NCBI GenBank assembly: GCA_012523465.1
Contig: JAAYIK010000013.1
Location: 124,001 to 188,000, forward strand
Source: Lysobacteraceae bacterium
GTDB lineage: Bacteria > Pseudomonadota > Gammaproteobacteria > Nitrococcales > AK92
DNA length: 64,000 bases
Direction of reading: 5' to 3'
Position numbers and translations under genes: made by a program
The notes under the pieces: model-generated
The model's input: the letters and a program-made list of their open reading frames with translations, nothing else
The model's database searches: none
What the model was told of the DNA's origin: nothing
Part shown: positions 1-64,000 of the stretch, piece by piece
Layout: each line of letters opens with the position of its first letter
How positions within the stretch are numbered: the first letter of the stretch is position 1

Positions 1-471
1 GCCTATCAGGTCTCCTCCAAGGTCGACTCCCGCACCATTCTCGACCAGATCGGTGCCGAGGCGCTGCTGGGGCAGGGCGACATGCTTTACCTCGCCCCCG
101 GCACCGGGTTGCCGCAGCGCGTCCATGGCGCGTTCGTGGCTGATCAGGAAGTGCACCGGGTGGTGGAGTATCTCAAGCAAACCGGTGAGCCGCAGTACAT
201 CGACGACGTGCTCAGCGACCCCGGCGAGCATGCCGCCGCCATCCCCGGGCTGACCCCGGAAGGCGGTGAGTCCGACCCGCTCTACGATCAGGCGGTGCGC
301 ATCGTGCTGGAGACACGGCGGGCTTCGGTTTCCGGTATCCAGCGCCGTCTCAAGATCGGCTATAACCGTGCCGCCAGGTTGGTCGAGGAGATGGAGGCGG
401 CCGGTCTGGTCGGGCCGCTGCAAAGCAACGGCACGCGTGAGATCCTGGTGCCGCCGCCAACCGGCGAATGA
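1..471 (+). CDS. ftsK: DNA translocase FtsK, C-terminal part
   Basis: Only the last 156 codons are present; the gene enters from the left window edge in frame 1. FtsK is the septal, hexameric DNA pump that moves chromosome termini and activates XerCD at dif. The visible part is the end of the motor domain (MLYLAPG, then PQRVHGAFV, typical of the FtsK RecA-like core) followed by a linker and the gamma winged-helix domain that reads KOPS. The gamma domain is recognisable from DPLYDQAV through [20 protein letters not shown] to the final VPPP. lolA follows 133 bp downstream, the usual gammaproteobacterial order. Confidence 0.96.
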
Positions 472-604
472 CCGACGCCGCTTGCCAACCCTTGCCGTCC
501 GATTGCGGAGGAAGAACGAGGCGCTTCCTGGTAAGCTTTGCCGCGTTCTTTGATCACTTGCCCAGGCGGAAAGTCATCAGTCATCGCCTGACTGGGGAGT
601 CTTC

Positions 605-1219
605 ATGCTCAAGCGCTTGATGCCGATCCTGCTGTTGCTGCTCGCCCTGCCGGTGTTCGGCCAAGGCGAGGCCGCGCTGCAGGAGTATTTCCGTTCGGTC
701 GAATCGCTGCATGGCCGGTTCGTGCAAACCACCTACAGCGACTCCGGCGAGGTGCTGGAGATCTCCCGCGGCACGCTCTGGCTGCAGCGTCCCGATCGCT
801 TCCGCTGGTCCTACAGCGAGCCATTCGCGCAGGAGATCGTCGCAGATGGCCGCAAGCTGTGGGTCTATGACGTCGATCTTGAGCAGGTGACGGTGCGACC
901 CTTGGACGAAGTGCTGGGAGTAGGGCCGGCGCTGCTGCTGAGTGGTGACTACGCGGCGCTAGAGCAGAATTTCACCATCGAGGTGCAGGCCGACGGCAGC
1001 CTGCTGCTGCTCCCTCGGCGGCAAGACTGGGATTTCCAGTCGATCCTGCTTCGGCTCGAGGGCGGGGTGCCGCACATCATCGACGTCGACACCGGGCTGG
1101 GGCAGAGCACCCGCTTGGAGCTGAGCGAGCTGCAGCGCAACATCGCCATCGACCCGCAGCGCTTCGTGTTCACGCCGCCGCCCGGGGTAGACGTGATCGC
1201 GCCTTCGCTGGAGAACTGA
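605..1219 (+). CDS. lolA: Outer-membrane lipoprotein carrier protein LolA
   Basis: 204 residues, the usual LolA length. LolA is the periplasmic chaperone that takes mature lipoproteins from the LolCDE complex to LolB at the outer membrane. Residues 1-19 form a Sec signal peptide ([19 protein letters not shown]), followed by the typical [17 protein letters not shown] start and the RPDRFRWSY and [14 protein letters not shown] segments of the beta-barrel-like fold. It lies between ftsK and rarA; rarA starts one base after the stop, so the two are probably co-transcribed. Confidence 0.96.
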
Positions 1220-1220
1220 C

Positions 1221-2504
1221 GTGCAGCCGCTGGCGGATCGCATGCGTCCCCGCAGCCTTGACGAATACGTGGGCCAGGCGCATTTGCTGGGCCCCGACAA
1301 GCCGCTACGCGCGGCCATTCTGGCTGGCAAGCCGCACTCCATGGTGCAGTGGGGACCGCCAGGCACGGGCAAGACCACCCTGGCGCGGCTGGTGGCCGCC
1401 CATGCCGACGCCGAGTTTATGACCCTGTCGGCGGTCACCTCGGGCGTGAAGGACATCCGCGAGGCGGTCGAGGCGGCGACCCGGGCCCGCCAGGCAGGCC
1501 GCCGTACCATTCTTTTCGTCGACGAGGTGCACCGCTTCAACAAGGCGCAGCAGGACGCTTTTCTGCCTTACGTCGAAAACGGCACCGTCATCTTTATCGG
1601 CGCCACCACAGAAAATCCGTCCTTCGAGCTCAACAACGCGCTGCTGTCCCGGGTCCGCACCTATGTGCTGAAGGCATTGAGCGCCGAGGATCTCGGCCGC
1701 CTCGTCGACCAGGCGCTGCAGGACAGCGAGCGCGGCCTGGGCGCGCGCCGGTTGCGCTTGACGCCCAAGGCGCGCGAGCTGCTGATCCAGGCGGCCGACG
1801 GCGATGGCCGCAGAGTGCTCAACCTGTTGGAGATCGCTGCCGATCTGGCCGAAGACGGTGAGGAGCTGGTGGAGGAGCTCATCGCGCAGGCTGGCGCCGG
1901 CACGCTGCGCCGCTTCGACAAGGGCGGCGACGCTTTCTATGACCAAATTTCGGCGTTGCACAAATCGATCCGCGGCTCCGATCCGGACGCCGCGCTTTAT
2001 TGGCTGTGCCGCATGCTGGACGGCGGCTGCGATCCGCTCTACCTGGCTCGACGGCTGGTGCGGATCGCTTCCGAGGACATTGGCAATGCCGACCCCCGCA
2101 GCCTGCAGGTGGCTTTGGCCGCCTGGGACGCGCAGGAGCGGCTGGGCAGCCCCGAAGGGGAGCTGGCTTTGGCCCAGGCGGCGGTGTATCTGGCCTGCGT
2201 GCCCAAGAGCAACCGCGTCTACACCGCCTTCAAGGCCGCCATGGCCGATGTCAGAGCCCATGGCTCGCTGCCGGTGCCCATGCACCTGCGCAACGCGCCG
2301 ACCCGCCTCATGAAACAGCTTGGGCACGGTGCTGGTTACCGCTATGCCCACGATGAACCGGAGGCGTATGCGGCAGGGGAAAATTATTTTCCCGATGGCA
2401 TGTCGCCGCGCCGGTATTATGAGCCCAGCGATCGCGGCCTGGAGATCAGGATCGGCGAGCGGCTGGCGCGCTTGCGCGAGCTGGACCGGCGTCGCAAGTC
2501 ATGA
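1221..2504 (+). CDS. rarA: Replication-associated recombination protein RarA (MgsA)
   Basis: 427-residue AAA+ ATPase of the RarA/MgsA/WRNIP1 family, which acts at stalled replication forks with SSB. Walker [10 protein letters not shown] is near residue 45, Walker B is [16 protein letters not shown], and the sensor segment is [19 protein letters not shown]. The C-terminal tetramerisation region ([16 protein letters not shown], ending near YFPDGM) is complete. The start is GTG, one base after the lolA stop, and the product begins [19 protein letters not shown] as expected. Many gammaproteobacteria have crcB between rarA and serS; here it is absent. Confidence 0.96.
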
Positions 2505-2526
2505 ACCGTTTCGCTTATCTGACTAG

Positions 2527-3825
<1,299 letters not shown>

Positions 3826-3850
3826 GGGTCATGTTGCATTGGATGACGAC

Positions 3851-3872
3851 GCCGGTTGCCGTGGCAGCCGGC
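3851..3872. terminator. Possible bidirectional hairpin between convergent genes
   Basis: Ten-base inverted repeat (3851-3860 with 3863-3872, one G-T wobble) in the 51-bp gap between serS and the convergent SDR gene. The formal loop is only two bases, so the top pairs must open, and neither side has a T-run. A weak terminator or an RNA-end stabiliser is possible. Confidence 0.35.
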
Positions 3873-3876
3873 GCCG

Positions 3877-4644
3877 TCAGCGCCGGCCAAGGTGGGCGCC
3901 GCCGTCGAGCAGCAGCGTCTCGCCGGTGGTGAGAGCGGGGCCGTCGATGAAGAACAGGATTCCCTCCGCCACCTGCTCCGGCGTCGCCGTCATGCGCAGA
4001 GGCGTGGTCTTCTCTAGCGTTTGTCTGACGGATTCGTAACGTTCCTCACCCATGCCTTGGCGCAGCCAATCTCCCTGGATGAAGCCGGGGCAGACCGCGT
4101 TGACCCGAATCTCCGGGCCCAGCACTCGCGCCAGCGACTTGGTCATGGTGATCAGCGCGCCCTTGGAGGCAGCATAGGCGATCGAGCTGCCAACCCCCAT
4201 CACGCCGGCGATGGAAGCCACGTTCACCACCGCGCCATTGCCGCTGGCACGCAGCGCCTGCTCGGCCGCCCGCACCATCTGGAACGGGCCGATGGTGTTG
4301 ACGGCGTAGATGTCGAGAAAGTCCTGCTTGCTGAGGCCTTCCAAGTTGGCGTGATCACAGAATTTGGTGGTGCCGGCGTTGTTGACCAAGGCATCAAGCC
4401 GTCCCCAGCGTTCCAGGGTCTTTGCCACCAGCCGCCGGCAGTCAGCGTCTTCCGCCACGTTGGCCTGGATCACCAGTGCCTCGCCGCCCAGCTCGCGGCA
4501 GGCAGCGGCGACCTGCTCCGCTGCCTCGGCGCTGCGGCTGTAGTTGATGGTAACGCGCCAACCACGGGCCGCCAGGGCCTTGGCGGTGGCGGCGCCGACT
4601 CCTGAGGAGGAGCCGGTCACGATGGCCACTTTGCGTTCGGTCAT
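3877..4644 (-). CDS. SDR-family NAD(P)-dependent oxidoreductase (FabG-like)
   Basis: 255-residue classical short-chain dehydrogenase. The cofactor loop TGSSSGVG is near the N terminus, the NNAG motif follows, then the catalytic Ser in NVASIAGVMG and the YAASK catalytic Tyr/Lys pair, and PG in VCPGFI. The family reduces 3-oxoacyl or other carbonyl substrates; its position beside a MaoC hydratase and opposite a beta-oxidation operon suggests an acyl-CoA intermediate. The substrate cannot be read from sequence. A good AAGGAG lies upstream of the ATG. It sits 30 bp downstream of the MaoC gene and is probably co-transcribed with it. Confidence 0.9.
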   Translation of the reverse strand: MTERKVAIVTGSSSGVGAATAKALAARGWRVTINYSRSAEAAEQVAAACRELGGEALVIQANVAEDADCRRLVAKTLERWGRLDALVNNAGTTKFCDHANLEGLSKQDFLDIYAVNTIGPFQMVRAAEQALRASGNGAVVNVASIAGVMGVGSSIAYAASKGALITMTKSLARVLGPEIRVNAVCPGFIQGDWLRQGMGEERYESVRQTLEKTTPLRMTATPEQVAEGILFFIDGPALTTGETLLLDGGAHLGRR

Positions 4645-4674
4645 GTCAGCGCTCCTTAGCGCGAAGTGTGGATG

Positions 4675-5133
4675 TCAGGTGAGCAGCAAGGCGATGGTCT
4701 CGGCCACGCAGGCTGGCCGCTCGCTGCCCTCCAGCTCGATGGTGGTCGAGAATTTGGCCTTGTAGCGGCCGTCCCCCTGGCTTTCGACCGCCGTCAGCGC
4801 GACTCGAGCGCGGATGCGGCCGCCAGCTGGCACCGGGCTAATGAAGCGCACCTTGTCGAGGCCGTAATTGATGCGGGCATGGACGCCCTTGACCTCATAT
4901 ATGGCTTGAGTCAGCGCTGGCAGCATGGAAAGGGTCAGAAAACCGTGGGCGATGGTCGTGCCCCAGGGGGTTTCGCGCTTGGCGCGCTCGACGTCGAGGT
5001 GGATCCATTGATGGTCGCCGGTGACGTCGGCAAAGGCGTTGATCCGTTCCTGATCCAGAGTGAACCAGTCGCCGACACCGAGCTCCTGGCCGACCAGCCG
5101 CTGCAATTCTTCCACGCCCTGGATGACGCGCAT
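4675..5133 (-). CDS. MaoC-family hotdog dehydratase/enoyl-CoA hydratase
   Basis: 152 residues, a single hotdog domain of the MaoC / R-specific enoyl-CoA hydratase type (PhaJ- and NodN-like). The hydratase-2 signature is seen as AFADVTGDHQWIHLD with the downstream IAHGFLTLS segment. It would hydrate trans-2-enoyl-CoA to 3-hydroxyacyl-CoA. GGAGGAGG precedes the ATG. It is the first gene of a two-gene unit with the SDR, divergent from the hydratase/dehydrogenase operon across a 206-bp control region. Confidence 0.88.
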   Translation of the reverse strand: MRVIQGVEELQRLVGQELGVGDWFTLDQERINAFADVTGDHQWIHLDVERAKRETPWGTTIAHGFLTLSMLPALTQAIYEVKGVHARINYGLDKVRFISPVPAGGRIRARVALTAVESQGDGRYKAKFSTTIELEGSERPACVAETIALLLT

Positions 5134-5166
5134 GAGGACCTCCTCCCGGTCTTATTCCGCATGGCG

Positions 5167-5178
5167 GAAATCGGTTTC
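5167..5178. promoter_or_regulatory. Candidate fatty-acid regulator operator (GAAA-N4-TTTC)
   Basis: The dyad GAAATCGGTTTC sits in the divergent region between the MaoC gene and the bifunctional hydratase gene, just upstream of the -35 element at 5185. Its form resembles operators of PsrA/FadR-type TetR regulators of fatty-acid genes (family knowledge). No such regulator is encoded nearby, so the assignment is inference. Confidence 0.3.
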
Positions 5179-5184
5179 AAATAA

Positions 5185-5212
5185 TTGCGACTGGACTTTT
5201 TTAGCTTATACT
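5185..5212 (+). promoter_or_regulatory. Candidate sigma-70 promoter of the beta-oxidation operon
   Basis: TTGCGA at 5185-5190 and TATACT at 5207-5212 with a 16-bp spacer. Transcription would begin near 5219, giving a leader of about 120 bases before the ATG at 5340. A clear GGAGG lies just before that ATG. Confidence 0.5.
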
Positions 5213-5339
5213 GGGGCCCATCGCAAGCTGGGGCCGCAGCATTGGCGGCCTCCTACAGCAAGAAAAAGATGCGTTAAGTGTGCTTGATGGCTAGGAAAAT
5301 TTTCCCGCCCGAGGTTGACCAGCCACATAAGGAGGATAC

Positions 5340-7421
<2,082 letters not shown>

Positions 7422-7454
7422 GGCTGCCGTCCAATCACGCAGTGGAGCATTGCC

Positions 7455-8639
<1,185 letters not shown>

Positions 8640-8666
8640 GCGCAACGGCAACGAGAGGGTAGATAG

Positions 8667-9863
8667 ATGGAACTGCACTACAGCCCCGAAGAGCAGGCCT
8701 TTCGGGAAGAAGTGCGGCAGTTTCTGCGCGAGAAGCTGCCGCCCGATATCGCCGCCAAGGTTAAGGGCAACAAGCGCCTTTCCCGGGACGATTACGTTCG
8801 CTGGCACAAGATCTTGGGCGAAAAGGGCTGGCTGGCACAGCACTGGCCTGTGGAGTACGGCGGCACCGGCTGGAGCCCGATCCAGCGGCACATCTTCGAT
8901 GAAGAGGCGGCCGCCGCCGGTGCGCCAGGCATCATTCCGTTTGGCGTATCGATGGTGGCGCCTGTCATCATCCGGTTCGGCAGCGAGGAGCAGAAACGCT
9001 ACTACCTGCCGCGCATCCTTAACAGCGAGGACTGGTGGTGTCAGGGCTACTCCGAGCCAGGCGCCGGCTCCGACCTGGCTTCGCTGAAGACCCGTGCGGT
9101 GCGCGAAGGCGACTACTACATCGTCAATGGGCAGAAGACCTGGACCACGCTGGGCCAGTACGCCAACATGATGTTCTGCCTGGTGCGCACCAATACCGAG
9201 GTCAAGCCGCAGGAAGGCATCTCCTTCCTGCTGATCGACATGAACTCCCCGGGCGTCACGGTACGGCCCATCATCACCCTCGATGGCGAGCACGAAGTCA
9301 ACGAGGTGTTCCTCGAGAACGTCAAGGTTCCGGTCGAGAACCTGGTCGGCGAAGAGAACAAGGGCTGGACCTACGCCAAGTACCTGCTTACCTACGAGCG
9401 CACCGGCATCGCCGGCGTGGGGATTGCCAAGCAGGCGCTGCGGCACCTGAAGTACGTCGCTTCCAAGCAGCTCAAGGACGGCCGGCCACTGATCGAAGAT
9501 CCGCTGTTCCGTGCCCGCATCGCCGCCGTCGAGATCGACCTGATGGCGCTGGAGCTGACCAACCTGCGGGTGGTGGCGGCGGCGGAGAAGGGCGGCGTGC
9601 CCGGCCCCGAGAGCTCGGTCCTCAAAATCAAGGGCACCGAGATCCGGCAGGCGATCACCGACCTGCTGCGACGCGCCGTCGGCCCGTACGCGCTGCCCTT
9701 CATCCCCGAGGCGCTGGATGCCGACTACGACGACGAGCCGGTGGGTCCGGACTATGCGGCCGGGCTGGCTGCGCAGTACTTCAACCGCCGCAAGATCACC
9801 ATCTACGGCGGCTCCAACGAAATTCAGAAGAACATCATCGCCAAGATGATTCTCGGACTCTAG
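8667..9863 (+). CDS. Acyl-CoA dehydrogenase (first of an adjacent pair)
   Basis: 398-residue flavin-dependent acyl-CoA dehydrogenase. The N-terminal helical domain includes LAQHWPVEYGGTGWSP, the flavin-binding segment is GYSEPGAGSDLASLKTRA, and the C terminus is RKITIYGGSNEIQKNII, typical of the subunit that binds the flavin adenine part. It would form the trans-2 double bond. The second dehydrogenase starts 12 bp downstream. Such adjacent, different-length pairs are known to form heteromeric enzymes for bulky acyl-CoAs, for example in steroid and branched substrates. Confidence 0.93.
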   Translation: MELHYSPEEQAFREEVRQFLREKLPPDIAAKVKGNKRLSRDDYVRWHKILGEKGWLAQHWPVEYGGTGWSPIQRHIFDEEAAAAGAPGIIPFGVSMVAPVIIRFGSEEQKRYYLPRILNSEDWWCQGYSEPGAGSDLASLKTRAVREGDYYIVNGQKTWTTLGQYANMMFCLVRTNTEVKPQEGISFLLIDMNSPGVTVRPIITLDGEHEVNEVFLENVKVPVENLVGEENKGWTYAKYLLTYERTGIAGVGIAKQALRHLKYVASKQLKDGRPLIEDPLFRARIAAVEIDLMALELTNLRVVAAAEKGGVPGPESSVLKIKGTEIRQAITDLLRRAVGPYALPFIPEALDADYDDEPVGPDYAAGLAAQYFNRRKITIYGGSNEIQKNIIAKMILGL

Positions 9864-9874
9864 GAGGCCGGAGC

Positions 9875-11029
9875 ATGGATTTCAGACTCAATGACGAGCA
9901 GCGGATGCTGCAGGACACCGTCGCCCGGTTGATGCGCGAGCAATACACCTTCGAGAACCGCCAGAAGTTCCTGGACAGCGAAGAAGGGTTTAGCCGCGAC
10001 ATGTGGGCGCAGTACGCCGAGTTGGGCCTGCTCGGCATCGGCCTCCCCGAGCAGTACGGCGGCTACGGCAGCGCCATCGAGCTGATGGTCGTGGCCGAGC
10101 AGCTGGGCCGTGGGCTGATCCTGGAGCCGTACCTCGCCACGGTGGTGCTGGGCGGCGCTCTGATCGAGCTGGCCGGTTCCGAGGCGCAGAAGGAGGACCT
10201 GCTGGGGCGCCTGATCGGTGGCGAGCTGCTGCTGGCCTTCGCGCACGGCGAGCCGCAGTCTCGCTATAGCCTGAGCGAGGTGCAGACCCGCGCCGAGAAG
10301 GACGGCGATGGCTGGACGCTCAGCGGCGATAAAGCGGTAGTGCTGCACGGCGACCGCGCCGATCTGCTCATCGTTTCCGCCCGGGTCGGCGGCGACGTCC
10401 GTGATCGCGACGGCATCGGCCTGTTCCTGATCGATCCCAAGGCCGAGGGCGTGCGGATTCGCGGCTACCAGACCATCGACGGGCTGCGGGCAGCGGAAAT
10501 CTCCCTCGCCGGGGTCAAGGTCGCGGCCGACGCCGTGCTGGGCGAGCCGGGCCAGGCTTATCCCGCCATCGAGAAGGCGGTGGCGCGCGGTATCGTCGCC
10601 CTGTGCGCCGAGGCGGTGGGCGCGATGGAGGTGACCAACGAGTTCACCCTCGACTACCTCAAGACCCGCAAGCAGTTCGGCGTGCCCATCGGCAAGTTCC
10701 AAGTGCTGCAGCATCGCATGGTCGACATGCAGCTGGAGCTGGAGCAGGCCCGCTCCATGGCCATCCTGGCCGCTGGTCGCTTGAACGCCGACGACGAGGA
10801 GCGGGAGCGCACCATCAGCGCCGCCAAGCACTACATCGGCAAGGCCGGCCGCTTCATCGCCGAGCAGGCCATCCAGATGCACGGCGGCATCGGCATGACC
10901 TGGGAGTATGCCATGACTCATTACGCCAAACGGCTGGTCATGCTGGACCATCAGCTGGGAGACACCGAATACCATCTGGAGCGCTTCTCTAGGCTGATGC
11001 AAGGAGCTGAGGAGGAAACGGCAGCGTAA
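9875..11029 (+). CDS. Acyl-CoA dehydrogenase (second of an adjacent pair)
   Basis: 384 residues starting MDFRLNDEQRMLQDTVARL at ATG 9875; GGAGG at 9863-9867 supports this start even though the frame is open far upstream. It has acyl-CoA dehydrogenase N-terminal, middle and C-terminal domains (GLPEQYGGYGSAIELM; QFGVPIGKFQVLQHRM; QMHGGIGMTWEYAMTHYAKRL). The middle domain lacks the usual flavin-contacting TEP.AGSD motif seen in its partner, which fits a heteromeric partner role. Its stop codon lies in the loop of the terminator that ends the operon. Confidence 0.92.
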   Translation: MDFRLNDEQRMLQDTVARLMREQYTFENRQKFLDSEEGFSRDMWAQYAELGLLGIGLPEQYGGYGSAIELMVVAEQLGRGLILEPYLATVVLGGALIELAGSEAQKEDLLGRLIGGELLLAFAHGEPQSRYSLSEVQTRAEKDGDGWTLSGDKAVVLHGDRADLLIVSARVGGDVRDRDGIGLFLIDPKAEGVRIRGYQTIDGLRAAEISLAGVKVAADAVLGEPGQAYPAIEKAVARGIVALCAEAVGAMEVTNEFTLDYLKTRKQFGVPIGKFQVLQHRMVDMQLELEQARSMAILAAGRLNADDEERERTISAAKHYIGKAGRFIAEQAIQMHGGIGMTWEYAMTHYAKRLVMLDHQLGDTEYHLERFSRLMQGAEEETAA

Positions 11030-11041
11030 GCTGCCGTTTTT
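11016..11041 (+). terminator. Intrinsic terminator of the beta-oxidation operon
   Basis: A perfect 10-bp inverted repeat (11016-11025 with 11030-11039) with a GTAA loop and a T-run at 11037-11041. The TAA stop codon of the preceding gene is positions 11027-11029, inside the loop, so coding sequence and terminator overlap. Confidence 0.85.
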
Positions 11042-11098
11042 CTAACAAATCCTAGAAACGTCCGCGCCGGCTCTGCCGGCGCCATGGGTACGCATCAT

Positions 11099-12898
11099 AT
11101 GGACGCAAAAATCGTCAACCGTCGCGATCTCGATTTCCTGCTTTACGAGCTGCTCGATGTGGAAGCGCTGACCAGGCGCCCGCGCTATGCCGAGCACGAC
11201 CGGGAGACCTTCGACTCCGCCATCGACCTGGCGCTGCGCGTCGCGGCCGAGAAGTTCGCCCCCCACAACCGCAAGGCCGACGCCAACGAGCCGCAGTTCG
11301 ACGGCCAGCGGGTCACCATGATTCCGGAAGTGAAGGAGGCGGTGGACGCATACTGCGAGGCTGGCCTGATGACGGCGGCCCACGACTACGAGCTGGGCGG
11401 CATGCAGCTGCCGTTCACCCTGTCGCAGGCGGCGCTGGCTCTCATCAAGGGCGCCAATGTCAGCACGTCCGCCTACGTCATGCTGACCGCCTCAGCCGCC
11501 AACCTGCTGCTGGCCCACGGCACCGAGGAGCAAATCGAGAAATTCGCCAAGCCCATGCTGGCCGGCCGCTTCTTCGGCACTATGGTGCTGACCGAGCCGC
11601 ATGCCGGCTCCTCGCTGGGCGACCTTCGCACCACGGCGGAACCTGCCGAAGACGGCACCTATCGCATTCGCGGTAACAAGATTTTCATCTCCGCCGGCGA
11701 TCACGAGCTGTCGGAGAACATCGTCCATCTAGTGCTTGCCCGCATCAAGGGCGCGCCGCCCGGCGTCAAGGGCATTTCGCTGTTCATCGTGCCCAAGTTC
11801 CTTGTCAACGACGACGGCAGCCTGGGCGAGCGCAACGACGTCGCACTGGCGGGCCTTATCCACAAGATGGGCTACCGCGGCACCACTTCCACTATGCTCA
11901 ATTTCGGCGAGAAGGGCGGCGCGGTGGGCTACCTGGTCGGCGAGCCCAACAAGGGCCTGTCCTACATGTTCCACATGATGAATGCCGCCCGCATCGGCGT
12001 CGGCATGGGTGCGACCATGCTCGGCTACGCCGGCTACCTGGAGTCGCTGGATTACGCCCGCACCCGCAAGCAAGGCCGGCTCCTCGACAACAAGGATCCC
12101 AGCGCGCCGCCGGTCAACATCATCGAGCATCCAGACGTGCGCCGCATGCTGCTGGCGCAGAAAGCCTATGTCGAGGGTTCGCTGGCGCTGTGCCTGTACG
12201 CCGCGCGCCAGCTCGATGACCAGCATACCGCCGAGTCCGAGCAGGAGCGCGCGGAGGCGGCGCTGGTGTTGGACATCCTCACTCCCATGGTCAAGGCCTG
12301 GACCTCACACTATTGCCTGGAGGCCAACTACCACGCCATCCAGATCTTCGGTGGCTACGGCTATACCCGCGAATATCCGGTCGAGCAGATCTATCGCGAC
12401 AACCGCCTCAACCCCATCCACGAGGGCACCAACGGCATCCAGGGCCTCGACCTGCTGGGCCGGAAGGTGCGCATGCAGGACGGGGCCGCATTCAAGCTGC
12501 TGTTGAAGCGGATCCAGGAAACCATCGACCAGGCAGCGATGGCCAAGGCGCCGCTGAGCGAGTGGGCCCGACAGCTGCAGCAGGCCGTGGCGGCCGTGCG
12601 TGAGGTAACCGAGCTGCTGCTGGCACGCGCCGCGCAGGGCGAAGTCTCACTCGCTTTCGGCAATGCCTGGCACTACCTGGAGATGATGGGCCACACCGTG
12701 GTCGGCTGGCTGTGGTTGAAGCAGGCCCTGGTGGCCCAGGCCGCTCTGGAGCATGGCAGCGATGAGGACTTCTACCGTGGCAAGCTGCTGACTTGCCGCT
12801 TCTTCTACCTCTACGAGCTGCCCAAGGTCCATCAGTGGGCCGCCTTGCTGAGCAAGCTGGACGACGTGCTTCTGCAGGCCAGGGAGGAGTACTTCTAG
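11099..12898 (+). CDS. Long acyl-CoA dehydrogenase with C-terminal helical extension
   Basis: 599 residues from ATG 11099 (MDAKIVNRRDLDFLLYELLDVE); an upstream in-frame ATG at 11084 is possible and neither has a strong ribosome site. It belongs to the 600-residue FadE group with an extra C-terminal helical bundle. Visible motifs are TEPHAGSSLGDLRTTA (flavin contact), SYMFHMMNAARIGVGMGA, and FGGYGYTREYPVEQIYRDNRLNPIHEGTNGIQGLDLL with the usual catalytic-Glu region. It follows the operon terminator by about 60 bp and heads a unit with two further genes. Confidence 0.92.
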   Translation: MDAKIVNRRDLDFLLYELLDVEALTRRPRYAEHDRETFDSAIDLALRVAAEKFAPHNRKADANEPQFDGQRVTMIPEVKEAVDAYCEAGLMTAAHDYELGGMQLPFTLSQAALALIKGANVSTSAYVMLTASAANLLLAHGTEEQIEKFAKPMLAGRFFGTMVLTEPHAGSSLGDLRTTAEPAEDGTYRIRGNKIFISAGDHELSENIVHLVLARIKGAPPGVKGISLFIVPKFLVNDDGSLGERNDVALAGLIHKMGYRGTTSTMLNFGEKGGAVGYLVGEPNKGLSYMFHMMNAARIGVGMGATMLGYAGYLESLDYARTRKQGRLLDNKDPSAPPVNIIEHPDVRRMLLAQKAYVEGSLALCLYAARQLDDQHTAESEQERAEAALVLDILTPMVKAWTSHYCLEANYHAIQIFGGYGYTREYPVEQIYRDNRLNPIHEGTNGIQGLDLLGRKVRMQDGAAFKLLLKRIQETIDQAAMAKAPLSEWARQLQQAVAAVREVTELLLARAAQGEVSLAFGNAWHYLEMMGHTVVGWLWLKQALVAQAALEHGSDEDFYRGKLLTCRFFYLYELPKVHQWAALLSKLDDVLLQAREEYF

Positions 12899-12920
12899 CC
12901 CGGGAGCGAAAGGAGCCGAC

Positions 12921-13505
12921 ATGGACGAGGACGTCATACGCGCAATGTTGAAATGGCCCAACGTGCCCGCCCTGTACGGTTGGGTGCGTCTGGACCGTCG
13001 CGGCAACTGGTACATCCAGGGAGAACGGGTCACCCGCGCTGCGCTGGTGGCGTTCATCGGCCGCAACTACGACAAGGACGAGCGGGGTCGCTGGTTCTTC
13101 CAGAATGGCCCGCAGCGCTGCTATGTCGAGCTCGACTACACCCCGTGGGTGCTACAGGCACAGCCGGAAGGCGGCCTGCGCACCCATACGGGCTTGCCGG
13201 TAGAGCGCCCGTACCAAGCATTCCTGGACGAGCAGGGCAGCTTGCTCATCTACTTCGAACGCGGTCTCGGCCTGCTGGCCGAAACCGATCTCGACTGGGG
13301 CATGAGCCGCTTGCAGGGCAGCCAAGGCCCACTCGACGAAAGCAGGCTGGCCAGCGCCATTGAGACCCTGATGGCGGGCGAGCCGGCGGATCTCGTCCTG
13401 TGCGTCGGCGGGTTGCGCTTGCCGGTCCAGTTCATGCCGAGCGATCAAGCGCCGAGCCGGTTTGGCTATGACCCCAAGCCGGCGGCGGGAGAGGAGAAGC
13501 AATGA
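12921..13505 (+). CDS. Uncharacterised protein (DUF2946-type, tentative)
   Basis: 194 residues with no signal peptide or membrane span. The N terminus contains WPNVPALYGWVRLDRRGNWYIQGE and later FIGRNYDKDERGRWFFQNGPQRCYVEL, segments I associate with proteins labelled DUF2946 in Beta- and Gammaproteobacteria. Its function is unknown. AAAGGAG precedes the ATG, it lies 22 bp after a FadE-type gene, and its stop overlaps the next start (ATGA at 13502-13505), so it is translationally coupled to the ketopantoate-reductase-like gene. Context suggests a role with acyl-CoA metabolism. Confidence 0.8.
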   Translation: MDEDVIRAMLKWPNVPALYGWVRLDRRGNWYIQGERVTRAALVAFIGRNYDKDERGRWFFQNGPQRCYVELDYTPWVLQAQPEGGLRTHTGLPVERPYQAFLDEQGSLLIYFERGLGLLAETDLDWGMSRLQGSQGPLDESRLASAIETLMAGEPADLVLCVGGLRLPVQFMPSDQAPSRFGYDPKPAAGEEKQ

Positions 13506-14443
13506 GTTCACCGGTGAAGATTCTGGTCGTGGGCGCCGGCGCCATCGGCGGCTTTTACGGCGCTATCCTGCATCGTGCGGGTGCCGAGGTGTCGGTCGTG
13601 GCCCGCTCGGACCTCGCCGTCCTGCGCGAGCGGGGCTACCGGATCAGCAGCCCGCTGGGCGACCTTTCCTTCCAGCCCAGCAAGGTCTATGCCTCCACCG
13701 AAGAAGTCGAGGAGAGCCCGGACTACCTAATTGTCTCGCTTAAGCTGATCAAGAGCGTCGACCGGATCGGCATCATGCGCCCGGCGGTGGGTCCGAACAC
13801 CGCCATCGTGCTGATCCAGAACGGCATCGACATAGAGCCGGAAGTCGTCGAAGCGTTCCCGAACAATCCCCTGATCAGCTGCCTGGCTTTCGTCGGCGTC
13901 AGCCGGGTGGCTCCGGGCAAGCTGGAGCACAAGGCCTATGGCCGCCTGGTGTTCGGCAATTATCCGCGGGGCGTGAGTGCGGAGGCGGAGCGTCTGTCGG
14001 CGCTACTGGAGGCCGGCGGAATCAACACCCAGCTCAGCGAGGACGTGGTTAGGGAGCGCTGGCTCAAGAGTGTCTGGAACACGGCATTCAACCCGTCGTC
14101 GGTGCTGGCCGGCGGTGCCGACACCCAGACCCTGCTGACCACCCCGGGCGGGGAGGAGCTGATCCGCGGCTTCATGGAAGAAGTGTGCGCGACGGCGGCC
14201 GCTGCCGGCTACCCGTTGCCGGCCGATATCATCGACAAGAACATCAGCGCGACCAAAAAGATGCCGGCCTACCACAACAGCATGGCGCTCGACTTCCTCA
14301 ACGGCCGGGAAATGGAGATCGAGCCGATGCTCGGCAACGTGGTGCGCATCGCAAGGAAGCACGGCGTGCCCGTGCCAAGGCTGGAGACCATGTACGGCCT
14401 GCTGCAGCTGCTGGTGGCGAACAAGGCCAGCAACGCGCAGTAG
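13502..14443 (+). CDS. 2-dehydropantoate 2-reductase-like NADPH oxidoreductase
   Basis: 313 residues of the ApbA/PanE family. The Rossmann motif is VGAGAIGGFYGAIL, the catalytic Lys region is RERWLKSVWNTAFNPSSVLAG, and the C-terminal helical domain is complete (EIEPMLGNVVRIARKHG). Family enzymes reduce ketopantoate for pantothenate and CoA synthesis, but many paralogues act on other 2-oxo or 3-oxo acids. Its coupling to a beta-oxidation gene argues for a catabolic paralogue rather than the pantothenate enzyme; this is inference. Confidence 0.88.
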   Translation: MSSPVKILVVGAGAIGGFYGAILHRAGAEVSVVARSDLAVLRERGYRISSPLGDLSFQPSKVYASTEEVEESPDYLIVSLKLIKSVDRIGIMRPAVGPNTAIVLIQNGIDIEPEVVEAFPNNPLISCLAFVGVSRVAPGKLEHKAYGRLVFGNYPRGVSAEAERLSALLEAGGINTQLSEDVVRERWLKSVWNTAFNPSSVLAGGADTQTLLTTPGGEELIRGFMEEVCATAAAAGYPLPADIIDKNISATKKMPAYHNSMALDFLNGREMEIEPMLGNVVRIARKHGVPVPRLETMYGLLQLLVANKASNAQ

Positions 14444-14463
14444 CCTCCCGCGTTCCCAAAAGC

Positions 14464-14498
14464 GCGGCGAGGGGATGGCGACGCCTTCCCCTCGCCGC
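14464..14498. terminator. Bidirectional terminator hairpin between convergent genes
   Basis: A perfect 12-bp inverted repeat (14464-14475 with 14487-14498) with an 11-base loop, lying between the stop codons of the convergent PanE-like and class II aldolase genes. The following bases TTGCTATTTA are only moderately T-rich. Confidence 0.65.
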
Positions 14499-14505
14499 TT
14501 GCTAT

Positions 14506-15264
14506 TTACTCCTTGTAGTCGGGTTGGGTGCGATCCAGCATCCGAATCAGCGGCCTCCAGACCAGGTTCGCCACCCTGGGCAGGTCGTCCGACTGCGCGT
14601 GGGTGGTCTCGATGGCCTCCTGCGGCGGATAGTGCGGCTTGCCGCAGGCCAGCGTCTTCACCTGAATTTCGCAGGCCTTCATCAGGAAGTACATCCAGGT
14701 GAAGGCTTCCGGCACCGTGCGACCCACCGTCAGCGTACCGTGGTTGTGTAGCAGCATGACGTTCTTGTCGCCCAGGTCGGCGATCAGGCGCTCCCGCTCC
14801 TCTAGATTGAGCGCCACGCCCTCGAACTCATGGTAGGCGACATGCTTGTGCACCAGCAGGGCGGTCTGGCTCAGTGGCAGCAGGCCCTCCGCATGCGAGG
14901 CGACTGCCACGCCGTCGGCAGCATGCAAGTGCATGACAGCGCCGGCATCCTTGCGGGCCATGTGTACCGCGCTGTGAATGGTGAAGCCGGCCGGATTGAT
15001 GCGCTTGTTCTCGCCCGGATCGACAATGTTGCCGTCTTGATCCACCTTGACTAGCGACGATGCCGTGATCTCGTCGAACAGCCAGCCATAGGGGTTGATC
15101 AGGAAATGCTCCTCAGGTCCCGGCACGCGGGCCGAGAGATGGGTGAAGATCAGGTCGTCCCAGCCGAAATGGGCTACCAAGCGGTAGCAGGCGGCCAGGT
15201 CGACCCGTACCTGCCATTCCGCCTCGGTCATTCCGGCGGGCATCTTCAGTGCACTCGTTGTCAT
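14506..15264 (-). CDS. Class II aldolase/adducin-family protein
   Basis: 252 residues of the class II aldolase/adducin fold, which binds zinc through three His. The metal site is suggested by VMHLHAADGVAVASH and LLHNHGTLTVG; the FLINPYGWLFDEITASSLVKVD segment is typical of the group. The substrate is unknown; family members act on sugar phosphates or serve structural roles. ATG 15264 is chosen because GAGAGGAAG precedes it; the frame opens further upstream to 15321. Confidence 0.85.
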   Translation of the reverse strand: MTTSALKMPAGMTEAEWQVRVDLAACYRLVAHFGWDDLIFTHLSARVPGPEEHFLINPYGWLFDEITASSLVKVDQDGNIVDPGENKRINPAGFTIHSAVHMARKDAGAVMHLHAADGVAVASHAEGLLPLSQTALLVHKHVAYHEFEGVALNLEERERLIADLGDKNVMLLHNHGTLTVGRTVPEAFTWMYFLMKACEIQVKTLACGKPHYPPQEAIETTHAQSDDLPRVANLVWRPLIRMLDRTQPDYKE

Positions 15265-15324
15265 TGCTCTTCCTCTCCCAGATAGCGGCTGCAAGGACAG
15301 GTGGTTGGAATTGCAGCCCACGGT

Positions 15325-16323
15325 TTATTGCGCTTGGCTCAGCCGCAGCACGATCTTGCCCAAGTGCTTGTTGGCCAGCATGTCGGCGTACGCCTGCGGC
15401 GCATCGTTGAACGCGTGCACCAGCAGCTGCAGCGGCTGCAGCCGATCGCGCTCGAACAGCGGCAGCAGCCGTTCCCGGAAGGCCTGGGCGATGCGAATGC
15501 GTTCCTCCAGCGGCTGCGCGCGCATGGTCATGCCGCGCAGGCGCAGCCGCCGCATCAGCATAAGGCCGGGATCGAGCTCGCCGTTGCCTCCGGTCATGCG
15601 GCCGATCATGACCATGCAGCCTTCCAGCGCCAGACTGGCGATGTTGGCGGCAAAAGCGGCGCCGCCCAGCATGTCGAGAATGACATTGGCGCCTTGGCCC
15701 GCTGTCGCTTCCCGCACCCGCTGCGGCAAGTCGATGGCGTCGCTATCGAGCAGTGGCACGTCCAGGCCAAGGCGCACAGCTTCCTGCAGCCGCTCCTCGC
15801 TGCGGCTGGTGCCGAGGCTGCGCGCGCCTAACGCGCGCACCAGCTGCACGGCCGCCAGCCCGACCCCCGAAGTGGCCGGTCGAATCAAGGCCCACTGGCC
15901 AGGCTGCAGTCCACCTTCGATGAAAAGGGCGCGGTAGGCGGTCATGAAGATTTCCGGCAGCGACGCTGCCGTTACCATGTCCATGCCGTCCGGCACCGGC
16001 ACGGCTTCGCGCTCGCTGGTGACGATTTGCTCAGCGTAAGAGCCGCCAGGAACCAGCCCCATCACGCGATCGCCCACCTTGAACTGCTGCACCCGCGAGC
16101 CGACCTCGATGACGGTGCCAGCATATTCTAGGCCGGGGATGCGTGGATCCACCCCGGGCGGGGCAGGGTACAGGCCGCGGACCTGCAGCAGGTCGGCGCG
16201 GTTGACGCCGACAGCTTCGGTTTTCACCCGTATGTCACCGGGCCCCAGCGGGGGCGGCTCGACGGTGCGCAGGACCATGCTCGACTTGCCGTCGGCGGCC
16301 TTCTCGATGATCCAGGCTTGCAT
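15325..16323 (-). CDS. Zinc-free quinone oxidoreductase / MDR-family reductase
   Basis: About 332 residues of the medium-chain dehydrogenase superfamily, NADPH:quinone reductase type (GVNRADLLQVRGLYP, the PGLEYAGTV segment, RPATSGVGLAAVQLVRALGA nucleotide loop). The structural zinc Cys cluster of alcohol dehydrogenases is absent. The start is ambiguous between ATG 16323 (eight bases after GGAGG) and 16329. Its extended frame reaches moaE upstream and it may be transcribed with the molybdenum-cofactor genes or with the aldolase gene. Confidence 0.87.
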   Translation of the reverse strand: MQAWIIEKAADGKSSMVLRTVEPPPLGPGDIRVKTEAVGVNRADLLQVRGLYPAPPGVDPRIPGLEYAGTVIEVGSRVQQFKVGDRVMGLVPGGSYAEQIVTSEREAVPVPDGMDMVTAASLPEIFMTAYRALFIEGGLQPGQWALIRPATSGVGLAAVQLVRALGARSLGTSRSEERLQEAVRLGLDVPLLDSDAIDLPQRVREATAGQGANVILDMLGGAAFAANIASLALEGCMVMIGRMTGGNGELDPGLMLMRRLRLRGMTMRAQPLEERIRIAQAFRERLLPLFERDRLQPLQLLVHAFNDAPQAYADMLANKHLGKIVLRLSQAQ

Positions 16324-16352
16324 CGACATGTCCTCCGTGCCTCCACAAGGGC

Positions 16353-16802
16353 TCAATCGGCGCTGCGTTCTTCCGGCACCAGCTGCTCGCCGTCCTGATA
16401 GACCACACTGCCGTCGGCGTAATGTTCCCGCTTCCAGATGGGGGCGCGCTTCTTCAGTGTGTCGATGGCGTAGCGAGCGGCCTCGAAGGCTTCGGGCCGG
16501 TGACCGGCGCGGACCACGATCAGCACGCTGTCCTCGCCAATATTGAGCGTGCCTTCCCGGTGCACGATGCGGCAGCGGTGGACGCCGAACTTCTCGATCA
16601 CTTCCTGCTCCAGCTCCGCCAGCACCTTTTCGACCAGCGCTCGGTGCGCGCTGTACTCCAGCTTCACGACCTCCTTGCCGTCGTGGTGGTTGCGAACGGT
16701 GCCGGAGAAGACCACCAGCGCTCCACTGGCATCGTTCTCGGTCTCTTCCAGCAGGCGCATGATGTCGAAGGGCTCGGATTGCAGGTGGCGTGAAACAGTC
16801 AT
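16353..16802 (-). CDS. moaE: Molybdopterin synthase catalytic subunit MoaE
   Basis: 149 residues. MoaE joins MoaD in the heterotetramer that inserts two sulfurs into precursor Z (cPMP). Typical segments are ALVVFSGTVRNHHDG, LEYSAHRALVEKVL, HREGTLNIGEDSVLIVV and the Lys-rich LKKRAPIWKREHYADGS active-site strand. It lies 12 bp downstream of moaD in the same direction. Confidence 0.95.
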   Translation of the reverse strand: MTVSRHLQSEPFDIMRLLEETENDASGALVVFSGTVRNHHDGKEVVKLEYSAHRALVEKVLAELEQEVIEKFGVHRCRIVHREGTLNIGEDSVLIVVRAGHRPEAFEAARYAIDTLKKRAPIWKREHYADGSVVYQDGEQLVPEERSAD

Positions 16803-16814
16803 GGCGATACTCCT

Positions 16815-17057
16815 TCAGCCGCCGCTGACCGGCGGCAGCAGGGCCAACGTGGCGCCGGGCTCGATGGTATGGGTGCGGGGGACGATCTCGTCATCGATGG
16901 CGCAGGCCAGTCGGGGCATGTGGGCGGCCAGGCCGGGGAGCTGCTCCTGCAGCCGTTCCAGCACCTCGACGAGAGCGGTCGGCTCTTCCAGGGGGAAGGA
17001 TGTGCTGCGCTTGCCGGCGACTTCCTGCAGCACGCCGTAGAACTGAATCTCTATCAT
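16815..17057 (-). CDS. moaD: Molybdopterin synthase sulfur-carrier subunit MoaD
   Basis: 80 residues, ubiquitin-like, ending in Gly-Gly (PPVSGG), the tail that is adenylated and thiocarboxylated by MoeB. The start IEIQFYGVLQEVAGK is typical. It is located 8 bp after moaA and 12 bp before moaE. Confidence 0.95.
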   Translation of the reverse strand: MIEIQFYGVLQEVAGKRSTSFPLEEPTALVEVLERLQEQLPGLAAHMPRLACAIDDEIVPRTHTIEPGATLALLPPVSGG

Positions 17058-17065
17058 GCCGCCTC

Positions 17066-18064
17066 CTATCCTCCCAGCGTATGCATGGTCGCATCGCGCT
17101 GCACATAGCCGGCGACGTCGACGAAACCCTTGCCCTTGTGCCAGACCGCCGCGCGGATCCGCGCGATTAGCTCGGCGTCGCTGGCGCCGGCGCGCAGCGC
17201 GTGCTTGAGGTCCACGCCGCGGGGCGAGAACAGGCAGGGGAAGATTTTACCAGTGGCGGTGAGGCGAACGCGGTCGCAGCTTGCGCAGAACGGGTTCGAT
17301 ACAGTCGATATTACGCCGATCCGGTAGTCTCCGTCCAGAAGATAGTAACGGGCCGGCTCACGGGTCCGGGGTAGGGCCGCCACCGCGTAGCGCTGCTGCA
17401 GGCGCGCGATGATCTCGGCTTCGGGCACCACCCGTTCGGGCCGCCAGCCTCCCTTGCCGTCCAGCGGCATGAACTCGATGAAGCGCAGCGGCAGGCCATG
17501 CTCTCGCGCCCAGGCAACCAAGGGCAGGATTTCCTGTTCGTTCTCGTCACGGATCACCACGGCGTTGAGCTTGATCGCCAGGCCGGCTTCGCGGGCGGCC
17601 AGGATACCGCGCAGCACCGGCTCAAGGGGGCTTTTAGTCATCCGCTCGAACAGCGTCGGGTTCATAGCGTCCAGGCTGATGTTGATGTCGTCCAGGCCGG
17701 CCGCCTTCAGGCCGGCAGCATGGCGCTCCAGCAGGGTGGCGTTGCTGGTCAGTGAGACCCGCTCCAGCCCCTCGGCGCGCAGCGCCTGCAGGGCGGCGAT
17801 GAAGTCGACCGCCCCCTTGCGCAGCAGCGGTTCGCCACCGGTGATGCGAATACTCCGAATGCCGAGTTCGCGCACGAACAAACCCGCCAGCCGCAGCAGC
17901 TCTTCGAAGCTCAGGATCTGGCTGCGCGGCAGCCAGGCGGGATCCTCCGGCATGCAATAGTGGCAGCGCATGTTGCAGCGGTCGGTAATCGAGATGCGCA
18001 GCTTGTGCTTGCTGCGCCCGAACCGGTCCTGAAGCTGCCGGCCTTGATCGAGGGAGAAGGTCAT
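17066..18064 (-). CDS. moaA: GTP 3',8-cyclase MoaA
   Basis: 332-residue radical SAM enzyme for the first step of molybdenum-cofactor synthesis. The N-terminal cluster motif CNMRCHYC is followed by the GGEPLLRKG SAM segment. The C-terminal second-cluster Cys set is in NPFCASCDRVRLTATGKIFPCLF, and the essential C-terminal Gly-Gly (TLGG) is present. It lies 24 bp after moeA. moaC, which completes the step, is not in the window. Confidence 0.96.
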   Translation of the reverse strand: MTFSLDQGRQLQDRFGRSKHKLRISITDRCNMRCHYCMPEDPAWLPRSQILSFEELLRLAGLFVRELGIRSIRITGGEPLLRKGAVDFIAALQALRAEGLERVSLTSNATLLERHAAGLKAAGLDDINISLDAMNPTLFERMTKSPLEPVLRGILAAREAGLAIKLNAVVIRDENEQEILPLVAWAREHGLPLRFIEFMPLDGKGGWRPERVVPEAEIIARLQQRYAVAALPRTREPARYYLLDGDYRIGVISTVSNPFCASCDRVRLTATGKIFPCLFSPRGVDLKHALRAGASDAELIARIRAAVWHKGKGFVDVAGYVQRDATMHTLGG

Positions 18065-18088
18065 GGCAGGACTCGCTCGCCGGCGCCG

Positions 18089-19342
18089 TCAGTTGAAGCC
18101 GACCAGCGGCTCGATGTTGACCCAGTCCTGAGGCTGCAACTCGTAGGCGCCTTCCGGCAGAACGATGAAGCAGTTGGCCTCGCTCATCGAGCGCAGCACG
18201 CCAGAGCTCTGGTTGCCGGTGGGGCGCACCGTAATGGTGCCGTCGCTGCTGACGGTCATGACGCCGCGCTGGAATTCAAGGCGCGGGTCCCGCTTGACGA
18301 TGGGGCGCTCCAGGCGGGCGCGCAGCTGCAGGCGCGGCGTCGGCGTCTTGCCTTCCAGACACTCCAGGGCCGGCATGACGATTTGGTAGAACGTCACCAT
18401 CACCGACACCGGGTTGCCGGGCAGGCCGAAGAAGACCGCCGATCCCATGCGGCCGAAGGCCAGCGGCCGGCCCGGGCGCGTATGCAGTCGCCAGAAGCCG
18501 ATGCTGCCATGCTCGGCCAGCAGGCCGGTGATGTAGTCGGCTTCGCCGACCGACACGCCGCCGGAGGTGATAACGACGTCGGCTGCGGCGCTTGCCTGCC
18601 GCAGCGCCTGATGCAGCCGCTCGGGCTGGTCCGGGACCACGCCGAAGTCCAGCACCTCAGCCCCGTACCGTTGCAGCATACCGTGCAAGGTGTAGCGGTT
18701 GCTGTCGTAGATTTGCCCCGGCGCCAGCGTCTCGCCGGGGAGGCGCAGCTCGTCGCCGGTGGACAGGATGGCGACCCGCAGCGGCCGCCGCACGTCGACC
18801 TCGGCGATGCCAAGGGAGGCCAGCAGCCCGAGGTCGGCCGGTCCAAGCCGATGCCCGGCCGGCAGCACCAGGTCACCTGCCCGCAAGTCTTCGCCGCGCC
18901 GACGAATGTAGCTGCCCGGCACGTGCTGGCCGTCGACCCAGACCAGGTCGCCTTCCCGTCGCACCTGCTCCTGCATGACCACGGTGTCGGCGCCGTCCGG
19001 CACGACGGCGCCGGTCATGATCCGCACGCACTGGCCGGGAGCCACGGTGCCGGAAAACATCCGGCCGGCGAAAGCCGAACCGATGACGCGTAATGGCTGT
19101 CCAGTCTGCAGGTCGGCATGCCGCACGGCATAGCCGTCCATCGCCGAGTTGTCATGGCCGGGGACGTCCAGCGTGGCATGCACGGGCTTCGCCAGCACCC
19201 GCCCGAGAGCGGCGGTAAGTGACAGGCGCTGGCGATCGGCGCAGGGCTGGAGCTCGCGGCGGATGATCGCCAACGCCTCGGTCAGTGAAAGCTGGCGCTT
19301 CCCTTGACCGCAAATCACGGACTCTTCAGGTCTGAGGGCCAA
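18089..19342 (-). CDS. moeA: Molybdopterin molybdenumtransferase MoeA
   Basis: About 417 residues. MoeA inserts molybdate into adenylylated molybdopterin. Motifs are GHDNSAMDGYAVR, the MTGAVVPDGADTVV segment, STGDEL, TSGGVSVGEADYI and FGLPGNPVSVMVTF. No ATG fits; TTG 19342 is chosen because GAGAGGAGAGGAA lies just before it, while the frame's first possible start, TTG 19384, has no ribosome site. It is the first gene of the co-directional moeA-moaA-moaD-moaE set. Confidence 0.93.
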   Translation of the reverse strand: MALRPEESVICGQGKRQLSLTEALAIIRRELQPCADRQRLSLTAALGRVLAKPVHATLDVPGHDNSAMDGYAVRHADLQTGQPLRVIGSAFAGRMFSGTVAPGQCVRIMTGAVVPDGADTVVMQEQVRREGDLVWVDGQHVPGSYIRRRGEDLRAGDLVLPAGHRLGPADLGLLASLGIAEVDVRRPLRVAILSTGDELRLPGETLAPGQIYDSNRYTLHGMLQRYGAEVLDFGVVPDQPERLHQALRQASAAADVVITSGGVSVGEADYITGLLAEHGSIGFWRLHTRPGRPLAFGRMGSAVFFGLPGNPVSVMVTFYQIVMPALECLEGKTPTPRLQLRARLERPIVKRDPRLEFQRGVMTVSSDGTITVRPTGNQSSGVLRSMSEANCFIVLPEGAYELQPQDWVNIEPLVGFN

Positions 19343-19812
19343 GGAATTCCTCTCCTCTCTGGCGGGCCGTGCAACCGAGTGCAAAGCCTGGTGCGTTGTC
19401 TTGGCTTGAGCCCGATTATACCCCAGCCATGCCCCGCAGCTGGGAAGCCGGCTCAGCCCCCCTGGGCGATTCCCGTAAGCACGGCCGGGGCGTGCTCCGC
19501 ACTGCGGAGCACCGTCCGACTCGCCGTTTTTAGCGTGTTTCGGTGTGTTTCTTTCATTATCGCCGGGCGAGTGAAAGTCTCAAATGGACTTGGCGGCGAC
19601 ACGTTGGCAACGCCATGCCGAGGCTCTCGTTTGCTGGGCGTTTCGTCCCTATCTGAAAAACAAGGACGACAACAGCGTGCCGGCAACAAGCGCCAGGAGC
19701 AGGCAAGCAGCGGCTGGCGCACGCAGGCAAGAAACCGGGTGAAGTGGTTTTCGCAAGTGCCTCTGTGTCATGCATAACGCGACCGGCTTGCCCAAACGGA
19801 GGAGGTGGCGTA
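19343..19812. other. Intergenic region with one perfect hairpin and a -10 element
   Basis: About 470 bp between the divergent moeA and PRPP-synthetase-like genes. A minus-strand TATAAT (19415-19420) fits a moeA promoter although its -35 is poor. A perfect 9-bp inverted repeat with a 3-base loop lies at 19492-19512 (GTGCTCCGC / GCGGAGCAC). GGAGGAGG precedes the start at 19813. No credible reading frame is seen in the rest. Confidence 0.5.
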
Positions 19813-20651
19813 ATGCTGGAAGAACCGCTGCTGTTCGCATTGGGCACCAGCCAGCCGTTTGGCGCCCAGGTGGCGGCGGAGCTGGGCTTGGCGCTGGCTG
19901 CGCATGAGGAGCGCCGCTTCGAGGATCGCGAGAGCAAACTGCGCCCCCTGCGTGGCGTGCGCGGGCGCGACGTCTATGTCCTGCATGCCCTGCACGACGA
20001 GCCGTGGGTCAGCGTGCACGACAAGCTTTGCGAGCTGCTGGAGGCCATGGGCGTGGATTGCGTGATGGCGCTGGAGGTGCACAACCGCCAGGCTTTCGAG
20101 AATGCCTTTCGCTGCCGCACCGAGCATCTGGAAGCACGGGTGGCACTGGCAGAAGCCGTCCTCGAGCGCCTGGGCGAGCAGGCCTGTACGGTGGTCTCTC
20201 CCGACTCCGGCGGGCTTGAGCGGGCTGAGCTGTTTCGCCAGGCCCTGGCGGAGTGCACCGGCAGCGAGCCAGGCCTGGCGATGGTGGAAAAGCACCGCAG
20301 CGAAGGCAGGATAAGCGGCGGCTTCCTGGCCGGGGAGGTCGAGGCAAGCACGGCGCTGGTCGTGGACGATCTCATCAGCAGCGGTGCCACCATGCTGCAT
20401 GCCGCCCAGACTTGCCGCAGACATGGCGCCGCTGCCGTCATCGGCCTTGCCACCCATGCCGTCTTTGCCGCGGGCGCGCAGACACTGTGGTCGAGCGGCG
20501 CACTCGACTGGTTATACGTAACTAACAGCGTGCTGGCCAAGGCGCCGGCGGTGGCGCGCGGCCGGCTGCAGGTGGTTCCGGTGGAGCGCTGTTCGCCAGG
20601 GCGATCTTGGCCCTGCACGGCCATGCGGAGTCGCCGGTACTGGAGAGCTGA
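19813..20651 (+). pseudogene. Ribose-phosphate pyrophosphokinase-like gene, deleted and frameshifted
   Basis: The start at ATG 19813 (after GGAGGAGG) opens a PRPP-synthetase-like protein: AAHEERRFEDRESKLRPL, RGRDVYVLHALHDEP, ENAFRCRTEHLEA, VVSPDSGGLERAELF and the PRPP-binding loop ALVVDDLISSGATM. Two lesions are visible. First, DKLCELLEAMGVD runs directly on, whereas relatives carry about 40 more residues here holding the YARKDRRTKP ATP-binding stretch, so an in-frame deletion is inferred. Second, one base is missing near 20586: the expected tail ALFARAILALHGHAESPVLES up to TGA 20649-20651 is in the -1 frame, and the original frame runs on into the heat-shock gene. PRPP synthesis is therefore unlikely. 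Confidence 0.75.
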
Positions 20652-20670
20652 ATCGGTCGCAAATGGATTC

Positions 20671-20684
20671 TTGACCGCAGTCAA
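20671..20684. promoter_or_regulatory. FNR/Anr-type box upstream of hsp20
   Basis: TTGAC-CGCA-GTCAA is a perfect dyad fitting the FNR/Anr/Dnr half-site pattern TTGAY-N4-RTCAA. A TATGCT at 20725-20730 would place the box about 60 bp upstream of transcription start, near the class I activation distance of -61.5. The hsp20 ATG is 150 bp further on. Low-oxygen control of the downstream genes is inferred. Confidence 0.55.
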
Positions 20685-20885
20685 GCGCAGGCAAGATTGC
20701 CCTCGCGGTCGCTGGCGCAGTCGGTATGCTAGCGGTGACGGCATGCCGAATGACGCCCGTTCGCGGGCGGGCTTGGTTTTGCCCGCGGCAGGGACGATGT
20801 TAGCTGCTCGAAGGTACCGCAACGACCGCATGGCTGCTGACACGTCCCAGCCATCGGGCTTTTTCCCTGCGACAAGGAGGACGAA

Positions 20886-21389
20886 ATGGCCAAACAGGAA
20901 GACACCGCAACTGGCACCATTGAAAAGGCCCCATCGGCAGCGCCGACTTACTGGATCAGCCCGTTCGACGAGATCGACCGCCTGTTCGACGAGTTTTTGT
21001 CGTCGAGCTTGCTGCGTCCTGGCCTGTTGTCGCGCGGACTGCGGCCCGAGCTGCGGGCGTTCGCCGAGCGCGCGCCTCGCATCGATTTGCTGGATCGCGA
21101 AAGCGAGATCGTGGTCCGGGCGGAACTGCCAGGCGTGGACAAGAAGGATTTGGAGGTCACGGTCAGCGACAACAGCCTGACCATCAGGGCGACCACTTCG
21201 CACGAGAGCGAGGAAGAGAGCGGCGAGTATTACCGGCGCGAGATCAGCCGCGGATCCCTCGCTCGCACCGTGCCGTTGCCAGCCATCGTTGATGCCGGCA
21301 AGGCCAAGGCCGATTTCAAGAACGGCATCCTGGAAGTGACGCTGCCCAAGCTGGAGCGCTCCAGACGGCGTCGCATCGAGATTGGCTGA
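20886..21389 (+). CDS. Hsp20/alpha-crystallin small heat-shock protein
   Basis: 167 residues. The alpha-crystallin domain covers about residues 55-150 (APRIDLLDRESEIVVRAELPGVDKKDLEVTV, NSLTIRATT, ending FKNGILEVTLPKLE with the GxLEV-type motif). It lacks a clear C-terminal I-x-I beyond RRRIEIG. The protein would hold unfolding proteins in the cytoplasm. AAGGAGG precedes the ATG. An FNR-type box lies upstream, which fits the known association of such genes with low-oxygen stress clusters. Confidence 0.93.
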   Translation: MAKQEDTATGTIEKAPSAAPTYWISPFDEIDRLFDEFLSSSLLRPGLLSRGLRPELRAFAERAPRIDLLDRESEIVVRAELPGVDKKDLEVTVSDNSLTIRATTSHESEEESGEYYRREISRGSLARTVPLPAIVDAGKAKADFKNGILEVTLPKLERSRRRRIEIG

Positions 21390-21453
21390 TGTCGGCATGC
21401 CCAATAGGTCTGGCCTGGCAACGCCGGGCCTGACCGGCTCAGGCGAGGGTGTC

Positions 21454-23040
21454 ATGGACGATTGCCAGCGACAGCGGCAGCTGATCGACAACATCATGGC
21501 CAATCCGGCCTGCCTGCCGGAGCCCGCCGAGCGCATTGAGCGGCTGGAGACCCATCTGTCCACGGTGCTGCTGGCGGGTGACCACGCCTACAAGATCAAG
21601 AAGCCTCTCGACCTGGGCTTCGTCGACTACAGCACGCTGGCCCGCCGCAGGTATTTCTGCACCGAGGAAGTCCGCCTCAACCAGCGGCTTGCGCCGTCGC
21701 TTTATCTGCGCACCGTCCCCATCACCGGCAGCATCGATCGGCCCGTCTTCGACGGCGAGGGCGAGCCGATCGAGTACGCTGTCATGATGCGCCGCTTTCC
21801 ACAGCAGGCGCGCCTTGACAGCCTGCTCGTGGCCAACCAGCTGCCGGTGGCAGCCATGGACGCGCTGGGCGAGACGCTGGCCGCGTTGCATGACGCCGCG
21901 CCGCGCGCGCCGGCCGATAGCCCTCATGGACGCCCCGAGCGCATTGGTGCGCCCATGCTAGACAATTTCGAGGTGCTGCAGGCCCTGGCACCTGACGACT
22001 GGCGTGAGCTGGTGCAGAACGCCAGGGACTGGACCTGTCGCGGCCTGGACAAGCTCGCCCCGGTGATGGAGCTGCGCGCCCAGCAGGGCTACATCCGCGA
22101 GTGCCACGGCGACTTGCACCTCGGAAACACGCTGCAGTGGCAGGGCGAGTTCGTCTTGTTCGACGCCATTGAATTCGATCCGGGGCTGCGCTGGATCGAC
22201 CTCATGAGCGACCTGGCCTTTGTGCTGATGGATCTGGAGGCGCGGGGCGCCCTGCAGCACGCCCACCGGCTCAAGAATGCCTATCTCGAAGCCAGCGGCG
22301 ATTACCAGGGCTTGGCGCTACTGCGGCTGTATCTGGTTTACCGGGCTATGGTAAGGGCCAAGATCGCCATCCTGCGCGCGCAGCAGGTCGAGGAAGGCGC
22401 CGAGCGGCAGGCGGCGCTGGCGGAATGCCGGCGCTATCTGGAGCTGGCCGTGCGCCATTGCCGGGAGCCTACGCCCGCCTTGGCCATTACCAGCGGCTGC
22501 TCGGGCAGCGGCAAGAGCACTGCCGCGCTCCAGCTGGTCAACCACTTAGGCTATCTCCGCATCCGCTCGGACGTAGAGCGCAAGCGCTTGCTGGGCCTCT
22601 CGCCGCGGCAGCGAGCCGATGCCGAAGTGGGGCAGGGAGCCTATAGCTCCGAGATGAGCGACCAAACCTATCGCCGCCTGCTGCAACTCAGCGAAATCGT
22701 GCTAGCGGCAGGGGAGCGGGTCGTGATCGATGCCACCTTCCTGCGCAAGGCGCGCCGGCAGCCGTTCAAGGCGCTGGCGGCAAGTATGGAGCTGCCGTTG
22801 ACCATCATTCACACCACGGCGGCGGAATCCGTGTTGCGGGCCAGGGTCAGCGCGCGTGCGCTGGCGGCCGACGACCCGTCCGATGCCACCCTGGCCGTGC
22901 TCGGGCAGCAGCTTCGGCAGGCCGAGTGGCCCAGCTCGGACGAAGGCCGCCTGCTGCGGGTTCCCACCGATCAGCCCGACTGGGAAGCCCAGCTGCTGCG
23001 CGAGCTGCCGCTGGCGACCGTCGACAGTGCGACGCAGTGA
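21454..23040 (+). CDS. Bifunctional phosphotransferase-like / P-loop ATPase protein
   Basis: 528 residues from ATG 21454 (GAGGG upstream; the frame is open from 21382). The N-terminal 330 residues resemble an aminoglycoside-phosphotransferase-like kinase (YKIKKPLDLGFVDYS; catalytic loop RECHGDLHLGNTLQW; metal DAIEFDPGLRWID). The C-terminal part is an AAA_33-type P-loop kinase (SGCSGSGKSTAALQL, later VVIDATFLRKARR). This COG2187/COG0645 fusion is common in environmental Proteobacteria; its substrate is not established. It starts 64 bp after hsp20 and is probably in the same transcript. Confidence 0.88.
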   Translation: MDDCQRQRQLIDNIMANPACLPEPAERIERLETHLSTVLLAGDHAYKIKKPLDLGFVDYSTLARRRYFCTEEVRLNQRLAPSLYLRTVPITGSIDRPVFDGEGEPIEYAVMMRRFPQQARLDSLLVANQLPVAAMDALGETLAALHDAAPRAPADSPHGRPERIGAPMLDNFEVLQALAPDDWRELVQNARDWTCRGLDKLAPVMELRAQQGYIRECHGDLHLGNTLQWQGEFVLFDAIEFDPGLRWIDLMSDLAFVLMDLEARGALQHAHRLKNAYLEASGDYQGLALLRLYLVYRAMVRAKIAILRAQQVEEGAERQAALAECRRYLELAVRHCREPTPALAITSGCSGSGKSTAALQLVNHLGYLRIRSDVERKRLLGLSPRQRADAEVGQGAYSSEMSDQTYRRLLQLSEIVLAAGERVVIDATFLRKARRQPFKALAASMELPLTIIHTTAAESVLRARVSARALAADDPSDATLAVLGQQLRQAEWPSSDEGRLLRVPTDQPDWEAQLLRELPLATVDSATQ

Positions 23041-23058
23041 GCGCTGCCGGCAGCGGTG

Positions 23059-23514
23059 TCAGCAGCGGACCACCGTCGGCGCGGCCAGGCGCTCGTAGTC
23101 GCCGTAGCGCATGCAGATGGCTTCCTCGTGGCTGCCGGCCTTGAAGGTGATCCGCTCGTCTTCCCGCAAGCGGGGACTGACGAAGACCTCCACCCCGTAC
23201 AACGAGCCGAACGGCGGCATCGCGCCCACCTCGCAGTCCGGGAAGGCCTCGCGCAGCTCGTCTGGGTCGGCCAGCTCCACCTCCCGGGCACCCAGGCCCT
23301 GGCGGAGACGCTCCAGATCAACATGATCCGAAGCGGGCAGCACGACCAGACAGAGCCGGCCGTCGACTCGCACCCCGACCGTCTTGGCGAACTCGTCGCC
23401 GCGGACATGCAGCCTTTCCGCGGTGCGCTGAGCATCGATGCTGGTCGGATGCGACAGGGTTTGATAGGGAACGGAGCTGCGTTCCAGCAGCTCCCTGAGT
23501 CGCGCGCTTGCCAT
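23059..23514 (-). CDS. YbaK/ProX-family aminoacyl-tRNA deacylase
   Basis: 151 residues from ATG 23514 with AGGAGG upstream. The family hydrolyses mischarged tRNAs in trans. The conserved Lys is in RGDEFAKTVGVRVDG, and GAMPPFGSLYGVEVFVSPRL is a clear family segment. It is convergent with the kinase-fusion gene (18 bp between stops). The exact mischarged substrate cannot be assigned. Confidence 0.9.
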   Translation of the reverse strand: MASARLRELLERSSVPYQTLSHPTSIDAQRTAERLHVRGDEFAKTVGVRVDGRLCLVVLPASDHVDLERLRQGLGAREVELADPDELREAFPDCEVGAMPPFGSLYGVEVFVSPRLREDERITFKAGSHEEAICMRYGDYERLAAPTVVRC

Positions 23515-23637
23515 GTCTGCCTCCTGCGATAGCCCATCGCCGCGCGAGCCTGCTGCCGGGCCGGTCGCATCGGCTCGCCGGCCCATTTGATATGTGTCGC
23601 TTGCCGGGCGAATCCCAGAGGGATGGAGGAGGAGCTT

Positions 23638-25311
23638 TCAGCTCGTCGCTGCCACGTCTTGATCCGCTTCTAGGTCGACCAGCTCGGCCGCCTTCGAGGT
23701 CGTATCGGCTGCCGCTTGGTCGAGCAGGACCGCTTGCGCGGCAGCGCGAATGGCTTGCTGCACCAGGCGCCGGATGGCGGTTGCCTCGTCCAGCCGCGCC
23801 ACCATCTGCGGGATGGTGAGGCGGCCGACGCTGCCAGCACGCAGCAGCTTGGCCTTGCAGGCGCGATAGCTGTCGTCCCAGGCCTCCAGGATCTGCGCGG
23901 CCTCGCCGGCCTCGATGCGCGCCAGCACTTCGGGCTCGCTGAGCAACCTGCGCGCCTCCTCGCGGAACTCCCTGACCTGCCGGCGCAGGGGTTCGTCGGC
24001 AATGGGCTCCAGTTGCGGCTGCAGCTGCCGATAGAGCCTGGCATTGTCGATCACTCCGCTGTAGTGGCGGCAAATGGCGAGCACCACCGGCAGCTCATGC
24101 ACGATTTTTTCCGTCAGCTCGCGCCGCTGGAGCTGCATCACGAATTCGTTGACCGCCTCCAGCAAGGTGCGCACGATTTGCTGATCCCGGATGCTGCGCT
24201 CCCGCTCTTCTGCCGCATCGCTCAAGGCTCCGAGGGCGGCTCGCTGCACGATGGCATCGATGCGGGCCAGCTCCAGCTTGATGGCATCCAGGGCCATCGC
24301 CGGCGTGTCGGCCACGTTGCGGTCAAGATGCCTGGGCCGGCTCTCGTCCTCATCCTGGGTACGGAAGCGGCCCTGCAGGAATCTGGCCAAAGGCTCGATC
24401 AACGGCCGCATCGAGATGACTCCCAGCAGGTTGATCAGGCTGTGGAAGATGGCTAGCAGTACGGCCGGGGAGTCGCTCAGGCCGAGCCAGCCACCGATTT
24501 GCTCCACCACCCAGAGCAGGGGCGTGAGGGCCAGCAGCGACACCAACGCTAGGCCGAGCTTGAACAGCACATAGCCGAGCGCCGCACGGCGAGCGTCGGC
24601 GGTTGCGTCGATCATGGCAATGATGCTGGTGCTGGTGGTGCCGACGTTGGCGCCGATGACCACAGCGGCGCCCAGGCTGACCGGGATCAGGCCGCCCGCC
24701 ACGGCCGTCAGGGTCAGCGCCAGCGAGGCGCCGGACGACTGCATCAGCGCTGTCAGAACGATACCGATCAACGTGAAGAGCAGGACCTCGGCGATGCCGG
24801 CCGTCTCGAACTGCTCCAGCGGCAGCTTTAATGAGGATGCGTCGCAGCTGCCCTTGAGCACGTCGATGCCGATGAAAAACACGCCGAAGCCGGTGAGCGC
24901 ATCGCCAAAGGCGGCTCGCCGACCCCCGCTTAGCCGCAGCGCCGTGCCCAAGGCCACCGCAGGTAGGGCCAACAGGCGCAGCTCCAGCTTGAAGCCGACT
25001 AAGGCAACCAGCCAGCTGGTCGATGTGCTGCCCAGGCTGCTGCCCAGGATGACGCCGATGGCCTGGTTCAGCGTCAGCAGGCCGGCGTTGACAAAGCCCA
25101 AGGTGGCGAAGATGACCGCGCTGGAAGACTGGACGGCCGTGGTGATGAGCACGCCGGCCACGATGCCGCGCAGCGGGGTCGCCGTCCAGTGCGCCAGGAT
25201 GTCACGTAGCGCGTTGCCGGCGGCCAGCTTGAGGCCATCGGTCATCAGCCGCATGCCGAGCAAGAACAGCCCAATACCGCCGGCGAAAGAAAGCACGCTC
25301 ATGATGGTCAT
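23638..25311 (-). CDS. Na/Pi cotransporter-family membrane protein with PhoU-like tail
   Basis: 557 residues. Residues 1-330 hold two inverted Na/Pi-cotransporter repeats with several membrane segments (SFAGGIGLFLLGMRLMTDGLK; QSSSAVIFATLGFVNAGLL; MQSSGASLALTLTAVAGG; the QSSSA/QSSGA motifs line the substrate path). Residues 350-550 are a soluble helical PhoU-like domain. It likely imports phosphate or a related anion with sodium. It is divergent from the phospholipase-D-like gene. Confidence 0.9.
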   Translation of the reverse strand: MTIMSVLSFAGGIGLFLLGMRLMTDGLKLAAGNALRDILAHWTATPLRGIVAGVLITTAVQSSSAVIFATLGFVNAGLLTLNQAIGVILGSSLGSTSTSWLVALVGFKLELRLLALPAVALGTALRLSGGRRAAFGDALTGFGVFFIGIDVLKGSCDASSLKLPLEQFETAGIAEVLLFTLIGIVLTALMQSSGASLALTLTAVAGGLIPVSLGAAVVIGANVGTTSTSIIAMIDATADARRAALGYVLFKLGLALVSLLALTPLLWVVEQIGGWLGLSDSPAVLLAIFHSLINLLGVISMRPLIEPLARFLQGRFRTQDEDESRPRHLDRNVADTPAMALDAIKLELARIDAIVQRAALGALSDAAEERERSIRDQQIVRTLLEAVNEFVMQLQRRELTEKIVHELPVVLAICRHYSGVIDNARLYRQLQPQLEPIADEPLRRQVREFREEARRLLSEPEVLARIEAGEAAQILEAWDDSYRACKAKLLRAGSVGRLTIPQMVARLDEATAIRRLVQQAIRAAAQAVLLDQAAADTTSKAAELVDLEADQDVAATS

Positions 25312-25389
25312 GGCAACCCTGCCCAGGTTCTTGTTCCGTGAGGGCCCGCTGGCGCTTGTCTTTGCTGCGCCAGCCCATAGACAACCAGT

Positions 25390-26817
25390 GTGAGAACACG
25401 AAGCAACACGAATTCCAAGCGTCGCCGCTGGCTACGCTGGATGGTGCCGGTCGCGGTCCTGGCGGCCATCAGCGCCTACTACCGTTGGCGACCGCTGCCA
25501 GCCGGCATCAATGGCCGTCTTCGCAGCTATCGGGTGCCGGCCGAAGACATCCGCTTTTTTCACAATACGACCTGGTACGAGAATGGCCAGCGCTGGACCG
25601 TGCACCAAATCACCCCCGAGCTGCTGCGGCTCATCGAAGGCGCGCAGCGCTGGGTGGTGGCGGACATTTTTCTGTTCAGCCATCACCATATCGACCGCGC
25701 CAGGGACTACCTCCCGACCACTGGCTGGGTGGCCGAGGCGGTGGCCGCCAGGGAGCGTCCGGTCTGGTTCATTACCGATCCCATCAACACCAGCTACGGC
25801 AGCTGGGTCAGCCCGCCGCTGCGCTGGCTGGAGCGCGCGGGCGCCCGGGTCTGCATCACCGACCTGAACAAGCTGCGGGACAACAACCTCTTATATTCGC
25901 CGTTCTGGCGGCTGCTCTTCCGCTGGATGGACAAGTCCTGGCCGCCGAAGATCGGCAACCTGCTCGAGCCTGGCGCCACCATGTCGCTGTGGAGCCTGTT
26001 GGATGCCATCAATGCCCGCGGCAACCATCGCAAGCTCTTGATCTGCGACCAGGGCGACAGCTATGTGACGCTGATCACCTCGGCCAATTTCGAGGACGCC
26101 AGCAGCCATTTCGGCAATACGGCCGTCACCATCCGCAGCGCGGCCGTGGCGCGGCACTTTTTGGAGGCAGAGAAGGCCATTGCCAGGGTGTCCGGGCTCG
26201 ATATTCCGGTCACCATTGCGGACGCCGAAAGCGAAGGCGATGCGGTCGTGACCCCGCTGATGGGGGCAGACATCAAGCGTGCGCTCCTGTGCGATCTCGC
26301 CGCCGCCACACCACAGGACTTTCTCTACCTGTTCGCGCAGTTCCTGTCCGAGCGGCGGGTCATCGACGCCTTGATCGCAGCCAGCCGGCGGGGAGTGCCC
26401 GGCGTGCTGGTGCTGGACCAGAACAAGGTCGATTTCGGCAACCCGAAGCTGGGGTTCCCAAATCAGCTGGCCGGGCCCGAGCTGGCGCGGCGGACCGGCT
26501 TTGAGATCCGCTGGGCCAACATTCGCCGGGAAGAATACCACAACCAGTTCATGCTGCTGTGTGGCCCGGACCGCTGCATCCTGCACGTAGGCTCGGCCAA
26601 TTACAACCGCCGCAGCCTGTCCAACACGGTGCTGGAAGCTAACGTGCGCATTGACGCGCCCCGGCAGGCCGAGGTGAGTCGCAAGGCGCTGAGTTATGCG
26701 GAGTGGATGGCGAGCGCGCCGCGCAGCCTGCCATACCACAACGGCCGGCGGCTGCGCTCGCTGCCCAAGTATCTCGTCTACCGCTTCCTGGAGGCGACTG
26801 GCTGCGGGACGTTCTAG
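25390..26817 (+). CDS. Phospholipase D-like protein with degenerate second HKD motif
   Basis: 475 residues, GTG start. A basic N terminus and a hydrophobic stretch (residues 17-30) suggest a membrane anchor, with the enzyme domain in the periplasm. The first HKD motif is canonical: H213, K215, D220, then TSAN. In the second, H384 is kept but the Lys position is Gln386 and the Asp position is Cys391, while GSAN follows as usual. The active site of PLD enzymes needs both His; loss of Lys and Asp from one half may reduce or change activity. Cardiolipin-synthase- and phospholipase-like roles are both possible. Confidence 0.85.
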   Translation: MRTRSNTNSKRRRWLRWMVPVAVLAAISAYYRWRPLPAGINGRLRSYRVPAEDIRFFHNTTWYENGQRWTVHQITPELLRLIEGAQRWVVADIFLFSHHHIDRARDYLPTTGWVAEAVAARERPVWFITDPINTSYGSWVSPPLRWLERAGARVCITDLNKLRDNNLLYSPFWRLLFRWMDKSWPPKIGNLLEPGATMSLWSLLDAINARGNHRKLLICDQGDSYVTLITSANFEDASSHFGNTAVTIRSAAVARHFLEAEKAIARVSGLDIPVTIADAESEGDAVVTPLMGADIKRALLCDLAAATPQDFLYLFAQFLSERRVIDALIAASRRGVPGVLVLDQNKVDFGNPKLGFPNQLAGPELARRTGFEIRWANIRREEYHNQFMLLCGPDRCILHVGSANYNRRSLSNTVLEANVRIDAPRQAEVSRKALSYAEWMASAPRSLPYHNGRRLRSLPKYLVYRFLEATGCGTF

Positions 26818-26826
26818 TCGTCCGGA

Positions 26827-27588
26827 CTATCTGTCGCCCGACAGCTGCAGGATTTCCTCCTTGAGCGCCTGTTCCGACGGCAGGCCGATCATCCGACGTA
26901 CCTTGCCTTCCCGGTCGCGGTAGAAAATGGCCGGCGTGCCGCGCGCCCCGAGCTGGCGCATCAGCTCGACATTCAGCTTCAGATGCTGCTCGATCTCGAA
27001 CGGGATCTTCTCCAGCGGCTCGATGCCGCCGGCGCTGTGGTTTTCCTCATGCCGAGCCAGCGCGGCGGCAGGATCCTCGGCCGCCAGGATGGCTGCCGCC
27101 TTGCCGGCGCTCGACTGCGACAGCACCCCCACCATGATGTGGCGCACCTGCAAATCCTTGCCCACGTAAGGCCGGGTGGCGCGCCAGAAGGCGTTGCAGT
27201 AGGGGCAGTTGGGGTCGCTGAAGACGTAGACGATGCGCTTGGCGTTGGACGGGCCGTCGCCCACCCAGGCGGCTTTCTCCAACAGCGGCCAGGCCTCGTT
27301 GAAATCCGGCTCGGGCAGGTAACGCCGTAGGTGATCGACGCTCAAGTTTTCGCCCTCGGCGCCCAGCATGGTGCCTAGGATGACTTGCTCGCCGTCCGGC
27401 GTCATGTAAAACACCATGGGCTCGCCTTGGTAGCGGGCTGCATAACCCCGCATTCCGCCCGGCGCCTCGAACTCGGCCTCGACCTTGACGCCCTGTTCCA
27501 CCAGGGCTTGGACCGGTGCGGGATGCTCAGCGGCATGGGCCGCGCCTGCGGCCAGCAGCATGAGAGCGGCTGCGATTGGCTGTTTCAT
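26827..27588 (-). CDS. dsbG: Thiol:disulfide interchange protein DsbG
   Basis: 253 residues with a signal peptide (residues 1-19, ending AAHA). An N-terminal dimerisation domain is followed by a thioredoxin domain with the CPYC active site (VFSDPNCPYCNAFW), the GTPAIF cis-Pro segment and a C-terminal helix. DsbG/DsbC isomerases repair disulfides or protect single Cys from oxidation in the periplasm. It lies 8 bp downstream of a TlpA-like membrane reductase, an arrangement also known from Pseudomonas, where the neighbour is thought to keep DsbG reduced. Confidence 0.92.
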   Translation of the reverse strand: MKQPIAAALMLLAAGAAHAAEHPAPVQALVEQGVKVEAEFEAPGGMRGYAARYQGEPMVFYMTPDGEQVILGTMLGAEGENLSVDHLRRYLPEPDFNEAWPLLEKAAWVGDGPSNAKRIVYVFSDPNCPYCNAFWRATRPYVGKDLQVRHIMVGVLSQSSAGKAAAILAAEDPAAALARHEENHSAGGIEPLEKIPFEIEQHLKLNVELMRQLGARGTPAIFYRDREGKVRRMIGLPSEQALKEEILQLSGDR

Positions 27589-27596
27589 TGAAATGA

Positions 27597-28406
27597 CTAC
27601 TCCTGTGGTGCACGAAGGTTGCGCAGATAGTCGCCGAGGCGGGCTCGCGAGAGCTCCCCGATGTGGGTGTCGGTCAGCATGCCATCTGCATCGAAAAACA
27701 AAGTGGTGGGCAGGCCGGGAGCGCGGAAATAACGGCCGGTCTCCTCGCCTAGGTCAAGCAGCACGTTGTCGAGCGTCAGCTGCTCAGCAGCAAGATAGCT
27801 GCGGACGGCATTCGGCCCTTCGCCCTGATTGACGAAAACGAAATGCACGTCCGGGGATTCCTGCTGGCCGCGCTCCAGCACGGGCATCTCGCGGCGACAG
27901 GGCGGACACCAGCTGGCCCAGAGATTGAGCACCACCGGCTTGCCGCGGAAGTCGTCCAGCTGGACCGGCCGCCCTTGCAAGTCGCTCAGCACCAGCGCCG
28001 GCAGGGGCTTGCTGGTCGCCTGGCGCAGCGCGTGGTAAACCCAGTTGCCGCCACTCCAGATGACGAGCCCGATCAGCAGCGGCACGAACAGCGGCTTGGC
28101 CGCATACTTGCCGCGCAACACGAACCAGCCGGCGACGCTGGCGGTCACCAGCGCGCCGACCCAGGGGAGGTAACCGTCCTGCCAAAAATAAAGCGCTTCC
28201 CAGGGCGCGTCCCGAAAATCGGCCAGATGGCCAACGACGTAGCCCAGGCGCGCCGCCAGCAGCCCGGCCAGCAGGCTTAGCCACAGCGGCTTTTCTAGGC
28301 TGACGCCAAGCCGCTTCTCCCACCGGCTTCCGGTCAGCAGGATGGCGACCACGGCGAGAAGCAGGAACAAGCGCGGCAACGAAATGACGGCTGGCCCCAG
28401 CGCCAA
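27597..28406 (-). CDS. Membrane-anchored TlpA-like disulfide reductase
   Basis: 269 residues. The first 130 hold about four membrane spans, possibly related to the prolipoprotein diacylglyceryl transferase fold found in such fusions. Residues 135-269 are a TlpA/ResA thioredoxin domain with WASWCPPCRREMP and the PTTLFFDADG cis-Pro region. It likely passes electrons to DsbG. The TTG start at 28406 is supported by GGAGGAG five bases upstream. It is first in a two-gene unit with dsbG. Confidence 0.87.
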   Translation of the reverse strand: MALGPAVISLPRLFLLLAVVAILLTGSRWEKRLGVSLEKPLWLSLLAGLLAARLGYVVGHLADFRDAPWEALYFWQDGYLPWVGALVTASVAGWFVLRGKYAAKPLFVPLLIGLVIWSGGNWVYHALRQATSKPLPALVLSDLQGRPVQLDDFRGKPVVLNLWASWCPPCRREMPVLERGQQESPDVHFVFVNQGEGPNAVRSYLAAEQLTLDNVLLDLGEETGRYFRAPGLPTTLFFDADGMLTDTHIGELSRARLGDYLRNLRAPQE

Positions 28407-28563
28407 CGCTCTCCTCCCTCAATATTGTCACCGCGGCCATTGCCTGGCTCGGACCGGCCTGGCGCCGCAGTAGCTTTCTCGTACCCTAGCTCGCGAAACG
28501 GCAAGGATAGCAGGCTTGTAGCCGCGCGTGCATGGAGGCGTGGCCCCCTGACCATGGACCCAG

Positions 28564-29196
28564 CTAGCGTGTCGCCGCATCCGCTCCCTGCACGAAAGCC
28601 TTGGTGATGGCGGCAGTGAGTCGGTTGACGTCGGCCGGCATGGGGCGGACCCGGTTGTCGATCAGTAGCATGGCCAGGCCATGCACCAGCGACCAGGCGG
28701 CCAAGGCCTGGATGCGCGAGTCCTCGGTTCCGAACAGCCCGGCTGCCGCACTGCGCCGTACCGCTTCGATCATGAGCGCATGGGTGGCGTCGGCGGCCTT
28801 CTGCAGAACCGGATGGCGTGGATCGGTGGCTAATTCGGGCCCGAACATCAGACGGAAATGCGCCGGGTTTTCCACGGCGAACGCCACATAGGCTTGTCCC
28901 AGCGCGCTCAGCTGGGCCTTAGGATCGTCCGGGTGCCGCTGCGTGGCCTCCTGCATCTTCTCCTGGAGGGCCGCATGGCCGAGCGCCGCTACTTCCGCCA
29001 GCAGCTCCCGCTTGTCGGCAAAGTGACGGTAGGGCGCAGCATGGCTGACGCCGGCTCGTCTGGCCAGCTCCCGCAGCGTGAAGTCCCAGGCCTGATCCTG
29101 GCGTAGCATCTTGAGCGCGGTGGCGATCAGCGTGCGTCGCAGGTCGCCGTGGTGGTAGGGCCGGGGATGTTGCTTGACAGGCTTGCTGCTATTCAT
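28564..29196 (-). CDS. TetR-family transcriptional regulator
   Basis: 210 residues from ATG 29196 (MNSSKPVKQHPRPYHHGDLRRTL). The N-terminal helix-turn-helix is seen in FTLRELARRAGVSHAAPYRHFADKRELLAEV, followed by a TetR_C-type ligand domain (FRLMFGPELA). The frame extends upstream to 29277 but that would run into the operator region. It is divergent from the DUF2269 gene with 95 bp between starts, which contains two matching palindromes, so autoregulation and control of the neighbour are likely. Confidence 0.9.
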   Translation of the reverse strand: MNSSKPVKQHPRPYHHGDLRRTLIATALKMLRQDQAWDFTLRELARRAGVSHAAPYRHFADKRELLAEVAALGHAALQEKMQEATQRHPDDPKAQLSALGQAYVAFAVENPAHFRLMFGPELATDPRHPVLQKAADATHALMIEAVRRSAAAGLFGTEDSRIQALAAWSLVHGLAMLLIDNRVRPMPADVNRLTAAITKAFVQGADAATR

Positions 29197-29213
29197 AGGA
29201 CTGCTCGGGATGA

Positions 29214-29232
29214 ATGTTGACAACGGTAACAT
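29214..29232. promoter_or_regulatory. TetR operator copy 1 (ATGTT-N9-AACAT)
   Basis: A 19-bp dyad ATGTTGAC-N6-AACAT in the divergent region. It overlaps the -35 TTGACA (29217-29222) of the plus-strand promoter, so binding would block RNA polymerase. Copy 2 with the same layout begins 45 bp downstream. Confidence 0.65.
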
Positions 29233-29245
29233 GCAACCATATCTT
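29217..29245 (+). promoter_or_regulatory. Promoter of the DUF2269 gene
   Basis: Consensus -35 TTGACA (29217-29222), 17-bp spacer, and TATCTT (29240-29245). Transcription would begin near 29252, about 40 bp before the ATG at 29292. Confidence 0.65.
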
Positions 29246-29258
29246 TGCCCCAGGTGCA

Positions 29259-29277
29259 ATGTTGACGCGAGAAACAT
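29259..29277. promoter_or_regulatory. TetR operator copy 2 (ATGTT-N9-AACAT)
   Basis: The same ATGTTGAC-N6-AACAT layout as copy 1 with different central bases. It lies just downstream of the predicted transcription start of the DUF2269 gene. Confidence 0.65.
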
Positions 29278-29291
29278 CGGAGGAGGGGACC

Positions 29292-29754
29292 ATGAGCTAT
29301 CAGCTGCTCAAGTCACTGCATTTGTTCGGTGTGGTGCTGTTCCTCGGCAATATCGTCATTACCGCGGCTTGGAAAGCCGCGGCCGACCAGAGCCGCAACG
29401 CGACCATCATCGCTTACGCGCAGCGGCTGGTGACCATCACCGACATCGTCTTTACCGCGCCAGGCGCTGTCCTGATTCTCGTCACCGGCTTGCTGATGGC
29501 GGGCAGCCATGCCGCCGTCCTGGAAACTTACTGGCTGCGGTGGGGGGGTTGCGCTGTTCGTGCTCTCGGGCCTGGTCTGGCTGCTATTGCTGCTCCCGAT
29601 TCAATACCGGCAGGCGCGACTGGCCCGGAGATTCGGCGAGGAGGGGATAGCGCCGTCCTACTGGCGGCTGGCTAGGCTCTGGGCCGTGTTCGGCACCATC
29701 GCCACCCTGCTGCCGCTGGCCAACCTGTATTTCATGGTGTTCAAGCCGCTCTGA
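29292..29754 (+). pseudogene. DUF2269-like membrane protein, frameshifted at a 7-G tract
   Basis: The frame from ATG 29292 (GGAGGAGG upstream) gives MSYQLLKSLHLFGVVLFLGNIVITAAWKAAAD and two membrane spans. After the G run at 29542-29548 the expected continuation (VALFVLSGLVWLLLLLPIQYRQARLA, up to YFMVFKPL and the stop at 29752-29754) is in another frame. Removing one G, or adding two, restores a protein of about 153 residues with four spans, typical of DUF2269 proteins. It may be phase variation, a true mutation or a sequencing error in the homopolymer. Its function is unknown. Confidence 0.78.
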
Positions 29755-29780
29755 GGCGGCCGGGGCATCCCGGCCGCCTC
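29753..29780. terminator. Bidirectional hairpin between DUF2269 gene and cysW
   Basis: A perfect 12-bp inverted repeat (29753-29764 with 29769-29780) with a GCAT loop. It overlaps the stop codons of both convergent genes. No T-run follows on either strand, so it may act as an RNA 3'-end stabiliser or a Rho-assisted terminator. Confidence 0.6.
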
Positions 29781-30636
29781 AAACTGAACTCAGGAGGTGG
29801 CGCTGGCGCCATTCGGCAATGGTCTTCAGCACCAGGGTGATGACCGCGATCAAGGCCAGCAGGGAGGCGGCGGCAAAGGCGCCGGTGGCGTTGTAATCCT
29901 GATAAAGCAGTTCAACATGCAGCGGCAACGTGTTGGTTTCGCCGCGAATGTTTCCGGAAACCACGGAGACGGCGCCGAACTCGCCCACTGCTCGGGCATT
30001 GCAGAGAATGACGCCATAGATGAGCGCCCACTTGATGTTGGGCAGGGTGACCCGCCAGAAGGTTTGCCAGCCGCTGGCACCCAGCGAAGTCGCGGCCTCC
30101 TCTTCCTCGCTGCCCTGAGCCTCCATGAAAGGAATCAGCTCGCGGGCGACGAAGGGACTGGTGATGAAGATGGTTACCAGGATGACGCCGGCGACGTTGA
30201 ACATTAGCTGGATGCCATAAGCGTCCAGCCAGCTGCCCAGCCAGCCGCGGGAGCCGTACAACATGAGGTACATGACGCCGGCCACCACGGGGGATACCGA
30301 AAAGGGAATGTCGATGAATGCGCTCACCAGCCGCTTGCCCGGGAAGTCGAAGCGCGTCACCAGCCAGGCCGCGGCGACACCGAACAGGGTGCTCACCGGG
30401 ACGGCGATGGCGGCGGTCAGCAGAGTCAGGCCGATGGCGTGCAGGGTGTCGGGGTGGGTGAGGTTGGCGACGTAGACCTGCCAGCCAGCGGAGAAGGCTT
30501 GGGCAAAAATCACCAGCAGCGGCATGACGATGATCAGCAGCGCGCCGATCACGCCCACGCCGATCAAGGCCAGGGCGGCCGGGGACAGCCGCTGCCTGGC
30601 GGGTTTGGTTGCGGTTTGTTCGGTTGCGATGCGCAT
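29779..30636 (-). CDS. cysW: Sulfate/thiosulfate ABC transporter permease CysW
   Basis: 285 residues with six membrane spans and the permease EAA loop (EEEAATSLGASGWQTFWRVTLPNI). ARAVGEFGAVSVVSGNIRGETNTLPL is the CysW signature. It forms the membrane pore with CysT. It starts two bases after the cysT stop in the same direction. Confidence 0.94.
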   Translation of the reverse strand: MRIATEQTATKPARQRLSPAALALIGVGVIGALLIIVMPLLVIFAQAFSAGWQVYVANLTHPDTLHAIGLTLLTAAIAVPVSTLFGVAAAWLVTRFDFPGKRLVSAFIDIPFSVSPVVAGVMYLMLYGSRGWLGSWLDAYGIQLMFNVAGVILVTIFITSPFVARELIPFMEAQGSEEEEAATSLGASGWQTFWRVTLPNIKWALIYGVILCNARAVGEFGAVSVVSGNIRGETNTLPLHVELLYQDYNATGAFAAASLLALIAVITLVLKTIAEWRQRHLLSSV

Positions 30637-30638
30637 AG

Positions 30639-31487
30639 TCAGCTCTTGCGGCTATGACGGTTGAGGTAGCCCTGCAGCAGGCTAATGCTGATCAGCAGCG
30701 CGAACGCGGCGGCGAGCATGACGCTGGCCAGCGCGGCGGCCGAGGCATAGTCGTACTCCTCCAGTCGGATCATAATCAGCAGAGAGATCACCTCGGTCTC
30801 ATAAGGCATGTTGCCGGCAATGAAAATGACGGCGCCGAACTCGCCCAGTCCGCGCGCCAGCGAGAGCACGAAGCCGCTTAGCAGCGCTGGCAGAATGGGC
30901 GGGAAGATGACCCGCCGGAAGGTTTGCCAGGCCGTGGCGCCCAGGGTCTGGGCGGCTTCCTCCAGCTCCGGCTCCAGATCCTCCAGCACCGGCTGCACGC
31001 TGCGCACCACGAAGGGCAGCGTGGTGAAGGCCATGGCGACCGTGATGCCCAAGGTCGTGTAGGCGACCTGGATGCCGAGTGGCTCCAGCAGTTTGCCGTA
31101 CCAGCCGTTGCCGGCGAACAGGCCAGTCAAGGCCAGGCCGGCGACCGCGGTCGGCAGGGCGAAGGGCAGGTCGATCACGGCATCCAGCATGGTCCGCCCC
31201 GGAAAGCGGTAGCGCACCAGAATCCAGGCCAGCAGGAGGCCGAGAAAGAGGTTGAAAACGGACGCGCCGAGCGCAGATCCGAGCGTTACTTTGTACGATG
31301 CCAGCGCCCGCTCCGAGGTCACCAGTGACCAGAATTCCTGCAGCCCCAGGCCACCAGCCTTGAGGACCAGGCCGGCCAGCGGCAGCAGGATGATGATGGC
31401 GACAAACAGCAGTGTCGTGCCCAGCGTCAGACCGAAGCCCGGCAGCACGCGTTTCGTCCGTGGCATTGGCAAGGCAGTCGCAAGCAT
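30639..31487 (-). CDS. cysT: Sulfate/thiosulfate ABC transporter permease CysT (CysU)
   Basis: About 282 residues. MPRTKRVLPGFGLTLGTTLLFVAIIILLPL is the typical start, with the EEAAQTLGATAWQTFRRVIFPPI coupling loop and RGLGEFGAVIFIAGNMPYETEVISLLI. The start ATG 31487 is likely, though ATG 31466 (MPRTK) is an alternative. It pairs with CysW downstream and receives substrate from Sbp upstream. Confidence 0.94.
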   Translation of the reverse strand: MLATALPMPRTKRVLPGFGLTLGTTLLFVAIIILLPLAGLVLKAGGLGLQEFWSLVTSERALASYKVTLGSALGASVFNLFLGLLLAWILVRYRFPGRTMLDAVIDLPFALPTAVAGLALTGLFAGNGWYGKLLEPLGIQVAYTTLGITVAMAFTTLPFVVRSVQPVLEDLEPELEEAAQTLGATAWQTFRRVIFPPILPALLSGFVLSLARGLGEFGAVIFIAGNMPYETEVISLLIMIRLEEYDYASAAALASVMLAAAFALLISISLLQGYLNRHSRKS

Positions 31488-31541
31488 GGTCAGTTCCGTT
31501 AAGTGACCGGCAAGCTGTGCACGGTCTCCGCAGCCCAATGA

Positions 31542-31569
31542 GACAGGCTGCCTGCAGAGGCAGCCTGTC
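31542..31569 (-). terminator. Intercistronic hairpin between sbp and cysT
   Basis: A perfect 12-bp inverted repeat (31542-31553 with 31558-31569) with a four-base loop, placed after the sbp stop and before cysT, with no T-run. Such hairpins commonly stabilise the binding-protein mRNA and lower expression of the permeases. A smaller 7-bp GC hairpin follows at 31591-31605. Confidence 0.6.
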
Positions 31570-31635
31570 CTCGACAGCTGGCCGGTTCGGCCGCCGCTGC
31601 GGCGGCTCGTTCCGAAGCGAAGGCGGTGCAGGGCA

Positions 31636-32640
31636 TCAACGCCGGGTCCTGCGCATCAGCTGGTCGAACATCGCATCGGATGCGAAGTGGAGCTCCTGGA
31701 TCTTGTCCCAGTCGCCGATCACTTCCTCGACCTTGATCAGCTCGGTGGGCGGGAACTGATCGGCATATTTCTCGGCGATCGCCGGCGAACGCACCCGATA
31801 GTAGCGCTGTGCCAGCAGTTCCTGCGCCTCGTCGCTGTAGAGGTAGTTCAGATACGCCTCGGCGACCTTGCGGCTGCCGCGCCGATCCGCCACCCGGTCG
31901 ACCACGCTGACCGGGAAGTCGGCCACCACCGTGGTCGAAGGCACCACCACCTCGAAGGCCTGGTCACCGTATTCCTTGCGGATGTTGTGGGTCTCGGCCT
32001 CGAAGGTGATCAACACATCGCCGATCTTGCGCTCGACGAAGGTCGTGGTGGCGCCACGGCCGCCGGTGTCGAACACCGGCACGTTGGCGAGAAAACGGAC
32101 CATGAAGTCCTTGATCTTCTCCTCGTCGCCGTCGAACTGTTTCAGGGCCCAGGTCCAGGCACCCAGGTAGGTATAGCGCGCATTGCCGGAAGTCTTGGGA
32201 TTGGGGAAGACCACCTTGACCCCTTCGGCGGCCAGGTCGCCCCAGTCACGGATGTTCTTGGGGTTGCCCTTGCGCACCAGGAAGGCCGGCGCCGAGTAGT
32301 AGGGCGAGCTGTCGTGCGGTAGCCGGCTCTTCCAGTCGGCCGCGATCAGGCCGTTCTTGGCCAGCATTTCGATGTCGGTGTACTGGTTGAAAGTCACCAC
32401 ATCCGCCTGCAGGCCCTCGATAATCGCTCGCGCCTGCCGCGAGGTGCCGGCGTGCGACTGCCGGATGGTGACGTCCTCGCCGGTCTCCGCCTTCCAGTAG
32501 GACTGGAACTTCGGATTGATCTCGGCGAACAGCTCGCGCGCGATGTCGTAGGACGCGTTGAGGATCTCGGTTGCTGCCTTGGCCGGCGTCACCGCCAGCC
32601 CAATCGACAGGGCCAGAGCGCCCAACAGACGGTGTTTCAT
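31636..32640 (-). CDS. sbp: Sulfate ABC transporter substrate-binding protein
   Basis: 334 residues with a signal peptide (1-22, ending AKA). The mature protein begins [23 protein letters not shown]; the sulfate-contact segments [40 protein letters not shown] and [11 protein letters not shown] are all present. It is periplasmic and delivers sulfate or thiosulfate to CysTW. It is first in the sbp-cysT-cysW unit and divergent from cysA. Confidence 0.95.
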
Positions 32641-32852
32641 TGCATGAGCTCCATGAACAGCGAGTCGATGATGCGATGCGTCATCATAAGCCGCGTCCAA
32701 ATAGCGATAAAGAATTAATGATAATGTGGTCATGCTCACCTGGAATAAGTCGCATATTCCCTTGCTATATAAACCTATGCGAAGTCATTCCTTCTTCTTA
32801 TGAGCGAAAGGGCTTATGGTGTGCGCGACGACGTGAAGGAGGCGGCAAGCCC
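32641..32852. promoter_or_regulatory. Divergent sbp/cysA control region
   Basis: An AT-rich 212-bp stretch between divergent sbp and cysA. It holds GGAATA-N7-TATTCC (32742-32760), a TATATAA element near 32766, and TATCAT-like minus-strand -10 candidates near 32717-32722. Sulfate uptake genes are normally activated by CysB under sulfur limitation; the dyad is a candidate but not a confirmed CysB site. AAGGAGG precedes cysA. Confidence 0.5.
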
Positions 32853-33932
32853 ATGAGCATTACTGTGCGCCAGGTTTACAAGCGCTTCGGCAGCTTCGTA
32901 GCCCTGAACAACGTGGATTTGGAAATTCCGCAAGGTGAGCTCGTAGCCCTGCTCGGTCCGTCCGGTTCTGGCAAGACGACCTTGCTGCGCGTCATTGCTG
33001 GCCTGGAGCGGCCCGACTCCGGCCAGATCCTGTTTCACGGCGAAGACGCGACCAACGTCCATGTGCGCGAGCGCCAGGTTGGCTTCGTCTTCCAGCACTA
33101 TGCGCTGTTCCGCCACATGACGGTGTTCGACAACGTCGCCTTCGGGCTGCGCGTACGGCCGCGGCGCCAGCGGCCCAAGGAGTCGGAAATTCGGGCTCGG
33201 GTCAATAAGCTGCTGGAGCTGGTCCAGCTGGAGTGGCTGGCCGACCGCTATCCTTCGCAGCTTTCCGGAGGCCAGCGACAGCGCGTGGCCTTGGCGCGGG
33301 CGCTGGCCGTGGAGCCCAAGGTGCTGCTGCTCGACGAGCCCTTCGGCGCCCTCGACGCCCAAGTGCGCAAGGAGCTGCGACGTTGGCTGCGGCGGCTGCA
33401 CGACGAGATCCACGTCACCAGTGTGTTCGTCACCCACGATCAGGAAGAGGCCCTTGAGGTCGCCGACCGAGTGGTGGTCATGAACCGTGGCAACATTGAG
33501 CAGATCGGCAGCCCGGAAGAGGTCTACGACCATCCCGCCACGCCCTTCGTCTATCAGTTCCTGGGCCACGTGAATCTGTTCCATGGTCGCGTCGTCCGGG
33601 GCAAGGCGCGCATTGGCGAGCTAGAAATTCCGGCGCCGGAGTTGGCCAACGTCGAGGACAGCGCTGCGGTGGCTTACGTGCGTCCACACGAATGGGAGGT
33701 GCTGGAGCAGCCGGCCACCGATACGCTGCGCGCCAGGGTGGAAGAGGTGTCCATCGTCGGCCCCGTGGTGCGGGTGGAGCTAACCGACGAGGCCAGCGGC
33801 ACACCCATCTCGGTCGAGCTGGACAAAGGGCGCTACCGTCAGCTGCGCCTGACCCGTGGCGCCATCAGCTATCTGCGCCCCCTGAACAGTCGTGTCTTCG
33901 TCGAGCCGGAGCGCAGCGCTAAATCCGCCTGA
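32853..33932 (+). CDS. cysA: Sulfate/thiosulfate import ATP-binding protein CysA
   Basis: 359 residues from ATG 32853 ([20 protein letters not shown]). Walker A is [13 protein letters not shown]-loop [20 protein letters not shown], signature [15 protein letters not shown], Walker [13 protein letters not shown] and the H-loop [14 protein letters not shown]-terminal TOBE regulatory domain follows ([16 protein letters not shown]). It energises CysTW. It is transcribed away from the other sulfate genes, an uncommon arrangement. Confidence 0.95.
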
Positions 33933-34015
33933 GCCGGTGTCATCCGCTAGCTGCCCGCCGCCGTCCGCGTCCGGTAACATGGTGCTCATGTGGGGATATT
34001 CGCTCGGAGGCGGCG

Positions 34016-35464
34016 TTGCAGCGATTCGGAACGCATTGGCAAGGTTTGCTTTTCAGCCGGCGTGGTTTCCTGCAGGTAGCAGGAGCCGTGGCCGTGGCAG
34101 CCGCGTTGCGGCCGTTGACGGCGAGCGGCGCACGCCCCGGCTTGCGCGAGTACCAGCTGACCCTGACCCCCGCCGAAGCTAAGCTGCTTGGGCCCGAGCA
34201 TCCGGCGGTGCCGGTCTGGTCTTACAACGGCCAGGTGCCGGGACCGCTGCTGCGGGTTCGCCAGGGCGAGCGGCTGCGGGTGGTGGTGGAAAACCGGCTT
34301 ACCGAGGAAACCACGGTCCACTGGCACGGCCTGCGCGTGCCCAACGACCAGGACGGCGTGCCGCATCTCACGCAAGAGCCGATCGCGCCCGGCGGCAGGC
34401 ATGTCTATGAGTTCGTCTGCCCGGATGCGGGGACCTTCTGGTATCACCCGCACCAGCGCTCGCACGAGCAAGTCGGCCGCGGGCTTTACGGGGCCCTCGT
34501 CGTCGAGGAAAGCGCGCCGATTGCCGTCGACAGGGACGTGGTCTGGATCCTGGATGACTGGCGCATCGATCGGAGCGGCCAGCTGGCCGAGCCGTTCGGG
34601 CACCGGCACGACATCGCCCATGCCGGCCGTCTCGGCAATGCCATCACGCTCAACGGTGAGCGGCTGCTGGAGTTCCCCGTCCGCCGCGGCGAGCGCATCC
34701 GGTTGCGCCTGCTCAATGCCGCCAACGCGCGCATCTTCGCGCTGAGTTTTCTCCAGCACGATCCCATCGTCATCGCCTACGACGGCCAGCCGGTGACGCC
34801 GCACCGCCCCGAAGGCGGGCGCATCGTGCTTGGCCCGGCCATGCGAGCGGACCTGCTGCTGACCGCCAGTGGCGAGTCCGGCCAGCGCTATCCGGTGCAC
34901 GACACCTTTTATCCGCATGCTGCCTATGAGCTGCTGGAGCTGGTCTATGCCGATGTGCCGCTGCGCGACGTGCCACTGCCGGCCAGCTTCGAGCTGCCAC
35001 CGAATCCGCTACAGGAGCCAGACCTGCAAGCGGCCGAGCGCCACCAAATCCGCTTTCAGGGCGGCATGCATGGCGAGCTGCGCCAGGCCATCATGGACGG
35101 CAAGCCGGTCGACATCCGCCAGATGCTGCATGCCGGCAAGGCCTGGGCGGTTAACGGCGTGGTAGCGACCGGCCACGTGCACGAGCCGATTCTCACCCTG
35201 CGGCGGAATCGCAGCTACCTGCTGCAACTGGTCAACGACACGGCCTGGCACCATCCCATCCATCTGCATGGGCACAGCTTCCGGGTCCTGAGCCGCAACG
35301 GTGTGCCGACCGCGCACAGAGAGTGGCGGGACACGGTCCTGATGGCGCCTCGGGAAGAAGTCGAGATCGCCTTGGTGGCTGACAACCCCGGCGACTGGAT
35401 GTTCCATTGCCATATCCTCGATCACCAGCTGGGCGGCATGATGGCGGTCATTCGAGTTGTGTAG
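34016..35464 (+). CDS. Tat-exported multicopper oxidase
   Basis: 482 residues, TTG start after GGAGG. The N terminus has a twin-arginine signal (SRRGFLQ, residues 14-20) and a hydrophobic core, so it is exported folded. Three cupredoxin domains carry all copper motifs: HWHGLRVP, WYHPHQRSH, HPIHLHGHSF and FHCHILDHQLGGMM (T1 with an axial Met). It resembles CueO/SufI-type oxidases that detoxify Cu(I) or oxidise metals. No Met-rich insert like that of CueO is obvious. Its 3' end overlaps the convergent GDT1-type gene by 17 bp. Confidence 0.92.
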   Translation: MQRFGTHWQGLLFSRRGFLQVAGAVAVAAALRPLTASGARPGLREYQLTLTPAEAKLLGPEHPAVPVWSYNGQVPGPLLRVRQGERLRVVVENRLTEETTVHWHGLRVPNDQDGVPHLTQEPIAPGGRHVYEFVCPDAGTFWYHPHQRSHEQVGRGLYGALVVEESAPIAVDRDVVWILDDWRIDRSGQLAEPFGHRHDIAHAGRLGNAITLNGERLLEFPVRRGERIRLRLLNAANARIFALSFLQHDPIVIAYDGQPVTPHRPEGGRIVLGPAMRADLLLTASGESGQRYPVHDTFYPHAAYELLELVYADVPLRDVPLPASFELPPNPLQEPDLQAAERHQIRFQGGMHGELRQAIMDGKPVDIRQMLHAGKAWAVNGVVATGHVHEPILTLRRNRSYLLQLVNDTAWHHPIHLHGHSFRVLSRNGVPTAHREWRDTVLMAPREEVEIALVADNPGDWMFHCHILDHQLGGMMAVIRVV

Positions 35465-36041
35465 GGGCGGGCAGCGGGGAAGGGGCTGCGCCGGTGAAAT
35501 AGGCGAACGCGCCCAGGGCGACGAAGACCGTGGCGGCGATCACGCGGATGGCGCGCAGTGGCAACCTGTCCGCCGTCAGCTGCCCGGCCAGCACCGCCGG
35601 TACGTTGGCCGCCAGCATGCCGATCGTGGTGCCGACCACGACCATCGCCACGGCCTGATATTCCAGCGCCAGCACCACGGTGGCGATCTGCGTCTTGTCG
35701 CCGATCTCGGCGAGGAAGAAGGTGATCAAGGTCGTCAGAAAAGGGCCAAAGCGATATGAGGCCTCTGCCTCGTCTTCGCGGTCGGGAACCAGAATCCACA
35801 GTCCCATGGCGACGAACAGCACGGCCGCCAGCCAGTTCAGGGTCTCTTCGGGGATGCGGCCCGCCAGCCAGGAACCCAGGTCGGCGGCAATGGCGTGGTT
35901 GGCGAGGGTGGCGACGAGAATGCCGGCGATGATCGGAAAGGGGCGACGGAGACGTGCCGCGAGAATCAGCGCCAGCAGCTGGGTCTTGTCGCCGATTTCA
36001 GCCAGGGTGACTGCAAAGAAGGAGACGAGCAGGGCCGTCAA
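35448..36041 (-). CDS. GDT1/UPF0016-family divalent cation exporter (manganese)
   Basis: About 197 residues with six membrane spans in two repeats, each holding the ion motif EIGDKTQ (LAEIGDKTQLLALILAAR; LAEIGDKTQIATVVLALE). Members of this family (MneA-, GDT1- and TMEM165-like) export manganese or exchange Ca/Mn. TTG 36041 is chosen because it gives the usual short start (TALLVSFFAVTLAEIGDKTQ) and has AAAGGCG before it; the frame opens at GTG 36083, but that lies in the riboswitch expression platform. A yybP-ykoY riboswitch upstream fits Mn control. Confidence 0.88.
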   Translation of the reverse strand: MTALLVSFFAVTLAEIGDKTQLLALILAARLRRPFPIIAGILVATLANHAIAADLGSWLAGRIPEETLNWLAAVLFVAMGLWILVPDREDEAEASYRFGPFLTTLITFFLAEIGDKTQIATVVLALEYQAVAMVVVGTTIGMLAANVPAVLAGQLTADRLPLRAIRVIAATVFVALGAFAYFTGAAPSPLPAPTQLE

Positions 36042-36077
36042 TCGTTTGCGCCTTTGGGATGGGAGCGTTTCGACCAA

Positions 36078-36122
36078 TGACACGACACCGCGGTCCCATC
36101 CCGATTTCGCGGTGTCATGTCA
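36078..36122 (-). promoter_or_regulatory. Expression-platform hairpin of the Mn riboswitch
   Basis: A 15-bp stem (36078-36092 with 36108-36122, one G-U pair) and a 15-base loop. Its 5' arm shares bases with the 3' strand of aptamer P1. The loop sequence GGGATGGGA (36094-36102) is perfectly complementary to TCCCATCCC (36056-36064), directly before the AAAGGCG ribosome site, so loop and translation-start region could pair. Confidence 0.65.
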
Positions 36123-36227
36123 TAGGTCTCGTCAAGCGAAACGCCGCACCCGCCACGGCGCATTGAGGCGCCAAGCATGTTGACGGGCGCCCTTCCCGAA
36201 GGAGGAAGGCGACTACTCCCCTAAGAC
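36119..36227 (-). ncRNA. yybP-ykoY manganese riboswitch
   Basis: Read on the minus strand, the conserved yybP-ykoY blocks occur in order: GGGGAGTAG, then a hairpin closed by CCTTC/GAAGG, then CCCGTCAACATGCTTGG, and finally GACGAGACCTATGAC. P1 would pair GTCTTAG with CTATGAC. This family senses Mn(II) in the leaders of exporters such as mntP and alx, and here it precedes a GDT1-type exporter. A TAGAAT at 36234-36239 may be the -10 of the leader transcript. Confidence 0.85.
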
Positions 36228-36386
36228 GCTAGCAATTCTAGCCCCGTCGCGAGGAAGAGGCCAGCCTTGGGGGCAGTTGGTCAGACCGATAGCTTTGTCG
36301 TAGACTGCGGACATGCTCGATACCGCGCCGAGTCCTGTCAGTTCCTCGATCGTTCGCCTAGGCGCAAGCCAGGATGTTGCTTCGTC

Positions 36387-37709
36387 GTGACTCTCACCGC
36401 TTTCATCGTCATAACGGCGCTTATTCTCGTCAACGCACTCTACGTCGCTGCGGAATTCGCCACCGTCGGCGTCCGTCACAGTCAAGTCCAGCAAAAAGCG
36501 GAAGAGGGTAGCGCGCTCGCCAAGCGGCTGATGCCCATCGTCAGCGACACCGCGGCGCTAGACCGCTACATCGCTGCCTGCCAGATCGGCATTACCATCT
36601 CCAGTCTCGTGCTGGGCGCCTACGGCCAGGCCACTCTGGCGCGCGATCTCACGCCCATGTTCCAGGCTTTCGGCGGCATGCAAGAGCTGGCCGCCCAATC
36701 CGCGGCCACGGTCATCGTACTCGTCGTGCTAACCGGCCTGCAGATGGTGATCGGCGAGCTGGTGCCGAAGTCGCTGGCATTGCAATACCCTCTGCAGACC
36801 GCGCTTTACACCTATCTTCCGATGCGCTGGTCGCTGGCCGTGATGAAGTGGTTCATCATGGTCCTGAACGGCAGCGGCAACCTCATCCTCAAGGCGCTGG
36901 GGATACGCCATTCCCGTCACCGCCACATCCATTCGCCCGAGGAAATCGACCTGTTGATCGCGGAAAGCCGCGAGCTCGGGCTGCTGGACGTGGACGAGCA
37001 GCAGCGGCTGCATGAGGCACTGTTCCTGAGCCGGCGCACGGCGCGCCAGCTCATGGTGCCGCGCCGCTTCGTGAACGGCGTCGACGCCGACGTCTCGGCA
37101 CGGGAGTTGATGCGGCTGGCGGTGGAGTCGCCTTATTCCACCCTGCCGGTCTACACCGGATCGGACCAGCGGCCCATTGGTATGCTGCACACCAAGGACA
37201 TCGCCACCCACTTCGTCGCCACCGGCAAGCTGCCCACCCCCCGCGAGATCATGCGGCCGCTGGTGGTCGTCCTGGAGAACGTGACCGGGGCCCGCCTGCT
37301 GGCCGTCATGCGCGAGCGCGGCGTGCGCAAACTCATCGTCATCGACGAGTATGGCTCTATGCGTGGCCTGGTGACCCTGGACGACGTGCTGTCGGTGCTG
37401 GTCGGCGGCGTCGCCGACGAGTACAAGAGCGAAGGGCCGCAGGCCGAGCCGCTGCCCGACGGGCGCGTGCGGCTGCCCGGAATCATGCGGCTGGATGATG
37501 CCATCGCCGCCACCGGCCATGCCTGGACCAGCGAAGCCAGCACGGTTGCCGGGTTCATCATCACAGCGCTGGAGCGTATTCCTTCCACTGGCGAGCGGTT
37601 CGAAATTGAAGGCATCGACATCGAGATCGAGCGCATGGACGGCCCCGCCATCGAATCCGTGCTGGTGACGCCCATGGCTGAGGCTGCTTCGGACGCAGAG
37701 GGTCTGTGA
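36387..37709 (+). CDS. CNNM/CorC-family protein (hemolysin-type, DUF21-CBS), first copy
   Basis: 440 residues from GTG 36387; the frame opens upstream at 36267 but residues before the first membrane span look non-coding. Order: DUF21/CNNM membrane domain (TLTAFIVITALILVNALYVAAEFATVG; VIGELVPKSLALQYP), two CBS motifs (residues about 200-320, TRELM-like contacts PYSTLPVYTGS and GVRKLIVIDEYGSMRGLVTLDDVL), and a CorC_HlyC domain. The group exports Mg or Co; older annotations call it hemolysin. The stop overlaps the next gene region (GTGA). Confidence 0.9.
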   Translation: MTLTAFIVITALILVNALYVAAEFATVGVRHSQVQQKAEEGSALAKRLMPIVSDTAALDRYIAACQIGITISSLVLGAYGQATLARDLTPMFQAFGGMQELAAQSAATVIVLVVLTGLQMVIGELVPKSLALQYPLQTALYTYLPMRWSLAVMKWFIMVLNGSGNLILKALGIRHSRHRHIHSPEEIDLLIAESRELGLLDVDEQQRLHEALFLSRRTARQLMVPRRFVNGVDADVSARELMRLAVESPYSTLPVYTGSDQRPIGMLHTKDIATHFVATGKLPTPREIMRPLVVVLENVTGARLLAVMRERGVRKLIVIDEYGSMRGLVTLDDVLSVLVGGVADEYKSEGPQAEPLPDGRVRLPGIMRLDDAIAATGHAWTSEASTVAGFIITALERIPSTGERFEIEGIDIEIERMDGPAIESVLVTPMAEAASDAEGL

Positions 37710-37711
37710 GC

Positions 37712-39034
37712 ATGAGCTGGCTGATACCGACCCTGGTGATACTTGCGCTGATCGCGCTCAACGGCCTGTTCGTCGCCGCCGAGTTCGCCATCATCAGCGC
37801 ACCAAGGACCGCCATCGAGCGCCGCGCCCAGGATGGCGAGAAGAGCGCCCAGCGCGTGCTGGCGATCATCCAGGACCCGTTGCGACAAGACCGCTATATC
37901 GCCACCGCCCAGCTCGGCATCACTTTCGCCAGCCTGGCGCTTGGCATGTACGGCGAGCAGACCCTGGCTAGGGGGCTGGCTTCGCTCCTGGAACCGGTCA
38001 GCCTGCCGCAATGGATCGGCGTGCACGCCATCGCTAGCGTGGTGGCCATCGGCGTGCTGACCTATCTGCACATCGTGCTTGGCGAGATGGTGCCCAAGTC
38101 GCTGGCGCTGATCTGCGCCGAGCAAACCGTGCTGTGGATCTCGCAGCCGATGCTGTGGCTGAAGCGCCTCGGCTATCCGCTGGTAGTCGCCCTCAATGGC
38201 CTGGGGATTGGTGTTCTGCGCCTCATGGGCATTGAGCGGCGTCTCACCAGCGGCCACTACCACAGCACCGAGGAGCTGGAGATGATCGTCGAGGAGAGTG
38301 AGCAGAGCGGGGTGCTGGATCCGGAGGCCGGCCAGATCCTGCGCGATCTGCTGGCTTTCCGCGAGCGCACCCTGGGCGAGGTCATGGTGCCGCGGGTGCA
38401 GGTGACCGGCCTGCCGCTCGGAGCGCGCCCCGAAGAGATCGCTGCTGTCATCCGCCAGAGCGCGCGCACTCGCTATCCGGTCTACGAAGGCAGCCTGGAC
38501 AACATCGTCGGCATCATTCACATCAAGGAACTGCTGCGACTGCTGGTTTCAGGCCGCCCCATCTCGCGCGAGGACGTCCACGTCACTGCTTTCCTGCCCG
38601 AGACCGCGCGTCTGGACGCGGCGCTGAACGCCATGCGCAGCGCCCGTACCCACATGGTGGTGGTCATCGACGAATACGGCGGCACCGCCGGCATCGCGAC
38701 CATCGAGGATTTGGGCGAAGAGGTGGTCGGAGAGATCGGCGAGGACGGCGAGGGGAGCGAGGCCCTTTTCGACGCCGAAGGCCGCCTCTACGTGGCGGGC
38801 GACTGGCGGCTGGATGAGGTGGGCGAAGAGCTGGGCATCGAGCTGGAGCATCCCGAGGTCGACAGCATCGGCGGCCTGGTGCTGCTCCTGCTGGAGCGCG
38901 AGCCGCAGGTGGGCGACAGCGTCCGCTACGCCGGGCTGCAGATCACCGTGCTCACGGTGGAGGGCCACGCGGTCGGCCAGTGTGTGGTCTCGCGGGAAGG
39001 CGAGGACGACGCGCCCGCGCCACAGGCGCAATAG
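37712..39034 (+). CDS. CNNM/CorC-family protein (hemolysin-type, DUF21-CBS), second copy
   Basis: 440 residues, same architecture and length as its upstream neighbour: DUF21 membrane domain (LNGLFVAAEFAIISAPRTAIE; VLGEMVPKSLALIC), CBS pair (TRYPVYEGSLDNIVGIIHIKELL; HMVVVIDEYGGTAGIATIEDL) and CorC_HlyC domain. ATG 37712 is preferred, with AGAGGG nine bases upstream; GTG 37706 overlaps the previous stop. The tandem arrangement suggests gene duplication and possibly a heteromer for Mg/Co efflux. Confidence 0.9.
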   Translation: MSWLIPTLVILALIALNGLFVAAEFAIISAPRTAIERRAQDGEKSAQRVLAIIQDPLRQDRYIATAQLGITFASLALGMYGEQTLARGLASLLEPVSLPQWIGVHAIASVVAIGVLTYLHIVLGEMVPKSLALICAEQTVLWISQPMLWLKRLGYPLVVALNGLGIGVLRLMGIERRLTSGHYHSTEELEMIVEESEQSGVLDPEAGQILRDLLAFRERTLGEVMVPRVQVTGLPLGARPEEIAAVIRQSARTRYPVYEGSLDNIVGIIHIKELLRLLVSGRPISREDVHVTAFLPETARLDAALNAMRSARTHMVVVIDEYGGTAGIATIEDLGEEVVGEIGEDGEGSEALFDAEGRLYVAGDWRLDEVGEELGIELEHPEVDSIGGLVLLLLEREPQVGDSVRYAGLQITVLTVEGHAVGQCVVSREGEDDAPAPQAQ

Positions 39035-39059
39035 GCGCACGCGGCCACGGGCGAGGCGG

Positions 39060-40070
39060 TCAATCCGATCTTTTCTCTTTGGGGGGGTCCTTGCGGGGCG
39101 GGCTGCCCGGCACCCACCAGCGCACGCTGGCGGCCTCGATCTCTTCCGGCGGTAGGTGCCGCGTCTTCCACATCGAGAACAGCACCGAGGCGATGATCAT
39201 GACCGCGGTGACCAGCAGCGCCGCTTCGATGGAAATCACGTCCTCGTCGAACCAGGCATTGACGATCATTTTCCCGCCGACGAAGACCAGGATCAGAGAC
39301 AGCCCGTACTTCAGGTAATGGAACCGGTGGATGATACCCGCCAGCGCGAAGTACATGGCGCGCAGGCCCAGGATGGCGAACACGTTGGAGGTGAAGATGA
39401 TGAACGGGTCAGTGGTGATGGCGAAGATGGCCGGGATGGAATCCAGCGCGAACACCACGTCGGTCAGCTCCACCAGCACCAGCACCACGAACAAGGGCGT
39501 CATGTAGCGGACCCCGTTCTGCACCACGAAGAAGTGGCTGCCGACGAAGCCCTCGGTCATGCGGAAGCGCCGTCGCATGAAGCCGACGATTCGGTTGTTC
39601 TCGATGTCCGGTTCGGCCTCGACCGCGATCAGCATGCGGATGCCGGTGAAGATGAGGAAGGCGCCGAACAGGTAAATCACCCAGTGGAAGGCTTCGATGA
39701 TCGCCGCACCGGCCAGGATCAGGCTGGCCCGCAGCACCAGTGCGCCGAAAATGCCCCAGAACAGCACCCGGTACTGGTACTGTGGCGGGACGGCGAAATG
39801 GGTGAAAATCAGAACGAAGACGAAGATGTTGTCGACACTGAGACTTTTCTCGATCAGATAGCCAGTCAGGAACTGATAGCCTGCAACCTTGCCTTTGAAG
39901 GCGAACACCCCAGCGGCAAAGATCAGCGCAAGCACCACATAGCCCAGGCTCTGCCACAGCGCCTGCCGGATGGTGACGACCTTGTCCTCGCGATGCAGTA
40001 GGCCCAGATCCAGGGCGAGCAGGGCGACGATGAACAGGATGAAACCGGCCCAAAGCCAAAACGTTTCCAT
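39060..40070 (-). CDS. TerC-family integral membrane protein
   Basis: 336 residues from ATG 40070 (METFWLWAGFILFIVALLALDLGLL). About nine membrane spans; acidic TerC motifs include EKSLSVDNIFVFVLIF and ELTDVVFALDSIPAIFAI. The family (Alx, MeeF-like) moves manganese out of the cytoplasm, partly to metalate exported enzymes. Unlike Alx of E. coli, no yybP-ykoY motif is visible in its own leader (40071-40340). It is convergent with the second CNNM gene. Confidence 0.92.
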   Translation of the reverse strand: METFWLWAGFILFIVALLALDLGLLHREDKVVTIRQALWQSLGYVVLALIFAAGVFAFKGKVAGYQFLTGYLIEKSLSVDNIFVFVLIFTHFAVPPQYQYRVLFWGIFGALVLRASLILAGAAIIEAFHWVIYLFGAFLIFTGIRMLIAVEAEPDIENNRIVGFMRRRFRMTEGFVGSHFFVVQNGVRYMTPLFVVLVLVELTDVVFALDSIPAIFAITTDPFIIFTSNVFAILGLRAMYFALAGIIHRFHYLKYGLSLILVFVGGKMIVNAWFDEDVISIEAALLVTAVMIIASVLFSMWKTRHLPPEEIEAASVRWWVPGSPPRKDPPKEKRSD

Positions 40071-40340
40071 ATGTGCTCTCTTGCAGGCTGGTCGAGTGGA
40101 TCTGCCAACGAAACAAGGAAAATCAGAATCTTGGTGCCGATTCTTGCCGCGCTTGCGAGCATTCGCCCCGGATGGCGGAAAGCCGCGGCAGCAAAGGGGC
40201 ACAAATTAGCGGCCGGTTCCAGGCAAGGTCAACCTCGTCCCCGGCTTGCAGTGCGTCCCGCGCCGGGACGAAACAAGACAGGGATAACGGCTCGATTCGC
40301 ACGGGATCGGTTACACTGGCAGTGAAACCAAGGAGGCTTC

Positions 40341-40775
40341 ATGTTGCACGCATACAAACTTGCTGCCTTGCTGGCCCTGTTCGTGTTGCCCGCCGCCGCC
40401 CTTGCCGCAGGCGAGATTGTCATGCACAAGGATCCTTATTGCGGCTGCTGCAGCGCCTGGGCAGAGCACATGCGCAGCCACGGTTTTGCTGTGAAAGAGG
40501 TGGTGACCAACGACATAGCCAGCGTCAAGCTCGCCCATGGGCTGAGCCGCGAGCTGGCGTCCTGCCATACCGCGGTCGTCGATGGCTACATCATCGAAGG
40601 CCACGTGCCGGCAAAAGACGTCAAGCGCCTGCTGGCCGAGCGTCCGGATGTCGCCGGCCTGGCCGTGCCCGGCATGCCGATGGGCTCGCCTGGCATGGAA
40701 GGCCCGGTGCGCCAGCCGTACAACGTCATCGCCTTCATCAAGGACGGCAAGTTGAAGGTTTTTAACCGTCACTGA
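40341..40775 (+). CDS. DUF411 metal-binding periplasmic protein
   Basis: 144 residues with a signal peptide (1-22, ending LAA). The DUF411 motif KDPYCGCCSAWAEHMRSHGF carries the CxCC copper-type site and is followed by RELASCHTAVVDGYIIEGHVP. A Met-rich stretch (PGMPMGSPGM) also suggests metal contact. Family members appear with copper-resistance systems. AAGGAGG precedes the ATG. It lies at the end of the metal-homeostasis block. Confidence 0.92.
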   Translation: MLHAYKLAALLALFVLPAAALAAGEIVMHKDPYCGCCSAWAEHMRSHGFAVKEVVTNDIASVKLAHGLSRELASCHTAVVDGYIIEGHVPAKDVKRLLAERPDVAGLAVPGMPMGSPGMEGPVRQPYNVIAFIKDGKLKVFNRH

Positions 40776-40802
40776 CGGCGGTAAGCCTTGCTGCCGGAGG
40801 GG

Positions 40803-41621
40803 CTATTCCTTGAAGTAGACCATTTGGTGGCTGCTCGCCAGCATGACGCTGTCCGCGCTCCAGATCTCGGCGCTCTGATCGAAGAAGCCCTTACCGTAGT
40901 GCAGGCCTCGGGCCACGCCCAGCACATGGTGGCTGCCCAGCGTTCGCAGCTGCCCCGCGTCGACATGGAAAAACGTCGTCAGCACGACCGTCCCAATCGG
41001 AGCGCGGCGCTGGCGACGCAGGAAAATCCGCGGAAAGAAGGCATCGCAAAGCGAGGCCAGGGAAGGAAAGTCCAGTGCTCGCGGCGGTTGGTCGCGTAGC
41101 CAAACCGTGGTGCGCGACGGATACTCTGCGCCCGGCTGATCATGAGGCCCGCCCTCGACGAAGCGCATCTCGTAACGTTTGGTCCAGACGGCAAACGACA
41201 GCGGCGGCGTGGGCTCGATGGAGTTCGCTGGCGGCACAGCGGGGAATGACGCGTCGGTCGCGCTCCAGGTGTCGCGACGCAGCCCGGTGACCGCGGTGGC
41301 GTAAGCCGCGACCTGTTCGTCCTGCCGCAGCTCCACCAGCCAATGCTGGGTGCTGCGGTTGGTCCGCATGGCGCGGGCGGTGACGGTAAACTCGCCGTCA
41401 GCGACGGGAGCGGCGTAATGCACGGTCTGTGATACTGGCTCGCCCAGACGGGCGGGGTGCTTCATCACGGCATTGAGCAGAGTGGCGGCGATGATCCCGC
41501 CGAAGAGCCCGACCATGTTGGCGTAGGCCGGACTGGTGTGGCCGATGAAGGTGTCATCGCCTGCGGGCGACAGCGCGATTGCTTGATCGAGCGCATGCTG
41601 GGAAGAAACTGAATGCTGCAT
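40803..41621 (-). CDS. Acyl-CoA thioesterase (double hotdog)
   Basis: 272 residues from ATG 41621. The N-terminal hotdog contains YANMVGLFGGIIAATLLNAVMKHPARLGEPVS, and the C-terminal half LCDAFFPRIFLRR with HVLGVARGLHYGKGFFDQSAEIWSADSVMLASSHQMVYF, typical of TesB-like/4HBT_3 thioesterases. It would hydrolyse an acyl-CoA to free acid and CoA. It is divergent from a MarR gene with a perfect palindrome between them. Confidence 0.9.
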   Translation of the reverse strand: MQHSVSSQHALDQAIALSPAGDDTFIGHTSPAYANMVGLFGGIIAATLLNAVMKHPARLGEPVSQTVHYAAPVADGEFTVTARAMRTNRSTQHWLVELRQDEQVAAYATAVTGLRRDTWSATDASFPAVPPANSIEPTPPLSFAVWTKRYEMRFVEGGPHDQPGAEYPSRTTVWLRDQPPRALDFPSLASLCDAFFPRIFLRRQRRAPIGTVVLTTFFHVDAGQLRTLGSHHVLGVARGLHYGKGFFDQSAEIWSADSVMLASSHQMVYFKE

Positions 41622-41712
41622 CTTGTTTCCGTGTGGTTGGGCCGGGGCAAGGGCACGCCGTCGGTACCGCGTGCGACTGTCCCGGTCTGGCCCTCGGGGC
41701 GTGGCTACAAAA

Positions 41713-41726
41713 TTTGCATATGCAAA
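41713..41726. promoter_or_regulatory. MarR operator (perfect 14-bp palindrome)
   Basis: TTTGCATATGCAAA, a perfect dyad 18 bp before the marR ATG and 92 bp before the thioesterase ATG. Its size and AT-rich form are those of MarR-family operators. Confidence 0.75.
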
Positions 41727-41744
41727 CGTTAGGCGAGAGCGAAG

Positions 41745-42188
41745 ATGGCGGTCAGCCCGGCTGGAAAACCCCAGGGCTGTACGCATTACAAGCTGCGGCA
41801 GCTGGTGCGTGAAGTCTCGCATTACTACGATACCGAGATCGGCAAGGCCGGCCTGAAGGGCACTCAGTATGCGCTGATGGGGCATGTGCGCAAGCTCGGG
41901 CCGGTCCGGCTCAGCGATCTAGCGCGGGAGATGCGGCTTGATGCCTCCACCCTGACTCGCAATCTCAAGCCCTTGACCGAAGCCGGCTGGCTGCGCGTGG
42001 AGGTGGGCGCCGACGGCCGCAGCCGGCTTGTCACCATCACCGAAGCAGGACTTGCCAAATACAGCGAGGCGCAGCGTTACTGGAAGCGGGCACAAGAGCG
42101 GATCAACCAGCTGTTCGGCGCCGAGCAAGTCATCGTCCTGCACGAACTCATCGACGAGTTGCTGGCGCGCCTTCCGCAGCGCTCCTGA
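41745..42188 (+). CDS. MarR-family transcriptional regulator
   Basis: 147 residues with a winged helix-turn-helix: TQYALMGHVRKLGPVRLSDLAREMRLDASTLTRNLKPLTEAGWLRVEVGADGRSRLVTITEAG, then dimerisation helices. Its start at ATG 41745 lies directly after the palindromic operator, so it is probably autorepressed and controls the divergent thioesterase gene. MarR proteins usually respond to aromatic or acyl ligands; the ligand is unknown. Confidence 0.92.
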   Translation: MAVSPAGKPQGCTHYKLRQLVREVSHYYDTEIGKAGLKGTQYALMGHVRKLGPVRLSDLAREMRLDASTLTRNLKPLTEAGWLRVEVGADGRSRLVTITEAGLAKYSEAQRYWKRAQERINQLFGAEQVIVLHELIDELLARLPQRS

Positions 42189-42265
42189 ACGGATTCGGCC
42201 TCACCGGCGAACCGTTGCCCCTCGGTCGAGAGCGCCCAGGCTCGGCGGAAGCCGTTCTCGCGCGC

Positions 42266-45200
42266 TCAGTCTCGCCGTCGCTCCTCCAGCGCCAGGGTCG
42301 GCGACCAGCTATCCTTCGCCGCGTGATCACTCTCCCGGCGCCACCGGAACAACCGATCCAGCGCCAGATAAACCACGGGCGTAGTGAACAGCGTCAGCAC
42401 TTGGCTCACCATGAGTCCGCCGACTACCGCCACGCCCAGCGGCTGGCGCAGCTCGGCCCCGGTGCCGAAGGCCAGCATCAGGGGCAAGGCGCCCAGCATG
42501 GCGGCAATGGTGGTCATCAGGATGGGGCGGAATCGGGTCAGGCAGGCCTGGTAAATCGCCTCACGGGGGGCAAGACCAAGACGGCGCTGGGCATCGAGAG
42601 CGAAGTCCACCATCAAGATGCCGTTCTTCTTGACGATGCCGATCAAAAGCACAAGGCCGATCAGTGCCATCACCGAGAAGTCCAGCCCCCACAGCCACAG
42701 TAGCGCCAGCGCGCCGATGCCGGCGGAGGGCAAGGTGGAAAGTATCGTCAACGGGTGCACGAAGCTCTCGTAAAGCACACCCAGGATGATATAGACGCTC
42801 ACCACTGCCGCCAGGATCAGCCACGGTTGGGTCGCCAACGACTCCTGGAAGGCCTGCGCCGCTCCCTGGAAGCTGCCCTGGATGGCCGCGGGCATGCCGA
42901 TCTCGGCTTCCACCCTGGCTACCTGCTGCACCACTTCACCCAGCGACACCCCCGGCGCCAGATTGAAGAAGATGTTCACCGCCGGGAACATGCCCTTGTG
43001 GTTGATCGAAACCGGCCCGCTGGTAGGCGGCAGCACGCGCGCCACCGCCGCCAGTGGCACCATCTCGCCAGTGGCGGGCGAGCGCAGGTGGAGGAACTCC
43101 AGCGCATCAGGGCGGCCGCGCAGGATCGGAGCGATCTCCAGCACGATTTTGTACTGGTTGGTCTCGGTCTGGATCTCGCCGATTTGCCGCTGGCCGAAGG
43201 CGTCGTAGAGCGCCTGACTGATGTCGCGCGCGGCCAGTCCATAGCGCGCGGCGGCGGCGCGGTCGATCTCGATGTTGAGCATGTTGGCGCCCAGCTCCAG
43301 GTCGTGCGAGACGTCGCGCAGCGAGGGCAGCTCGGCCAGGCGCTCGCTCAGGCGTGGCGCCCACTCGGCGAGCAGGGCCGAATCGGGGCTGGTCAGGGCG
43401 TATTGATATTGGGCGCGGGCGCGGGTGGCGCCGATGACGATGTCCTGCGCTGCCTGCAGCGACAGCGTGATCCCCGGCACCTGTGCCAGCTGCGGCCGGA
43501 TGTGGTCTATCCACTCCGACACCGATACGTCCCGCTCCTTGCGGTCCTTGAGGCTGATCCAGAAGCGGCCGCTGGAAAGCTGGCCACCGCCCACCGAGTG
43601 GCTGTAGCTGAGCACCGCCGGATCGGCGGCGATGATGGCCTCTAGCTGCTTGTGCTTGGCCACCATCTCCTCAAAGGAAATGTCCTCGACCGCGGTCGTG
43701 GTGCCGTTGACGAAGGCCGTGTCTTGCAGCGGAAAGAAGCCTTTGGGAATGTACACGTAGCCGGCCACCGCGACGGCGATGGTGAGGGCGAACACGCCCA
43801 ACATCAGCCGCGGGCGATCGAGCGCCCAGCCCAGCGCCCGGCCATAGCTGGCCAGCAGCCGCTCGTTCCAGCCGGGACGCGGGTTTTGGCGCCTGGCGGG
43901 CGCCTTCATGAAGCGCGAGGCCAGCATGGGTCCCAGAGTCAGGGACGCGACCACCGAAAGCAGTATCGCTGCCGTGGTGGTCAACGCGAACTCGCGGAAC
44001 AGCCGGCCGACGATGCCGCCCATGAATAGCAGCGGAATGAAGGCGGCGATCAGTGAGAAGCTGATCGAGATCACGGTGAAGCCGATTTCGGCGGAGCCGG
44101 CGAGCGCCGCCTCGCACCTGGACCTGCCTTGCTCAAGGTGGCGGTGGATGTTTTCCACCACTACGATGGCATCATCGACGATGAAACCGACCGCGATGAT
44201 GAGCGCCACCAATGTCAAATTGTTGAGGCTGAAGCCCAGGGCGTACATGGCAGCGAAGGTGGCGACCAGCGATACTGCCAGCACCGCGCCGACGATGAGG
44301 GTCGCCGGCAGCTGCCGCAGGAACAGCCCCATCACGGCTACCACCAGCAGCGTGGTGGCCAGCAGGGTGAACTCAACCTCTTGCAGCGAGGCGCGAATGG
44401 TGCGGGTGCGGTCGTTGATAACCTGCACCTCCACCGAGGCCGGCATGTTCTCCAGCAGCTTCGGCAGAGCGGCCTTGACCCGGTCCACCGTCGCCACGAC
44501 GTTGGCATCGGGCTGACGACGCACACCCAGGGTTACGCCCAGCTTTCCGTTCTGCCAACCCAGCCGATACTGGTCCTCGGGGCCAAGATAGACCCTAGCT
44601 ACATCGCGGATCCGCACCGGTGCGCCGTCCTGGTACTTGAGGATGACGTCGCCGTAGTCCTCCGGCTCGAGCAGCTGATCGTTGGCGTCCAGCACCGAGA
44701 CGCGGCTGCGTCCCATCAGCATGCCCTTGGGCTGATTGAGGCTGGCAGCCTGCACCGCGGCGCGGATGTCGGCCATGGTGAGACCGAAGGCATGTAGCCG
44801 CTCCGGCGAGGCCTGGATGCGAATGGCCGGGCGGTGGGCGCCGAAGATGTCGACTTCTGCGACGCCCTCGATCTGGCTCATCTGCCGAACAAGCACCGTT
44901 TCCGCCAACTCGCTCAGCTCGGTCAGGGAGAGCAGCTCGGACTGGACGGAAAGAATCAGTATCGCCCAGTCACCCGGATTGACCTTGCGCCAGGTGGGCG
45001 GACTGGGCAGTTCCGAGGGCAGCCGGCCCATGGCGGCGTTGATGGCCGCCTGTACCTCCTGGGCGGCGACGTCGATGTCCTTCTCCAGCGAGAATTGCAG
45101 CGTGATCGAGGTCGAACCCATGGTGCTGCTCGAGGTCATCTCGGACACGCCCGGGATGGCGCTCAGTTCCACTTCCAATGGTGTTGCTACCGCCGAGGCC

Positions 45201-45391
45201 ATGGTCTCGGGGCTGGCGCCGGGCAGACGTGCATCGACGCGAATAGTGGGATAGTCCGCCTCCGGCAGCGACGCCACCGGCAGCAGTGGAAAGGCCACGA
45301 CGCCGAGCAGCAGTACTGCCAACGTCAACAGGGCGGTGGCGACGGGCCGCCGAATGAACCAGGCGGAAAGGCTTGGCTTGGCCGGAGGCAC
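42266..45391 (-). CDS. RND-family efflux pump permease (MdtB/MdtC type)
   Basis: 1041 residues, GTG start one base after the fusion-protein stop (GGAGG upstream). Typical RND features: AWFIRRPVATALLTLAVLLLGVVAF first span, VASLPEADYPTIRVDARLPGASPETMASAVATPLE porter start, LVALIIAVGFIVDDAIVVVENIHRHLE with the proton-relay Asp pair, and SAGIGALALLWLWGLDFSVMALIGLVLLIGIVKKNGILMVDFA. It exports drugs or other amphiphiles using the proton gradient. MdtA usually feeds two pumps (MdtB and MdtC); here only one exists and no outer-membrane channel gene is adjacent. Confidence 0.93.
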   Translation of the reverse strand: MPPAKPSLSAWFIRRPVATALLTLAVLLLGVVAFPLLPVASLPEADYPTIRVDARLPGASPETMASAVATPLEVELSAIPGVSEMTSSSTMGSTSITLQFSLEKDIDVAAQEVQAAINAAMGRLPSELPSPPTWRKVNPGDWAILILSVQSELLSLTELSELAETVLVRQMSQIEGVAEVDIFGAHRPAIRIQASPERLHAFGLTMADIRAAVQAASLNQPKGMLMGRSRVSVLDANDQLLEPEDYGDVILKYQDGAPVRIRDVARVYLGPEDQYRLGWQNGKLGVTLGVRRQPDANVVATVDRVKAALPKLLENMPASVEVQVINDRTRTIRASLQEVEFTLLATTLLVVAVMGLFLRQLPATLIVGAVLAVSLVATFAAMYALGFSLNNLTLVALIIAVGFIVDDAIVVVENIHRHLEQGRSRCEAALAGSAEIGFTVISISFSLIAAFIPLLFMGGIVGRLFREFALTTTAAILLSVVASLTLGPMLASRFMKAPARRQNPRPGWNERLLASYGRALGWALDRPRLMLGVFALTIAVAVAGYVYIPKGFFPLQDTAFVNGTTTAVEDISFEEMVAKHKQLEAIIAADPAVLSYSHSVGGGQLSSGRFWISLKDRKERDVSVSEWIDHIRPQLAQVPGITLSLQAAQDIVIGATRARAQYQYALTSPDSALLAEWAPRLSERLAELPSLRDVSHDLELGANMLNIEIDRAAAARYGLAARDISQALYDAFGQRQIGEIQTETNQYKIVLEIAPILRGRPDALEFLHLRSPATGEMVPLAAVARVLPPTSGPVSINHKGMFPAVNIFFNLAPGVSLGEVVQQVARVEAEIGMPAAIQGSFQGAAQAFQESLATQPWLILAAVVSVYIILGVLYESFVHPLTILSTLPSAGIGALALLWLWGLDFSVMALIGLVLLIGIVKKNGILMVDFALDAQRRLGLAPREAIYQACLTRFRPILMTTIAAMLGALPLMLAFGTGAELRQPLGVAVVGGLMVSQVLTLFTTPVVYLALDRLFRWRRESDHAAKDSWSPTLALEERRRD

Positions 45392-45392
45392 G

Positions 45393-46532
45393 TTAGGCCT
45401 CCGCGCCGGTTGCGGCGATGGGCGTGACCCGCGAGCCCGCCCGGAGACGCGCGTGGCCGTCGATGACCACCACGTCCCCGGCGGCCAGGCCCGCATCGAT
45501 GACGGCCATCTCGTCATCCTCGAATGCCACCTGCACCGGCACCGGTTCGGCTTGGTAGTCCCTGGTGATGCGGAAGACATAGCGGCCTTCGAGGCCATGA
45601 CGCACCGCCACCGCTGGCACGACCAGCGCGCCCTGAGTGGTCCCGGTCTGCAGCTGCACGACCACCGCCTGGCCGGGCCACAGCATGCCGTCGCGATTGG
45701 GAAGCGTGGCCTTAAGGCGAATGGTGCCGGTGGCGCGATCGACCTGGTTGTCGATGGTGGTCAACTGGCCTTCACCAAGCAGGATGCCGCCGACCCGGTC
45801 GTAGACTCTGACAGGGGCCGGGCTGCTTATGGCCCGCAGCTGCGGCAGCAGCGACTGCGACAGCGAGAATACCACCTCGATGGGCTTGATCTGAGTAATG
45901 CTGAACAGCCCCTCCGAGTCGCTGGCGCGTACATAGTTGCCGGCATCGACGCGACGGAAGCCGATCCGACCGCTCACCGGCGAGACGATACGCGTGTAGG
46001 ACAGCTCGACCTCGATCGCAGCCACGGTCGCCTCGCTGGCGGCTCGCATCGCTTCCAGCTGCGCTACCAGCGCTTTTTGTCGATCGTATTCCTGGCGCGA
46101 GACTGCGTTCTGTCTCACCAGCTGGGCGTAGCGTTCGAGATCAAGTCGCGCCGCTTCCAGCTCGGCCTCGACCCGCGCCAGCTCCGCCTGCGCCTGCTTG
46201 AGCGCGGCCTGAATGGCGCGGTCATCGATGCGCGCCAGCAGATCGCCCTTGGCCACCTGCTGACCTTCCTCGAACAGCACCTCGGTGAGTATCCCGTCGA
46301 CTTGCGTGTGCAGTGTCACGCTGTGGATGGGGCGCACGTAGCCGATGGCGTTCACCAGGTGTGGGACATCGCGCTGCTCGACGACGGCCACCGCCACGGG
46401 TATCGCTGCCGGTTGCGCCGTCACGGCGCGCACGGCGTCCTGCTGGCGCCAGAACCCAACCGCGCTGCCCACGCCGATGAGCAGAAAAGCGGCAATCAAT
46501 CCGAGAATGCGGAAGGAAGAAAAGCGTTTCAT
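45393..46532 (-). CDS. RND efflux periplasmic adaptor (membrane fusion protein)
   Basis: 379 residues from ATG 46532 (MKRFSSFRILGLIAAFLLIGVGSAVGFW, N-terminal anchor). Order: barrel-sandwich lipoyl half (VTLHTQVDGILTEVLFEEGQQVAKGDLLARID), coiled-coil hairpin (about residues 100-170), second lipoyl half (YTRIVSPVSGRIGFRRVDAGNYV) and beta-barrel (VVFSLSQSLLPQL). It connects the pump to an outer-membrane channel. It is transcribed just ahead of the permease. Confidence 0.93.
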   Translation of the reverse strand: MKRFSSFRILGLIAAFLLIGVGSAVGFWRQQDAVRAVTAQPAAIPVAVAVVEQRDVPHLVNAIGYVRPIHSVTLHTQVDGILTEVLFEEGQQVAKGDLLARIDDRAIQAALKQAQAELARVEAELEAARLDLERYAQLVRQNAVSRQEYDRQKALVAQLEAMRAASEATVAAIEVELSYTRIVSPVSGRIGFRRVDAGNYVRASDSEGLFSITQIKPIEVVFSLSQSLLPQLRAISSPAPVRVYDRVGGILLGEGQLTTIDNQVDRATGTIRLKATLPNRDGMLWPGQAVVVQLQTGTTQGALVVPAVAVRHGLEGRYVFRITRDYQAEPVPVQVAFEDDEMAVIDAGLAAGDVVVIDGHARLRAGSRVTPIAATGAEA

Positions 46533-46753
46533 GCGAACGAGCAGATCCAGTTCATGCGGTCGCCACAGGCCCGAGCGCGCCCTGTCCACACGGTGGCGGG
46601 GGCGGCGCTTGAGCGTTGATGGTAACAGCAAATTGTTAAATTTCTTTGTGATTTATTGAAGACATTTGAAAAAGCAGATCGTTCACGACCGGCATTGCCG
46701 ATCGCTAAAGGGCCAACGCGACCAGACCGGTGCCGATGACGCAAGGCGCCTTG

Positions 46754-47150
46754 CTAGCCCATGCCGTAGCGCTCGCGCAGCAGCCGGCGGGTGGTGGCGT
46801 TGACGGGGAGCTGGCGCAGTTCCGCCGCTGTCACCCAGCGTGCGTCCAGGGCGTCGTCGCCGGGCCTGGGTTCGCCGGCGAGGTATTCGGCCTCGAGGTC
46901 GATGACCACGTAGTGTCGGAAGCAGTTGCCCTTCTCGTCGCGTTCGAAGACGTCCGCGGATGCGCTCGCCGGTCTCTTCCAGCACTTCACGCTCCGCGGC
47001 TGCCTGCAGCGTCTCGCACCACCGTATCTTGCCGCCAGGAATGGCCCATTCGCCCTGGTTGGGTGAGCGGCCACGCAGCACCAGCAGCACCGCATCGCCA
47101 CGGAATACGACGGCTCCGACGCCCACGTGCGGCAGCATTTTGTTGGCCAT
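46754..47150 (-). pseudogene. NUDIX hydrolase gene with a frameshift
   Basis: The first part, MANKMLPHVGVGAVVFRGDAVLLVLRGRSPNQGEWAIPGG, and a complete Nudix box (GKIRWCETLQAAAEREVLEETG) are in one frame from ATG 47150. The matching second half (ADVFERDEKGNCFRHYVVIDLEAEYL through RWVTAAELRQLP to the stop at 46754) is in another frame, with the break near 46955-46965 in CATCCGCGGACG. Removing one G rejoins the halves, though a few residues then still seem missing relative to relatives. ADP-ribose or nucleotide pyrophosphatase activity would be expected if intact. Confidence 0.78.
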
Positions 47151-47427
47151 GCTACGCTCCTTTTGTCCCAGCAGACGGGTGTACCAGCGCCCATCGCTGG
47201 GCCCATGCTTGCGGGTTTGGCTTGCTATCGAAAAGGTTCCGGATCAGGCCGAGGCGGCCTGGCTTTTGCTGCGGATTGGGATCCGCAGCCAGCACTGGCA
47301 GTCCTGTCCACTGGAGATCGCCTGGCTGCTGATACTGCTTGGCGGCAGCATTTGCCTCTCACGCTGGTGGCGGCACGAGTCTCATCCTGTCATGGCTGCC
47401 GGTTCGCTGGGCCGCCACCAGGGGCTC

Positions 47428-48552
47428 TTAGCGCCAGTGCATCTCCAGCGCGCCGTCCGACGCAAGCTGCGTTTCGGCGCCGAACGGCTGGCTAGCTTTG
47501 CGCAGCCGTGTCGCCAGCCATTCGGCATCGGTCGGGCATGCGCGCCGCAGACGGAACTGCCTGATCTGGAGCGGTGTCATTGCCAGCGCGAGCAGCCGGC
47601 CATCCCTTGGGTCGAGTTCCGGCCAGTAGGCCAGGCACAGATCGCTGCGGAACACTTCGTAGCCGCTAATGCCTTCGTAGTCGTTGATGAAATCGCCGCA
47701 GCCGTACAAGATTAGCCGCTCCCGATGGACTTCCAGTGGGCGAGGGTGGTGCGACGAGTGACCGTGCAGCAAGTCCACCCCGGCATGGTCGATCAGCGCG
47801 TGGGCGAACCGACGGTGCTCGCGCGCAACGGCATAACCCCAGTTGTCGCCCCAGTGGATGGATGCGACCACCAGATCGCCCAAGCGCCTGACGGCATCGA
47901 TCCGGCGAGCGATGCACTCGACGGTCGTAATGGTGAAATCCGGCAGCAGATTGACGCCCGCGTGTCCGGGACTCGCCGTCCAGGTTTCGGGAATGCCGCT
48001 ATCGCGGGCCCCAAACGCGAACACCAGCAGTCGCCCGCCGCTGCACAGCGGAAATACGGCCGGCCGTGCCGCGGCCTCATCGTCCTCGCCGGCTCCAACT
48101 GTCGCAATGCCCGCGCCGTGAAGGCTTGCCAGCGTCTCGCGCAGGCCTGCATACCCCCAGTCGAGCACATGATTGTTAGCGAGCGCACAACAGTTGATGC
48201 CGGCGGCGGCAAGGCAGGGCAGGTTGGCCGGCTGCATGCGGTAGTGGATGCCCTTGCCGGACCAGGGCGCATCGCTCGTGGTGACGGCAGTCTCCAGATT
48301 CACCAGCCGCAGCCACGGCGTGCGCTGCTCGAGCTCCGCCAGCGCATCGCCCCAGACATAGTCGAAGCCTACACCGCGCGGCATCGCGCCTTGCCGTCGT
48401 TCCGCCATGGCGACGTAAGCGCTGGCGTCGTGCACGTACTCTTCGAACAGTCGGGGATCGCTGGGGTGAGGCAGAATCTGGTCGATGCCGCGCCCCAGCA
48501 TCACGTCTCCACACAGGAACAGGCGCACCGCTTCGGCATCCTGGCTACGCAT
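47428..48552 (-). CDS. CapA-family protein (poly-gamma-glutamate-type metallophosphatase fold)
   Basis: 374 residues from ATG 48552 (MRSQDAEAVRLFLCGDVMLGRGID). The metallophosphatase-like CapA/PgsA ligands are visible: GDVMLGRG, NLETAV, ALANNHVLDWG, SIHWGDNWGY and HGHSSHHPRPLEV. No signal peptide or membrane anchor is present, unlike classical CapA. A poly-glutamate capsule is not implied because capBC are absent; family function outside Firmicutes is poorly known. The gap 47151-47427 downstream holds no credible gene. Confidence 0.85.
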   Translation of the reverse strand: MRSQDAEAVRLFLCGDVMLGRGIDQILPHPSDPRLFEEYVHDASAYVAMAERRQGAMPRGVGFDYVWGDALAELEQRTPWLRLVNLETAVTTSDAPWSGKGIHYRMQPANLPCLAAAGINCCALANNHVLDWGYAGLRETLASLHGAGIATVGAGEDDEAAARPAVFPLCSGGRLLVFAFGARDSGIPETWTASPGHAGVNLLPDFTITTVECIARRIDAVRRLGDLVVASIHWGDNWGYAVAREHRRFAHALIDHAGVDLLHGHSSHHPRPLEVHRERLILYGCGDFINDYEGISGYEVFRSDLCLAYWPELDPRDGRLLALAMTPLQIRQFRLRRACPTDAEWLATRLRKASQPFGAETQLASDGALEMHWR

Positions 48553-48664
48553 TTCCCCGGCTCTCCCTGCAAGCAATTCTCACGGGAAGGATAGGGGTGG
48601 TCGCGATGGTCCGAAGCGGCAGGCTTGGTTATGTACATTGGGGACGCTATCCCTTGGTTGTTAT

Positions 48665-48694
48665 GGCAGCACCGCCGAGCGGCCCGGTGCTGCC
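48665..48694 (+). promoter_or_regulatory. Leader hairpin upstream of the Cys-rich gene
   Basis: A perfect 10-bp inverted repeat (48665-48674 with 48685-48694) with a 10-base loop, 28 bp before the ATG at 48723. A possible promoter (TTGGTT 48625-48630, 17-bp spacer, TATCCC 48648-48653) would put it in the leader RNA. Confidence 0.45.
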
Positions 48695-48722
48695 CGCCAT
48701 GGGCATGCAGGAGAATCAGCCA

Positions 48723-48956
48723 ATGGCCACGTGCGAAGTCTGCGGCAACGACTACCATCTGTCCTTCGAGATCATTGCCGGCGGTGAACGGCATGTCTTC
48801 GACAGTTTCGAGTGCGCCATTCAACGCCTAGCACCAATTTGCGACCACTGTGGCTGCCGGATTATTGGTCACGGCATCGAGGCGAATGGCACCTTCTTTT
48901 GCTGCGCGCACTGCGCCCGCTCGGCGGGCGTGCAGGGCGTTGCCGACCACGTTTAG
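48723..48956 (+). CDS. Small Cys-rich metal-binding protein, unassigned
   Basis: 77 residues from ATG 48723 with CAGGAG before it. Nine Cys (4, 7, 31, 40, 43, 45, 60, 61, 64) and six His occur, grouped as CEVC, SFEC, CDHCGC and FCCAHC. The segments DSFECAI and GCRIIGHGIEANGTFFCCAHCA look like a double zinc-ribbon or treble-clef protein; similar short proteins are sometimes labelled metallothionein-like. Zinc binding is likely, function unknown. It is a single gene divergent from the CapA-type gene. Confidence 0.78.
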   Translation: MATCEVCGNDYHLSFEIIAGGERHVFDSFECAIQRLAPICDHCGCRIIGHGIEANGTFFCCAHCARSAGVQGVADHV

Positions 48957-49002
48957 GGATCACGCAGCCGCTTGCAGCGAGGCAGGGCTTGTTGCTGAAA
49001 AA

Positions 49003-49017
49003 TACCCATAATGGGTA
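49003..49017. promoter_or_regulatory. Toxin-antitoxin operator palindrome
   Basis: TACCCAT-A-ATGGGTA, a perfect 7-bp dyad 33 bp before the antitoxin ATG, as expected for an autoregulated toxin-antitoxin operon. A second imperfect AT-rich dyad follows at about 49017-49031. Confidence 0.65.
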
Positions 49018-49050
49018 ATATGGCCAAAATATCCTCGAAGAGGTGGCGAC

Positions 49051-49410
49051 ATGTCTCAGTCCTCGCTGAAGCTTGATGCGATCGACAAGCTGCCGCGCAA
49101 GGCTGCATCCGACGTCAAGAAGCTTGGCTGGCGCGGCGTGATGCAGGTGGTCGACCGCGCGGGCAAGGTCGTGGTCACCAATCACAAACGGCCCGAAGCA
49201 GTGATCCTTTCCATCGAGGAATATGACGCCATTCGCCAGGCCCTGAGCCATGCCGCTGCTCGGCAGGAGCCGGTCCTGGAAATCCTGCGTCGCCGTTTCG
49301 ACGAGCGGCTGGCCGCGCTGCAGGAGCCTGATGCTGGTGAACGTCTGCACAACCTGCTGCGCCAGCCGGCTCGCCTCGACGGCCAAGCCAGGGCGGGCGA
49401 GGGGTTCTAG
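49051..49410 (+). CDS. Phd/YefM-like antitoxin
   Basis: 119 residues. The N-terminal fold has the Phd/YefM pattern ASDVKKLGWRGVMQVVDRAGKVVVTNHKRPEAVILSIEEYDAI, used for DNA binding and dimerisation. The longer C-terminal half is charged (LEILRRRFDERLAALQ) and would bind the toxin. It is followed after 12 bp by a zeta-toxin-like kinase gene. Confidence 0.82.
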   Translation: MSQSSLKLDAIDKLPRKAASDVKKLGWRGVMQVVDRAGKVVVTNHKRPEAVILSIEEYDAIRQALSHAAARQEPVLEILRRRFDERLAALQEPDAGERLHNLLRQPARLDGQARAGEGF

Positions 49411-49422
49411 CCGGCGAGTCTT

Positions 49423-50067
49423 ATGCCGCGACCTGTTCTCTACGTGCTCGCGGGCACCAACGGCGCTGGCAAAAGCTCGGTGGGCGGGCATCTGCTGCGA
49501 CAGGCTGGCTTGAACTGGTTCAACCCGGACGCCTTCGCCCGCGAGCTGGTCGCGGAACTGGGCTGCGCCCAGGAAGAAGCCAACGCCATTGCCTGGCAGG
49601 AGGGCATGCGGCGCCTGGACGCAGCCTTGAGGGAGGGACGGAATTACGCCTTCGAGACCACGCTGGGCGGGCGCAGCGTGCCTGCGCGCATCAAGGCTGC
49701 GACGGAAACGCATGACGTCCTGATCTGGTTTTGCGGACTCTCTTCCCCCGAACAGCACATCGCCCGCGTGCGCGCCAGAGTGGCCAGAGGAGGGCACGAC
49801 ATACCTGCGGATCTTATCCGCCGCCGCTACCGTCTGGCGCAAGAGAACCTGATCGCTCTCATGCCTTATCTTGCCGGCCTGCAGATTTACGACAACAGCA
49901 GGGAAGCCGAGCCCGGCGAGCCTATCCCCGATCCGCTCTTGCTAGCCCAGATGGAAGGCGGCCACCTCGTCTGGCCAACCGCTCCCGAAGAGCTGAGGAA
50001 AACGCCCGACTGGGCCAAGCCGCTGCTGGAAGCGGCCTTGTCGCTGGGGCTGGGCTTGAAACCGTAA
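49423..50067 (+). CDS. Zeta-toxin-like P-loop kinase
   Basis: 214 residues. Walker A is AGTNGAGKSSVGG, followed by NWFNPDAFARELV (Asp of the zeta family), YAFETTLGG and later VRARVARGGHDIPADLIRRRY, with conserved Arg residues for phosphate transfer. Zeta toxins phosphorylate UDP-sugars of peptidoglycan synthesis and block wall growth. COG4185-type proteins share this fold and some may act on other substrates. The partner here is Phd-like rather than an epsilon protein. Confidence 0.85.
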   Translation: MPRPVLYVLAGTNGAGKSSVGGHLLRQAGLNWFNPDAFARELVAELGCAQEEANAIAWQEGMRRLDAALREGRNYAFETTLGGRSVPARIKAATETHDVLIWFCGLSSPEQHIARVRARVARGGHDIPADLIRRRYRLAQENLIALMPYLAGLQIYDNSREAEPGEPIPDPLLLAQMEGGHLVWPTAPEELRKTPDWAKPLLEAALSLGLGLKP

Positions 50068-50633
50068 AGAGCGGGAAAGGTGGACGCTACCGCGTCTGCT
50101 CTCGTCGGCTGAGTGCTCGGCGAGCACGGAAGCAGCCCGCGATGGGGCGCGAGCCGCTTCTCCCGCCGTGCTCGGCGCATCCCGCAAGCCACGTCATCCC
50201 GGCTTGTGGCGCCATACCCCTTGCTTTCCCTGGGCATCATTGACCGGGCACTGCAGCTTGCGTTTCAGCCCAGGTTCCGAAGAGCCGACGGCCACGCGCT
50301 AGTAGACGAGCTGGCAGACCAAATATTCGTGGTTGCCAAAGGCGCCTCCGCGAAGTTCCGCTGGATCAGGTGGACGGTATCCGCCTTGTTCTGGATCCAG
50401 CTCCGCGGGCTCGCGCTGTTCGCCGCGATTAAGATCCCAGGCTAGAGGAGACCGCCCCTTGTGCATCCGAGCCCAACCCTCCGATCTACGCAGCCTGCTG
50501 AGCGAGGCTTACACTTACTACCAGCAGCCTCGCCTGCGTACAGAAACTGCTACGCACAGCTTTTCTTCAGACGGCCAGTCCGGTAGCGCACTAGTCCCGG
50601 CGGGGCGCCTGCAGGACGGAATTCGGCAGCTAT
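50068..50633. other. Non-coding stretch after the toxin gene
   Basis: Nothing recognisable is encoded. A perfect palindrome GTGCTCG-G-CGAGCAC lies at 50113-50127. The plus frame between 50113 and 50445 is open but has no family resemblance. The stretch looks like decayed accessory DNA leading into a transposase remnant. Confidence 0.4.
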
Positions 50634-50990
50634 ATGGCAAAGGGGCGGCGCGGACCGGCTGACTTCGGTGACCATCTTGACTACGCACACCTGAAAGGAA
50701 CAGATCGTCAGGAGTATGGGCCGATCGTCACCATGTTAATGGACATGGAGGGATCGACCCGTCTGGGCGTATTGCTGAAACTGGAAGCGCTTTTCGCCTA
50801 CTTTGGTGCGCCAGCTTATCTCAAGAGAGATAACGGCCCGGAGTTCGTGGCAGAGACCGTGCGGAAGTGGCTCGCACAAAAGGGCGTGCAGACACACTAC
50901 ATCGCCCCTGGAAGCCCATAGCAAAATGGGCACAACGAGAGCTTCAACGGCATTTCCGCGATGGCTGCTTGAACCGCTAGTGGTTCAGTT
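50634..50990 (+). mobile_element. IS3-family transposase remnant (DDE integrase core end)
   Basis: The segment EALFAYFGAPAYLKRDNGPEFVAETVRKWLAQKGVQTHYIAPGSP is the second half of an rve/DDE core (the second Asp in RDNGPEF). The reading continues QNGHNESFNG, the classic IS3 sequence after the expected Trp, but that Trp codon is TAG here (50919-50921). Upstream residues lack the first catalytic Asp region, and the sequence after NESFNG decays within about 50 bp. No terminal repeats are found. It is inactive. Confidence 0.8.
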
Positions 50991-51231
50991 CGGTCGCCGA
51001 TAGAGTAGGTCGAGCGTCGCGCTTGACCCTATTTCTGATACCGGTGACGACGTTTAATTGCCTCACCAATCATTCAGGAGGATTCGTCGCGAGATCGCGA
51101 CTGACTCGGATCAGTTGGTGCGCGGTCTCGACTTCCGACCGTTGGCCCTCAGCCGTGTTCAATAAATCGCACCAGCAGTCGCGGCAGTCGGACGTGCCGA
51201 CACTATCACGGATCCTCAACGAACTCGCACC

Positions 51232-52338
51232 TCAGATGCGGCCAAGTGTGCCGCTGCCGTCATGGACATCGGTCGCTGCACTCGCCTGCCTCGTCGGCCT
51301 TCTGCTTGACAGAGCAAGCCCCAATGGACGCTCCACGACGTAATAAGTACAGAAAGCGGCGATACATGATCCAACGGTAACGGCGAACATGTAAGCGTCC
51401 GCAGGTAGGATCTCCTCCAGTCCGACAAGCCGCCAGGCCTTGGCGACAGCCGGCAGCAGGAAAAGGTGCGTGAGATAGAGCGAATAGGAGGCATCACCGA
51501 GTGCCACCGTCAGGCGACGCCAGGGGGCTAGCCTGCCCTCAGGCGTTGAGGCAACGCTGCTGCAGCGACGAGCAGCATCGCCGGGACTCCCCAGATCAGA
51601 GTCCGCCCCATCCAGCCGACATCGAACAGTATCGATCCGCTAAATAGCAAGATCGCTGCGGCGGCCAGCAGGTGCGGCAACCAAGCGGGTCGGGAGCGGA
51701 CTTGCAAGTACAGGCGCGCGACGAAGCAACCAAACACGAACTCGAAGACGACAGGGTTGGCAAGCCAAGTGAGGACTCTGTTCTCGGGCACCAGCCACTC
51801 GACGGCGGCAATGTAGCAGGCAAACACAAGCGCGAGTGCCGGCACTATGCGCTCAACTCGAAGTGACAGGAGGGCTGCAAAGATCGCATAGAAGAGCATC
51901 TCGAATGTCAGCGTCCAGCCTGGAACCAGCAGCGGCCGAATGATGTCCTGGCTGTCCGAGTACGGAATGAGCAAGTAGGACGCCATCGCGTGCACGGGAT
52001 CCAGGTGGGAGCCCGAAAACAGTCCGGGAAGCAGGAGCATCAGACCTATCAACACCGTGGTCAGCAGCCAGTAGAGCGGCACGATGCGCTTGATGCGCTT
52101 TATCAGGAAACCGTGCCAGGTCATCGGCGCCCGTCGTTGCGACAGCCTGTACATCATGATTGAAGCCGCTGATGACGAAGAAGATGTCGACGCCAGCATT
52201 GCCGAACAGGCGGAACTGGCCGAACTCCGCCAGTGCACTCGTTCCGAGGTCATATTGGTGGATGGTGCTGAAGGCGTGTTGGACAACGACTAGTAAGGCA
52301 GCGAACGCTCTCAGTTCCTGAACTGCTAATAAGCGCAC
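51232..52338 (-). pseudogene. Acyltransferase-3 (OafA/YrhL type) gene with two frameshifts
   Basis: The pieces assemble into one membrane O-acyltransferase: MRLLAVQELRAFAALLVVVQHAF up to VDIFFVISGF (frame from 52338), then MMYRLSQRRAPMTWHGFLIKRIKRIVPLYWLLTT and following membrane spans in a second frame, then ALGDASYSLYLTHLFLLPAVAKAW in a third. The first break is an extra A near 52155 (TTCAATCATG), the second lies near 51525-51535. The family adds acetyl or other acyl groups to surface polysaccharides. It is likely inactive unless the breaks are sequencing errors. Confidence 0.8.
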
Positions 52339-55080
52339 TTTAATTTTGCTCCTGACTGTAGTTATTCCTCGTTAACCTCCGGTTCTAGTTACTTCTTGCT
52401 TCGCTCGATCCGCCGCGAGTAGGTTTCGGGGGGATCTATTGTTGTGGCTTCGACACAGCCTGCCGGGCGGTAGCCAAGCCTGAGGCTGCGTTCGACGCGC
52501 GGTGACCGGTGGAGATTCGTGGAAGTGCACCGCCGCCCTTCAAACAGGCTGGGGGTTATAGAACACTTTTCAACCGCTTGCTGCCTAAGGAGGCGGACAT
52601 CAATAGACTGGCTTTAGAGGCAGTCTCGACAGCACAACTTTGAGCATAGGCAGCTTGCCGGAAACTTTTGTAGCAGCTCTGCCATATATCGTTTTGCAGG
52701 AACGTTTCGCAATAGCCGTGCCGCCGACGAGCCGATTGGCAAGTACAGCAGCCTCAATGTCCCTGTAAAACTACTGTCCTATCAAGGTCACTTATCCTCT
52801 GATAGGAGGGATACTTTAGAGACCTTGTGGTTGGGCTCGGCTTCGCCCTCATCCGATCCGCTGTTCTCGCCCATCGCCTGAAGGACAGCTGCAGGTGTGC
52901 TGATCTCACGCCCGCTGAAGACCTTGGGCAAAACCAATTGCTCCAGCTTCTTCTCGCGAAGAAAGAGCTGGTCGCAGCTTCCAGTCGGCCAATGGCCCGC
53001 GAGAAGGCGCTTTTGTGTGTCGAGAGAACTCTCGTTCTTAAGATCACAGGCATAGACGAAATGCCGGCAGACTTAATCCGTGAGGAGTCTCAACTCGACC
53101 GGCGCTGGATTAGGAGACTTGCTCTAAAAGCTCTCATTGACCTCCCAGATCTAGAATCGGCTTCGGAAGAGGAGTAGCTGCGTAGGCTGCTGAAGCGAGA
53201 GAGGTGCTTAACGGCCTAGGGCCCATCTGTCTGAACGGTGCCAGCGTTGGCTCCGGCATGAGACGGTCAGACTATCGCGAAACAAAAAAGATAGCTTCGT
53301 CGCAGGCAGAGGATGATGCTGTTCCCGCATATATTCACTCCGCAAAGGGATGCTCCTTTGACTTTGTCCTTCGTGTTGTTCCTCCTGATGCGAGCGGAAG
53401 CGATCGCACGCGTAGTCTTTTTGAACTTGGGGCGGACAACAGGCAGCTGAAGCAAAGAGCGTCATCTACGTTGGTGCAACACGTGCAGAGCGACTGCTCG
53501 CCGTCGCCATTCCGTCCGCTATCGAACAGACCCTTGTAGTCGGCTTTGCCACGAGCACTCGCCGGAGCCGGCGGACAGATGCGACCTAGGTTGGAAGTTT
53601 CTGAAGGGAGCAAGCAGCGCTGAAGGGCAACGTGAGTTCCCAGGGGTGATAGCGCAGCTTGCGCTCCGGATACAAGCATGCCGAGCAGTATGTGGATCCG
53701 CAGCAGGAGACCAAGCCGCATGCAGGCTGGGCAGACCTCCAATCGGTAGCAACGCTTGTAGCGGCATATTCATGGCTGAGAGCGTTCTTACGTTATCCCA
53801 CGTTCTCATCCCAAACGCATTTCCACATGCGCAGCGGCAGCCACAAGTGCGGTTCCGGGCTCATTTAACATAATATGCATTATACGCAGTATGTGTGACT
53901 CTTCCGGAGCCGGCTTGCCGCCGCTGGTGGTGAAAACGTCGCGTTTCGGGATGGCAAACGGCAACACTGTGGTTCGGCGACGGCCACCATGCCGAGCAGT
54001 TTCAGTACACCCTGACCACGCAAAGCGGCCACAGTCCACGTTGCTTCCATGCTCCATGGGCGCAAGCGTTGCAGGAAAAGCGCAAGCCAGGCGCGGGCGC
54101 TGCAGCACCTTCTCAAAGGGGCATGACCAGCTCTTGAGCTCGATGCGCGGTCGGAAGGCTATCACGGTCGCCAGCGGGTCTGTTGCCGGGCAGTCACATA
54201 CGGCTTTGCCGCTGGTTACGACTGCTCCAGCCTTTCCCCAGGATGGCGGCTGAGGGAGAAGCGCGATGGCGCCTGGGATGCGCACCCTACTCGCTTCATG
54301 TCTCGTGCACTGGGGAGTCGGCACCGTCGCTGACACCTTCGAACCAGTGAACTCGGTGGAGTTGTCGACGTGGACTTGCCGGCAGGTGTGCCGCCGGAAG
54401 CGATTTATCTGCCGTACTCATTGGCCCCTCCGCAAGCCCTAACAGGCGGCAGATCGACTGCATGGCCGGGGTCGTCGTCCAAGGCGCAACGGAAGTGTTT
54501 CAGACTGCGGGAATCGACTCCGCATTTACGCAGCCAAACCGCCTCCGCAGGATTGACGCCGCGGACCGCAATCATTTCATTCCACTTTTCCAGCGAGCCT
54601 GCATAACCAATATTTAAATCGATCGCCCATCAAGACGACTGGTGCGACAATAAAATGTCCGCCCAAGCCAGATACAAACCTGGCTGCACTAGAACTCCTT
54701 CATCTGGTCGCGTCAGACCGCGCTATCGGTCAAAGGCCCGTCGACCAGTCTTGCAAATTCGCGCGCAGATATTTCCTACAAAAAGCACGAGATATCCTTT
54801 TTAAGCCCTTGATGATAAAGCACTCTTAGTTTTTTAGAGGCAATGAAAGGTGGTTTGCTTCCAAAAAAAGACACCATTAATTTGATAATATTCTGACTTT
54901 GGCGTTACTTTTATGTTTCTTGAAAATTTTAAACCTGACCCACAGCTGCATCATGTCATGTGAACATCTCAAATAAGGAGCCGAAACTGGCATGTTGAGA
55001 TCAGGCTTTGATGAAAGCCTGCCTGGTCGGCCCACACCCCTTCCTGAAAAATCGGATGTCAACAAATCGGGAGCCTGAAC
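52339..55080. other. Long stretch without a recognisable gene
   Basis: About 2.7 kb with lower GC in parts and no frame matching a known family. A plus frame at 52827-53177 (116 codons, ending KALIDLPDLESASEEE) has no further support. Structural marks: an inverted repeat CCTATCA / TGATAGG (52778-52784 with 52800-52806), an AT-rich dyad ATAAT-ATGC-ATTAT (53870-53883), and an A/T-rich leader at 54604-55080 just before the FkbH operon that probably holds its promoter. The stretch looks like decayed mobile or island DNA. Confidence 0.5.
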
Positions 55081-57312
55081 ATGCAGCCATGGACGCAGGC
55101 ATCTGCCAAGTCGCGGCCGAATCTTGAGCTGAGCGAATTGCTTCGCTCCGTTCTAGCGGAGCCACATGATGACTTCACAACGCTTGCTGCGCTCGCTCTT
55201 CTTGCCCCCGAGACGGCAGCGCGCTGGCTGCTTGAGCGCCAGGACCAGGTTTGCGGCAGCTTGTCCCGGCTACAGCTACAAGAGCTGCTCGCCCAGCTTC
55301 TTGCCGGCGCCGCGGTGCCACCGCCACTGTTGCTGCGCCTGGGTCATGCCTATTTCGACCTGCTGCCGGAACGGGCCAGCGCTGGCCTCCTCGAGCGGTT
55401 GCTGCCGGAGCCGGATGCCGAACGCTTGCTGGAGCGGCTGCTGCAGCGCTTTCCTAACAGCGCCGAGCTGCTGCGGTTGGCTGCGCTGCAGGCAGTGCAG
55501 CGCCGGGATACCGCCAGCGCTCATGCTCTGCTGAATCGCTGGGGGCAGGCCGACATGCGGCTGGCCACCCTGAGCCGGATCTCCAGGCTGCGAGCGACGC
55601 TGCCGCGAATTGTCGACAAAACGGTCCGCATCGCGCTCGCCAGCAGTTACACCATCGACCCGCTCGTCCCCTACCTGGAGCAGGAATGCGCATTGCTGGG
55701 CTTGGCACCGACGTTCTATCAGTCGCCATTCAATGCCTGGACCCAGGATGCCGTCGCTGACGACTCGCCTCTACTGGCCTTCCGGCCCGACATTGTTTTC
55801 TTCGCGTTGGCGCTGGACGATCTGGTCCCGGAACTGGCGGCAGCACCGACAGCTGCCGAGTTGGAGCAGCTGGGAGAACAAGCGCTGCAGCGCGTGCTCT
55901 ATGCTGTGACCAGCTGCGTTGAGCGATGCGATGCGTTGGTCGTGGTGCACGGCTTTTTCTCCAGCTATCGCGACCCCCAAGGGATAGCCGGCGTCTCGGG
56001 CTTCAGATCAGCCTGGATTTCGCAGCTCAATGCCCGGCTGGCCGAAGCTCTGGCTCCGCTGCGCCGCGCCCGGCTGCTTGATATGCAGGATCTCTTGCTG
56101 CGCCGTGCCGGCGGGACGCTGGAGAACGCCAAGCTACGCCATTATGCCGCCATGCGCTTGGGCGAGACTGCCCTGGCCGAAGTGGCGCGAGCTAGCGCCG
56201 GCTATATCGCCGCCCTGAAGGGGCTGACCCGCAAATGCGTCGTTCTCGACCTCGACAACACGCTCTGGGGCGGCGTCGTGGGTGAGGACGGACCGTATGG
56301 GATCAAGCTTGGCAATGCTTCCCCGGGATCGGAATACCTTGAGTTCCAGCGCTTCCTGCTGGCCTTGAGCGAGCGCGGCGTGCTGTTGGCCATCAATTCC
56401 AAGAACAATCCGGACGATGCCCTGGCCGCGCTGCGCGACAATCCCTGGATGGTGCTGCGGGAAGAGGCCTTCAGTGCCATTGCCATCAACTGGGACTCCA
56501 AGCCCGACAACATGCGGCGCATTGCAAGCGAGCTGAACATCGGCCTAGATGCGCTGATCTTCGTTGACGACAATCCGCACGAGCGAGAACTCATGCGGCA
56601 AGCCCTGCCGGACGTGCTGACCGTCGATCTGCCGACCGATCCTGCGCTTTACCGCAGCACCCTGGAGACCCTGCCCCAGCTGCAAGCCCTGGAGGTCACC
56701 GAGGAAGATCGCAAGCGCACCGAGCTCTACCGCGGCAACCGGCAGCGCCGCGCCGTTCTGACCGGGGCAGGATCGCTGGACGACTACTTCCGTTCGCTCG
56801 ATCTGCAGGTGCGCATCGAAGAGCCCGTCCCGGAGCAGGCCCTGCCGCGAATCCAGCAACTGTTCCAGCGCACCAACCAATTCAACCTCACGACCCGACG
56901 GCATGGGGGCGAGGCGCTGTGTCACGCCAATGCCGACCCCGGGCAGCGGCTCTACGGCCTTTCGGCTTGGGACCGCTTCGGCGATCACGGACTGGTCGCT
57001 GCTGCCCTGGTACGCGCGGAAGGCGAGCCCTGGCGGATCGACAGCTTTCTGATGAGCTGTCGGGTGATCGGCCTTGGCATCGAAACGGCGCTGCTGGCTC
57101 GAATCTGCAACGACGCAAAGGCGGCCGGCTGCCGACACGTGCTCGGCGAGCTCGTCCCTTCCGCCAAAAACCGGCCAGCCCAGGACCTCTATCGTCGGCA
57201 CGGCTTCGAGCTGTACCGGCAAGAAGGCGACCTGCAGCTGTGGGCGCTGGACCTGCGGCAGCGATCGGTGCCTCAACCCGCATGGATAAGCGTCACTGGA
57301 GAGCCGGCATGA
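55081..57312 (+). CDS. FkbH-like HAD-IIIC protein (predicted glyceryl-ACP-forming)
   Basis: 743 residues. The N-terminal 180 residues are Leu/Ala-rich helices, followed by a region (about 180-370) like the SGNH-type front half of FkbH proteins. The HAD core begins at CVVLDLDNTLWGG (DLDNT at 390-394), with INSKNNPDDA, NWDSKPDNMRRI and the acidic motif VDDNPHE (495-501). A GNAT-like C-terminal half follows (about 560-743, IDSFLMSCRVIGLGIETALLA). FkbH enzymes dephosphorylate 1,3-bisphosphoglycerate while loading glyceryl onto an acyl carrier protein. The acyl carrier gene overlaps its stop (ATGA), strong support for this reading. Confidence 0.88.
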   Translation: MQPWTQASAKSRPNLELSELLRSVLAEPHDDFTTLAALALLAPETAARWLLERQDQVCGSLSRLQLQELLAQLLAGAAVPPPLLLRLGHAYFDLLPERASAGLLERLLPEPDAERLLERLLQRFPNSAELLRLAALQAVQRRDTASAHALLNRWGQADMRLATLSRISRLRATLPRIVDKTVRIALASSYTIDPLVPYLEQECALLGLAPTFYQSPFNAWTQDAVADDSPLLAFRPDIVFFALALDDLVPELAAAPTAAELEQLGEQALQRVLYAVTSCVERCDALVVVHGFFSSYRDPQGIAGVSGFRSAWISQLNARLAEALAPLRRARLLDMQDLLLRRAGGTLENAKLRHYAAMRLGETALAEVARASAGYIAALKGLTRKCVVLDLDNTLWGGVVGEDGPYGIKLGNASPGSEYLEFQRFLLALSERGVLLAINSKNNPDDALAALRDNPWMVLREEAFSAIAINWDSKPDNMRRIASELNIGLDALIFVDDNPHERELMRQALPDVLTVDLPTDPALYRSTLETLPQLQALEVTEEDRKRTELYRGNRQRRAVLTGAGSLDDYFRSLDLQVRIEEPVPEQALPRIQQLFQRTNQFNLTTRRHGGEALCHANADPGQRLYGLSAWDRFGDHGLVAAALVRAEGEPWRIDSFLMSCRVIGLGIETALLARICNDAKAAGCRHVLGELVPSAKNRPAQDLYRRHGFELYRQEGDLQLWALDLRQRSVPQPAWISVTGEPA

Positions 57313-57536
57313 GCGATCTGGAACGCATCATCGCCCGCGTTTTCGGGTTGCCGGAGTCGCAGGTTGACGACGACACCTCGAATCAAACCATCCCGAACTG
57401 GGACTCCATGGGGCACATGACGCTGGTCATGGAGCTGGAGTCAGCTTACGGCGTGTCCCTGTCCATCGACGAGGTGCTGATGATGACCGACGTGGCCAGC
57501 ATCAGGCGTATTCTATGCAGGCACGGGGTGCATTGA
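57309..57536 (+). CDS. Acyl carrier protein
   Basis: 75 residues from ATG 57309, overlapping the FkbH stop by four bases. The phosphopantetheine site is Ser33 in PNWDSMGHMTLVMELESAYGVSLS. It is acidic overall, as usual. Because it is separate from fatty-acid genes and coupled to FkbH, it most likely carries a glyceryl-type unit. It overlaps the next start by one base. Confidence 0.92.
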   Translation: MSDLERIIARVFGLPESQVDDDTSNQTIPNWDSMGHMTLVMELESAYGVSLSIDEVLMMTDVASIRRILCRHGVH

Positions 57537-58675
57537 TGACGAGGCATGACACGAAGCGCCTGCCCGCTGCTGCAACGGGGGTGGTTCGGGTGGACGAGGC
57601 GCATCTGGAACTCCTGACGGAGCTGATTCGGCTGGCCTGGTCGCCCGCTGCCAGCGTCGAGCACGTCCGCCAGGCCCGCCGCGCCGCGGCTGCGGTCAAC
57701 CCGCACGGCCAGGGCGAGGAGGTGCCGACCTTTTTGTTCATGGCGGATGGGCGCGCACTGGGGCATCTGACGACGATTCCCGTTGTGCTCTGGGCGGATG
57801 GTCGCGAACATCGGGCTTACTGGTTCAAGGGATTCTGGGTCAGGCCTGAGCATCGCAACGGCCCGGTCGGCTTCCTGCTGTTGAAGGAGGCGATGCGTCA
57901 CCTAGAGGCCAGCCTGTCGATGGTGGTGCAGCCAGCGCCGCGGCGGCTCTTTGCCGCCTTTGGCCTGCGCGATTTGGGCGTGATCCCGAACTACGTCCGT
58001 CTGCTGAACCCGGCCGGCGTGCTGCAACGCTTGGACCGCTCGGGCCATGGCATCGTTCCGGCCTGGCTCGCCAGGCTCGCCAGCCAGCGGCTCTGCGCCA
58101 AGGCAGCTGGTGCTGCCGCTGGACTCGCACTCAAGGCCTGGACCCTCCCCCAGCCATCGGCGCGGCGAGCCGCGCTCGAGCCAGTCGCCGGGCTCGACCC
58201 GGATGCCGTGGATCGACTTTGGCGGCACAACCGCGACCGGCTGCTGCTGGCGCCAAGCAGCGATCATGCCCACCTCAGGGCGCGCTACATCGGCAAGAGG
58301 GACATCTACCAGGCGGTCACCTTGCAAGATCCGCGGCTTGGCTTCGCCATTCTTCGTCGCCCACGACAGACGGGCGATCGGCGGTTGGGTAACGTCCGCC
58401 TAGCCACCCTCGCCGATCTGTTCTATCCCCTCGACCAGCCCCGGCTGGGGTTGCGGCTGCTGGCCGCTGCCGAGCAGATGGCGCGCGAGCTCGGGGCCGA
58501 TGCCCTGCTCTGTAGCAGCAGCCATCGTGCCTTGCGCCCTTTGTTGCGGCGGCGCGGCTACGTCCCGCTCGGCGGCAACGTGCATTTCATGGCCCGCGGC
58601 GACGGAATAGCGGCCATCGACCTAGCCGACTGCTGGTTGCTACGCGGCGACGGTGAGGCCGATGACGCGCTCTAG
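57536..58675 (+). CDS. GNAT-like acyltransferase of the FkbH operon
   Basis: 379 residues from ATG 57536, which shares one base with the ACP stop. The N-terminal half has a GNAT core with AYWFKGFWVRPEHRNGPVGFLLLKEA (the RNGPVG phosphate-loop motif). The C-terminal half carries a second GNAT-like part (ALLCSSSHRALRPLLRRRGYVPLGG). GNAT enzymes normally use acetyl-CoA, but some accept acyl-ACP. Genomic coupling to ACP suggests it transfers the ACP-bound group to an amino or hydroxyl acceptor; this is inference. Confidence 0.8.
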   Translation: MTRHDTKRLPAAATGVVRVDEAHLELLTELIRLAWSPAASVEHVRQARRAAAAVNPHGQGEEVPTFLFMADGRALGHLTTIPVVLWADGREHRAYWFKGFWVRPEHRNGPVGFLLLKEAMRHLEASLSMVVQPAPRRLFAAFGLRDLGVIPNYVRLLNPAGVLQRLDRSGHGIVPAWLARLASQRLCAKAAGAAAGLALKAWTLPQPSARRAALEPVAGLDPDAVDRLWRHNRDRLLLAPSSDHAHLRARYIGKRDIYQAVTLQDPRLGFAILRRPRQTGDRRLGNVRLATLADLFYPLDQPRLGLRLLAAAEQMARELGADALLCSSSHRALRPLLRRRGYVPLGGNVHFMARGDGIAAIDLADCWLLRGDGEADDAL

Positions 58676-58708
58676 ACCAAACGGATTGCCAGTGACAGGA
58701 GGCGAAGA

Positions 58709-59770
58709 ATGAAAGTCCATGCCGACCAGGCGGCTTCCGCAGCTTCCGGGCAAGAAACCTCCACGGCGCCTCCCGAGCCCGAGCGCTGGCCGCAGGGAAA
58801 GCGATTCGCCTTCTCCATCATCGACGATACCGATGTCGCGACCGTAGCCAATGTCCGTCCCATCTACCGCCTGCTCGAACGGCTTGGACTGCGGGCGACC
58901 AAGACGGTATGGCCGGTTTCCTGCCCGGAGGGCAGTCGTCACTTCGCTGGTTCGCAAACCCTGGACGATCCCGACTATCTGGACTTCGTTCAGGACCTGC
59001 AGCGGCGCGGTTTCGAGATCGCCTTCCATGGCGCCACCATGGAAAGCAGCACCCGTGAGCGAACCTGCCGGGCCTTGGAGCGCTTCAAGGAATGCTTCGG
59101 CAGCTATCCTCGCGTCCACGCCAATCACGGCTGCAATCGGGAAAACATCTACTGGGGGAGAAGCCGTATCGATCAGCCCTTGATCAAGTGGATTTATGGC
59201 CGTGCCATTGGCGTCCCGGACGGTTACTACGCCGGCCACATTCCTGGCTCGGCCTACTGGTGGCGCGATCTGTGTCAAAGCCGCATCGAGTACGTGCGCA
59301 ACCTCACCTTCAATTCGCTCGATCTGTCGCGCATTAATCCAGGCATGCCCTATGCGGACCGCACGCGCCCGCTGGTCAGGCGTTGGTTCTCGGCGGCCGA
59401 TGCCGAGAGCGCCGACGAGTTCGTGCGCCTGCTAGACAGCCGCAATCAGAAAGCGCTGGAGGCCAACCAGGGCTTTGCGATCGTCGCCACGCACTTTGGC
59501 AAGAACTTCGTCGTCGATGGCCAGGTCGATCCCAGGGTGCAGGAACTGCTGGAGGAGCTGAGCAGCAGAAACGGCTGGTTTTGCACGGTCAGCGAGCTAT
59601 TGGACTGGTTGCGCGCACGCCAGGCTTCTCCCGAGCTGTCGGAGCGGGAATGGCGGCGGATACAGCGGATTTGGCTGCTTAACCTGCTGTCACGCAGGCT
59701 GACAGCCAAGTGGACCAAGCTCCGCCAACGCCTGCCGATCGCGGCAAGCCCGCTGCCGAGCACACGCTAA
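58709..59770 (+). CDS. Polysaccharide-deacetylase-like protein, atypical metal motif
   Basis: 353 residues; GGAGG precedes the ATG. FAFSIIDDTDVATVANVRPIYRLLERLGLRATKTVWPV matches the first (Asp) motif of the NodB/carbohydrate-esterase 4 fold. The usual H-x3-4-H motif is not clear: the matching places read FEIAFHGATMESSTRE and RVHANHGCNRENIYWG. No signal peptide is present. It may remove acetyl from a nucleotide-linked or lipid-linked sugar in the cytoplasm, or be a divergent hydrolase. It is last in the four-gene operon, 33 bp after the acyltransferase. Confidence 0.72.
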   Translation: MKVHADQAASAASGQETSTAPPEPERWPQGKRFAFSIIDDTDVATVANVRPIYRLLERLGLRATKTVWPVSCPEGSRHFAGSQTLDDPDYLDFVQDLQRRGFEIAFHGATMESSTRERTCRALERFKECFGSYPRVHANHGCNRENIYWGRSRIDQPLIKWIYGRAIGVPDGYYAGHIPGSAYWWRDLCQSRIEYVRNLTFNSLDLSRINPGMPYADRTRPLVRRWFSAADAESADEFVRLLDSRNQKALEANQGFAIVATHFGKNFVVDGQVDPRVQELLEELSSRNGWFCTVSELLDWLRARQASPELSEREWRRIQRIWLLNLLSRRLTAKWTKLRQRLPIAASPLPSTR

Positions 59771-59793
59771 GCAAAAGAGCCGGTGCGCCGCAC

Positions 59794-60168
59794 CTACCCT
59801 CGTCTAGTGCCGGCCCAGGCCAAGAGCAGCCAGGAGAGCATCAGCGTCACGCCTCCCAGCGGCGTCACTGGCCCGAGCCAGCGGGCTCCGGTCAGCACGA
59901 TCGTGTAAATGCTGCCACTGAACAGGCACACGCCCAGCAGCATGAATCCCCAGGCCCAAGCCAATGGCTTGGAAGGGCGCCAGGCATGCAGGAGAGCGAC
60001 AACCAGCAGTGCCAGGCCATGAACCAGGTGGTACAGCACCGCGGTTTCCCAGGCCTCGACTCGGTCCGGGGCGACCAGATTGCGCAGGCCATGCGAGCCG
60101 AAGGCGCCGGCGCCGACGGCGAGAAACATGAGGCAGCCGGCCACTGCAAAACGGATACACGATGTCAT
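59794..60168 (-). CDS. DUF423 small membrane protein
   Basis: 124 residues with four membrane spans. AVGAGAFGSHGLRNLVAPDRVEAWETAVLYHLVHGLALL and LFSGSIYTIVLTGARWLGPVTPLGGVTLMLSWLLLAWA are signatures of the DUF423 (YgdD-like) family. Function is unknown. It is convergent with the deacetylase-like gene, with a small GGTGCG-C-CGCACC dyad between the stops. Confidence 0.9.
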   Translation of the reverse strand: MTSCIRFAVAGCLMFLAVGAGAFGSHGLRNLVAPDRVEAWETAVLYHLVHGLALLVVALLHAWRPSKPLAWAWGFMLLGVCLFSGSIYTIVLTGARWLGPVTPLGGVTLMLSWLLLAWAGTRRG

Positions 60169-60202
60169 CGGCAGTCTTGTTCTTGCTCAGCGGAATGCAG
60201 GG

Positions 60203-61611
<1,409 letters not shown>

Positions 61612-61780
61612 TCAATGAACTGTAGAACAGGTTTCCCACCCTGGTAAGCAAACCTCGGACAACCCATTGTTATCGTTGGAATTTGCAAGCCTCTTTTCGA
61701 GCTCGCTCACGCCCGCGCCGCAATGGCGGACGCGCCCGCCTTGCTATGATGGCAACAGCCGCCAACACAAGGGCGGCCCA

Positions 61781-62500
61781 ATGGATTTTCAGGAGAAGGC
61801 ATTGCCGGAGCGTCCCTCGCAAGCCCTGCAGCCAGCGCGACAGCACCTGCCCAGCCCCTACGCCAGTCGGGTTCATCGTGGGCTGACCGTGGTGCTGCTC
61901 GGCCTGCTGTCGGTTGGCGTCGTGCTGTCGCTGCTGCAGGGAAACTGGCTAACCGCAGCCGCCACGGCCGGCGTGCTGGCGGTGGCGCTGATGCCGTTTT
62001 TCCTGGGTCGGCGCTTCGACATCCGGGTGCCGGCGGAATTCGAGTCGCTGGCGGTGGTGTTCGTCTATGCCTCGTTATTCCTTGGCGAGCTGCGCGGCTA
62101 CTACATCCGCTATTGGTGGTGGGACAGCCTGCTGCATACCTGCTCTGGCTTCTTGCTCGGCATCCTGGGCTTTCTGTTGGTCCACGTGCTCAACGAAAAG
62201 CGCCGCATCGACAATCACATGAACCCGGGGTTCGTGGCGCTGTTCGCCTTCTCCTTCGCCTTGGCCGCAGGCACCTTGTGGGAGATCTTCGAGTTCGCCA
62301 TGGACCAGCTGTTCGGACTCAACATGCAGAAAAGCGGCCTGATGGACACCATGACGGACCTCATCGTCGACGCCCTGGGCGCGCTGGTGGTGTCCGTTCT
62401 CGGCTACGTCTATCTGCGCCGCGACAGGCGCGACTCCTTCCTCGAGCGCTGGATCATCGCCTTCATCGAAGCCAATCCACGGCTGTTTCGCGACGGCTGA
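61781..62500 (+). CDS. Predicted inner-membrane protein (DUF2238/YjdF-like, tentative)
   Basis: 239 residues with about six membrane spans (LTVVLLGLLSVGVVLSLL; AATAGVLAVALMPFFLG; YASLFLGELRG; SGFLLGILGFLLVHVL; FVALFAFSFALAAGTLWEIFEF; ALGALVVSVLGYVYLR). Conserved polar points are the YYIRYWWWDSLLHTCSG and GTLWEIFEF segments, which recall YjdF-type membrane proteins. Function is unknown. The start at ATG 61781 is plausible (AAGGGCGG upstream). It is convergent with the LysR gene. Confidence 0.78.
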   Translation: MDFQEKALPERPSQALQPARQHLPSPYASRVHRGLTVVLLGLLSVGVVLSLLQGNWLTAAATAGVLAVALMPFFLGRRFDIRVPAEFESLAVVFVYASLFLGELRGYYIRYWWWDSLLHTCSGFLLGILGFLLVHVLNEKRRIDNHMNPGFVALFAFSFALAAGTLWEIFEFAMDQLFGLNMQKSGLMDTMTDLIVDALGALVVSVLGYVYLRRDRRDSFLERWIIAFIEANPRLFRDG

Positions 62501-62506
62501 GGCCGT

Positions 62507-63442
62507 TCAGGACGGCGCGTCGGCTGCCAGTCGCGCATAACGGGAACGAGCGCGATCGCAGATCTCGCGCAGCAGCCTGGCCAAGGTTTGGGTGGCGGGG
62601 CCGGCGTTGTCGCGATCGGCAAACACCAAATACAGCTCCACCTTGCGCCTGGCGCCGGACTCCAGCGGCAACGGTCGCAGCAAGCCCTGTTCCAGCTCGG
62701 TCCGGATGTGCTCCTTCGGGATCCAGGCGAAACCCAGCCCTTGCGTGACGAAGCGGATGGAGGTGGCCAAGTTGGATACCGTCCAGCGCTCCTCGGCGCC
62801 GAGCCAGCCCGCGTCCTCCTGCCGCCGCAGGCCGGTGTCGCGCACCACGAGCTGGCGATGCATGCGCAAGTCATGCTCGGTCAGTTCGCGGCCCAGCTGA
62901 TGCAGCGGATGCTTAGGGCTGGCCACCGCAACGAACTCGATGGGCAGCAGCGCCTCGCCAAGAAAGCCGGGCGGCGTCCTGGCCGTGATCACCAGATCGG
63001 CTTGTCGATTGAGCAGGATTTCCAGAGTACCGAACAGCACCGACTCGATCACCTGCACCCGCGAGCGGCCGCTGACCGGCGCGAACTCGGCCAGCGTCTC
63101 CAGCAGCAGATCAGGCGGGAAGATGGCCTCCACTGCCAGCCGCACCTCCGGCTCCCAGCCTTGCGCCAAGGTTGCGGCCAGCCGCTCCAGGCTGCGCGCC
63201 TCCTCCAGCAGCGCGCTGGCCCGCCGCAGCAGCAGGCGGCCGGCTTCGGTGAGCTCGGCCTTTCTCCCCTTCAGGGTCAACACCTCCACTGGCAACTGCT
63301 GCTGCATGCCCTTGAGAGCGTAACTGACAGCCGACTGACTCTTGTTGAGCGCCTCGGCAGCACGGGCGAAGCTGCCCTCTTCCACCACGGCTTGCAGCAC
63401 TGCCCATTGCTCAAGCGTGACCCGGGGAATTCGGCTGGTCAT
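62507..63442 (-). CDS. LysR-family transcriptional regulator
   Basis: 311 residues from ATG 63442. The N-terminal winged helix-turn-helix is LEQWAVLQAVVEEGSFARAAEALNKSQSAVSYALKGMQQQL, followed by the LysR substrate domain (VIESVLFGTLEILLNRQADLVI; SNLATSIRFVTQGLGFAWIP). It is divergent from a pirin gene across 109 bp, an arrangement that usually means the regulator controls its neighbour and itself. The inducer is unknown. Confidence 0.93.
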   Translation of the reverse strand: MTSRIPRVTLEQWAVLQAVVEEGSFARAAEALNKSQSAVSYALKGMQQQLPVEVLTLKGRKAELTEAGRLLLRRASALLEEARSLERLAATLAQGWEPEVRLAVEAIFPPDLLLETLAEFAPVSGRSRVQVIESVLFGTLEILLNRQADLVITARTPPGFLGEALLPIEFVAVASPKHPLHQLGRELTEHDLRMHRQLVVRDTGLRRQEDAGWLGAEERWTVSNLATSIRFVTQGLGFAWIPKEHIRTELEQGLLRPLPLESGARRKVELYLVFADRDNAGPATQTLARLLREICDRARSRYARLAADAPS

Positions 63443-63551
63443 CTGCGGCCTTCGCCTCCATTCGTCGTGAGCGGCTATGCTGACCATGGCGACATCGTAC
63501 GCCAACAAGACCCTTGCAGACAGGCATCGCGCGCGAGCGCAGGAGGCAGGC

Positions 63552-64000
63552 ATGACCTGGGAACCACGGGATTGGTCGGCGTTCGGACCGGACGAAAACC
63601 TTGAGACACTGATCGTTCCCCGCAGCAGCGATCTCGGCGACGGCTTCCAGATGCAGCGCACCCTGCCCGCGGCGCGGCGGCGTATGGTGGGACCGTTCGT
63701 TTTTCTCGACCAGATGGGCCCGGGGCTGTTCCCCCGGGGCGGCGGGCTGGACGTCAGGCCCCATCCGCACATCGGACTGGCCACCGTCACCTATCTTTTT
63801 AGCGGCGAGCTTTTGCACCGCGACAGCCTGGGCGTGGTGCAACCCATCCGACCTGGTGAGCTGAACTGGATGACGGCCGGGCGTGGCATCGTCCACTCAG
63901 AGCGCACACCACCAGAGCTGCGCAACGCCGAGTCCGAGCTGTTCGGCGCGCAGGCCTGGGTCGCCTTGCCCCAGGAGCATGAGGAGATCGCGCCCAGTTT
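63552..64000 (+). CDS. Pirin-family protein, N-terminal part
   Basis: The gene runs off the right edge; 149 codons are present from ATG 63552 (AGGAGG upstream). The pirin cupin is clear: [38 protein letters not shown] with metal-binding His, and [17 protein letters not shown]. Pirins bind iron and some have quercetinase activity. It is divergent from the LysR regulator gene. Confidence 0.93.

Follow-up and report, generated by a model that had tools for sequence, protein, structure and literature searches.

FkbH-like proteins and stand-alone acyl carrier proteins (ACPs) are common to the tetronate and methoxymalonyl-ACP pathways (PMC7489565). In those pathways, exemplified by Mad7/Mad8 and Mad14/Mad12, glyceryl-ACP is passed to a FabH-like enzyme or is oxidized and methylated for a polyketide synthase. 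The window, meaning the whole 64,000-nucleotide stretch analyzed here, encodes the same pair, but its partners are a GNAT-like protein and a deacetylase-like protein, with no polyketide synthase. What, then, might a glyceryl-ACP be made for in this organism? The first-pass annotation offered one reading, in which the deacetylase exposes an amine on a sugar and the GNAT protein attaches the glyceryl group from the ACP.

An intact operon beside decayed DNA

Four intact, tightly packed genes had been described on one strand at 55081-59770, and all coordinates, overlaps and the 33 bp gap agree with our analysis. The operon and its flank contain the following features:

47428..48576, - strand: CapA/PGA_cap-like gene, ~7 kb upstream of the operon (PF09587, E 1.3e-79)
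50634..50921, + strand: transposase/integrase-core fragment in the decayed flank (PF00665 rve, E 2e-7; truncated ORF)
51528..52338, - strand: acyltransferase-3 (OafA-like) remnant in the flank, outside the operon (PF01757 matches in two overlapping frames)
55081..57312, + strand: FkbH-like gene, 743 aa, without internal stop
57309..57536, + strand: stand-alone ACP gene, 75 aa; ATGA common to the end of the FkbH-like gene
57536..58675, + strand: GNAT-like gene, 379 aa; its ATG begins on the last base (57536) of the ACP stop codon TGA
58691..58708, + strand: ribosome-binding site region, from sequence, containing AGGAGG, before the deacetylase-like ATG
58709..59770, + strand: deacetylase-like gene, 353 aa; 33 bp gap after the GNAT-like gene

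The operon does adjoin decayed DNA, as had been claimed: the integrase-core fragment and the frame-broken acyltransferase-3 gene lie to its left, and GC content is 54-56% at 52-55 kb, compared with 64.5% for the whole window. No homologue of the GNAT-like protein was found in 58 relatives of the host. Together with the adjoining IS and broken acyltransferase remnants, this absence upholds the earlier suggestion of acquisition, and the cassette looks acquired in this host. With the GNAT-like protein alone as the query, there was no match in close-relative genome contigs and none in plasmids, indicating that this protein is too divergent for a single-sequence search.

The operon sits outside any glycan cluster. 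NeuB (PF03102) has no match anywhere in the host genome, so the cassette may be stranded. A gene set that is real elsewhere could survive here as a nonfunctional or barely functional relic of a glycan island that has otherwise decayed, a history that would fit the IS fragment, the broken acyltransferase, the GC dip, the missing GNAT homologues among relatives and the lack of NeuB. However, the four frames are intact and closely spaced, the ribosome-binding site is good, and the genome retains polysaccharide clusters with glycosyltransferases. We consider a relic fairly unlikely.

The four predicted proteins

In a profile search, the FkbH-like protein matches TIGR01686 (E 1.6e-89; 300 bits against a cut-off of 146.65). 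It comprises an N-terminal extension, a middle domain, a HAD-IIIC domain (LDLDNTLWGG) and a C-terminal GNAT-like part (TNQFNLT and an SCR motif). D390, D392, N599-Q600-F601 and C660 are invariant in 11 homologues, and the HAD DxD and TNQFN motifs are intact. Judged by profile and motifs, it is a member of the FkbH family, whose chemistry loads glyceryl from D-1,3-bisphosphoglycerate on an ACP. The second protein matches PF00550 (27.4 bits against a cut-off of 20.8); Ser33, in a W-D-S-M motif, is the phosphopantetheine site, and W31 and S33 are invariant in 10 FkbH-linked ACPs. On the combined evidence of profile and serine, its sequence is that of an acyl carrier protein.

The third protein matches PF00583 in its N-terminal half only (24.6 bits against a cut-off of 20.7), and its structural model (pLDDT 78.5) has two GNAT halves that superpose over the whole length on N-myristoyltransferase (NMT; Z 22.4, 317 residues aligned, rmsd 4.7). 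What had been called a two-part GNAT-like transferase is thus modeled as a double-GNAT protein with an NMT-like fold, and profile and fold together make it a member of the GNAT superfamily. It resembles eukaryotic NMTs in its whole double-GNAT architecture but differs in sequence (identity 9-16%) and presumably in partner, an ACP instead of CoA. Because there are no NMT families among its Pfam matches at E up to 1, we do not file it as an NMT. NMTs are acyl-to-amine transferases that acylate N-terminal glycine, and the NMT-like fold fits acyl-to-amine transfer by the window protein. Guided by the model, we propose that it may be a glyceroyl-ACP:amine N-acyltransferase.

The same likeness could point to a different acceptor. 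Glyceroyl-ACP might be used by the NMT-like protein on a peptide, a protein N-terminus, an amino acid or a lipid amine, with the deacetylase-like protein serving another step, and the absence of NeuB from the host would suit such a role. In most relatives, however, the GNAT accompanies a polysaccharide deacetylase and glycan genes, and the deacetylase-like protein has its own relatives in glycan clusters, making an acceptor of this kind unlikely.

The fourth protein had been described as an atypical carbohydrate deacetylase, and its predicted fold and unusual sequence fit that description. Its only match in a Pfam profile search is DUF2334, under the cut-off (19.7 against 26 bits). The predicted core resembles polysaccharide deacetylases, most closely 3rxz (Z 14.0, 199 residues aligned), in a model with a mean pLDDT of only 55.8. 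With CE4/NodB enzymes (3rxz, PdaC, ArnD and WbmS 3hft) it shares this predicted core fold, the D-D motif and the first metal histidine, and D39, D40, H107, H140, H177 and H262 are invariant in 3 homologues. Unlike them, it falls below the PF01522 cut-off (no match for the window protein, a sub-threshold one for one relative), lacks the second histidine of the H-x3-H metal motif (H107-G-A-T-M111), and has low-confidence middle and C-terminal parts. CE4 pseudoenzymes exist. A CapA-like gene lies near both other relatives of this protein (L062 and L201), as in the window, and the relative in G731 lies within a glycan cluster, adjoining a FemAB-like acyltransferase.

Recurrence and neighbors of the gene set

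One Gemmatimonadota chromosome has relatives of all four window proteins (FkbH 51%, GNAT 48% and deacetylase 58% identical), and their arrangement together in another phylum excludes a chance set. In the closest relative, L062, which is the only match to the window's exact protein types, all four are conserved among glycosyltransferases and CapA. Functionally equivalent sets, in which the deacetylase is of the canonical type, occur in Acidobacteriota, Desulfarculus, another Gemmatimonadetes, Omnitrophota, a gammaproteobacterium and three other Pseudomonadota genomes, with a gene order that is shuffled among phyla (deacetylase-ACP-like-FkbH-GNAT in G424, G427 and G430). Glycan genes, namely NeuB, UDP-GlcNAc 2-epimerase and glycosyltransferases, are the neighbors of these sets, and at two loci (L049 and L082) the four genes lie together with NeuB. 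The first-pass annotation had suggested searching for the set and its conserved neighbors across genomes; it recurs in several phyla beside amino-sugar and glycan genes. Its expectation that the proteins act together is borne out by this recurring functional module of FkbH, ACP, GNAT and deacetylase.

Starting from FkbH, we found an ACP within 300 bp at 72 of 92 loci. Within 5 kb on the same strand, the window-family GNAT was present at 10 of the 92, the deacetylase at 8 and both at 7, in HMM counts that include the profile-building sequences. A circularity-free search with the window GNAT alone gave four matches, all in FkbH loci. Starting from the GNAT, FkbH lay within 5 kb in 5 of 20 fetched places, and several family members occur in places without FkbH or ACP. 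NeuB was found at 10 of the 92 FkbH loci.

Sharing FkbH and an ACP with tetronate and methoxymalonyl-ACP pathways might mark the operon as a fragment of such a polyketide pathway. Against this, the operon contains no FkbH-partner dehydrogenases, O-methyltransferase or FabH-like enzyme, and the ketosynthases of the host genome amount to two FabB/FabF-sized matches and weak thiolase-type ones. No polyketide synthase lies near the operon, as had been noted, and none was found in the genome. The relatives, too, lie outside polyketide clusters, with a ketosynthase at only 1 of the 92 FkbH loci; the reading in the first-pass annotation would have failed had homologous operons always sat inside such clusters, and they do not. 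We therefore reject a polyketide fragment as highly improbable.

L062 also has a second ACP and GNAT set, which is accompanied by a LarA-like 2-hydroxyacid racemase and, in place of FkbH, an AMP-ligase; the GNAT and ACP pair therefore seems to serve different acyl sources. Related ACP and GNAT sets in L181, L185 and L195 have no FkbH in sight, and MaoC-like proteins are often found nearby. The acyl group in the window could accordingly be something other than glyceryl, either loaded by FkbH or drawn by the ACP and GNAT from elsewhere. However, the window operon has no AMP-ligase and the motifs of its FkbH are intact, and we regard another acyl group as distinctly unlikely.

A profile comparison of the window deacetylase-like protein with the canonical PF01522 cassette deacetylases gave no meaningful match, and we therefore treat the two as different subfamilies of one fold; a MAFFT alignment of the two types was untrustworthy and was left out of the analysis. 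This difference in subfamily speaks against an exchange of acetyl for glyceroyl, as do the incomplete H-x3-H motif, the single match (L062) to the window's exact protein types, the host's lack of NeuB, the position of the operon outside a glycan cluster and the occurrence of several GNATs without FkbH or ACP.

A candidate acyl exchange on surface sugars

With somewhat better than even confidence, we read the operon as a cassette for N-acyl exchange on a surface sugar, taking acetyl off and putting glyceroyl on. Following the family's chemistry, FkbH would take D-1,3-bisphosphoglycerate, remove the phosphate and attach glyceryl to its dedicated ACP through phosphopantetheine. The CE4-fold protein, judging from its fold and neighbors, would deacetylate an amino sugar of a glycan polymer or its precursor, and the double-GNAT protein would transfer glyceroyl from the ACP to the amine so exposed. 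The location of relatives beside nonulosonate genes points to pseudaminic/legionaminic-type sugars as one acceptor class; in this host, which has no NeuB, the target would be another amino sugar of an envelope polysaccharide. The reading first offered for this operon thus gains strong comparative support, and we infer every chemical step.

N-glyceroyl pseudaminic acid is known from Tannerella forsythia (Pse5Am7Gra), where the responsible gene has been called "elusive" and is unassigned in published work (PMC6120980, PMC6388019). N-glyceroyl on a diamino sugar is the predicted product type of the cassette, which offers a defined four-gene candidate for this step on bacterial pseudaminic acids. 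Our literature search found no paper pairing FkbH with O-antigen, and none joining FkbH, acyl carrier protein, glyceryl and polysaccharide. We give about an even chance to the broader claim of a previously undescribed, cross-phylum cassette for de-N-acetylation and re-N-glyceroylation, in which a bacterial enzyme with an NMT fold transfers a glycolytic intermediate from a dedicated ACP to an amino sugar, and which would be a candidate gene set for N-glyceroyl on nonulosonic and other surface sugars. If true, the claim would take FkbH/glyceryl-ACP chemistry beyond polyketides to surface glycans and would introduce a family of ACP-linked acyltransferases built on an NMT fold.

The flagellin glycosylation locus of Campylobacter jejuni (cj1295-cj1302 region), which serves a nonulosonate glycan, likewise contains an fkbH-domain gene, and the glycan carries a glyceric acid derivative (PMC7099621). 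The dimethylglyceric acid there is attached to Pse5Ac7Ac, which gives no indication of an acetyl exchange, and that study shows gene function for cj1295 only and no deacetylase pairing. In strain 12664, the fkbH-domain gene cj1302 is a pseudogene and the dimethylglyceric-acid pseudaminic acid is absent; the glycan is also absent from strain 12661, but that strain is reported without cj1301, not cj1302 (PMC7099621), making the correlation between cj1302 and the glycan a loose one. For the glyceroyl and dimethylglyceric-acid steps in such glycans, the cassette provides a candidate that can be tested.

Gene content and host genome

All four genes are intact, lie on the same strand and occupy the positions that the first-pass annotation had assigned. 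Their junctions also agree with it: an ATGA overlap at 57309-57312, base 57536 in common, and 33 bp before the fourth gene. The operon lies next to decayed DNA:

left of operon, decayed flank: transposase-core fragment
left of operon, decayed flank: acyltransferase-3 gene, split between two frames
55081-57312, plus strand: FkbH
57309-57536, plus strand: ACP
57536-58675, plus strand: GNAT
58709-59770, plus strand: deacetylase-like (fourth) protein

In profile searches, FkbH matched TIGR01686 (1.6e-89), the ACP passed the PF00550 cut-off with its serine kept, the GNAT passed PF00583 in its N-terminal half only, and the sole family match of the fourth protein was DUF2334, below threshold. By the known chemistry of the family, FkbH and an ACP together would yield glyceryl-ACP. 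This origin of glyceryl-ACP is the accepted proposal for the tetronate and methoxymalonyl pathways (PMC7489565). The earlier remark that no polyketide synthase is nearby holds for the whole 3.0 Mb host genome (the window is its contig 1, 124001-188000), since the ketosynthase matches there are FabB/FabF-sized or weak and thiolase-type. The genome has polysaccharide clusters containing many glycosyltransferases, and the nonulosonate synthase marker NeuB was not found in it.

No homologue of the GNAT occurs in 58 further genomes from the host's order or class, and no strong one among 368 other genomes of the class. GC is 54-56% in the stretch with the transposase-core fragment and split acyltransferase-3, and GC3 is 76-83% in the operon versus 82-88% in seven host genes. 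Together with the decayed left flank, these values fit the acquisition suggested at first pass. A Zeta-toxin/AAA_33-like kinase gene (49423-50067) borders the decayed stretch.

Recurrence of the gene set

We collected FkbH homologues from the host's class and across GTDB genomes; the four-gene search proposed earlier finds the set in several phyla, with glycan genes as neighbours. The nearest FkbH locus, on a Gemmatimonadota chromosome (L062), has FkbH (51% identical), ACP and GNAT (48%) in direct succession, followed by a VanZ-like gene, a window-type deacetylase-like protein (58%) and a canonical deacetylase, with glycosyltransferases and a CapA-like protein further out. Upstream (5656-9680), another GNAT of the family and another ACP accompany a LarA-like racemase and an AMP-ligase, perhaps a sister cassette applying the same transfer chemistry to another 2-hydroxyacyl group. 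Beyond L062, the cassette deacetylase is canonical (PF01522). The order FkbH-ACP-GNAT-deacetylase recurs in Paludibaculum (L082), Desulfarculus (L123) and a gammaproteobacterium (L049); NeuB is also present in L049 and L082, and UDP-GlcNAc 2-epimerase in L082. An Omnitrophota locus (L060) reads FkbH-ACP-deacetylase-GNAT, and another Gemmatimonadetes locus (L112) reads ACP-MaoC-GNAT-FkbH-deacetylase, with genes resembling, by eye, the amidotransferase/HisH/HisF trio for acetamidino groups (one fragment had no profile match).

Across 92 FkbH loci, a set skewed to the nearest relatives of the window's FkbH, an ACP lies within 300 bp in 72; a same-strand family GNAT lies within 5 kb in 10, a deacetylase in 8 and both in 7. 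A ketosynthase occurs in one locus. NeuB occurs in 10, against about 0.5 expected from a rough density of one per 4 Mb genome, an expectation that is merely indicative because the loci are not independent.

Searching 398 genomes of the phylum with a GNAT alignment avoids conditioning on FkbH. FkbH lay within 5 kb of the GNAT in 5 of the 20 match regions fetched, although no more than about 8% of the class's genomes have any FkbH match. Three of the five read deacetylase, ACP-like, FkbH, GNAT and, since all belong to a single genome family, do not count as independent; their ACP-like proteins were called by size, position and DSL motif, and the one checked fell below the PF00550 cut-off. Three further regions have an adjoining ACP without FkbH. 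Still others lack both, which makes the GNAT family broader than the cassette.

Predicted folds and proposed transfer

Both folds are assigned by prediction. The GNAT, first described as two-part, is modelled as a tandem GNAT (mean pLDDT 78.5) whose superposition on N-myristoyltransferases covers almost the entire chain (317 residues, Z 22.4; Foldseek E 1.5e-13). Profile searches found no N-myristoyltransferase family match for it, and it is thus NMT-like rather than an NMT. The weaker model of the fourth protein (mean pLDDT 55.8) has a core matching polysaccharide deacetylases (Z 14.0), in keeping with the atypical deacetylase originally claimed. Three homologues agree at Asp39, Asp40, His107, His140, His177 and His262, but another residue stands where the H-x3-H motif usually has its second His, making deacetylase activity plausible rather than proven. 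The third homologue, from a distant Pseudomonadota genome, sits in a glycan cluster adjoining a FemAB-like acyltransferase. In each of the three contexts known for the deacetylase-like protein, a CapA/PGA_cap-like gene is located no more than about 12 kb away:

window, 47428-48576: CapA/PGA_cap-like gene
L062, 18481-19704: CapA/PGA_cap-like gene
L201 (homologue locus), 18622-19779: CapA/PGA_cap-like gene

In the proposed mechanism, an amino sugar, the presumed acceptor, would be deacetylated and glyceroyl would be transferred to the freed amine. N-glyceroyl pseudaminic acid is known from Tannerella forsythia, where published work calls the responsible gene 'elusive' (PMC6120980; PMC6388019), and a dimethylglyceric-acid form decorates the flagellin of C. 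jejuni 11168 (PMC7099621). The latter sugar is absent from strain 12664, whose cj1302, the gene with the fkbH domain, is a pseudogene, and likewise from strain 12661, reported without cj1301 (PMC7099621). The most serious doubts come from the fourth protein's atypical metal motif and from the host's operon having no recognisable acceptor pathway beside it.

FkbH-ACP pairs in other settings

Thaumarchaeal FkbH and ACP pairs (L064, L065, L083) have a NeuB-type gene no further than about 10 kb away, which suggests that the glycan link reaches archaea. Bathyarchaeal and Asgard MAG contigs (L052, 80-2637; L053, 8949-11488) carry a holo-ACP synthase-like gene (PF01648, E 1.4e-16 in L052), FkbH and ACP consecutively, and further pairs occur in L054-L057. 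To our knowledge, ACP systems are usually absent from archaea, and these contigs may be mis-binned.

MaoC-like hot-dog proteins often adjoin FkbH-ACP or FkbH-ACP-GNAT sets (L047, L095, L112, L182, L188). Bacteroidales also have FkbH-ACP loci (L106, L127, L128); in L106, ketoacyl-synthase-III-like and SDR genes take the place of the GNAT, another use of the pair.
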